Of a DNA stretch of 33,999 nucleotides, positions 1-33,999 are shown in pieces; positions within the stretch are counted from its first letter, which is position 1; each line of letters begins with the position of its first letter. The notes under the pieces were generated by a model. It was not told the DNA's origin. It ran no database searches and worked only from the letters and a program-made list of their open reading frames with translations. The stretch lies in assembly GCA_905234475.1 (NCBI GenBank), contig CAJOHX010000016.1:1-33999 (forward strand), in the 5' to 3' direction. The DNA comes from an uncultured Bacteroidales bacterium (GTDB lineage: Bacteria > Bacteroidota > Bacteroidia > Bacteroidales > UBA932). A program made the translations under genes and the position numbers.

Positions 1-296
1 TCGTAGTCCGTGATGCCGGTGGCCGCCTCGACCATGAACAGGACCAGGTCCGCCTCGTCGATCGCGATCTGGACCTGCGAGCGGATGGCGGTCTCGAAGA
101 CGTCGTCGGAATTGGTGGTATAGCCGCCCGTGTCCACGACGGAGAACTCCCGGCCGCACCATTCGCAGCGGCCGTAGTGCCGGTCGCGGGTCACGCCGGC
201 GGTGTCGTCGACGATGGCCTGCCGCATGCCGACGAGGCGGTTGAAGAGGGTGGATTTGCCGACATTGGGCCGGCCGACGATGGCTACGAGACTCAT
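1..296 (-). CDS. der: Ribosome biogenesis GTPase Der (EngA), N-terminal part
   Basis: The reading frame starts at 296 and runs off the window edge, so only about 98 residues of the first GTPase domain are present. The protein begins [16 protein letters not shown], a textbook P-loop (G1) at the very N-terminus. It is followed by [10 protein letters not shown] (switch I/G2) and VDTGGY (G3), the signature of the first G domain of Der rather than Era or EngB. Der has two tandem GTPase domains and a KH-like domain and acts in 50S subunit maturation; the second domain lies outside the window. The gene sits 3 nt downstream of the stop of the small membrane-protein gene, so it is probably co-transcribed with it. 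Identification is firm. Confidence 0.95.
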
Positions 297-299
297 ATG

Positions 300-560
300 C
301 TAAGGGGTTTGGGATCCTTCGACAGGCTCAGGATGACGGTTAAACTGACAATCGAGGCAGGCGTCGGTCTGGTTTCCGGTGCATTTGCGGCCGTGCAGCG
401 CGGCATCCTCGTCCTTGAAGCAGCGGATGCCGCGGCGGCGCATCTCCTCGTTGGACCCGACGTCATATTTCGGGAACTCCCGGCCCCGGAGGATGTTGAA
501 TCCCAGTCCGAGGACGCAGAGCGCGAGCAGCGCGAGCACGAGGAGGAAGACAGGCCACAT
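300..560 (-). CDS. Small single-pass membrane protein with Cys-rich tail
   Basis: This 86-residue product has one N-terminal membrane segment (about residues 3-21, WPVFLLVLALLALCVLGLG). A cytoplasmic or periplasmic tail follows with four cysteines (C47, C60, C68, C71) in a conserved-looking stretch beginning FPKYDVGSNEEMRRRGI. It resembles a short Bacteroidota-specific membrane or secreted protein family with the same GEFP...VGSN.EM.KRGI pattern, for which I know no function. The last 11 to 13 residues come from a REP-like DNA repeat and are unlikely to be ancestral. It sits between prs (12-nt gap) and der (3-nt gap) in one operon. The clustered cysteines could bind a metal or form disulfides; that is inference. 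Confidence 0.7.
   Translation of the reverse strand: MWPVFLLVLALLALCVLGLGFNILRGREFPKYDVGSNEEMRRRGIRCFKDEDAALHGRKCTGNQTDACLDCQFNRHPEPVEGSQTP
312..339. repeat. REP-like palindromic repeat ending in ATGACG
   Basis: A short imperfect hairpin (ATCCT at 314-318 against AGGAT at 330-334) is followed by GACGG. It lies inside the last codons of the upstream small gene, whose C-terminal residues HPEPVEGSQTP are read from it. A different hairpin with the same GGATGACG tail ends xseA at 5279-5303. The pattern suggests a dispersed intergenic repeat that has landed on the 3' end of genes. Confidence 0.55.
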
Positions 561-571
561 GGCGGATCATT

Positions 572-1543
<972 letters not shown>

Positions 1544-1558
1544 GACGTTATATTGGGT

Positions 1559-2155
1559 TTAAATCGTCTTGAGTAGGGTGTCGATGTAGTCCAGGATCTC
1601 GTCCCTGCCGCGGTGGGTCTGCGAGGAACTGCAGAAGACGGGCGGGAGCTCCTCCCACTGCTCCAGCAGGATCTGCCTGTCCCGCTCCAGCTGTGCCGCG
1701 AGGACGTTGGGGCCCTGTTTGTCGCACTTTGTCAGGATCAGGGCGAAGGGGATGCCGTGCTCTCCGAGCTCCGCGAGGAAGTCGAGGTCGATGCGCGTGA
1801 TGTCGTGGCGCGAATCGATGAGCACGAACAGCAGGACCATCTCCTCCGAATTCAGGATGTAGTCGCGGATCATGGCGGCGAGCTCGTCGCGGCCTTTCTG
1901 GCTCATCCTGGCGTAGCCGTAGCCGGGGAGGTCCACCAGGTACCAGCTGTCGTTGATGAGGAAATGGTTCACCACCTTCGTCTTGCCGGGGGTGGCCGAG
2001 GTCATCGCAAGCTTGCTGTTGCCGCACAACGAATTGATCAGTGAGGATTTGCCGACATTGGACCTGCCGATGAAGGCAAACTCCGGCAAACTACGTTTGG
2101 GCTTCTGTGAAATCCGGGTGCTGCTGCCTGCGAACACGGCCTCGGAAATCTTCAT
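1559..2155 (-). CDS. engB: Ribosome biogenesis GTP-binding protein EngB (YihA/YsxC)
   Basis: This 198-residue circularly typical EngB GTPase is needed for late assembly of the large ribosomal subunit. It carries P-loop GRSNVGKSS (residues 30-38), switch region SATPGKTK, G3 motif DLPGYGYA, G4 motif TKCDKQ and the G5-like CSSSQ near the C-terminus. The start at 2155 is set by MKISEAVFAGSS, a typical Bacteroidota EngB N-terminus, and by a close promoter match upstream. It heads the minus-strand operon engB-prs-small membrane protein-der, so two ribosome-assembly GTPases bracket PRPP synthesis. Confidence 0.96.
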   Translation of the reverse strand: MKISEAVFAGSSTRISQKPKRSLPEFAFIGRSNVGKSSLINSLCGNSKLAMTSATPGKTKVVNHFLINDSWYLVDLPGYGYARMSQKGRDELAAMIRDYILNSEEMVLLFVLIDSRHDITRIDLDFLAELGEHGIPFALILTKCDKQGPNVLAAQLERDRQILLEQWEELPPVFCSSSQTHRGRDEILDYIDTLLKTI

Positions 2156-2179
2156 ACAATACTAACGCTTAAAATCATA

Positions 2180-2214
2180 CAAAGATAATAAAAAAACCGC
2201 AAAAAACTGCCAAA
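2180..2214 (-). promoter_or_regulatory. Putative Bacteroidota sigma-type promoter for engB
   Basis: On the minus strand, TATCTTTG (2180-2187) matches the -7 consensus TAnnTTTG exactly. A TTTG (2211-2214) lies 23 nt further upstream and could be the -33 element, a spacer a few bases longer than usual. The distance to the engB start is about 25 nt. Confidence 0.5.
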
Positions 2215-2246
2215 TCTCCCACGAACGTGGGGTTTTCTCGAGGGCG

Positions 2247-2277
2247 TTGTTTTTGTGGCAAGTTTTTTCGAATTTTG
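2247..2277 (+). promoter_or_regulatory. Weak putative promoter for the secreted zinc-ribbon gene
   Basis: GAATTTTG at 2270-2277 differs from TAnnTTTG only at its first base, and a TTG at 2247-2249 lies 20 nt upstream. The downstream start codon is at 2295. The match is suggestive only. Confidence 0.3.
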
Positions 2278-2294
2278 CAGAAACAAAGTTGATT

Positions 2295-3476
2295 ATGAAA
2301 AGAATCGCCATTATCCTTGCGGCTTTTGCGCTGGCCTGTGCGCCGGCGTCCGCCCAGAATATCCTGCAGCGCCTGGGCAACCGCGCGAAGAATGCCATTG
2401 AAAACAATGTCGGCGGCAAGGTTGAGAAGGGGATCAACGATATCCTGAACGGCAATACCGGCAACAACCAGCAGAACCAGAAGAATCAGAATAATCAGCA
2501 GCAGGCGCAGCCCCAGCAGCATCAGCACGACCATGCGGCCGAAGGCTGGACCTGCCCGGAGTGCGGCCACTTCAATACCGGCGCCTTCTGCACCGAGTGC
2601 GGCACCAAGAAGCCCGCGGCGGCTGCCTCCCAGACCCAGCCGAAGCAGCAGAGCCAGTCGAAGGCCGCAGCCGAGACCGTCTCCCAGGCCGTCCGCAGCG
2701 TCGCTCCCGGCGCCGTGCCGAATCCCTATACAGAGTTCGACATCCCGGACAACCCCTTCGACGTGCCCCTGGGCCTGCCGGAGAACGACAAGTCCGGCGA
2801 ACGCCCCGCGATGGTCAAGCCCGCCTCCCGGGTTTCCTACGCCGCCTACACCTTCCCGGACATAGGCGCCAGCGGCAAGGAATTCTGGAACGCCGAGCGC
2901 CAGCGGATGTATTCCGTAAGCTACGAGATCTTCAATGGTGAGAGGCTGGTCCACAAGATGCTCGCCATCGTGGACAGCATGGCCATCTACATGATCGACG
3001 ATGCCCAGAAACTGATCACGAAGATCCCGGTGTCCTCTGTCCAGGCGCTGGCGATGCACAATGTCGTGAGCAAGGAGACCGTTCTCAACGAAAACGAGAT
3101 TTCCACCTCGCAGGGCCGCTGGTGCTACGCGCACTCTGGCGCGACGGAATCGACGCTCGAATTCGCCGGCCACCAGACCACGGAAACGAACGGCGAGACC
3201 ACCTACACCGACCTGGAGACGGGTATCACCCTCGAAGTGACGCACGGATTCTCCCACGACTACACCCGCAACATCCACCTGGGCCTGTACTATCCTGAAA
3301 TTTACGACCTGCCCGCGGGCTACCGGATGATCGTCCAGGACTTCACCGCCGGCATGCAGAAGATCGACGAGATGGAGGAGAACTGGAAGTCTTTCGAGGA
3401 GCAGGTGCAGGGGATGGATCTGGGGAATATGAAGAACAAATCCACCGAAGAGCTCCTCCAGATGCTGGGTAAATAA
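2295..3476 (+). CDS. Secreted zinc-ribbon protein of unknown function
   Basis: I chose the start at 2295 because it gives a clean signal peptide, MKRIAIILAAFALACAPASA with cleavage before QNIL; a longer frame starting at 2247 only adds an uncharged leader. The mature protein has a short basic N-terminal segment, a Gln/Asn-rich linker (about residues 55-80) and a four-cysteine ribbon (CPEC ... CTEC, about residues 92-110). A second Gln/Ser-rich linker follows, then a C-terminal globular region (about 185-370) rich in beta strands that resembles DUF4412-like secreted proteins. A cytoplasmic-type zinc ribbon in an exported protein is unusual. No neighbour shares its strand closely; it is divergent from engB and followed by a large gene-free stretch. 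Function unknown. Confidence 0.75.
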   Translation: MKRIAIILAAFALACAPASAQNILQRLGNRAKNAIENNVGGKVEKGINDILNGNTGNNQQNQKNQNNQQQAQPQQHQHDHAAEGWTCPECGHFNTGAFCTECGTKKPAAAASQTQPKQQSQSKAAAETVSQAVRSVAPGAVPNPYTEFDIPDNPFDVPLGLPENDKSGERPAMVKPASRVSYAAYTFPDIGASGKEFWNAERQRMYSVSYEIFNGERLVHKMLAIVDSMAIYMIDDAQKLITKIPVSSVQALAMHNVVSKETVLNENEISTSQGRWCYAHSGATESTLEFAGHQTTETNGETTYTDLETGITLEVTHGFSHDYTRNIHLGLYYPEIYDLPAGYRMIVQDFTAGMQKIDEMEENWKSFEEQVQGMDLGNMKNKSTEELLQMLGK

Positions 3477-3486
3477 TTCCGGGCCC

Positions 3487-3548
3487 GGCGGTGACGGGGC
3501 TGGGATCGAAAAGGGCCCTTATCGATCCAACCCCCGGGTGGCACCGCC
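3487..3548. terminator. Long nested inverted repeat, possible terminator
   Basis: The outer arms GGCGGTG (3487-3493) and CACCGCC (3542-3548) enclose a near-perfect inner palindrome centred on AAGGGCCCTT (3511-3520), flanked by GGATCGA and TCGATCC. The plus-strand side is followed by ACTTCTTTCTTG, a loosely T-rich tract. It begins 10 nt after the stop of the zinc-ribbon gene, so termination is plausible, but the structure is larger than needed and may be a dispersed repeat. Confidence 0.45.
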
Positions 3549-4162
3549 ACTTCTTTCTTGTGAGCCATAACTCGCTGTCTCATTGTATTATAGCATTTTG
3601 TGCCCCCTTCGAATCCGGGAGGGTATAAATGGCTATTTTATTGAAATTCTGCCGATTACAGCTCACGGAGTGCTACTCCCACCACCAGCCTGGGCTTATC
3701 GCAATCGTTTAGCATTCCTCTCCCGATTCAACTGCGACTGAGGGTCCCTCAGTAGCACTGGAACGGCCTGGGGCAGTCGCAGCTGCGCATAGCCCGGCGC
3801 AGCTGTTCCGCCGGGTGCGATGACCGGCAAGGGGCTGTCATCGAATCTCTGACCGGGGGCACCGCCGCCGCGCATTGCGGAGCGCGGCGGTTACGGCAGG
3901 GCGCGTCGCCGGGCTCGATGGACGGCCCGCTCCGCGCCTGCCGTTACCCGGTGGAGGCGGAGGTGCACTAGATGTCCTTGTCGGGAGCAAAACGGGCTGC
4001 CAGCGCTCCCAGGAGGCTGAAAAATGGGCTGCCGGGAGCAAATGACGGTCCCAGCGCTCCCGGCAGAGGGAGATTCGCCGGTCGGGGCCGGCGAATGACG
4101 AGGAATGGCAAACCCGGAATGTCCGCATGCGGGGGGATGATGGAAAAATCGAATTAAATATG
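3549..4162. other. Gene-free stretch dense in perfect inverted repeats
   Basis: I see no convincing gene here. The stretch contains many strong hairpins. CTGCGACTG (3732-3740) pairs with CAGTCGCAG (3774-3782) and holds an inner CTGAGGG-T-CCCTCAG (3738-3752). CAGCTGCGC pairs with GCGCAGCTG (3780-3805), and CCGCCGCGC with GCGCGGCGG (3865-3890). Two related GGGAGC...GCTCCC hairpins lie at 3983-4010 and 4034-4061, the second extending to an 11-bp stem at 4029-4066. TTCGCCGG pairs with CCGGCGAA (4074-4095). It may be a pile-up of REP-like elements or a structured RNA; nothing identifies a known RNA family. Confidence 0.5.
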
Positions 4163-4170
4163 TAAATTTG
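4163..4170 (+). promoter_or_regulatory. Putative -7 element upstream of xseA
   Basis: TAAATTTG matches TAnnTTTG exactly and ends only 6 nt before the xseA start codon at 4177. Initiation about 7 nt downstream would give a leaderless or nearly leaderless message. No clear TTTG is found at the -33 position. Confidence 0.45.
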
Positions 4171-4176
4171 TAGAAT

Positions 4177-5301
4177 ATGGAGACGGACTACATAGACCTG
4201 CTGGAACTCCAGGCGATGCTGAGGGAGGAGATCGAAGATTCCTTCCCGGAGCGCGTGTGGGTGCGGGCGGAGATCGCCTCCGTGCAGGCCAAGGCCAACG
4301 GCCACTGCTACCTCGACCTCTCGCAGAGCGAGGACGGGCGGATCGTGGCGAAGGCCAAGGCCGTGATCTGGCGGAGCCGGTATGTGCCGCTGCGGGCCTA
4401 TTTCCGCGAAGCGACGGGGGGCGACCTCGCCGCGGGGATGGAGGTGCTGCTGCGGGTGCAGGTGAGCTACAGCGAGCTCTACGGCCTGTCGCTGACGGTC
4501 GACGAGATCGAGCCGCGCTTCACCCTCGGGGCCGCCGAGCTGCAGCGCCGCCAGACGCTGGAAAAGCTCGCGGCGGACGGCCTGCTGGACAGGCAGCAGG
4601 AGCTGGAGCCGGCGCTGCTGCCGTACCGCCTGGCGGTCATTTCCGCGCGGGACGCGGCGGGCTACGGCGACTTCCGCCGCCACCTGGAGGAGAATGCCTA
4701 CGGCTTCGCTTTCGAGGTGGTGCTCTTCGAGGCGACGATGCAGGGGGAGGACGCCCCGGCGAGCATCGTGGACGCGCTGGAGCGCGTGGAGTGCTCGCCG
4801 GAGCCGTTTGACGCCGTGCTGCTGATGCGCGGCGGCGGCTCGGCCCTGGACCTCGCGTGCTTCGACGACTACGGCCTCTGTTTCGCGATTGCGAACTGCC
4901 CGGTGCCGGTCTACACGGCCATCGGCCATGACCGCGACGTGCACGTGGCCGACCGCGTGGCCTACGACGCCGTCAAGACGCCCACGGCCCTCGCGGACCG
5001 CTTCATCGACGCCTTCGCGGCGGAGGACGAGCGCATCAGCGCCTTCGGCAACCGGCTCCGGATGGCCTTCGCGGCCCGCCTCGCGGCGATGGAGCAGCGG
5101 GTCCTGGCGCTGGGCGAGCGGATCCGGGCCGCCGACCCGCGGGGCGTGCTGGCCCGGGGCTACACCCTGGTCACCGACGCCGGCGGGGTGGTGGTGAAGT
5201 CCGCCCGGCAGCTGCCGCCGGGAACGAAGTTTAAGGTAATGTTTGCCGACGGCACGGTGGAGGCCGTATCGGAAGGAGATCCCCGATCAAGTCGGGGATG
5301 A
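4177..5301 (+). CDS. xseA: Exodeoxyribonuclease VII large subunit
   Basis: The large subunit of the ATP-independent single-strand exonuclease ExoVII acts with XseB. The N-terminal OB-fold region (about residues 1-105) starts in the usual way, with LLELQAMLREEIEDSFPERVWVRAEI. The catalytic core follows, with VISARDAAGYGDF, LLMRGGGSALDL (about residues 212-223), YTAIGHDRDVHVADRVAYDAVKTPTALADRFID and the C-terminal RGYTLV strand. At 374 residues it is slightly short because the coiled-coil region is compact. The final residues GDPRSSRG are encoded by a REP-like repeat that also supplies the stop codon. It is followed by xseB after 12 nt and heads the long plus-strand run into the glucan genes. 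Confidence 0.95.
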   Translation: METDYIDLLELQAMLREEIEDSFPERVWVRAEIASVQAKANGHCYLDLSQSEDGRIVAKAKAVIWRSRYVPLRAYFREATGGDLAAGMEVLLRVQVSYSELYGLSLTVDEIEPRFTLGAAELQRRQTLEKLAADGLLDRQQELEPALLPYRLAVISARDAAGYGDFRRHLEENAYGFAFEVVLFEATMQGEDAPASIVDALERVECSPEPFDAVLLMRGGGSALDLACFDDYGLCFAIANCPVPVYTAIGHDRDVHVADRVAYDAVKTPTALADRFIDAFAAEDERISAFGNRLRMAFAARLAAMEQRVLALGERIRAADPRGVLARGYTLVTDAGGVVVKSARQLPPGTKFKVMFADGTVEAVSEGDPRSSRG

Positions 5302-5303
5302 CG
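5279..5303. repeat. REP-like hairpin at the xseA 3' end
   Basis: Perfect arms ATCCCCGA (5279-5286) and TCGGGGAT (5292-5299) flank the loop tcaag and are followed by GACG. The xseA stop codon TGA (5299-5301) lies inside the element. The tail GGATGACG is shared with the repeat at 312-339. Confidence 0.6.
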
Positions 5304-5313
5304 AAAGATAGAT

Positions 5314-5493
5314 ATGGAAGAACAATTTGACTATAACGGGGCGATCGCCGAGCTGGAGAAGATCGCCGAGCGGGTGGAGGACCCGGCGACGGGCCTGGAC
5401 GAGATCGACCGCTGCATCAAGCGGTCGGACGAACTCATCGGCCGGTGCCGCGAATACCTCAGGACTGCACGAACTAAGACTGATACCCTATGA
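5314..5493 (+). CDS. xseB: Exodeoxyribonuclease VII small subunit
   Basis: This 59-residue protein has the typical XseB pattern: a helical hairpin starting FDYNGAIAELEKIAERVEDP, then GLDEIDRCIKRSDELIGRCREYL. It binds XseA in the cytoplasm to form ExoVII. Its position 12 nt after xseA and its length (usual range about 55-80) support the call. Its TGA stop overlaps the ATG of the branching-enzyme gene (ATGA, 5490-5493), indicating translational coupling of DNA-repair and glucan genes. Confidence 0.9.
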   Translation: MEEQFDYNGAIAELEKIAERVEDPATGLDEIDRCIKRSDELIGRCREYLRTARTKTDTL

Positions 5494-7457
5494 TAAAGAA
5501 GATTTACGAGACCGATCCCTGGCTGGAGCCGTTCAAGGGCGCGATTGACGCCCGCCACGAGCGGATCCTGTCCGACCGCCGCAAGCTCGCGGGCGAAGGC
5601 CCGCTGTCCGCGGCGGTCAACAACCACATCTACTATCCCCTCCACAAGGAGGGCGGGGAATGGGTGATCCGCGAATGGGCCCCCAACGCCACCCGGATCT
5701 ACCTGATCGGCGAAGGCAACAACTGGAAGCGCACCGAAGCCTACGCCTTCAAGCCCGTCGGCGCGGGCAACTGGGAGCTGCGCCTGCCGGAGCTGTTCAT
5801 GCGCCACGGCGAGCTCTACAAACTCTGGATCGAATGGCCCGGCGGGGGCGGCGAGCGCCTGCCCGCCTACGTGACCCGCGTGGTCCAGGACCCGGAGACG
5901 AAGATCTTCTCTGCGCAGGTCTGGGACCCGGCGGAGCCGTACAAATGGACGGGCCGCAAGCCCGGCCGGCGTCCCCATCCGCTCATCTACGAATGCCACA
6001 TCGGCATGAGTTCCGAACAGGAGAAGGTCGCCTCCTTCGAGGATTTCCGCCGCGACGTGCTGCCGCGCGTCGCGCGCCTGGGCTACAACGTCCTGCAGAT
6101 CATGGCGCTCCAGGAGCATCCCTACTACGGCTCCTTCGGCTACCAGGTGTCCAACTTCTTCGCGCTGAGCTCCCGTTTCGGCACCCCGGAGGAGTTCAAG
6201 GCGCTGGTGGACGACGCCCACCGCCGCGGCATCGCGGTGATCATGGACATCGTCCATTCGCATGCCGTCAGCAACGAAGCCGAAGGCCTCTCGCGCCTGG
6301 ACGGCCGCGACGACCTCTACTTCTACCAGGGCCCGCAGGGGCACCATCCCGCCTGGGATTCCCGCTGCTTCGACTACGGCAAGGACGAGGTCAAATACTT
6401 CCTGCTCGCCAACTGCAAATACTGGATGGAGGAGTATCACCTCGACGGCTTCCGCTTCGACGGCGTCACGAGCATGATCTACTGGGACCACGGCCTGGGC
6501 AAGGATTTCGGCAACTACGCCTACTACTTCGACCAGGGTGTGGACGAGAACGCCGTCAGCTACCTGGCCCTTGCCAACCAGCTTATCCACGAGATTGATC
6601 CCGAGGCGATTACGATTGCCGAGGACGTCAGCGGCATGGCCGGCCTGGCCGCCCCGTTCGCGGCCGGCGGCGTGGGCTTCGACTTCCGCATGGCGATGGG
6701 CATCGCCGACCATTGGATCAAGTGGATCAAGGAGCTGTCCGACGACCAGTGGAGCATGGGCGGCATCTGGTGGGAGCTGACCAACAAGCGCGCCGACGAG
6801 CACACGATTTCCTATGCGGAGTGCCACGACCAGGCGCTCGTGGGCGACAAGACCATCATTTTCCGCCTGATCGACAAGGAGATGTACTGGTGCATGGACA
6901 AGGCTTCGCAGAATCTGCTCGTGGACCGCGGCATCGCCCTGCACAAGATGATCCGCCTGGTGACCCTCGCCACGAGCGGCGGCGGGTACCTCAATTTCAT
7001 GGGCAACGAATTCGGCCATCCTGAATGGATCGACTTCCCGCGCGAGGGTAACGGCTGGTCCTTCAAGTACGCCCGCCGGCAGTGGTCGCTGCCGGACAAC
7101 GGGCTGCTCCGCTACGGCGGCCTGCAGGCCTTCGACGCGGAAATGGTTCACTACGTGAAACGCGAACGCATCCTTTCCGGCGAACTTCGGCAACTTTATG
7201 TCGACGAAGAGAGGAAAGTTTTGATTTTCAGCCGCGGAAATAGTATCTTTGCATTCAATTTCAATCCGGTGGCTTCATTCGAGGGTTTCGGATTCCAGGC
7301 ACCCGAGGGAGAGTATGCCATGGCATTCAACTCCGACGCGCCTGAGTTCGGCGGATTCTCGAGGCTGGGAAGCGACGAGCGCCACTGCACGGTGGACGGC
7401 AAGTTGTCGCTGTACCTGCCCAGCCGCGTCGCAATCGTGTTGAAGAAAATCAAATAA
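5490..7457 (+). CDS. glgB: 1,4-alpha-glucan branching enzyme (GH13, eukaryote-like type)
   Basis: The 655-residue enzyme creates alpha-1,6 branches in glycogen-like glucan. The N-terminal CBM48-type fold (about residues 40-150) has WVIREWAPNATRIYLIGEGNNW. It is followed by a GH13 barrel with HPLIYECHIGMS, GYNVLQIMALQEHPYYGSFGYQV and VIMDIVHSHAVSN. The catalytic residues are visible: Asp324 in DGFRFDGVTS (nucleophile), Glu378 in TIAEDVSG (acid/base) and Asp447 in AECHDQ. The C-terminal beta domain ends LYLPSRVAIVLKKIK. Sequence style matches the eukaryotic/Bacteroidota GH13_8 type rather than proteobacterial GlgB. The start overlaps xseB by 4 nt, and the debranching gene follows after 10 nt. 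Confidence 0.95.
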   Translation: MIKKIYETDPWLEPFKGAIDARHERILSDRRKLAGEGPLSAAVNNHIYYPLHKEGGEWVIREWAPNATRIYLIGEGNNWKRTEAYAFKPVGAGNWELRLPELFMRHGELYKLWIEWPGGGGERLPAYVTRVVQDPETKIFSAQVWDPAEPYKWTGRKPGRRPHPLIYECHIGMSSEQEKVASFEDFRRDVLPRVARLGYNVLQIMALQEHPYYGSFGYQVSNFFALSSRFGTPEEFKALVDDAHRRGIAVIMDIVHSHAVSNEAEGLSRLDGRDDLYFYQGPQGHHPAWDSRCFDYGKDEVKYFLLANCKYWMEEYHLDGFRFDGVTSMIYWDHGLGKDFGNYAYYFDQGVDENAVSYLALANQLIHEIDPEAITIAEDVSGMAGLAAPFAAGGVGFDFRMAMGIADHWIKWIKELSDDQWSMGGIWWELTNKRADEHTISYAECHDQALVGDKTIIFRLIDKEMYWCMDKASQNLLVDRGIALHKMIRLVTLATSGGGYLNFMGNEFGHPEWIDFPREGNGWSFKYARRQWSLPDNGLLRYGGLQAFDAEMVHYVKRERILSGELRQLYVDEERKVLIFSRGNSIFAFNFNPVASFEGFGFQAPEGEYAMAFNSDAPEFGGFSRLGSDERHCTVDGKLSLYLPSRVAIVLKKIK

Positions 7458-7467
7458 CCCGTACTAT

Positions 7468-9408
7468 ATGGCATTTCTGAAATTCAACAAATCAGAGCTT
7501 GTCAACCTGGCCTACTCGCTCAAGCGGGAAATCTTGAGCGCAAACAAGACGGGCGCGTACTGCAACACATCCATCGTGACCTGCAATACGCGCCGCTACC
7601 ATGGCCTGTTGGCTGTCACGCTGGACCGCTTCGGCGGGGACCGCTTCCTGCTCCTGTCCGACGTGGACGAGACCCTGATCGTGAACGGCAAGCAGTTCAA
7701 CCTGGGCATCCACTGCTACGGCGACGTCTACGAGCCGCGCGGCCACAAATATGTGGTGGACTTCAGCGCGGACCCGGTGCCGCAGATCACCTGCAAGGTG
7801 GGTGAGATCCTCTTCCGCAAGAGCATCGTGCTGGCCCCCGACCGGGACCAGGTCCTCGTGAAATACGAGATCCTCGAGAGCCCGGCGCCGGTCACTTTGC
7901 AGCTCCGCCCGTACCTGGCGTTCCGCAACATCCACGACCTCACGCACGAGAATCCGCAGGCCAACATGGCCGGGACGGAGATCCCCGGCGGCATGACCTT
8001 CCGGCTGTACACCGAGTTCCCCGACCTGCACCTGCAGTTGAGCGACGCCAAGGCGAAGTTCACCGCCAGCCCGTACTGGAACTACAACATCACCTATTCG
8101 GACGAATACCGCCGCGGCTTCGACTGCCGCGAGGACCTCGTGGTCCCCGGCTGGTTCGAGGTCCGCATGAAGGCCGGCGACGCGCTGGTGCTCTCCGCCT
8201 CGCTCCAGCAGGAGGAGGCCTCCGCGCTCAAGCGCCGCTTCACCTCCTGCGTCAAGGCCGCCGGCGAGATCACCAGTTTCCACGACCAGCTCTGCCGCTG
8301 CGCGGACACGCTGATCACCAACCACAACGGCCGCCGCAAGATCAACGCCGGCCTGTCGTGGCTGTACACCGGCCTGCTGCGTGAGACGCTCCTCGCCCTG
8401 CCGGGCCTGACGCTCCACGGGCTGAAGGACCCGGGCCAGTTCGAGGAGATCCTCGACAACCTCATCGCCGACAATCAGGAGCGCTTCTTCCGCCGCACCA
8501 CGCAGGTCGAGGCCCCGCTGCTGCTCGCCGGCGTGCTGCAGCAGTACATCGACTACGGCGCCGACGAGAAGAAGGTCTGGAAGAAATACGGAGCCACCGT
8601 GCGCGGCGTCGTGGAGAGCTATCTCCCGGGCGTGCGCGCCGAGGTGTCCATGCAGCCGAACGGGCTGCTGTGGGCGCAGATGGACGGCGTCGCCCTGAGC
8701 TGGATGAACGCCTACATCGACGGCCGCGCCGTCACCGAGCGCGCCGGCTACCAGGTGGAGACCAACGCCTTCTGGTACAATTCCGTCTGCTTCGCCATGG
8801 AGATGGCCGCCAAGTACGACGGGGCGGATGGCGCGGCGTTCGCCGCGAAATGGACGCCCGTGCGCGACCTGATCCGCAGCAACTACCAGCGCACCTTCTG
8901 GAACCCTGCCCGCGGCTGCCTCGCCGACTACGTGGACAACAGCGGCCAGGTGATGGACATCCGTCCGAACCAGATCTACGCCCTGGACGTGAAATATTCC
9001 CCGGTCGACGAGGAGCTGGCTCCGTCCATCCTTCGCGTCATCGACAACGAGCTGGTCACGGCCCGCGGCCTGCGGACCCTGTCGCCCCGCGACGCCCGCT
9101 ACCAGGCGGTCTACGAGGGTGCGCAGCGCGAGCGCGACCTGGCCTATCACGGCGGCAGCACCCGTCCGTTCCTCCTCCGCCCGTACGTGGCGGTGAGCCT
9201 GCGGATCAAGGGCGCCTCCTTCCTCAAGCGCGCCGAGTGGCTGACCGAGGGCTTCTACGCCGACCTCGGCAAGCACGGCGTCGGCGCCTTCTCCGAGCTC
9301 TACGACGGCGACCCGCCCCACGAGCCGCACGGCGCCATCTCTTCGGCGCTCTGCACGGCGGCGCTGCTCTCCGTCGAGTATATGTTGGACCAATACAAGG
9401 AGGACTAG
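7468..9408 (+). CDS. Glycogen debranching enzyme (amylo-alpha-1,6-glucosidase family)
   Basis: The 646-residue protein shows the bacterial/archaeal GDE layout. The N-terminal beta-sandwich domain (about residues 15-240) has NTRRYHGLLAVTLD and the C-terminal (alpha/alpha)6 GDE_C domain (about 285-640) ends with GVGAFSELYDGDPPHEPHGAISSA. It should hydrolyse alpha-1,6 branch points of stored glucan. One oddity is the conserved W-G-R-D-T stretch before ALPGLTL. Here it reads TGLLRETLLALPGL, so the usual Asp is Glu306 and the preceding Trp-Gly are absent. The acidic SELYDGDPP motif is intact. It lies in Bacteroidota next to the same GT4 and GH57 genes in many genomes (established arrangement). The following gene starts 3 nt after its stop. 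Confidence 0.9.
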   Translation: MAFLKFNKSELVNLAYSLKREILSANKTGAYCNTSIVTCNTRRYHGLLAVTLDRFGGDRFLLLSDVDETLIVNGKQFNLGIHCYGDVYEPRGHKYVVDFSADPVPQITCKVGEILFRKSIVLAPDRDQVLVKYEILESPAPVTLQLRPYLAFRNIHDLTHENPQANMAGTEIPGGMTFRLYTEFPDLHLQLSDAKAKFTASPYWNYNITYSDEYRRGFDCREDLVVPGWFEVRMKAGDALVLSASLQQEEASALKRRFTSCVKAAGEITSFHDQLCRCADTLITNHNGRRKINAGLSWLYTGLLRETLLALPGLTLHGLKDPGQFEEILDNLIADNQERFFRRTTQVEAPLLLAGVLQQYIDYGADEKKVWKKYGATVRGVVESYLPGVRAEVSMQPNGLLWAQMDGVALSWMNAYIDGRAVTERAGYQVETNAFWYNSVCFAMEMAAKYDGADGAAFAAKWTPVRDLIRSNYQRTFWNPARGCLADYVDNSGQVMDIRPNQIYALDVKYSPVDEELAPSILRVIDNELVTARGLRTLSPRDARYQAVYEGAQRERDLAYHGGSTRPFLLRPYVAVSLRIKGASFLKRAEWLTEGFYADLGKHGVGAFSELYDGDPPHEPHGAISSALCTAALLSVEYMLDQYKED

Positions 9409-9411
9409 GAT

Positions 9412-10704
9412 ATGAAAGTCTTGATGTTCGGCTGGGAGTTCCCGCCCCACATCGCGGGCGGTCTGGGGACGGCCTGCGAGGGTATCGTCAAGGGTTTGGC
9501 GCACAACGGCGTCCAGACGCTGTTCGTGATGCCTTCCGCCTCCGGCGATGAAGACCAGAGCTGCGCCACCATCCTCAACGCGAGCGACGTGGCGGTGCGC
9601 AACGTCAGCGACACCGTCGAGGAGTTCCTCGACAAGGTCAAATTCATCAACGTGGACTCGAGCATCGTCCCTTACGTGGACCCCGAAGAGTTTTTCGAGG
9701 CCATCGAAAAGATGAAGCGCGAACAGGTCCGTGAGACCACCGTCGGCTTCGGCCAGAAGTTCAAGTTCTCCGGCAAGTACGGGGCGAACCTCCTCGAGGA
9801 GGTGTCCCGCTACGCGCAGGTCGGCGGCACCATCGCGATGGAGCATGCCGGCGAGTTCGACGTGATCCACGCCCACGACTGGCTGACCTACCTGGCGGGC
9901 ATCGCCGCCAAGGAGCTGTCCGGCAAGCCGCTGGTCGTCCACGTCCACGCCACGTCCTTCGACCGCGGCACGGACGATATGGTGGACTCCCGCGTCTACT
10001 CGATCGAGAAGCGCGGCATGGAGGCGGCGGACCGTGTGGTCACGGTCAGCGACCTCACGCGCAACATCGTCATCAACAAATACGGCATCGATCCCGCCAA
10101 GGTCGTGACGGTCCACAACGCCGTGGACTTCAGCGGCCGCGAAAACCTCATGGTCGAGCGCGGCGTCCGCGACAAGATCGTGACCTTCCTGGGCCGCATC
10201 ACCTTCCAGAAGGGTCCCGAGTACTTCATCGAAGCCGCCGCCAAGGTCCTGAAGCGGACCAAGAACGTCCGCTTCGTGATGGCGGGCAGCGGCGACATGA
10301 TGCAGCGCGCCATCCGCCAGGTGGCCCGCCTGGGCATCTCCGACCGCTTCCATTTCACGGGCTTCCTGCGCGGGCAGGAGGTGCAGAAGATGTTCGCCCT
10401 GTCGGACGTCTACATCATGCCTTCCGTGTCCGAGCCGTTCGGCATCTCCCCGCTCGAGGCGATGCGCTCCAACGTCCCGTCCATCATCTCCCACCAGTCC
10501 GGTGCCGCCGAGGTGCTCAAGTACGCCCTCAAGGTCGACTTCTGGGATGTCGATGCTATGGCGGACGACATCTACGCCCTCCTGCAGTACCCTGCGCTGG
10601 CCGATTTCGCCAACAAGCAGGGATTCGACGAAGTCAACGCGCTCAAGTGGAACAATGCCACCGCGAAGCTCAAAAAAGTTTATGAATCAGTAGTCAACCA
10701 GTAA
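9412..10704 (+). CDS. GT4-type glycosyltransferase, putative glycogen synthase
   Basis: The 430-residue GT-B fold protein starts MKVLMFGWEFPPHIAGGLGTA, with a donor-loop-like Gly-Gly-Leu-Gly. It carries HAHDWLTYLAGI (about residue 145), the Rossmann-type second domain with VTFLGRITFQKGPEYFIEAA and MAGSGDM, and the nucleotide-sugar-binding PSVSEPFGISPLEAM (about 340-354, E-x7-E). Given its place between debranching and GH57 genes, chain elongation of the alpha-glucan from a nucleotide-glucose donor is the likely role; donor choice (UDP- or ADP-glucose) cannot be read from sequence. It is not the classical GlgA (GT5) type. No glgC is in the window. Confidence 0.88.
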   Translation: MKVLMFGWEFPPHIAGGLGTACEGIVKGLAHNGVQTLFVMPSASGDEDQSCATILNASDVAVRNVSDTVEEFLDKVKFINVDSSIVPYVDPEEFFEAIEKMKREQVRETTVGFGQKFKFSGKYGANLLEEVSRYAQVGGTIAMEHAGEFDVIHAHDWLTYLAGIAAKELSGKPLVVHVHATSFDRGTDDMVDSRVYSIEKRGMEAADRVVTVSDLTRNIVINKYGIDPAKVVTVHNAVDFSGRENLMVERGVRDKIVTFLGRITFQKGPEYFIEAAAKVLKRTKNVRFVMAGSGDMMQRAIRQVARLGISDRFHFTGFLRGQEVQKMFALSDVYIMPSVSEPFGISPLEAMRSNVPSIISHQSGAAEVLKYALKVDFWDVDAMADDIYALLQYPALADFANKQGFDEVNALKWNNATAKLKKVYESVVNQ

Positions 10705-10705
10705 T

Positions 10706-11902
10706 ATGAAGAAGTCAGTCTGCCTGTATTTCCAGGTCCATCAGCCCACCCGTCTGCGTCTTTACAGATTCTTTGATATCGGCAAGGATTCGCATTACTA
10801 CGATGATTTCGCCAACCGGACGATCCTCAAGCGCATCGCCCAGAAGTGCTATCTGCCGATGAACCAGCTCCTGCTCGAGTCCATCGCGAAGAACAAGGGC
10901 AAGCTCAAGCTGGCCTTCTCCATCTCCGGTTCCGTCCTGGAGCAGTTCGACCGCTACGCCCCCGAGGTCATCGAGAGCTTCCGCAAGCTCGCCGAGACCG
11001 GCTGCGTGGAGTTCCTCTGCGAGACCTACAACCATTCCCTGTCGTCGCTCGCCTCCCAGCAGGAGTTCGAGCACCAGGTGCTCAAGCACAAGGCGGCCGT
11101 GGAGCAGTACTTCGGCGTGGTGCCGAAGACCTTCCGCAACACGGAGCTGATCTACTCCGACGGCATCGGCGCCATGGTCTACGACCTGGGCTTCAAGACG
11201 ATGCTGACCGAGGGCGCCCGCCATATCATGGGTTGGAAGAGCCCCAACTATCTGTACAACAACGATTTCAAGCCGGGCCTCAAGCTCCTGCTCCGCAACT
11301 ATTCCCTGAGCGACGACATCGCGTTCCGCTTCTCCGACAAGGGTTGGGCGGAGTGGCCGCTGACGGCCGAGCGCTTCGTCGGCTGGCTGAAGGGTGCCGA
11401 GGGCGACATCGTCAACCTCTTCATGGACTACGAGACCTTCGGTGAACACCAGGGTCCCGAGTGCGGCATCTTCGAGTTCATGCGCGCCATGACCGACGCC
11501 GTGGCGGCCGACAAGGAGCTGGAATTCGTTACCCCCGAGCGTGCCGCCGCGCGCCTCAAGAGTGTGGGCGACCTGTCCGTCCCGCAGCCCATCTCCTGGG
11601 CCGACGAGGAGCGCGACACCTCCGCCTGGCTGGGCAACGAGCTGCAGCAGGACGCCTACAACAAGCTCTACAGCCTGGAGGAGAAACTCTCCATCCTGAA
11701 CGACGCCACGCTGTGGAACGACTACGGCCACCTGCAGGAGAGCGACCACCTGTACTACATGTGCACGAAGTTCTTCTCCGACGGCGAGGTCCACAAGCGC
11801 TTCAATCCGTACGATACGCCTTACGAGGCATTTATCAATTATATGAATGTCCTCAGCGATTTCATGATCCGGGTGGATAATGCAATGGCTGAGCGGCAAT
11901 AG
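10706..11902 (+). CDS. GH57 family alpha-amylase / glucanotransferase
   Basis: The 398-residue protein begins KKSVCLYFQVHQPTRLR, the GH57 first conserved region with HQP. It has AFSISGSVLEQ, then FRNTELIYSDG with the likely nucleophile Glu147, and FMDYETFGEHQ with the likely acid Asp241. GH57 enzymes act on alpha-1,4-glucans as amylases, 4-alpha-glucanotransferases or branching enzymes; which applies here cannot be decided by eye. It follows the glycosyltransferase gene by a single nucleotide and precedes glgP by 18 nt, so it acts in the same storage-glucan pathway. A cytoplasmic location is inferred from the absence of a signal peptide. Confidence 0.92.
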   Translation: MKKSVCLYFQVHQPTRLRLYRFFDIGKDSHYYDDFANRTILKRIAQKCYLPMNQLLLESIAKNKGKLKLAFSISGSVLEQFDRYAPEVIESFRKLAETGCVEFLCETYNHSLSSLASQQEFEHQVLKHKAAVEQYFGVVPKTFRNTELIYSDGIGAMVYDLGFKTMLTEGARHIMGWKSPNYLYNNDFKPGLKLLLRNYSLSDDIAFRFSDKGWAEWPLTAERFVGWLKGAEGDIVNLFMDYETFGEHQGPECGIFEFMRAMTDAVAADKELEFVTPERAAARLKSVGDLSVPQPISWADEERDTSAWLGNELQQDAYNKLYSLEEKLSILNDATLWNDYGHLQESDHLYYMCTKFFSDGEVHKRFNPYDTPYEAFINYMNVLSDFMIRVDNAMAERQ

Positions 11903-11920
11903 ACAGTTAGTTTTTAGTGT

Positions 11921-14482
11921 ATGATGAATCAATCTGAAATGGCCGCGCCCGCGTGGAGAAGTGTGATGGTGACGCGGCATCTGCCGGAGGAACTGTCGGG
12001 TCTGGAGACCCTCTGCAAGAACCTCTGGTGGTGCTGGAACGACCGGGCGAAAGCCCTCTTCCGCACCGTCGACTACGACCTGTGGCACGCATCCGGCCAC
12101 AACCCGATGGTGATCCTGGACAAGGTCAGCCTCAAGCGCTACAAGGAGCTCGCCAAGGACAAGGAGTTCCTCGCCCGCCTGGACGAGGTGATGGCCGAGT
12201 TCAACGAATACATGGCTGCCAAGGAGCAGCGCACCGAGCCTTCCGTCGGGTACTTCTGCATGGAATACGGCCTGGATACCTCCCTGATGATCTATTCCGG
12301 CGGCCTGGGCATCCTGGCCGGCGACTACCTCAAGGAGACCAGCGACATGAACGTCAACCTCGTGGCGGTCGGCCTGTTGTACCGCTACGGCTACTTCACC
12401 CAGCGGCTCACCCCGCAGGGCAACCAGGTGGCGGAGTACAAGCCGCAGGACTTCATGAAGATCCCGGCCGAACCCGTCGTGGACGAGAATGGCGCCTGGA
12501 AGACGGTCTCCGTGCAGATGCCGGGCCGCACGATGAGCGCCCGCATCTGGAAGGTGGCGGTCGGCCGCACCGACCTCTACCTGCTGGACACCGATTATGA
12601 GGACAACGATCCCGAAGACCGCCAGGTCACGCACCAGCTCTACGGCGGCGACTGGGAGAACCGCCTCAAGCAGGAGATCCTGCTGGGCATCGGCGGCGTG
12701 CGCGCCCTGCGCGTGCTCGGCCTGCATCCCAAGATCTACCACTACAACGAGGGCCATGCGGCCTTCGCCGGCCTGGAGCGCCTGCGCGAATGCATCCAGG
12801 ACAACCATCTGTCCTTCAACGAGGCGATGGAGCTGGTCCGCGCCTCCGGCCTCTACACGACGCATACGCCGGTCCCCGCCGGCCACGACGCCTTCTCCGA
12901 GGAGATGATCGGCCGCTATTTCGGCCACTACCCGGGCCGCCTGGGCATCGACTGGCGCACGATGATGGGCCTCGGCCGCATCGACGCCGACAACCGCGAC
13001 GAGAAGTTCTCCATGAGCCACCTCGCCGCCAACCTGTCGCAGAACGTCAACGGCGTGTCCATGCTGCACGGCCAGGTGAGCCAGGACATCTTCAAGGACA
13101 TGTATCCCGGCTACCTCCCGGAGGAGCTCTACATCAGCTACGTCACCAACGGCGTCCACTACGCGACCTGGGCTTCCAAGTACTGGAAGGAGCTGCACGC
13201 CAAGGTGTTCGGCCCCGAGTTCCAGACACACCACTACGACAAGAAGTGCTTCGAGGGGATCTACACCGTGCCTGACGCCGAGATCTGGGACGTGCGCAAG
13301 CGCCTCAAGAAGGAGCTCGTCCGCACCATCCGCGAGCGGCTGTCCGACCCGGTGGTGAGCGCCCACTACACCCCGCGCCAGGTCGTCACGATCAAGGAGC
13401 GCCTGCGCGAGGACGTGCTCACGATCGGCTTCGCCCGCCGTTTCGCGACGTACAAGCGCGCCACACTGCTGTTCTCCGACCTCGACCGGCTCGACGCTAT
13501 CGTCAACGACCCCAAGCGCCCGGTGCAGTTCATCTTCGCCGGCAAGGCGCATCCCGCTGACGGCATGGGCCAGGACCTCATCAAGCAGATCATCGAGATC
13601 TCCAAGGAGGACCGTTTCCTTGGCCGCATCATCTTCCTGCCCGGCTACGACATCACCGTCGCCAAGCGACTCGTGCAGGGCGTGGACGTGTGGCTGAACA
13701 ACCCGACCCGTCCGCTGGAAGCCTCCGGCACGTCCGGCGAGAAGGCCGCCATGAACGGCGTGATGCATTTCTCCGTCCTGGACGGCTGGTGGGTCGAGGG
13801 CTACAAGGAAGGCGCTGGCTGGGCGCTGCCGCAGAAGCGGACCTACGAGGACCAGAACTACCAGAATGAGCTGGATTCCGCCACGATCTATGCCACCATC
13901 GAGAGCGAGATCGCCCCGGCCTACTACGACGTGGACCCGACCTCCGGGCTGTCGCCCGTCTGGGTCGGCTATATCAAGAACACGATTGCGCAGGTGGCCT
14001 GCAACTTCACCACCAACCGCATGCTGACGGACTACTGCAACCAGTACTATCAGCCGCAGTATGAGCGCCTTACCAAGATGTGCGCCGACGACTACAAGAT
14101 CGCCCGCGAGATCTCCGCATGGAAGCGCATGATGCAGGTGGAGTGGAACAACATCCGCGTCGTGTCCTGCACGCAGCCGGATGCCTCGTATATCCTGTCG
14201 CAGAACGACATGCTCAAGAGCAAGGTCGTGCTCGACCTGGGCCGCATCCGTCCGGAGGACATCGGCATCGAGATTGTCTTCACCTCGGCGGATTCCAAGG
14301 GCGAACTGCACATCCAGGAGGTCGCCCAGATGGAGCTGACCAAGGTCGAGGGCAGCCTCGCCACCTTCGAGGCGGAGACGCTGCCGGAGCACACGGGTAT
14401 GTATCAGGTAGGCAAGCGCGTCTACCCGAAGAACCCGCTTCTGCCGCACCGCCAGGACTTCCCGCTGGTGAAATGGCTGTAG
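11921..14482 (+). CDS. glgP: Alpha-glucan phosphorylase (GT35)
   Basis: The 853-residue protein releases glucose 1-phosphate from alpha-1,4-glucan ends. The N-terminal DUF3417-type segment (LSGLETLCKNLWWCWNDRAKALF) marks the TIGR02094 phosphorylase type rather than the E. coli MalP/GlgP type. Core motifs are CMEYGLDTSLMIYSGGLGILAGDYLK, HYNEGHAAFAGLERL, TNGVHYATW, GFARRFATYKR, and the PLP region PLEASGTSGEKAAMNG with Lys608 as the expected cofactor lysine. The start is one of two adjacent ATG codons (11921 or 11924). The C-terminus overlaps ribF by 10 nt in another frame, giving translational coupling. Confidence 0.94.
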   Translation: MMNQSEMAAPAWRSVMVTRHLPEELSGLETLCKNLWWCWNDRAKALFRTVDYDLWHASGHNPMVILDKVSLKRYKELAKDKEFLARLDEVMAEFNEYMAAKEQRTEPSVGYFCMEYGLDTSLMIYSGGLGILAGDYLKETSDMNVNLVAVGLLYRYGYFTQRLTPQGNQVAEYKPQDFMKIPAEPVVDENGAWKTVSVQMPGRTMSARIWKVAVGRTDLYLLDTDYEDNDPEDRQVTHQLYGGDWENRLKQEILLGIGGVRALRVLGLHPKIYHYNEGHAAFAGLERLRECIQDNHLSFNEAMELVRASGLYTTHTPVPAGHDAFSEEMIGRYFGHYPGRLGIDWRTMMGLGRIDADNRDEKFSMSHLAANLSQNVNGVSMLHGQVSQDIFKDMYPGYLPEELYISYVTNGVHYATWASKYWKELHAKVFGPEFQTHHYDKKCFEGIYTVPDAEIWDVRKRLKKELVRTIRERLSDPVVSAHYTPRQVVTIKERLREDVLTIGFARRFATYKRATLLFSDLDRLDAIVNDPKRPVQFIFAGKAHPADGMGQDLIKQIIEISKEDRFLGRIIFLPGYDITVAKRLVQGVDVWLNNPTRPLEASGTSGEKAAMNGVMHFSVLDGWWVEGYKEGAGWALPQKRTYEDQNYQNELDSATIYATIESEIAPAYYDVDPTSGLSPVWVGYIKNTIAQVACNFTTNRMLTDYCNQYYQPQYERLTKMCADDYKIAREISAWKRMMQVEWNNIRVVSCTQPDASYILSQNDMLKSKVVLDLGRIRPEDIGIEIVFTSADSKGELHIQEVAQMELTKVEGSLATFEAETLPEHTGMYQVGKRVYPKNPLLPHRQDFPLVKWL

Positions 14483-15516
14483 TAGCCACCGGCTTCTTCG
14501 ACGGGGTCCATCTGGGACATCGCCAGGTGATCCGCGCACTCGTCTCCTCTGCCCGCGAAAGGGGCGAGGAGGCGATTGTCGTTACGTTCGCGCAGCACCC
14601 GCGTGCCGTCCTCCAGCAGGACGCCCGCACCCTCCGGCTGCTGAATTCCCCGGCGGAGAAGGAGGCGCTGCTGCGCGGCCTCGGCGTCGACCGCGTCGAG
14701 ACGCTGCGCTTCGACCGCGCCCTGGCGCGCCTGACCGCCGCAGACTACATCCGCGACATCCTGCGCGACCGCCTCGGCGCCACGCTGCTCATCCTCGGCT
14801 TCGACAACCGCCTCGGCTCCGACCAGCTCGGCCCCGACGCCATCCAACCCCTCGCCGAATCCCTCGGCCTCGAGGTTCTCGTCGTCCCTCCGGCCGTCGC
14901 AGCTTCGTTGCGCGGCAACCAGCCCCTGAAAATGTCCGGCTGCGCCGGACCCCTCCCATCTGACGATGGGCCCCTCGAAGGGTCGGCTACCGGGGCCCCC
15001 GAAAATTCTACGATTTTTGGGGTGGTCTTGCCGAGGGTGGCACGGTTTTCTGGGGCTGTTGCCGCCTCCACTGCGCCCGCGACTGCTGGAGAGACGGTCA
15101 GTTCAACGAAGATCAGGAAAGCGTTGGAGCGGGGAGAGGTCGAAGCGGCGGAGGAGATGCTGGGGTATGCGTATGGCCTGCGGGGCGTGGTGGTGAGCGG
15201 CAAGCAATTGGGACGGACGCTGGGATTTCCGACGGCGAACCTGCGCCTGTACGACCCGATGAAGCTGATCCCGGCGCGGGGCGTATACCTGACGGAAGTA
15301 GACGTGCTGGGCGGCCACTACTGGGGCATGACAAACGTCGGCGAACCCATCGAGACCCATATCTTCGACTTCAGCGAAGACATCTACGGCCTCGACCTGG
15401 AGATCCGCTTCCGCCGCTGGCTCCGCCCCATGCGCAACATGGACTCTCTCGACGCCCTCAAAACGCAACTCGCGGCCGACGAAGCCGCCTGCCGCGAGTT
15501 GCTGAAATCAATCTGA
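14473..15516 (+). CDS. ribF: Bifunctional riboflavin kinase / FAD synthetase with internal insertion
   Basis: RibF converts riboflavin to FMN and then FAD. The N-terminal FMN adenylyltransferase domain begins MAVVATGFFDGVHLGHRQVI with HxGH and continues to LILGFDNRLGSDQ. The C-terminal flavokinase domain carries SSTKIRKAL, GVVVSGKQLGRTLGFPTANL and GVYLTEV...GMTNVG. I place the start at 14473, inside the glgP 3' end, because it gives the canonical N-terminus at once. Between VVPPAVAAS and TVSSTKIR lies an extra segment of about 50-60 residues, including PLPSDDGPLEGSATG and TIFGVVLPRVARFSG. It is read through a palindromic DNA element and keeps frame. The product (347 residues) is therefore longer than usual. 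The 3' end converges on the next gene with 4 nt between stops. Confidence 0.92.
   Translation: MAVVATGFFDGVHLGHRQVIRALVSSARERGEEAIVVTFAQHPRAVLQQDARTLRLLNSPAEKEALLRGLGVDRVETLRFDRALARLTAADYIRDILRDRLGATLLILGFDNRLGSDQLGPDAIQPLAESLGLEVLVVPPAVAASLRGNQPLKMSGCAGPLPSDDGPLEGSATGAPENSTIFGVVLPRVARFSGAVAASTAPATAGETVSSTKIRKALERGEVEAAEEMLGYAYGLRGVVVSGKQLGRTLGFPTANLRLYDPMKLIPARGVYLTEVDVLGGHYWGMTNVGEPIETHIFDFSEDIYGLDLEIRFRRWLRPMRNMDSLDALKTQLAADEAACRELLKSI
14914..15063. mobile_element. MITE-like palindromic element inserted in frame in ribF
   Basis: The element is 150 bp long, exactly 50 codons. Its ends are imperfect inverted repeats: GGCAACCAGCCCCTGAAAA at 14914-14932, against the complement of 15046-15063, which reads GGCAACAGCCCCAGAAAA. 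Inside are further hairpins: GTCCGG-ctgcg-CCGGAC (14934-14950), CCCAT-ctgacg-ATGGG (14955-14970), CCCC.GAAAAT against ATTTTTGGGG (14997-15022) and TGCC-gagggt-GGCA. No clear target duplication is seen. Confidence 0.6.
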
Positions 15517-15520
15517 GATA

Positions 15521-16621
15521 CTAGCGCAGCAGCTTCGCGAGCTCCTTCTGGAGCCCGGCGGAGCCGCTGATGGGCGTGGTGCTGATCTCCCCGTTCACAA
15601 TCAGGAACGAGGTGGGCAGCTCGGTGATGTTGTACGTAATCACCGCGGGCGAAGCGCCGCCCAGGCCGTCGCAGACATTGATCCACGGCAGCTTCTGGCC
15701 CAGCACGGAGGAGGCCCATTCGGGCTTGTCCACCGACACGCAGACCGAATAGATCTCGAAGCCGCGGGGATGGTACTTCTCATAGATGGGCAGGAGCGTG
15801 TCCAGGCTCATCATCTTCTGCGCGGCGTCGCCCTCATCCCAGAAATGCACCATGATCACCTTGGCGTCCACCTCGCTCAGCGCGCGTTTCTCGCCCTTGG
15901 TATCCGGCAGCTTGATGTCCGGGAAATTGGACTCCGGGGCATTGCGGACCTGGTTGACCACCTCGAGGATGCGCATCCGGCGCTCGGCCTCCCGGTCCAG
16001 CGCCTTGACGTAGCGGGAGTCGGGATAGACCGTCTTCAGGGAATCGGCGCCCTGGCGGAACAGGATGCCGTCCGTCTCCTGCGCGAACACCGGGCTGTCG
16101 CCCAGCTGCTCGAAGAACACGGGGACCGTGGTCAGGGAGAACGGGTGCTCGATCACGTAACGGACGCACTCGCGGTAGTGCTGGATGTAGTCCTGCGTCA
16201 TTTTGGTCGGCTCGTCGGCATGGGCCGCAAGCGCGGCCATGAAATCGGCATAGGCCTTGTCGACCTTCGCCAACTCGGCGGAGCCTTCGGAACCTTCGAC
16301 GGTGTAGCGGCCGAGCGTGTCGGCGGTCACGACCGCCTTCTCGCCCTTCTCGAGCAGCAGGCCCGCGATGCGGGTGTCGCCGTAGAACAGGTACACGAAT
16401 TCCGGCTGGCCGGCGGCCACCTTCACGTCATACTTGAAAGAACCATCGGCCTTGGTCTTGAGGGTGTCGGCGTTGCGGTAGGTATTGATGTCCAGCTGCT
16501 TGACGATAATCTGGCTATTGGGTGCATCGGCGACGGTACCGCGGATCACGGCCTTGTCGGCGCAGGCGGACAGGCTGAGCGCCGCCACGGCGGCCCAAAG
16601 GAGCTTACTGCAGTTTCTCAT
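15521..16621 (-). CDS. Lipoprotein with DUF4369 and thioredoxin-like domain lacking CxxC
   Basis: The 366-residue product has a lipoprotein signal (lipobox LSAC, Cys19). A DUF4369-like beta domain (about 24-110, starting VIRGTVADAPNSQIIVKQL) and a helical linker follow. The C-terminal thioredoxin-like fold (about 228-366) has AKVIMVHFWDEGDAAQKMM and the cis-Pro strand ELPTSFLIVNG. The usual WCxxC is replaced by WDEGDA, so it cannot perform thiol-disulfide exchange in the classical way. Family members of Bacteroidota sit in the periplasm and are often redox or heme-maturation-like; here a structural or binding role is more likely (inference). Its start overlaps the HIT gene end by 17 nt, so it ends the greA-HIT operon. 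Confidence 0.85.
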   Translation of the reverse strand: MRNCSKLLWAAVAALSLSACADKAVIRGTVADAPNSQIIVKQLDINTYRNADTLKTKADGSFKYDVKVAAGQPEFVYLFYGDTRIAGLLLEKGEKAVVTADTLGRYTVEGSEGSAELAKVDKAYADFMAALAAHADEPTKMTQDYIQHYRECVRYVIEHPFSLTTVPVFFEQLGDSPVFAQETDGILFRQGADSLKTVYPDSRYVKALDREAERRMRILEVVNQVRNAPESNFPDIKLPDTKGEKRALSEVDAKVIMVHFWDEGDAAQKMMSLDTLLPIYEKYHPRGFEIYSVCVSVDKPEWASSVLGQKLPWINVCDGLGGASPAVITYNITELPTSFLIVNGEISTTPISGSAGLQKELAKLLR

Positions 16622-17012
16622 ACTCGGAAAGGATTGCGGCGGCGGTCTGCGCCATCACTTCGGGGGTGAATTTCGGACGCTCCTTGCGGAAGTCCAGGTC
16701 GCCCTCGGTCTGCAGGGGCACCAGATGGATGTGCGTGTGCGGGACCTCCATCCCGAGCACGGCCACGCCCACGCGCTTGCAAGGCACGGCGGCCTTCAGC
16801 GCGACGGCGACCTTGCGGGCGAAGGCCCACAGGCCCTCGTAGACCGGCTCGTCGAGATGGAAGATATAGTCGTCCTCCACCTTCTTGGGAATCACCAGGG
16901 TATGGCCCAGCGCAAGCGGGCTGATGTCGAGGAAAGCGTAGTAGTCCTCGTTCTCCGCCACCTTGTAGGACGGGATCTCGCCTTGGGCGATGCGGGTAAA
17001 GATCGTTGCCAT
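16605..17012 (-). CDS. HIT family nucleotide hydrolase
   Basis: The 135-residue protein begins MATIFTRIAQGEIPSYKVAE, with GHTLVIPKK (about 36-44) and the histidine triad HTHIHLVP with His92, His94 and His96. HIT (HINT-branch) proteins hydrolyse nucleotide phosphoramidates or similar adenylated compounds in the cytoplasm; the natural substrate is not evident. The ATG overlaps the greA stop by one nucleotide, and the gene overlaps the following lipoprotein gene by 17 nt, so the three are translated in series from the greA promoter. Confidence 0.93.
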   Translation of the reverse strand: MATIFTRIAQGEIPSYKVAENEDYYAFLDISPLALGHTLVIPKKVEDDYIFHLDEPVYEGLWAFARKVAVALKAAVPCKRVGVAVLGMEVPHTHIHLVPLQTEGDLDFRKERPKFTPEVMAQTAAAILSEYEKLQ

Positions 17013-17482
17013 CAGAACTTGATATCCAGGATTTTGAACTTGAGGATGCCGGAAGGGACCTTGGCCTCGACGACCTCGCCCTTGCCGTGGCCCAGCAGGG
17101 CCTTGCCGATCGGGGTGGTGGCGGCGAGCTTGCCGTTCGCAAAGTCCGCCTCGCTCTCGCCGACGATGGTGAACTCCATCACCCGGTGGTTGCCGAGGTT
17201 CTCCACCTTGACCGTGTTGAGCATCTGCACCTGCTCGGAATTGAGCTGCGAGCTGTCCAGGACCTTGGCGTTGAGCACCTGGTTCTGCAGCTTGGCAATC
17301 TTGAGCTCGAGCAGGCCCTGCGCCTCGCGCGCAGACTCATATTCCGCGTTCTCGGAGAGGTCTCCCTTCTCGCGGGCCTCCGCAATCGCTGCGGCGATGG
17401 CCGGGCGCTGTGCGATCGCCTCGGCGAGTTCTTTCTTGAGCTTGTCCAGCCCTTCCTGGCTCATGTAGTGTACTTCTGCCAT
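17012..17482 (-). CDS. greA: Transcription elongation factor GreA
   Basis: GreA stimulates RNA polymerase to cleave backtracked RNA. I start it at 17482 (MAEVHYMSQEGLDKLKKEL, 156 residues), not at the upstream ATG at 17506, because the shorter form matches the family N-terminus. The N-terminal coiled coil contains the acidic tip EKGDLSENAEYESAREAQ with the conserved Asp-x2-Glu-Asn region. The C-terminal FKBP-like domain has FTIVGESEADFANGKLAATTPIGKALLG. A strong promoter match lies about 70 nt upstream, with a terminator-like hairpin in the leader. The HIT and lipoprotein genes follow without gaps. Confidence 0.95.
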   Translation of the reverse strand: MAEVHYMSQEGLDKLKKELAEAIAQRPAIAAAIAEAREKGDLSENAEYESAREAQGLLELKIAKLQNQVLNAKVLDSSQLNSEQVQMLNTVKVENLGNHRVMEFTIVGESEADFANGKLAATTPIGKALLGHGKGEVVEAKVPSGILKFKILDIKF

Positions 17483-17508
17483 GATTACGTTTTCGTGTTC
17501 ATTCAACT

Positions 17509-17533
17509 AAAAAGGAGTCCTGCCTCCTGGCAG
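17509..17533 (-). terminator. Attenuator-like hairpins in the greA leader
   Basis: Read on the minus strand, CTGCC-AGGA-GGCAG (17520-17533) competes with AGGAG-gcagga-CTCCT (17513-17528), and the second is followed directly by five T residues (17509-17513). Both lie between the greA promoter and start codon, so they sit in its 5' leader rather than after tsaB. Confidence 0.45.
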
Positions 17534-17549
17534 AACCCTTGATTCGATG

Positions 17550-17581
17550 CAAATATAGCAATTATTTCGATAAATGGCAAA
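17550..17581 (-). promoter_or_regulatory. Promoter for greA-HIT-lipoprotein operon
   Basis: On the minus strand a TTTG (17578-17581) is followed after 20 nt by TATATTTG (17550-17557), a full match to the Bacteroidota -33/-7 pattern. It lies just after the tsaB stop, so greA can be expressed separately from the cvpA-tsaB operon. Confidence 0.7.
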
Positions 17582-17592
17582 CTTCGCGACGG

Positions 17593-18285
17593 TCAGAACA
17601 GCTTCTTCCGGCTGACGGTCGCGACGAAATCCTTCAGGTAGAAGGGCTCGAAATAAGCGACGTCGCGCCAGTGGCCCGCCGCGAATTCCTGCAGCGCGGG
17701 CCGGAGCATTCCTGAGGCGGTGGGGCAGGCCTGCACGAAGCTGACCTGCGGCCCCGCGAGAATCTCCCGGCATTTGCCGGCCCCGTCGCCGACCACGAGC
17801 ACGGGGCCGGCGTCGCGTTCGGCCCGGAAGCTCTCGGCTGTGATTACCTGCGGCTGGATCTCTGTAAGCTGCTCGCCCTCAGGCGTAAAGACGGCGGTGT
17901 AGACCTCCATGCGCCGGGCGTCGATCATCGGCAGGACGCGGTGGCAGCCCTCCGGCAGCCAGCCGTTTGCGCGCGCCTGGTGCACCAGCAGCGCGAGCGT
18001 GCCGACCGACAGCAGCGGGATGCCGGCGGCGAAACAGATCCCCTTGGCGGTGGAAACCCCCACGCGCAGGCCGGTGTAGGACCCCGGCCCGGCACTGACG
18101 CACACGGCGTCCAGCTCCCCGGCCTTGAGCCCGCACTCGTCCAGCACCTCCTTCACGAAAGGCGCGGTCATCGCGGCGTGCGCCCGGGGCTCGGTGCTCT
18201 CCCGGCTGGCCGCGATGCGCTCCCCGTCGGCGAGGGCCACGGAGCACAGCGAGGTGGAAGTCTCTATCAGCAGAATCCTAGACAT
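17593..18285 (-). CDS. tsaB: tRNA threonylcarbamoyladenosine biosynthesis protein TsaB
   Basis: TsaB is the dimerising partner of TsaD in making t6A37 in ANN-decoding tRNAs. The start at 18285 gives MSRILLIETSTSLCSVALADG, the ASKHA-fold N-terminus of the family. Further motifs are VSAGPGSYTGLRVGVSTAKGICFA (about 70-93) and PMIDARRMEVYTAVF (about 125). The 230-residue length is normal. An upstream in-frame ATG at 18309 would lie deep inside cvpA and adds only a Pro-rich leader. The chosen start overlaps the cvpA stop by 8 nt, supporting a cvpA-tsaB operon. Confidence 0.94.
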   Translation of the reverse strand: MSRILLIETSTSLCSVALADGERIAASRESTEPRAHAAMTAPFVKEVLDECGLKAGELDAVCVSAGPGSYTGLRVGVSTAKGICFAAGIPLLSVGTLALLVHQARANGWLPEGCHRVLPMIDARRMEVYTAVFTPEGEQLTEIQPQVITAESFRAERDAGPVLVVGDGAGKCREILAGPQVSFVQACPTASGMLRPALQEFAAGHWRDVAYFEPFYLKDFVATVSRKKLF

Positions 18286-18823
18286 TGGCGGCAGCCGCGG
18301 CAGTGGCATCGACGGCGGCCGGATCGGCTCCGCCGCCCGTGACGAACGACTTCAGGATGGGGAAGATGGCGTTGGCGGCGTTCTTAAGCGCATTGTACAC
18401 CACGGCGTCGGCGGTGGCCTCCGGCTTCACGATGTGGAGCGAACTGTTGAGCGTCTCGAACAGCAGGATCACTAGACCGAGGATGAGGGCGACCTTGAGG
18501 ACGCCGAACACCAGGCCCAGCAGGCGGTTCAGGAAGCCCAGCGACAGGGCCTTGAGCGTCTTGGTCAGCAGCGCGCCGACCAGGTGCAGCAGGACGGCCA
18601 CCACGATGGCGACCAGCACGAAGCTCACGACCTTGAGGATGGAGGCGTCCAGGGTGAGGTACTGGCTCAGCCAGTCGGCCATCATCGTCGAGAAGTGGAA
18701 GGCGGCCCAGGCGGCGGCCAGAATGGCCACGAGGTCGACGACCTGCTTGATGAAACCCTTGGAGATGCCGGTGACGATCGCCGGTATGAAGCAGAGCAGA
18801 AGAATAATATCCAGAATAGCCAT
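18278..18823 (-). CDS. CvpA family membrane protein
   Basis: The 181-residue protein has four predicted membrane segments (about residues 3-20, 27-46, 62-88 and 100-122) and the CvpA-like opening AILDIILLLCFIPAIVTGISKGFIKQVVDLVAILAA. The C-terminal tail is Ala-rich and soluble. CvpA proteins are inner-membrane proteins linked in E. coli to colicin V production and bile/envelope stress; the molecular activity is unknown. The gene is divergent from ileS, sharing a 72-nt promoter region, and overlaps tsaB. Confidence 0.88.
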   Translation of the reverse strand: MAILDIILLLCFIPAIVTGISKGFIKQVVDLVAILAAAWAAFHFSTMMADWLSQYLTLDASILKVVSFVLVAIVVAVLLHLVGALLTKTLKALSLGFLNRLLGLVFGVLKVALILGLVILLFETLNSSLHIVKPEATADAVVYNALKNAANAIFPILKSFVTGGGADPAAVDATAAAAANV

Positions 18824-18829
18824 GTCGTT

Positions 18830-18861
18830 TTTGGTTAAATGGGCAGAAATAGCTACCTTTG
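18830..18861 (+). promoter_or_regulatory. Promoter for ileS
   Basis: TTTG (18830-18833), a 20-nt spacer and TACCTTTG (18854-18861) match the Bacteroidota promoter pattern exactly. The predicted start of transcription near 18868 gives a leader of about 28 nt before the ileS ATG at 18896. Confidence 0.7.
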
Positions 18862-18877
18862 TAGGCTAATTGTAACG

Positions 18878-18907
18878 CAAATTTAGACAAAAAATATGAC
18901 ATTCAAA
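18878..18907 (-). promoter_or_regulatory. Promoter for cvpA-tsaB
   Basis: On the minus strand TTTG (18904-18907) is followed after 18 nt by TAAATTTG (18878-18885). The upstream element lies inside the first codons of ileS. Predicted initiation near 18871 almost coincides with that of ileS on the other strand. Confidence 0.55.
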
Positions 18908-21900
18908 GAATATAACGGCCTGGACCTGGTTCGCGTGGGTGCTGAGGTGCTGGAGCGCTGGCAGAAGCGGCACGCTTTCGAGCGTTCGCTGACCCTGCGC
19001 GAAGGGGCTCCGGAGTTCATTTTCTTCGAAGGTCCGCCTTCGGCGAACGGCATGCCGGGCATCCACCACGTGATGGCCCGCTCCATCAAGGACGCCGTCT
19101 GCCGCTACAAGACACAGGCCGGCTTCAAGGTCCGCCGCCGCGCGGGCTGGGACACCCACGGCCTGCCGGTCGAGCTGGGCGTCGAGAAGAAGCTCGGCAT
19201 CACCAAGGAAGACATCGGAAGCAAGATCTCCGTCGCGGACTACAACAAGACCTGCCGCGAGGAGGTGATGAAATACACCGCCGAATGGCGAACCCTCACC
19301 GAGCGCGTCGGCTACTGGGTGGACATGGATGACCCGTACATCACCTACGACAACCGCTACATCGAGACGCTCTGGTGGCTCCTGAAGGACATCTACGGCA
19401 AGGGCCTGCTCTACAAGGGCAAGAGCATCCAGCCGTACAGCCCCGCCGCCGGCACGGGCCTGAGCACGCACGAGCTCAACCAGCCGGGCTGCTACCGCGA
19501 CGTCAAGGACACGACCTGCACGGTGCAGTTCAAGGTGGTGGGGGAGGAAGACCTCTACTTCCTCGCCTGGACCACCACCCCCTGGACGCTCGCGTCCAAC
19601 ACGGCCCTCTGCGTGGGCCCGAACATCGACTACGTCAAGGTTCGCTCCGCGAATCCCTATACCGGCGCCCCCGCGACCTACATCGTCGCCGAGGCGCTCG
19701 TCGGCACCCTCTTTAACGGCAAGGTCCCCTTCGAGGTCCTGCCCGGCAGCGTCAAGGGCCGCGAACTCGTGGGCATGCGCTACGAGCAGCTGATCCCCTG
19801 GTTCCGCCCGGACGGCGACGCCTTCCGCGTCATCCCCGGCGACTACGTCAGCACGGAGGAGGGAACGGGCATCGTCCACATTGCGCCGACCTTCGGCGCG
19901 GACGACGCCAAGGTGGCCCGCCTGGCGGGCATCGCCGCGCTGCAGGTGGTCGACCGGGGCGGCGACCTGCAGGCGCAGGTGGACCTCCAGGGCCGTTTCT
20001 TCCGCCTGGAAGACCTCGACCCGCAGTACGTCGCCACGCACGTGAGCCCGGACTACGCCGAGTGGGCCGGCCGCTACGTCAAGAACGCCTACGACAGCAC
20101 CCTCGGCCCCGACGACCCGACCCTCGACATCGACCTCTGCGTCATGCTCAAGGCCGCCGGCAAAGCCTTCAAGATTGAGAAGCACGTCCACTCCTACCCG
20201 CACTGCTGGCGCACCGACAAGCCGGTGCTCTACTACCCGCTGGACAGCTGGTTCATCAAGACCACGGCCGTGCGCGAGCAGATGATGGCGCTCAACGACC
20301 AGATCACCTGGAAACCCGAATCGACCGGTACCGGCCGCTTCGGCAAATGGCTGGAGAACATCCAGGACTGGAATCTCAGCCGTAGCCGCTACTGGGGCAC
20401 CCCGCTGCCCATCTGGCGCAGCGAGGACGGCAAAGAAGAGCTTTGCATCGGCTCCGTCAAGGAGCTGTATGCCGAGATCGACAAGGCCGTCGCCGCCGGC
20501 TTCATGGCCTCCAACCCGCTGCGCGACAAGGGCTTCGACCCGGAGGACATGTCCAAGGCCAATTATGACAAGATTGACCTGCACCGCCCGTACGTGGACG
20601 AGATCTTCCTCGTCAGCCCTTCGGGCAAGAAGATGACGCGGGAGACCGACCTCATCGACGTGTGGTTCGACTCCGGCGCCATGCCGTACGCCCAGACGGG
20701 CCTGCGCGGCATCGACAGCCCGGACTTCGGCTGCACGGCCGACTTCATCGCCGAAGGCGTGGACCAGACCCGCGGTTGGTTCTACACCCTGCACGCCATC
20801 CACACGATGGTCAGCGGCACGCCCGCCTTCAAGCGCGTGATCTCCAACGGCCTCGTGCTGGACAAGAAGGGCGAGAAGATGAGCAAGCGCCTGGGCAACG
20901 CCGTGGATCCCTTCCAGGCCATGGACAAATACGGCGCCGACGCCCTCCGCTGGTACATGATGACCAACGCCCAGCCCTGGGACAACCTTAAGTTCGACGA
21001 GGCGGGCGTGGAGGAAGTGCGCCGCAAGTTCTTCGGCACGCTCTACAATTCCTATTCGGTCTTCGCGCTGTACGCGAATATCGACGGATTCGACCCGGCG
21101 GCGGAGGCCGTGCCCTACGAGCACCGGCCGATGTTCGACCGCTGGATCATCAGCCGGCTGCACACCCTCGTGAAGGGCGCCGTAGCCGCCTACGAGGACT
21201 ACGACATCACTACGGCCGGCCGCCTGGTGCAGGATTTCGTCTGCGACGACCTGTCCAACTGGTACATCCGGCTCAACAAGAAGCGCCTCTGGGGCGCGGG
21301 CATGAGTGAAGACAAGCTCGCCGCGTACCAGACGCTGTACGAGGTGCTCAAGGGCGTGGCCCTGCTGGGCGCCCCGATCGCACCGTTCTTCATGGAGCGC
21401 CTGTGGCTCGACCTCGTGCCGGACGCCGATTCGGTGCACTACTGCCCGATGCCGGCGTACGACCCCGACCGCGTGGACACCGGCCTCGAGGAGAGCATGG
21501 CCTTCGCCCAGAAGGCTTCCTCGATGGTGCTCGCCCTGCGCAAGAAGGTCGGCATCAATGTCCGCAAGCCGCTCGCCAAGGTGCTCGTGCCGGTGATCGA
21601 CGACACGGTCAAGGAGCACGTCATCCGCGTGAGCGACATCTTCCTGACGGAAGTCAACGTCAAGCAGATCGAGTTCCTGCACGACACCACGGGCATCATC
21701 ACCAAGAAGATCAAACCCAACTTCAAGACCCTCGGCAAGATCTACGGCAAGCAGATGAAGGAGATCGCCGCCGCGTTCGGGCAGCTCTCCCAGGAGGAGA
21801 TCGCCGCCATCGAGCGCGCTGAAAGCGAGTACATCCTGCACCTGCCTTCCGGCGACGTGACGCTTAATAATGGCGACTACGAGATCAACTCCGAGGACAT

Positions 21901-22261
21901 GCCGGGCTGGCTCGTCGCCACCGAGGGGACCCTCACCCTGGCCCTGGACATCGTCCAGACGCCGGAGCTGGTCCGCGAGGGCAACGCCCGTGAGCTGATC
22001 CACCCGATCCAGACCCTCCGCAAGGAGAGCGGATTCGAGGTCACGGACCGCATCCACACCGTCGTCTATGCCGACGGTGAAGCCGCTTCCCAGATCCGGG
22101 AGGCGCTCTCAGAATATTCGGATTACGTCGCCGCCCAGACCCTCTCGCTGTCGCTGGAGCAGAAGCCGCTCGCCGAAGCCCCCGAGACGGCCGCCGAGGT
22201 GGAGTGGGGCGACGGGAAGATCCGCGTCCAGGTTGTCAAACACACTCAATCCCTTTCATAG
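18896..22261 (+). CDS. ileS: Isoleucyl-tRNA synthetase
   Basis: The 1121-residue class I synthetase charges tRNA-Ile. It has FFEGPPSANGMPGIHHVMA (HIGH-equivalent, about residues 42-60), WDTHGLPVELGVEKKLG and the editing domain with LAWTTTPWTLASNTALCVG (about 222-240). DWNLSRSRYWGTPLPIW, VDQTRGWFYTLH and the KMSKR loop (about residue 660) follow, then an anticodon-binding domain. Length and style match the eukaryote-like (type 2) IleS common in Bacteroidota, a type often associated with lower sensitivity to mupirocin. The start at 18896 gives MTFKEYNGLDLVRVGAEVLERW. A DksA-like gene follows after 3 nt. Confidence 0.97.
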   Translation: MTFKEYNGLDLVRVGAEVLERWQKRHAFERSLTLREGAPEFIFFEGPPSANGMPGIHHVMARSIKDAVCRYKTQAGFKVRRRAGWDTHGLPVELGVEKKLGITKEDIGSKISVADYNKTCREEVMKYTAEWRTLTERVGYWVDMDDPYITYDNRYIETLWWLLKDIYGKGLLYKGKSIQPYSPAAGTGLSTHELNQPGCYRDVKDTTCTVQFKVVGEEDLYFLAWTTTPWTLASNTALCVGPNIDYVKVRSANPYTGAPATYIVAEALVGTLFNGKVPFEVLPGSVKGRELVGMRYEQLIPWFRPDGDAFRVIPGDYVSTEEGTGIVHIAPTFGADDAKVARLAGIAALQVVDRGGDLQAQVDLQGRFFRLEDLDPQYVATHVSPDYAEWAGRYVKNAYDSTLGPDDPTLDIDLCVMLKAAGKAFKIEKHVHSYPHCWRTDKPVLYYPLDSWFIKTTAVREQMMALNDQITWKPESTGTGRFGKWLENIQDWNLSRSRYWGTPLPIWRSEDGKEELCIGSVKELYAEIDKAVAAGFMASNPLRDKGFDPEDMSKANYDKIDLHRPYVDEIFLVSPSGKKMTRETDLIDVWFDSGAMPYAQTGLRGIDSPDFGCTADFIAEGVDQTRGWFYTLHAIHTMVSGTPAFKRVISNGLVLDKKGEKMSKRLGNAVDPFQAMDKYGADALRWYMMTNAQPWDNLKFDEAGVEEVRRKFFGTLYNSYSVFALYANIDGFDPAAEAVPYEHRPMFDRWIISRLHTLVKGAVAAYEDYDITTAGRLVQDFVCDDLSNWYIRLNKKRLWGAGMSEDKLAAYQTLYEVLKGVALLGAPIAPFFMERLWLDLVPDADSVHYCPMPAYDPDRVDTGLEESMAFAQKASSMVLALRKKVGINVRKPLAKVLVPVIDDTVKEHVIRVSDIFLTEVNVKQIEFLHDTTGIITKKIKPNFKTLGKIYGKQMKEIAAAFGQLSQEEIAAIERAESEYILHLPSGDVTLNNGDYEINSEDMPGWLVATEGTLTLALDIVQTPELVREGNARELIHPIQTLRKESGFEVTDRIHTVVYADGEAASQIREALSEYSDYVAAQTLSLSLEQKPLAEAPETAAEVEWGDGKIRVQVVKHTQSLS

Positions 22262-22264
22262 TCC

Positions 22265-22657
22265 ATGGAAAAAGTACGTTATTCCGATGCCGAACTCGCT
22301 GAGTTCAAGGTCATCATCGAGGAGAAGCTCGCCAAAGCGAAGGCCGAGTACAATACCCTGCGCCAGGTTGTGATGCACAACGGCACCAACGACATCGAGG
22401 ACACCACGCCCTCCTTCCGCACGGTCGAGGACGACGGCGCCTTCCAACTCTCCAAGGAAGAGGCCAGCCAGATGGCCCAGCGGCAGTACAAGTTCATCCA
22501 GAACCTGGAGGCCGCGCTGGTGCGTATCGAGAACAAGACCTACGGGATCTGCCGCGTGACCGGCAAGCTCATTCCCAAGGAGCGGCTCCGCCTTGTGCCG
22601 CACGCGACCCTCACGGTCGAAGCCAAGGAGATGCTCGCAAAGCAAGGCAAGAACTAG
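22265..22657 (+). CDS. TraR/DksA-type zinc-finger family protein
   Basis: The 130-residue protein has an N-terminal helical hairpin (about 8-90) and the family C-terminal motif YGICRVTGKLIPKERLRLVPHAT. Classical DksA has four zinc-binding cysteines; here only one is left (in GICRVTG), as in many Bacteroidota relatives, so zinc binding is doubtful. DksA-like proteins bind the RNA polymerase secondary channel and adjust rRNA and stress transcription. The gene sits between ileS (3-nt gap) and lspA (4-nt gap), a common Bacteroidota order. Confidence 0.9.
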   Translation: MEKVRYSDAELAEFKVIIEEKLAKAKAEYNTLRQVVMHNGTNDIEDTTPSFRTVEDDGAFQLSKEEASQMAQRQYKFIQNLEAALVRIENKTYGICRVTGKLIPKERLRLVPHATLTVEAKEMLAKQGKN

Positions 22658-22661
22658 TGGC

Positions 22662-23234
22662 ATGAAGCTCTCCCGTGGCAAGCGGCTGCTGATCCTCGGC
22701 GTCGTGTTGGTCATCGTCGACCAGGTGATCAAGTACCTGGTCAAGACCAACATGGAGTTGGGCCAGCAGATCTATGTGATCGGCCAGTGGTTCCGCCTGT
22801 GCTTCGTGGAGAATGAGGGCATGGCCTTCGGCATGGCCTTCGGCGGCAAGGTGGGCAAGTTCCTGCTGTCGCTGTTCCGCATCGTACTGTGCGGCGCGCT
22901 GATCTGGTGGATCCATTCCCTCGACAAGAAGGGCAAGGCGCCCGTGGGCGTGCTGGTGGGCCTGACGCTGATCACGGCCGGGGCCTTTGGCAACATCATC
23001 GACTGCTACTTCTACGGGCTCATCTGGGACTACGCCCCGTTCATGTTCGGCCGGGTGGTGGACATGTTCTACTTCCCGATCATCCGCAGCGGCGAGCGCG
23101 TGATCTTCTTCAGCCCGGTGTTCAATTTCGCCGACTCCTGCGTGACCGTCGGCGCTTTCTACCTGGCGCTCTTCCAGTGGCGCTTCTTCGCGACGGACGA
23201 CGACAAGAAGGATAAGGCGGACAAGAAGAAATAA
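22662..23234 (+). CDS. lspA: Lipoprotein signal peptidase II
   Basis: LspA cleaves the signal peptide of diacylglyceryl-modified prolipoproteins in the inner membrane. The start at 22662 gives MKLSRGKRLLILGVVLVIVDQVIKYLVK. Conserved segments are NEGMAFGMAFGG, the first catalytic Asp114 in GAFGNIIDCYFYG and the second Asp158 in FNFADSCVTVGAFYL. Four membrane helices are visible and the 190-residue length is typical of Bacteroidota. The C-terminal tail is Lys/Asp-rich. It is the last protein gene before tRNA-Ser, which begins 3 nt after its stop. Several lipoproteins in this window would be its substrates. Confidence 0.95.
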   Translation: MKLSRGKRLLILGVVLVIVDQVIKYLVKTNMELGQQIYVIGQWFRLCFVENEGMAFGMAFGGKVGKFLLSLFRIVLCGALIWWIHSLDKKGKAPVGVLVGLTLITAGAFGNIIDCYFYGLIWDYAPFMFGRVVDMFYFPIIRSGERVIFFSPVFNFADSCVTVGAFYLALFQWRFFATDDDKKDKADKKK

Positions 23235-23236
23235 CA

Positions 23237-23321
23237 GGAGGTGTGGCCGAGTGGTCGATGGCGGCAGTCTTGAAAACTGTTGAACGGTAACGTTCCGGGG
23301 GTTCGAATCCCTCCGCCTCCG
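23237..23321 (+). tRNA. tRNA-Ser (anticodon UGA)
   Basis: This 85-nt gene has acceptor arms GGAGGTG (23237-23243) and CGCCTCC (23314-23320), a G discriminator, anticodon loop CTTGAAA with TGA, a long variable arm (TTGAACGGTAACGTTC region) and the T loop GTTCGAATC. Length and long variable arm fit serine. CCA is not encoded. The last 23 nt are duplicated at 29032, which marks this gene as the integration target of the following island. Confidence 0.95.
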
Positions 23322-23322
23322 C
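23299..23322 (+). repeat. attL: left copy of 24-bp direct repeat (tRNA-Ser 3' end)
   Basis: The 24 bases from GGGTTCGAATCC to CCTCCGC are identical to 29032-29055; the bases just outside differ on both sides. The repeat covers the T arm and the acceptor 3' strand of tRNA-Ser, the usual target site of tyrosine recombinases. Confidence 0.85.
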
Positions 23323-23332
23323 AGATTAAATT

Positions 23333-23370
23333 AAAACCCTGCTTTCAGTGCTGCTGAGGGCTGGTTTTTT
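23333..23370 (+). terminator. Possible terminator after tRNA-Ser
   Basis: AAAACC (23333-23338) pairs with GGTTTT (23363-23368), with inner CCCT/AGGG and CAG/CTG pairs, and ends in a run of T to 23370. It would end lspA-tRNA transcription just inside the island. Confidence 0.45.
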
Positions 23371-23382
23371 CTTTGCTCACTA

Positions 23383-23413
23383 TTTGATTTTGCGACCAAA
23401 GTATCTATATTTG
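23383..23413 (+). promoter_or_regulatory. Promoter at the island's left end
   Basis: TTTG (23383-23386), a 19-nt spacer and TATATTTG (23406-23413) match the Bacteroidota pattern fully. One TGCGACCA repeat (23391-23398) lies between the two elements, so a protein bound to it would block or alter this promoter. Confidence 0.65.
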
Positions 23414-23473
23414 ATGCCGTAAGTGCGACCAACTCCTATGTGTGCGACCACTTTTTAACAAATCGTGCGACCA
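23391..23473 (+). repeat. Four direct TGCGACCA repeats overlapping promoter
   Basis: Identical 8-mers TGCGACCA start at 23391, 23424, 23443 and 23466 (steps of 33, 19 and 23 nt). The last three share a preceding G. The set spans the promoter and the first codons of the next reading frame, and lies 70-175 nt inside attL. It looks like an operator or arm-type binding array rather than coding repetition. Confidence 0.65.
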
Positions 23474-24198
23474 ATTATAAACCTATTGATGACATTCGTG
23501 AGTTGATGAAGACCCTTGGAGCAGAGGATGATAAGAATAGTAAAACAAAGAAGGGTAAAGAAAAACCTACGTTTGAGGAATGGAAGACTTGCGATGCATT
23601 ATTGACTTCAGAAATGGCTCTTACCGCAGTCATGCTTTCCAATACCTATGAAGAAGCCATCAGACTTGCCATTTCAATGGGTGGTGATAGTGATACCATT
23701 GCAGCAATGGCAGGTTCTGTTGCAGCACAACTGTATGGCATCCCTGAGGCTCTTATTAAAAAAGCCCTTGTTTTCCTACCTTCTGAAATGATTGAGGTCA
23801 TCAATAAGTTTGAGGGCAGTGATTTCAAGCCCACAGGCATTAAACCGCCAAAGGTTAGCCGTTGGTGTAATAAGGATATTGTCGTTTATGGGGCAGGCCC
23901 TAAGGGCGAAAAGAATGATGAAGATGGGAAATATGAGACAATAAGAGGTGCACGTATGCAGGCGCATCCCATTCCTACCATTGGCAAGAGCCTTGAAGAA
24001 ATACAGGAAGGGGTAAAAGCATTCATTGAAGAAGCCAAGAAGAATCCTGATAAAAGGTATATTGTTCACAAGGTTGGCTATCATAAGGCAGGATATACAC
24101 TTCAGCAGATTGCACCTTTCTTCAAGGAGGCTGTTGAGTTGAACAATGTGCTGCTGCCTGAGGACATGCTAAATGAACTGACAAAGGGAATGGAATAA
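23440..24198 (+). pseudogene. 5'-truncated ADP-ribosylglycohydrolase with extra C-terminal domain
   Basis: The frame (252 residues from the ATG at 23440, whose first codons lie in the TGCGACCA repeats) contains only the C-terminal part of an ADP-ribosylglycohydrolase. Its TYEEAIRLAISMGGDSDTIAAMAGSVAA stretch carries the metal-binding GGDSDT motif (about residues 80-85). The N-terminal GDxxG and TDDT metal-binding motifs are absent and there is no room for them before the tRNA. A second domain (about 140-245: IVVYGAGPKG, QAHPIPTIGKSLEEIQEGVKAF, KVGYHKAGYTLQQIAPFFKEAV, NNVLLPEDM) resembles a conserved phage-associated domain (A1S_2505-like). Removal of ADP-ribose is unlikely in this form; the C-terminal domain could still be expressed. 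Confidence 0.7.
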
Positions 24199-24202
24199 TT
24201 GC

Positions 24203-24210
24203 TATATTTG
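24203..24210 (+). promoter_or_regulatory. Putative -7 element for the island exported-protein genes
   Basis: TATATTTG matches TAnnTTTG exactly, 5 nt after the ADP-ribosylglycohydrolase stop and 32 nt before the next start codon. No good TTTG is found at the -33 position. Confidence 0.4.
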
Positions 24211-24241
24211 AGCATTAAACAATAACACACGATAGCATAAT

Positions 24242-24802
24242 ATGAAACGTGCGATTCCATTTTTTATCATAATCCTATTGGCATTAGGAGAAGTAATTAC
24301 CGTTGCAGTGTATAATAAAGCGTACACCGAACAAAAAGATATGTGTAATTATCTTCGTTCTCGACTTGATGGGAATGAAAAAATAACTGCGAGTCTTCGG
24401 GATTCCATAAAGATGTTAAATGCATCCCCAAAAGAGATTCTTGACAGGGAATTAGACAAACTATCAACAGAGGAACTATATGCCTTATATAAGTCAGTAT
24501 ATCCTCCTCAAAGCAACAAGAGCAACAAAGAAACGGAAGCATTGCTCAAGGCGGCTGCTGATTTTGTGGCAAAAGAGCAAAGCATAAACAATAAAGGACA
24601 GAACTCTACTTTCAAGTTAAAATTGGGATGGAGCAAAGAGCAATGTGAGGCAGCGATTGGGAAAAAACCTGATAATACAACCAAATCCGTCAGTCGCAAT
24701 CTAATACTTGAATCTTGGTATTATTTCAGAAGTGATGGTTCTTGGCTCGTATTAAACTTTGAGAATGAAAAGTTGGAATCCATCTACGATTCACGCAATT
24801 AG
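24242..24802 (+). CDS. Membrane-anchored protein with BamE/SmpA-like C-terminal domain
   Basis: The 186-residue protein has an uncleaved-looking N-terminal membrane anchor (KRAIPFFIIILLALGEVITVAV). A helical, charged middle follows (about 30-110). The C-terminal segment (about 125-186) has the SmpA/BamE-like pattern LKLGWSKEQCEAAIGKKP ... WYYFRSDGSWLVLNFENEKLESI, in which a short helix pair packs on a three-stranded sheet. BamE-like folds serve in outer-membrane assembly, but the domain is widespread and I infer no specific role. It is the first of four plus-strand island genes for exported proteins. AT-rich codon use contrasts with the chromosome around the island. Confidence 0.7.
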   Translation: MKRAIPFFIIILLALGEVITVAVYNKAYTEQKDMCNYLRSRLDGNEKITASLRDSIKMLNASPKEILDRELDKLSTEELYALYKSVYPPQSNKSNKETEALLKAAADFVAKEQSINNKGQNSTFKLKLGWSKEQCEAAIGKKPDNTTKSVSRNLILESWYYFRSDGSWLVLNFENEKLESIYDSRN

Positions 24803-24903
24803 GTTTTACATTACAACCTTATCTAAACGATAAGAACAGAATCAAAATTGATGATATAATCTTAACACTTTTTAACACGAAATAACACTAATACAAAACT
24901 CTT

Positions 24904-25614
24904 ATGAAAAAAACTCTTTTCATCGCAATGTCCATTCTTGGGATAAGCGCAATCATAGGTGGATGTGCAGGGTCAGGTAACAATTCTAAAATTCCGTCCA
25001 AATACAAATGGATATATGGCGAATGGTCTTCAGGAACCGCTTCTTTTACCATTCAAGAACCGAATCAAATATTTATAGACGATTCTTATTATGGATGGTT
25101 GAAGTTCGGTATAGAAGAAGATAAATTACATGCATATCTTGCCCAAGATTGGCTTGAGTTTACTCTCAATAGTTCCAATCAGACTATTATGGATGAAAGT
25201 GGTGATATGTATATGAAAGGTGGCGAAATCAAAAACACATCAAATAAAGGCTCAAGGGGAAAAACATCATCAACCGAAAGGAGTTCCAATTCAAGAACCT
25301 CAACCGTAAGTGAAATAGATATTGTTGGCGAGTGGGTATTCAAAGGTGGCAAGCAAGGTGATATGTACCACAGTCAAGAGTATGAAGAAGGTGTTCGCTT
25401 CAATTTTGATGGTAGTGGTGTTTATAATAGATTTGTAGCAGAATATGCAGCAGGCAACTTTTTTAAAAGACATCGAAAAGGTGGGTCTTCTTTCACATGG
25501 GAACTTGTTGGCAATCAGGTCTATCTTACATTCAATGGCGAAAGAAGCCCTGTGTTTACTTACAATGATGGGAAACTCACTGATATGAGTGGCAATGTCT
25601 ATAGACGGCAATAA
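24904..25614 (+). CDS. Lipoprotein, lipocalin-like, unknown function
   Basis: The 236-residue protein has a lipoprotein signal with lipobox IGGC (Cys21). Two similar beta-rich segments follow, about 34-100 (WIYGEWSSGTASFTIQEPNQIFIDD) and about 138-236 (DIVGEWVFKGGKQGDM ... SSFTWELVGNQVYLTFNGERSPVFTYNDGKLTDMSG). They are separated by a Ser/Thr-rich linker. The GxW near the start of each segment recalls lipocalin-like or DUF-type small barrels of Bacteroidota. The repeat suggests internal duplication. It is expected at the inner face of the outer membrane or at the surface. Substrate or partner unknown; same strand as its neighbours with gaps of 101 and 38 nt. Confidence 0.72.
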   Translation: MKKTLFIAMSILGISAIIGGCAGSGNNSKIPSKYKWIYGEWSSGTASFTIQEPNQIFIDDSYYGWLKFGIEEDKLHAYLAQDWLEFTLNSSNQTIMDESGDMYMKGGEIKNTSNKGSRGKTSSTERSSNSRTSTVSEIDIVGEWVFKGGKQGDMYHSQEYEEGVRFNFDGSGVYNRFVAEYAAGNFFKRHRKGGSSFTWELVGNQVYLTFNGERSPVFTYNDGKLTDMSGNVYRRQ

Positions 25615-25652
25615 CCAAACGCCATGACGAACCGATATAATATTATTTACAA

Positions 25653-27458
25653 ATGAAACGATTCTTTGTATTCTTGCTGTTATGTCTATCCCTGTCTTGC
25701 TATGGACAGGGCAGCACATCACCTAAGGCTGTTGATTTAGGTCTCTCTGTGCAATGGGCATCTTGCAATCTTGGCGCGGAAGACACAAGATATGCTTATT
25801 ACATGATGGGCCCAAAGGAATATCGTTCCTATGGAGATTTGTATGCATGGGCAGTAACTAAACCTGCGATGGACTTGAATTTATGGCTAATTAATAGTAC
25901 TTCGCGTGGAGATGAAAAATGGAAAGACATAAACACATATTACTCGTGGTCAAAGTATAAATGGTGCAACTCCGATAGAAAAATAACAAAGTATTATGGG
26001 AATAATACGAGTATGGAACGCGCAGATGATGCTGCGACTATGACTTTAGGTGGGCAATGGCGGATGCCAACAGCGAAAGAGTTTGAAGAACTTATTAATA
26101 ATTGCACTTGGGAATACATTAGTGATATTGTAAGTACAGAAGACGGAAGAGATGCATGGGTGCAAGGGTATCAGATAACAAGCAAGGTGAATGGTAATTC
26201 AATTTTTCTTCCTACTGTACCATATGTAAGTAGTCGTAATGGGTGCTGTTATTGGACATCCACTTTAGACGAGCGGGAGCCAACTTTAGCAAAGTGTTTT
26301 CAATTTGACGATAAAAAAATCACTGAGATGGAACGGTTTCATGGTGCACCTATCCGACCTGTCACTGATGCAAAAACGCAAGAGCACAATAAGCCTGCCC
26401 CCAATACCTTTGACAAAGAGGATTCCAATGTGATAAATGTAGACACTATGCCTGATGGTCCGCCTAAATTTCAAGGAGGGGCGCCAAACTTGTTTCCTTC
26501 TTGGGTAGCGGAACATCTAGTATATCCCCCAAATGCAAAGAAAGACAAAATACAAGGGACCGTGTATACGCAATTCACTATATACCAAGACGGAACGATA
26601 CAAGATGTCAAGGTTACACAGGGCGTGAATCCCGAACTAGACGCAGAGGCTATCCGTGTAATCAAAAGTTCCCCCAGATGGACACCTGCAAAACAAAATG
26701 GCAGATTGGTTAAGTACAACCTCAGACTTCCAGTCGTGTTTCAACTGGGTAATGACGCGGAGACGTTGATGGAGCAGATGGAAGGGTCTCGTATCAATAT
26801 ATCCCCTTCAGAAAAGTCCAGTATCGGTTGGACCTTATTATCTTATGGTGACCCTATCGGAGGGACTCAGTTTTCACACAACTCTATAGGATTCCATTCC
26901 CTTGAGGAATCGTATCCGTATGGATTTGCTTTTCTGTCAGAGGAGAATACTAAGGTTTTTTTCTTCTTTAAACGGGAATATTATGAACTCACTGGCGACT
27001 TGATTGTGTGTGATGCAGCAGAGTTCTCTGTGAAAGATGGAATGATGTATTGCGAAAAGACCTTTGATTATGAAGTTTCAGGCGATAAAATTTGGCTCGG
27101 TGAGGAGTACTTAAACGAATTCCACAAGCATAGTGAAGATTCATACTTTGAACCTAAAAATTCTTCGGAGGGAGTATATTGGGTTTATAACGGAATTAAA
27201 TACCATCCGAGGATGTATCCTGATGATTATTGTAAACAGTTATATGAAAAGTCTTTTAATAGAGCACCTGACGTTATTATTTTGGATGAAGTAGACCCAA
27301 CTACTAATCCTGCTGCACGTGCAAATCAGATACAGATGGAATCCATCAAATTAATTAAAGAACTTAATAATACTATTGACCCGAATGAAAGACAAAGGAT
27401 TAATAACAGACTGAAACAATTAGAACGCGAAGCAGAAAAGATAAACCCTTTACAATAA
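25653..27458 (+). CDS. Secreted FISUMP-like / TonB C-terminal domain protein
   Basis: The 601-residue protein has a signal peptide (KRFFVFLLLCLSLSCYGQ). A domain similar to the Fibrobacter succinogenes major paralogous domain follows (about 26-240: AVDLGLSVQWASCNLGAED, LYAWA, GGQWRMPTAKEFEELI, YWTSTLDE). A TonB C-terminal domain lies at about 274-364 (GTVYTQFTIYQDGTIQDVKVTQG ... IKSSPRWTPAKQNGRLVKY). The remaining C-terminal region (about 370-560) is of unknown type and ends in a charged helix (about 565-601). TonB C-terminal domains normally contact the TonB box of outer-membrane transporters; here no N-terminal TonB anchor is present. A cell-envelope protein-binding role is plausible. It is the largest cargo gene of the island. 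Confidence 0.75.
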   Translation: MKRFFVFLLLCLSLSCYGQGSTSPKAVDLGLSVQWASCNLGAEDTRYAYYMMGPKEYRSYGDLYAWAVTKPAMDLNLWLINSTSRGDEKWKDINTYYSWSKYKWCNSDRKITKYYGNNTSMERADDAATMTLGGQWRMPTAKEFEELINNCTWEYISDIVSTEDGRDAWVQGYQITSKVNGNSIFLPTVPYVSSRNGCCYWTSTLDEREPTLAKCFQFDDKKITEMERFHGAPIRPVTDAKTQEHNKPAPNTFDKEDSNVINVDTMPDGPPKFQGGAPNLFPSWVAEHLVYPPNAKKDKIQGTVYTQFTIYQDGTIQDVKVTQGVNPELDAEAIRVIKSSPRWTPAKQNGRLVKYNLRLPVVFQLGNDAETLMEQMEGSRINISPSEKSSIGWTLLSYGDPIGGTQFSHNSIGFHSLEESYPYGFAFLSEENTKVFFFFKREYYELTGDLIVCDAAEFSVKDGMMYCEKTFDYEVSGDKIWLGEEYLNEFHKHSEDSYFEPKNSSEGVYWVYNGIKYHPRMYPDDYCKQLYEKSFNRAPDVIILDEVDPTTNPAARANQIQMESIKLIKELNNTIDPNERQRINNRLKQLEREAEKINPLQ

Positions 27459-27502
27459 ACCTGTGTGTTTTTAATAATTTGAATAGTGACAACAAAATGC
27501 AC

Positions 27503-28180
27503 ATGAAGAGATTCCTCCACATATTACTACTTCTTCTCTCGTTGAGCGCGCTTTCGTCTTGTGATTCTGTAAGGAAACAAGAGAAAGATTTAGTAAACTA
27601 TATAAGAAAGATATCTGAAGCATCAAGCGGCATAGATATTACAAGTCATCTTTCTCGTGAAAGCAAAAACACATATGTTGGAAATGTAAAGTATGAAGCC
27701 AATGGAGAAACAGCATCTTTTCCTGTTCGAGTAGAAAAGGATGCAGCAGGTTCAAGTCATATCTATTACACTATCTCTCAAGAAGAAATTGATTTAATAA
27801 CTTCGTCTTTTCTTGTTAGGGCAAATCACGTGAATTATTGGGGCGAAATGGCTCAGTTTTTAAGAGGTGGTACCTTGTCCGAATATGAAAAGTATGACAA
27901 GGAGATGACAAGATACTTGGAGAATAACATCTTCCGCACGCATACTACTTCTTACATGGAGCACAACAATCGGTATGTGAACAACAATATCAAACCATTT
28001 GTGGAAAAACTTGGTGGAAATCCCAACATTTATCAAGGTCTCATCATCACAGAAGAACAAAGAAGACAGAATGAGCAAGAGTTCGATGATTGGACAAGGC
28101 AAGCCGTAAAAGATGCTCGTAATAGGTGGGTCGATGAAAATCCACAAGAGGCACGAAGAAGAGGTATCACTAAGTTCTAA
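27503..28180 (+). CDS. Lipoprotein of unknown function
   Basis: The product from the ATG at 27503 is 225 residues (an ATG two codons upstream at 27497 is equally possible). It has a lipoprotein signal RFLHILLLLLSLSALSSC with Cys21. The mature part is hydrophilic, with a strand-rich first half (TYVGNVKYEANGETASFPVRVEKDAAG) and a helical, strongly charged second half ending RWVDENPQEARRRGITKF. I do not recognise a family. It ends the island's plus-strand gene run, and a clear intrinsic terminator follows 30 nt later. Confidence 0.7.
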   Translation: MKRFLHILLLLLSLSALSSCDSVRKQEKDLVNYIRKISEASSGIDITSHLSRESKNTYVGNVKYEANGETASFPVRVEKDAAGSSHIYYTISQEEIDLITSSFLVRANHVNYWGEMAQFLRGGTLSEYEKYDKEMTRYLENNIFRTHTTSYMEHNNRYVNNNIKPFVEKLGGNPNIYQGLIITEEQRRQNEQEFDDWTRQAVKDARNRWVDENPQEARRRGITKF

Positions 28181-28210
28181 CGATAACCGATTTACTAATG
28201 ATAATAACAA

Positions 28211-28235
28211 GGCTCCCAACATCGGGAGCCTTTTT
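28211..28235 (+). terminator. Intrinsic terminator of the island gene run
   Basis: GGCTCCC (28211-28217), loop aacatc and GGGAGCC (28224-28230) are followed by five T residues (28231-28235). This is a textbook rho-independent terminator placed 30 nt after the last exported-protein gene and 4 nt before the end of the opposite-strand gene. Confidence 0.85.
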
Positions 28236-28239
28236 CATC

Positions 28240-28443
28240 CTACACGATATCACCTGATTCAATCCAATCATGTCGCTGACCATCATCGGGAAAGTTCTTA
28301 TCATCACCCCAATACTTCTTCATGCCTCTACTAATGGCGATTCGTTCAGCCTCACTTCTGCTTCTACCTTTAAGGCTGCTGCTAATCTTTGTCCTCACAT
28401 TCTGTGAGACATTCTTACTTGTGCGTTTATATTGTTTCTCCAT
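28240..28443 (-). CDS. Small basic NUMOD3-like protein
   Basis: The ATG at 28443 gives a 67-residue protein; an upstream extension to 28575 adds a hydrophobic leader that overlaps AT-rich repeats and is unlikely. The core NVRTKISSSLKGRSRSEAERIAISRGMKKYW resembles the NUMOD3 motif, a short DNA-binding helix module known from homing endonucleases, which alternates Ser-Glu-Glu-like and Lys-Gly-Arg elements. No nuclease domain is attached. The C-terminus is acidic (DDKNFPDDGQRHDWIESGDIV). It is the only minus-strand gene in the island, lies close to attR, and has a duplicated 14-bp sequence just upstream of its start. DNA binding, perhaps autoregulation or directionality control, is an inference. 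Confidence 0.5.
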   Translation of the reverse strand: MEKQYKRTSKNVSQNVRTKISSSLKGRSRSEAERIAISRGMKKYWGDDKNFPDDGQRHDWIESGDIV

Positions 28444-28460
28444 GCTTATATGTGTTTTAT

Positions 28461-28492
28461 TATAAATAGTATAGTTCCTATAAATAGTATAG
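28461..28492 (-). promoter_or_regulatory. Direct repeat upstream of the NUMOD3-like gene
   Basis: The 14-mer TATAAATAGTATAG occurs at 28461-28474 and 28479-28492, an 18-nt period. It begins 17 nt before the start codon (on the minus strand), where a promoter would be expected, and a TTTG-like element lies further upstream. This is a likely operator pair. Confidence 0.45.
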
Positions 28493-29031
28493 ATGGATAC
28501 CCACAAAAAGTCAATTTTTCTGAGAAAATATATACAGCCGTATGGAACCATTGAAAAAAGAAGGGGGTGGGTCATGGAAACTTGATTTTGAAGTGTGAAC
28601 CGTACAAATGTCCCATTTTACAGGCTATCATTGAAAGAGCATTGCCATATACTATCTATGCTATCTAAAAACTTGAGAGTGGGAGGCAGTTCACGACTGT
28701 GAACTATGGGGATACCCATCATGGCACTCAATCCCATGTCAATGATGCTCAGAAACCATTTTAGAAAAACCACCTCAACAATACAAGAAAAACCACCAAT
28801 AAGAAGTTGATTATCCTTTTGATGGCTCGTGTTTTATAAGAGTATGTGTATAGTATAATTTGTCTAAAAGGTATGTTGAAATGAGGTCGTTATGTTGCTC
28901 TTATAGATGTACGGTTGAAAAAATATGATTACCTTTGTGGCGATGGAGTACGAGGGTAATAATTTTTTTGTATCCGATATCGGAAACGATGAAAATGAGA
29001 CCAAGTGCTATAAGTAATTGAAAATTAGTAT
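28493..29031. other. Gene-free right end of the island with palindromes
   Basis: I see no supported gene. Noted structures are AGTTCAC-gact-GTGAACT (28688-28705), directly followed by ATGGG-gata-CCCAT (28706-28719); a repeat of ACTATCTATGCTATCT type near 28650-28666; a TACCTTTG promoter-like -7 element at 28930-28937 without a partner; and the perfect palindrome TCCGATATCGGA (28973-28984) 48 nt before attR. These could be recombination, transfer or regulator sites. Confidence 0.4.
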
Positions 29032-29055
29032 GGGTTCGAATCCCTCCGCCTCCGC
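29032..29055 (+). repeat. attR: right copy of the 24-bp direct repeat
   Basis: Identical to 23299-23322, it reproduces the T arm and acceptor 3' strand of tRNA-Ser without the rest of the tRNA. GC-rich chromosomal sequence resumes directly after it with a tRNA-type terminator. Confidence 0.85.
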
Positions 29056-29060
29056 TCAAG

Positions 29061-29105
29061 AAGCAGCGCATTTGCGCTGCTTCTTTCGCTTCGGCCCTTC
29101 GGGCC
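29061..29105 (+). terminator. Original tRNA-Ser terminator region
   Basis: AAGCAGCGCA (29061-29070) pairs with TGCGCTGCTT (29073-29082), followed by CTTTCGCTT and a second hairpin GGCCC-tt-cGGGCC (29092-29105). Before island insertion this would have lain directly behind tRNA-Ser. Confidence 0.55.
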
Positions 29106-29118
29106 TCAAAACTGCCTC

Positions 29119-29136
29119 GCGGGGGCGGAGGGATTC
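29119..29136 (-). repeat. Inverted partial copy of the tRNA-Ser tail
   Basis: On the plus strand this reads GCGGGGGCGGAGGGATTC. It matches the reverse complement of the att core (last 18 nt of 29032-29055) at 17 of 18 positions. In RNA the single difference is a G-U pair, so the tRNA 3' half could pair with it along its whole length. Confidence 0.5.
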
Positions 29137-29152
29137 TCTGATTTAACACCGC

Positions 29153-29193
29153 AAAAAGAAAGCGCGCCAGGATTCTGGCGCGCTTTCTTTTTT
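29153..29193. terminator. Strong bidirectional terminator
   Basis: GAAAGCGCGCCAG and CTGGCGCGCTTTC flank a GATT loop, with an A run on the left (29153-29157) and a T run on the right (29188-29193). It can end both the tRNA-side transcription and the minus-strand barrel-protein gene that stops at 29209. Confidence 0.85.
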
Positions 29194-29208
29194 GTCTTGC
29201 CGAAAAGA

Positions 29209-29844
29209 CTAGAAGAGCCTTCCGATGCCGATGTAGAAGCGGCGGGTCTGGCGGCTGATGCCGTCCACGGTGCCCGTGTAGCGGTTGAGCAGGCCGAGGT
29301 CGTAGCCAGCGGTCAGGCGAAAGCCGCCGAGCTGAACACCAGCGCCGCCGCCGATCATCAGGTCGAAGCGGCCGTAGTCCCCGTCTTCATAATTGTCGGT
29401 CTTGCCGCCGAGGCTGATGTTGCCGATGCTCATGCCGCCCCTCGTGGTGGAGGCAAGGCCGTAACTGGCGGTCGGGCCGGCGAAGACGAACACGCGGACA
29501 CCGGACATCGGGCTGAGGCCGTAGCTGAAGGTCACGGGGACGTTGATGTAGTGCTCGATACGCGTGCCGCTGGCAGTCATGCCCCACAGCTCATCGGCGT
29601 CCTGTTCGTACAGGAGTTCATAATAGACACCCGGGGTGACATTGAGGCCTTCGACCAGGGGGATCGTGTATCCGAAACCGGCGTACAGGCCATTGACATT
29701 GGAGGTAGAGCCGTCGCCATTCTTGTTGAGTTTAAGAACGGTCGTAGAATTGACATAGCCAAGGCCCGAGCTCATCTGAGCGAAAGCATTCGTGCCGGCG
29801 AGCAGCAGCAGGGCTGCGCTGAGGATAACAATAATCTTCTTCAT
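29209..29844 (-). CDS. Outer-membrane beta-barrel protein
   Basis: The 211-residue protein has a signal peptide (KKIIVILSAALLLLAGTNAFA, cut before QMSS). Alternating amphipathic strands follow: LYAGFGYTIPL, LNVTPGVYYELLY, IEHYINVPVTFSYGL, VRVFVFAGPTASYGLAS, FDLMIGGGAGVQLGGFRLTAGYDLGLLNRYTG. It ends in RRFYIGIGRLF, with the terminal Phe typical of proteins assembled by the BAM complex. It fits the small eight-stranded OmpA/PorT-like barrel class; function unknown. It has its own promoter just after the acyltransferase gene and a strong terminator. Confidence 0.85.
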   Translation of the reverse strand: MKKIIVILSAALLLLAGTNAFAQMSSGLGYVNSTTVLKLNKNGDGSTSNVNGLYAGFGYTIPLVEGLNVTPGVYYELLYEQDADELWGMTASGTRIEHYINVPVTFSYGLSPMSGVRVFVFAGPTASYGLASTTRGGMSIGNISLGGKTDNYEDGDYGRFDLMIGGGAGVQLGGFRLTAGYDLGLLNRYTGTVDGISRQTRRFYIGIGRLF

Positions 29845-29874
29845 AATGATAGAATTTAGTTAAGTTCCGGACCG

Positions 29875-29906
29875 CAAAGATAGCCATTTTTGCCGAGCCT
29901 GCCAAA
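29875..29906 (-). promoter_or_regulatory. Promoter for the barrel-protein gene
   Basis: On the minus strand TTTG (29903-29906), a 20-nt spacer and TATCTTTG (29875-29882) fit the consensus fully. The start codon is about 31 nt downstream of the -7 element. Confidence 0.72.
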
Positions 29907-29913
29907 TTCGCGC

Positions 29914-31035
29914 TCAGGCGCGCCTCTTCTCACCCAGCACACACCAGCGCACGAAGGGGATACGGCGGAGCAGATCGTAGAGCAGCGGGGACAGTGTGAA
30001 GACCGCTACGGCCAGGATCAGATACATCGCTACCGGCGGCAGCTGGGTGTACATTTTCATCATATAGCCCAGGCTGGCAATCACCAGATAATGCACGATA
30101 TAGAGGCCGAAACTGGCCTTTGTCATGTAGCTCGCGAAGTGGCAGGTCCGGTCGAATTTCGCCGCAAACCAGGCCGTCATCCCCAGGCACGCCAGCCAGC
30201 CGTAGAGGCAGTTCAGCGGGCTGCCGAGGTACTGCGGGGAGGTGTTGTCCTGCCCGAAGGTGGTGACGACCAGCGCGATGCCCGCGACCGCGGCGCAGGC
30301 CAGCAGCGGGATCCAGGCCTGCCGGAGCTTCTCCTGCACGGCCTCGTGCGCAAACACGAAATAGCCCAGCAGGAAAAGAATCAGGTAGAACAGGGGCTTG
30401 TAGAGGTTGTACAGCCCATCCGCGCTCTCCGGCCGGGGCTCCCGGATCAACGTATGCTGGCCGAGGTAGAAGAGAACACCCAGCAGGATGACCCAGACGA
30501 GGCCCGCCTTGCCGCCGAAGATCTTGCCGCACCAGGCGTGGAAGCGGTCCTTGCCGTCCAACTTGCGGATAAGCAGGAGCAGCAGGGAGAATACCCACAG
30601 GTCCTGGATGAACCACAGCGGGCCAATGCCGGAGAAGGCAAAGATGAAATACTTGACGAAACCCGGCACGCCGTCCAGTGTGCCCATGCTGCCGGCCACG
30701 GCCGTGTTGAAGTATCCCACCATCCAGTGGAACACCAGCAGGCCGATGGTGGCCGGCACCAATAATTTCCGCGTACGCGCGCGGAACCATTCCTTGCCGC
30801 TGTGGTTCTGCAGCGCATAGCGCGCGCTGACGCCCGCCAGCAGGAACAGCAACGGCATGAACCAAGGGTAGAGGATATACATCACAACGTCCTGGTACTG
30901 CGGACATTCCGGATACTCGCCAAAGCCGCCGATGCCGCCGAAGACGCCCTTGTTGTTGTAGAAATAGATCACATGGTAGAGGAGCACCAGGAGCACTGTC
31001 ACCCAGCGCAGGTTGTCGAGCCAATGCTTTCTCAT
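29914..31035 (-). CDS. Acyltransferase 3 family membrane protein
   Basis: I start it at 31035 (MRKHWLDNLRWVTVLLVLLYHVIYFYN, 373 residues), since the longer frame to 31095 would include the terminator of the next gene. About ten membrane helices are visible, with the conserved early His in LLYHV, the Arg pair RTRKLLVPATIG and ASFGLYIVHYLVI near the C-terminus. This is the pattern of acyltransferase 3 (OatA/NodX-like) proteins, which move acetyl or succinyl groups onto sugars of surface polymers or small molecules. The substrate cannot be told. It stands alone on the minus strand between the esterase terminator and the barrel-protein promoter. Confidence 0.88.
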   Translation of the reverse strand: MRKHWLDNLRWVTVLLVLLYHVIYFYNNKGVFGGIGGFGEYPECPQYQDVVMYILYPWFMPLLFLLAGVSARYALQNHSGKEWFRARTRKLLVPATIGLLVFHWMVGYFNTAVAGSMGTLDGVPGFVKYFIFAFSGIGPLWFIQDLWVFSLLLLLIRKLDGKDRFHAWCGKIFGGKAGLVWVILLGVLFYLGQHTLIREPRPESADGLYNLYKPLFYLILFLLGYFVFAHEAVQEKLRQAWIPLLACAAVAGIALVVTTFGQDNTSPQYLGSPLNCLYGWLACLGMTAWFAAKFDRTCHFASYMTKASFGLYIVHYLVIASLGYMMKMYTQLPPVAMYLILAVAVFTLSPLLYDLLRRIPFVRWCVLGEKRRA

Positions 31036-31082
31036 TTCGTCAGGCCCTCCATCGCCTGGTGCCGTAGAGCGTGCGAACGTGC

Positions 31083-31119
31083 AAAATAAACTCACCGAAG
31101 TTGGCTTCGGTGAGTTTAT
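31083..31119 (-). terminator. Intrinsic terminator of the esterase gene
   Basis: The arms ATAAACTCACCGAAG (31086-31100) and CTTCGGTGAGTTTAT (31105-31119) form a perfect 15-bp stem with loop TTGG. On the minus strand the stem is followed by TTTTGC. It lies 18 nt after the esterase stop. Confidence 0.85.
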
Positions 31120-31136
31120 GTGAGCTTACCTGCATT

Positions 31137-32441
<1,305 letters not shown>

Positions 32442-32449
32442 TTAGTTCT

Positions 32450-32480
32450 CAAATTTACACAATCCCCGCCAAAGGAACAA
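32450..32480 (-). promoter_or_regulatory. Promoter for the esterase gene
   Basis: On the minus strand TAAATTTG (32450-32457) matches the -7 consensus; ATTG ending at 32478 lies 20 nt upstream and matches three of four bases of TTTG. Confidence 0.5.
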
Positions 32481-32527
32481 TAAAAAACTACATATATTTT
32501 ACAAGCGAAAATATGTTATATTGACCC

Positions 32528-32559
32528 TTTGTAAAAGAAATCATAAGTCTGTAACTTTG
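32528..32559 (+). promoter_or_regulatory. Promoter for the DUF1016 gene
   Basis: TTTG (32528-32531), a 20-nt spacer and TAACTTTG (32552-32559) match the consensus fully. The first ATG in frame is at 32598. Confidence 0.7.
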
Positions 32560-32597
32560 TTAGCCGACTCTTGGCAAACCATGAATGGACGACCGAT

Positions 32598-33275
32598 ATG
32601 AAAGAGAAACTCAGCACCCAATATAATGACGCAGTTCAGCAGATAAAAACTGCCATCTTACGCAGCCAAGCGAAAGCACTCGCTGGGGTGAACCAAGAGC
32701 AACTTGCCTTATATTATGGAATTGGCAGGTATATTTCGTTCAATACACGAAAAGGTTTTTGGGGTAAGGAAGCTATTGCGACCATCAGTCGCCAGTTAAG
32801 TGCAGAGTTGCCTGGTTTGAGGGGGTTCTCTCAGACAAATCTCCGTTTGATGCGTATCTTCTATGAGGAATGGAAGGCGCTTGAGGCTAATTCATCAGTC
32901 GCGACTGATGAATTGCCAACTGTCAATAACGGCGAGGAGGAAATTCATCAGTTGCGACTGACGAATTACGAAGATTTCCCGGTAGTCGCCTTTATGAGTA
33001 TTGGCTTTTCTCACCATTCGGCTATCTTGGCCGGGGCCAAGTCACTTGAAGAACGAAAATATTACATTCAACTTTGCTACGACCAGAAATTGAGTGTTGA
33101 CGAAGTGCAGAAGAAGATCGCTGATGATGCGTTCCATACTCAGGGCAGTATGCCCAATAATTTCATCGCCACTATCCCAGAGTACAAGCGCGCATTCCGC
33201 GCTATCCAGATGTTCAAGGATGAGTACCTGCTGGATTACGTTAATGTGGAGCAATTGGGTGAGAAAATGAGATAG
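32598..33275 (+). pseudogene. DUF1016 (YhcG-type) nuclease, N-terminal fragment
   Basis: The 225-residue fragment from the ATG at 32598 carries the DUF1016 N-terminal domain: YGIGRYISFNTRKGFWGKEAI, SRQLSAELPGLRGFSQTNLRLMRIFYEEW, FMSIGFSHHSAILAGAKSLEERKYYI and NNFIATIPEYKRAFRAIQMFKDEYLLDYVNVEQLGE. It stops at 33275. The PD-(D/E)xK catalytic half follows at once in another frame, where EIVHNVKNFIMTFG continues the normal protein. A one-base shift near the AAAA at about 33264-33268 explains this. DUF1016 proteins are nuclease-like and appear with restriction and mobile-element genes. Either a true pseudogene, a sequencing slip or two coupled chains is possible. Confidence 0.85.
32889..32967. repeat. 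Two related 26-bp palindromes inside DUF1016
   Basis: At 32889-32914, AATTCATCAGTCG is followed by its exact complement (13 + 13, no spacer). At 32942-32967 a diverged copy AATTCATCAGTTG + CGACTGACGAATT differs at two positions. They are separated by 27 nt and encode SSVATDEL and IHQLRLTN. Confidence 0.7.
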
Positions 33276-33283
33276 TACACAAT

Positions 33284-33676
33284 GTGAAGAACTTTATCAT
33301 GACTTTCGGCAAAGGTTTCACCTACGCAGGGAACCAGGTCCATTTCGACAAACTTGGTCACGATCATTGGGTGGATCTCTTGTTCTTCAATCGTATTCTC
33401 CGTTCAACTGTCGTGGTGGAGCTGAAGAAGGGTGCTTTCAAGCCCGCATACCTTGGCCAACTATCCCACTACCTTCATGTTTTGGACGATGAAGACCGCC
33501 TGGAAGGAGAGAATCCGCCAGTCGGAATCATTCTCTGTAAAGACGCCGACAGAACCTTTGTGGAATATGTGTTGCAAGATTACCAGCGGCCGATGGGTGT
33601 CGCAACATACAAGGTGAGCCAGGAGAAGCTAAAGGAACTGCTCCCTGATGAAGAAGAGATGAAGAAACTGTTGTAA
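33284..33676 (+). pseudogene. DUF1016 (YhcG-type) nuclease, C-terminal catalytic fragment
   Basis: The frame opens before a GTG at 33284 (codons EIVHN upstream are in frame), giving about 130 residues. It has the DUF1016 nuclease core: FIMTFGKGFTYAGNQVHFDK, Asp31 in DHWVDLLFFNR, Glu46 and Lys48 in VVVELKKGAFKPAYLGQL, and NPPVGIILCKDADRTFVEYVL. These are the catalytic residues of a PD-(D/E)xK fold, so the nuclease half is intact in sequence. It overlaps no other gene and starts 8 nt after the N-terminal fragment's stop, so independent translation by coupling from GTG cannot be excluded. Confidence 0.85.
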
Positions 33677-33999
33677 ATGTTGATTTTAGAAATAAAGGAA
33701 TCCGTCTCTTTCATAATCGGAATAATCGCAGTTGTCGGACTTTTCTTCCTGCTCCGGTGGCTGATTCCGTCTAAGGGCCAGGCAGGAGAGAAAGTTGTGG
33801 CAGGCAAGCTAGATCGTCTTCCCAAAGACCAGTACCGGGTGCTGAACAATATTACCATCCCGACACCCAAAGGCAGTTCCCAGATAGACCACCTGGTCGT
33901 GTCGATATATGGCATCTTCGTCATCGAGACCAAGAACTACAACGGCTGGATTTACGGCGGTGAGCACGCCGAGTACTGGACGCAGAACATCTACGGCAA
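33677..33999 (+). CDS. NERD-domain protein, N-terminal part
   Basis: The gene starts directly after the DUF1016 stop and runs off the window end (107 residues seen). It has one N-terminal membrane helix (SFIIGIIAVVGLFFLLRWLI, about 10-30). The nuclease-related NERD domain follows, with a gap-free pattern VLNNITIPTPKGSSQIDHLVVSIYG, Asp71, and IFVIETKNYNGWIYG with Glu84 and Lys86. NERD proteins are PD-(D/E)xK-like and membrane-anchored in this form. The adjacency to DUF1016 suggests a nuclease pair with a possible defence role (inference). Base composition is lower in GC than the core genes to the left. Confidence 0.85.
   Translation, partial: MLILEIKESVSFIIGIIAVVGLFFLLRWLIPSKGQAGEKVVAGKLDRLPKDQYRVLNNITIPTPKGSSQIDHLVVSIYGIFVIETKNYNGWIYGGEHAEYWTQNIYG

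What the first reader, a model, noticed from the sequence alone, without database searches (positions are those of the whole stretch)
23299..29055. Integrase-less genomic island at tRNA-Ser with exported-protein cargo
A perfect 24-bp duplication of the tRNA-Ser tail brackets about 5.7 kb of AT-rich DNA in GC-rich surroundings, the classic mark of site-specific integration. Yet no tyrosine or serine recombinase is encoded inside. The cargo is mostly lipoproteins and secreted proteins, not typical defence or resistance genes. The island could be mobilised in trans by another element that uses the same tRNA site.
Basis: partly seen in the sequence, partly recalled or inferred. Interest (0 to 1): 0.72.

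Follow-up and report, generated by a model that had tools for sequence, protein, structure and literature searches.

The report
tRNA island that lost its integrase
A 5.7-kb stretch of AT-rich DNA with matching ends sits in a tRNA-serine gene of a bacterium and encodes no integrase; it is likely the remains of a mobile element whose own integrase gene was deleted, and it would need an integrase from another element to move again.

Summary
The 24-bp tail of tRNA-Ser(UGA) recurs exactly, 5,733 bp on, around DNA of 39% GC in flanks of 60-63%. Neither the island nor its 86%-complete MAG shows a tRNA-Ser integrase. Relatives have empty sites, where the tRNA's native terminator follows it directly.

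The island reads best as a decayed element. Just inside its left end are four TGCGACCA repeats. In this genus the motif class TGYGACY precedes the integrase gene in 18 of 19 close relatives of an integrase found at this tRNA in another MAG, but in 0 of 11 more distant ones. The island's left end aligns best with those of three such integrases at other tRNA-Ser genes. Where the integrase should begin, the island has an ADP-ribosylglycohydrolase gene lacking its first ~187 codons, starting 8 nt after the last repeat.

In that other MAG a complete ~24-kb element of this class sits at tRNA-Ser(UGA), followed by a second left end without an integrase. The arrangement resembles a cis-mobilizable element; movement in trans is plausible but untested. 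The cargo includes four predicted exported proteins of unknown function.

The parts
23237..23322 (+). tRNA-Ser(UGA), intact; integration target
   Evidence: ARAGORN
23299..23322 (+). left 24-bp repeat (attL core, inside the tRNA 3' end)
23323..23373 (+). island-borne replacement terminator region (weak hairpin followed by T-run), by eye
   Evidence: aligns with the same place in the G152 left end
23390..23474 (+). four direct copies of TGCGACCA (starts 23391, 23424, 23443, 23466; spacing 33, 19, 23): putative integrase-binding (arm-type) or integrase-promoter sites
   Evidence: same motif class upstream of 18 of 19 related integrases; binding inferred, not tested
23474..23482 (+). deletion joint (inferred): last motif copy ends 23473, ADP-ribosylglycohydrolase homology begins 23482 at residue 188 of 421 of P0122
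23440..24198 (+). 5'-truncated ADP-ribosylglycohydrolase + A1S_2505-type domain ORF
   Evidence: Pfam PF03747 profile positions 211-281 of 287; NCBIfam NF049995, 45.1 bits against a cut-off of 45; alignment A1
24242..24802 (+). 186-aa membrane-anchored protein, no family
   Evidence: single-sequence fold of low confidence
24904..25614 (+). predicted lipoprotein with lipocalin-like domain (PF13648)
25653..27458 (+). 601-aa exported protein; residues 1-365 match the whole of P0001 (98%), residues 365-594 match the C-terminal part of P0002 (67%): likely an in-frame fusion of two cargo genes
27503..28180 (+). predicted lipoprotein, near-orphan (6 proteins found, own included)
   Evidence: model pLDDT 88.6, no fold match at E <= 0.001
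28240..28440 (-). small basic protein of about 66 aa, weak similarity to a homing-endonuclease family
   Evidence: phrog_314 E 0.0038 for the longer frame 28240-28575
28576..29031 (.). right end of the island, no gene recognised
29032..29055 (+). right 24-bp repeat (attR core)
29056..29090 (+). native tRNA terminator hairpin, displaced by the island
   Evidence: directly follows the intact tRNA in G200, G119, G251 (by eye) and G119, G019 (blastn)

Best explanation
This 5.7-kb AT-rich island is bracketed by an exact 24-bp repeat of the tRNA-Ser(UGA) tail and encodes no integrase; it is likely the remnant of a mobile element whose tyrosine-integrase gene was lost in a deletion that joined the integrase's upstream repeats to the middle of an ADP-ribosylglycohydrolase gene. 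Shown: the repeats, the empty site in relatives, the motif repeats, the truncated gene and the absence of an integrase. Inferred: an element with a TGYGACY-type tyrosine integrase entered the tRNA by site-specific recombination; one deletion then removed the integrase and neighbouring genes while leaving both attachment cores and the left-end motif array. The island would now be passive, replicating with the chromosome, but an integrase of the same class arriving on another element (as in G691) would be expected to recognise its ends and could excise it or form a tandem with it. The cargo that remains is predicted to be exported to the cell envelope; its function is unknown.
For: (1) Exact 24-bp repeat, only two copies in the MAG, with a sharp composition change. 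(2) Empty sites: the terminator that follows the right repeat follows the intact tRNA directly in G200, G119, G251 and G019, and a match to the next gene (OMP barrel) begins 0.14 and 0.39 kb after the tRNA in G205 and G259. (3) A genome-contig scan for a tRNA-Ser tail followed by two GCGACCA copies gave one hit, JAFYYW010000018.1. There a complete ~24-kb element sits at tRNA-Ser(UGA): a 382-aa integrase (Phage_integrase, Arm-DNA-bind_5) starts about 25 nt after the second of two motif copies, and a 42-bp tail copy lies 23.9 kb on. (4) Among genus integrases, TGYGACY lies within 200 nt upstream in 18 of 19 of the closest relatives of the G691 integrase (30 copies; 2000 mono-shuffles: mean 0.68 loci, max 4; G143 is the miss) and in 0 of the next 11; a tRNA lies within 420 nt upstream on the same strand in 18 of 19 (G217 is the miss) versus 3 of 11. 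(5) The island's left end (tRNA excluded) aligns best with those of G152 (z 9.5), G090 (7.5) and G287 (4.4), which are the three of the 19 with a same-strand tRNA-Ser upstream (CGA, GGA, GCT); the next best z is 2.9. Motif spacing is 33,19 in the window and 32,19 in G152. (6) ADP-ribosylglycohydrolase homology starts at residue 188 of 421, 8 nt after the last motif; of the 20 best-scoring matches in 300 genus genomes the window's is the only one that begins after residue 16. (7) In G691 the right tail copy is followed by a second left end, two mismatches to the first until it diverges 5 nt after the motif, with no integrase behind it.
Against: The G691 left end as a whole is not clearly similar to the window's (27 of 2000 shuffles reach the score); it shares the motif, the layout and the tRNA. 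Only 3 of the 19 close left ends align far above shuffles. G691 shares no cargo with the island (no tblastx hit at 1e-3). Intact ADP-ribosylglycohydrolase relatives are not usually beside an integrase: 1 of 29 loci with about 1.5 kb flanks. Among the 20 lower-ranked matches, nine begin at residues 84-101 and one at 220, so shorter or partial versions of the gene occur elsewhere too. The right end has one one-mismatch motif copy (28996), by my rough estimate no more than chance. The integrases at tRNA-Ser genes do not form one branch. An integrase could sit in the missing 14% of the MAG. Binding of the motif by the integrase is inferred from position and subfamily alone.
Confidence: 0.8

Rival explanations
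1. A true satellite that never carried an integrase: its ends mimic those of tRNA-Ser elements so that another element's integrase moves it in trans.
For: Both cores are identical and the motif array is intact; integrases of the class exist at tRNA-Ser genes in relatives; a small 66-aa basic protein could be a helper.
Against: The truncated ADP-ribosylglycohydrolase abutting the array points to deletion. No second island was found: cargo searches of 300 genus genomes, GTDB contigs and IMG/VR (the two collection scans reach close relatives only) and a search of 300 genus genomes for three motif copies gave none.
Confidence: 0.12
2. Dead remnant (a special case of the best explanation, not exclusive of it): attachment cores persist by chance after decay, and nothing can move it any more.
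For: One gene-truncating joint and a likely cargo gene fusion; no cognate integrase in the MAG.
Against: 24 of 24 core bases and all four motif copies agree; the other cargo ORFs are open.
Confidence: 0.45
3. Chance repeat or assembly chimera joining two genome pieces at a tRNA tail.
For: The window is one contig of a fragmented MAG (53 contigs), and tRNA tails are typical misassembly points (recalled).
Against: Left and right flanks are each next to this tRNA in relatives. A near-identical relative of one cargo gene is held from another assembly (P0001, 98%, contig up to 14,597 bp); the 27503 and 23440 clusters cover 5 and 3 contigs, the window's own included, and their source column is blank.
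Confidence: 0.03

Closest known systems
CIME (cis-mobilizable element), as defined in PMC5704250 (passages seen)
   Same: No integrase or transfer genes found, both attachment cores kept, 3' end of a tRNA gene; the related G691 locus shows an accretion-like tandem.
   Different: Function of the attachment sites and an origin from an ICE or IME are not shown; here the integrase class that was lost can be named from its upstream motif array.
ssrA islands of Dehalococcoides without integration modules (PMC3146451, passages seen)
   Same: Integrase-less islands at the same target gene as complete ones; the authors suggest that they might be cis-mobilizable elements.
   Different: Serine recombinases and the tmRNA gene there; tyrosine integrases and tRNA-Ser here.
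NBU2, IME of Bacteroides fragilis at the 3' end of a tRNA-Ser gene (table rows seen)
   Same: Bacteroidota element, tRNA-Ser 3' end, tyrosine integrase.
   Different: NBU2 is listed with its own integrase and a MobP relaxase; neither was found in the island.
G691 element, JAFYYW010000018.1:152907-176829 (this work)
   Same: Same tRNA-Ser(UGA), same motif and layout tRNA-terminator-motif; some lipoprotein-like cargo (by eye).
   Different: 24 kb, has the integrase, SSAP_Sak, SSB, UvrD helicase and RadC genes; no shared cargo.
G072 island (L239:398-5281, this work)
   Same: Small tRNA-Ser(UGA) island, 23-bp repeat, one gene similar to the A1S part of ORF 23440 (tblastx 46% over 71 residues).
   Different: Own integrase of another lineage (31% over 216 residues to the G691 integrase), beside the right repeat.

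Membership tests
CIME | no integration genes | tested here: met
   no integrase by Pfam in six island ORFs nor by tblastn over the island
CIME | no transfer genes | tested here: met
   no relaxase or mobilisation family among six island ORFs in Pfam, PHROGs, NCBIfam
CIME | retained attL and attR sequences | tested here: met
   exact 24-bp repeats
CIME | attL/attR functional, mobilised in cis or in trans | not testable with these tools
   no reads, no bench work
CIME | derived from an ICE or IME | tested here: inconclusive
   left end homologous to integrase-bearing loci; no transfer gene among the 18 ORFs of the one complete element that were scanned
IME (NBU type) | own integrase and relaxase or oriT | tested here: not met
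   neither gene found; oriT not searched
Prophage or phage satellite | phage structural, packaging or replication genes | tested here: not met
   six ORFs against PHROGs: terminase small subunit only at E 0.04; the ADP-ribosylglycohydrolase fragment matches phrog_6572 (E 2.1e-16, category 'other'), so that one gene does occur in phages
TGYGACY-class tyrosine-integrase element | motif array between tRNA and integrase start | tested here: met
   four copies in the window
TGYGACY-class tyrosine-integrase element | integrase gene of the class | tested here: not met
   not found in island or MAG; hence called a remnant, not a member

The most novel reading that the evidence does not exclude
Integrase-less islands that keep the attachment core plus the TGYGACY array are a recurring, trans-mobilised class in Bacteroidales: the array is an address label read by integrases of one tRNA-associated class, and losing the integrase while keeping the label is a route by which cargo of envelope proteins becomes a passenger of other elements. 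The window and the second left end in G691 would be two independent cases.
Probability: 0.17. Interest if true: 0.65.

Novelty: new member of a known kind. Interest (0 to 1): 0.42.

Why it matters
Integrase-less islands are often left as 'mobilised by something'. Here the lost integrase can be assigned to a class from a short motif array left behind, and concrete candidate helpers (G691-, G152- or G090-type integrase) can be named. That turns trans-mobilisation of such islands into a direct excision test. The motif rule (18 of 19 versus 0 of 11) may also help to find other amputated islands and to match integrases with their sites.

Tried and rejected
Cargo as a trail: the listed matches of the 601-aa protein in genus genomes cover only its TonB_C part or, in a few, its N-terminal part (listing capped), and IMG/VR gave none; the 27503 protein gave no GTDB relative. 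IMG/VR contigs with the 24-mer (3) were unrelated tRNA contexts. In 300 genus genomes the triple GCGACCA pattern was found in 7; the six others, read from the matched letters alone, look like tandem or coding repeats. The one other order-level hit, G664, lies in a repetitive coding region. The IMG/VR search with the ADP-ribosylglycohydrolase alignment gave three distant hits, not pursued. One search compared upstream regions without turning minus-strand loci and is invalid; one search repeats it with the strands corrected. Serine recombinase PF07508: none in the MAG. Structures: 24242 gave a poor model; 27503 gave a good model without a fold match at E <= 0.001. Defence: the only PADLOC match in the six island ORFs is HEC-02B at E 0.0056 for 27503, which I do not count. 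The integrase hit 3.2 kb from tRNA-Ser in G126 lies among restriction-modification genes (read by eye) and was not counted as an element.

Rows dropped: of the 70 genomes with the 24-mer, G212 (contig end) was not fetched, and several contigs end soon after the tRNA (for example L264, 155 nt). The integrase screen of these sites used two query integrases only, so others may be missed. In one search the 19 closest integrases are the first 19 rows; the next 11 rows with a locus are the comparison. G230 (L308) is in the second set by rank although its partial match is 42-45% identical; it was left out of the tree.
Full report
WHAT IS THERE. The window is the whole of contig C16 (33,999 bp) of a GC-rich MAG of 2.31 Mb, 86% complete, apparently Bacteroidales (inferred from its protein relatives; no call names it). 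An intact tRNA-Ser(UGA) lies at 23237-23322. Its last 24 bases recur exactly at 29032-29055 and nowhere else in the MAG. The 5,733 bp between have 38.9% GC against 63.2% and 60.1% in the flanks, and a dinucleotide signature outside the range of 43 overlapping same-size flank windows.

EMPTY SITE. Of 300 genus genomes, own included, 70 carry the exact 24-mer. Only the own genome, G145 and G199 have two copies, and in G145 and G199 both copies belong to tRNA genes on different contigs. I read the 3' side of the copy in 69 of the 70 (G212 left out); G049's copy runs off its contig within tRNA sequence. Apart from the own genome, none has a bare 24-bp tail copy; G072 has a 23-bp one, and G028, G080, G200 and G259 have copies of 14-18 bp within 200 nt of the tRNA. 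The hairpin terminator that follows the right repeat in the window follows the intact tRNA directly in G200, G119, G251 and G019, and a match to the next window gene (OMP barrel, 29209-29844) begins 0.14 kb and 0.39 kb after the tRNA in G205 and G259. On the left, lspA and the tRNA are continuous at 84% identity with G097. The island is therefore an insertion that split the tRNA from its terminator and brought a replacement.

NO INTEGRASE. Pfam, PHROGs and NCBIfam show none in six island ORFs, and tblastn with three integrases finds nothing better than E 0.72. The MAG has three Phage_integrase genes: two without a tRNA nearby that read as Xer-like (by eye), and one beside tRNA-Ala(GGC). It has no PF07508 recombinase and no match at E <= 1e-30 to the G691 integrase.

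THE LEFT END LOOKS LIKE AN INTEGRASE'S UPSTREAM REGION. Four TGCGACCA copies lie at 23391, 23424, 23443 and 23466. A single scan of GTDB contigs for a tRNA-Ser tail followed by two such motifs gave one hit, JAFYYW010000018.1, a water-buffalo omasum Bacteroidales MAG. There, lspA (by eye) and tRNA-Ser(UGA) are followed by a terminator, TTGCGACCA, TTGCGACTA and then a 382-aa tyrosine integrase with Arm-DNA-bind_5; a 42-bp tail copy lies 23.9 kb further on. Searching 300 genus genomes with this integrase gave 39 with a match at E <= 1e-30. I took the first 19 loci as the close set and the next 11 as the comparison. The motif TGYGACY occurs within 200 nt upstream of the integrase start in 18 of 19 close loci and 0 of 11 others (shuffle mean 0.68 and 0.37 loci); a same-strand tRNA lies within 420 nt upstream in 18 of 19 and 3 of 11. 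So the motif marks an integrase class, not tRNA-linked integrases in general: the integrases beside tRNA-Ser(UGA) in G026, G013 and G049 belong to another lineage (tree) and lack it. The window's left end, tRNA excluded, aligns most strongly with G152 (z 9.5), G090 (z 7.5) and G287 (z 4.4), the three close loci with a same-strand tRNA-Ser upstream; the other 27 loci reach at most z 2.9. With G152 the spacing also agrees. G152 and G090 are sisters in the tree, but G691 and G287 group elsewhere, so tRNA-Ser integrases are not one branch. Similarity to the G691 left end beyond the motif is weak (27 of 2000 shuffles reach it).

THE DELETION. ORF 23440-24198 matches only the C-terminal part of ADP-ribosylglycohydrolase (profile 211-281 of 287) plus an A1S_2505-type domain. 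The nine relatives that I chose for alignment A1 are 398-440 aa long; shorter entries, many from short contigs, also occur. In 300 genus genomes the window's match begins at residue 188 of P0122, at base 23482, while the other 19 of the 20 best begin at residues 8-16; of the next 20, nine begin at 84-101 and one at 220. The last motif copy ends at 23473. The simplest history is one deletion from just behind the array, through the integrase, into this gene. The cargo may hold a second joint: residues 1-365 of the 601-aa protein match a whole 365-aa relative (98%), and residues 365-594 match the C-terminal part of a different lipoprotein (67%).

ACCRETION IN G691. The right tail copy of the complete element is followed by a second left end, two mismatches to the first over the terminator and motif, which diverges 5 nt behind the motif with no integrase after it. 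This is what a tandem of an element with a remnant of the same class would leave, as described for CIMEs in PMC5704250 (passage).

HOW IT MOST LIKELY WORKS. Shown: insertion, repeats, array, truncation, no integrase. Inferred: arrival by a TGYGACY-class tyrosine integrase; loss of that gene; present passivity; recognisability by a helper integrase. Integrases stand beside this tRNA in G072, G049, G013, G026 and G691, so helpers are plausible; only in G072 and G691 did I see a second tail copy, and only G691 is of the matching class. Whether the island is dead or still mobilisable cannot be told from sequence.

CARGO. The four remaining ORFs on the + strand carry export or anchor signals as read by eye; the only PADLOC match among island ORFs is weak (E 0.0056). 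The 27503 protein is one of six relatives, itself included, in a search of 5.8 billion proteins and has a confident model without a fold match at E <= 0.001. Their function is open.

RELATION TO KNOWN KINDS. Integrase-less islands with attachment sites are known as CIMEs (PMC5704250, passages) and were suggested for Dehalococcoides ssrA islands without integration modules (PMC3146451, passages). In the searched library only two papers hold both 'Bacteroid' and 'cis-mobilizable': the 2017 review and, by its title in the listing, a Pseudomonas toxin-antitoxin study. Searches were seen as listings only. This is not a proof of absence. I call it a new member of a known kind, CIME-like, with function of its sites untested.

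Noticed in passing
L037, L039, L041, L044, L045 (G058, G004, G015, G008, G065): tRNA-Ser(UGA) lies on the opposite strand relative to lspA in 5 of 20 relatives read, in two of them only about 40 bp from the lspA match: the tRNA seems to flip between species.
   Followed up: no
window 32571-33676: A DUF1016/YhcG nuclease (PADLOC PDC-S02) is split into two adjacent ORFs of 234 and 130 aa in a second AT-rich segment at the contig end.
   Followed up: partly
L285 11788-11943 (JAFYYW010000018.1:176788-176943): Second, integrase-less left end directly behind the complete G691 element, diverging 5 nt after the motif.
   Followed up: partly
L239 398-5281: G072 carries a 4.9-kb tRNA-Ser(UGA) island with two ATPase-like ORFs (by eye), an A1S-like gene and its own integrase beside the right repeat.
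   Followed up: partly
window 25653-27458: The 601-aa protein looks like an in-frame fusion of two exported proteins that are held apart in other assemblies.
   Followed up: partly
L056 1641-3249: The MAG's one element-type integrase sits at tRNA-Ala(GGC) with its own short repeats (TTTTAGTACA twice, by eye) between tRNA and integrase.
   Followed up: no
L042 6888-7000 (G045): Another tRNA-Ser(UGA) with an AT-rich left end and TATCCCAAA repeats (by eye) but no integrase seen behind it: possibly another amputated element.
   Followed up: no
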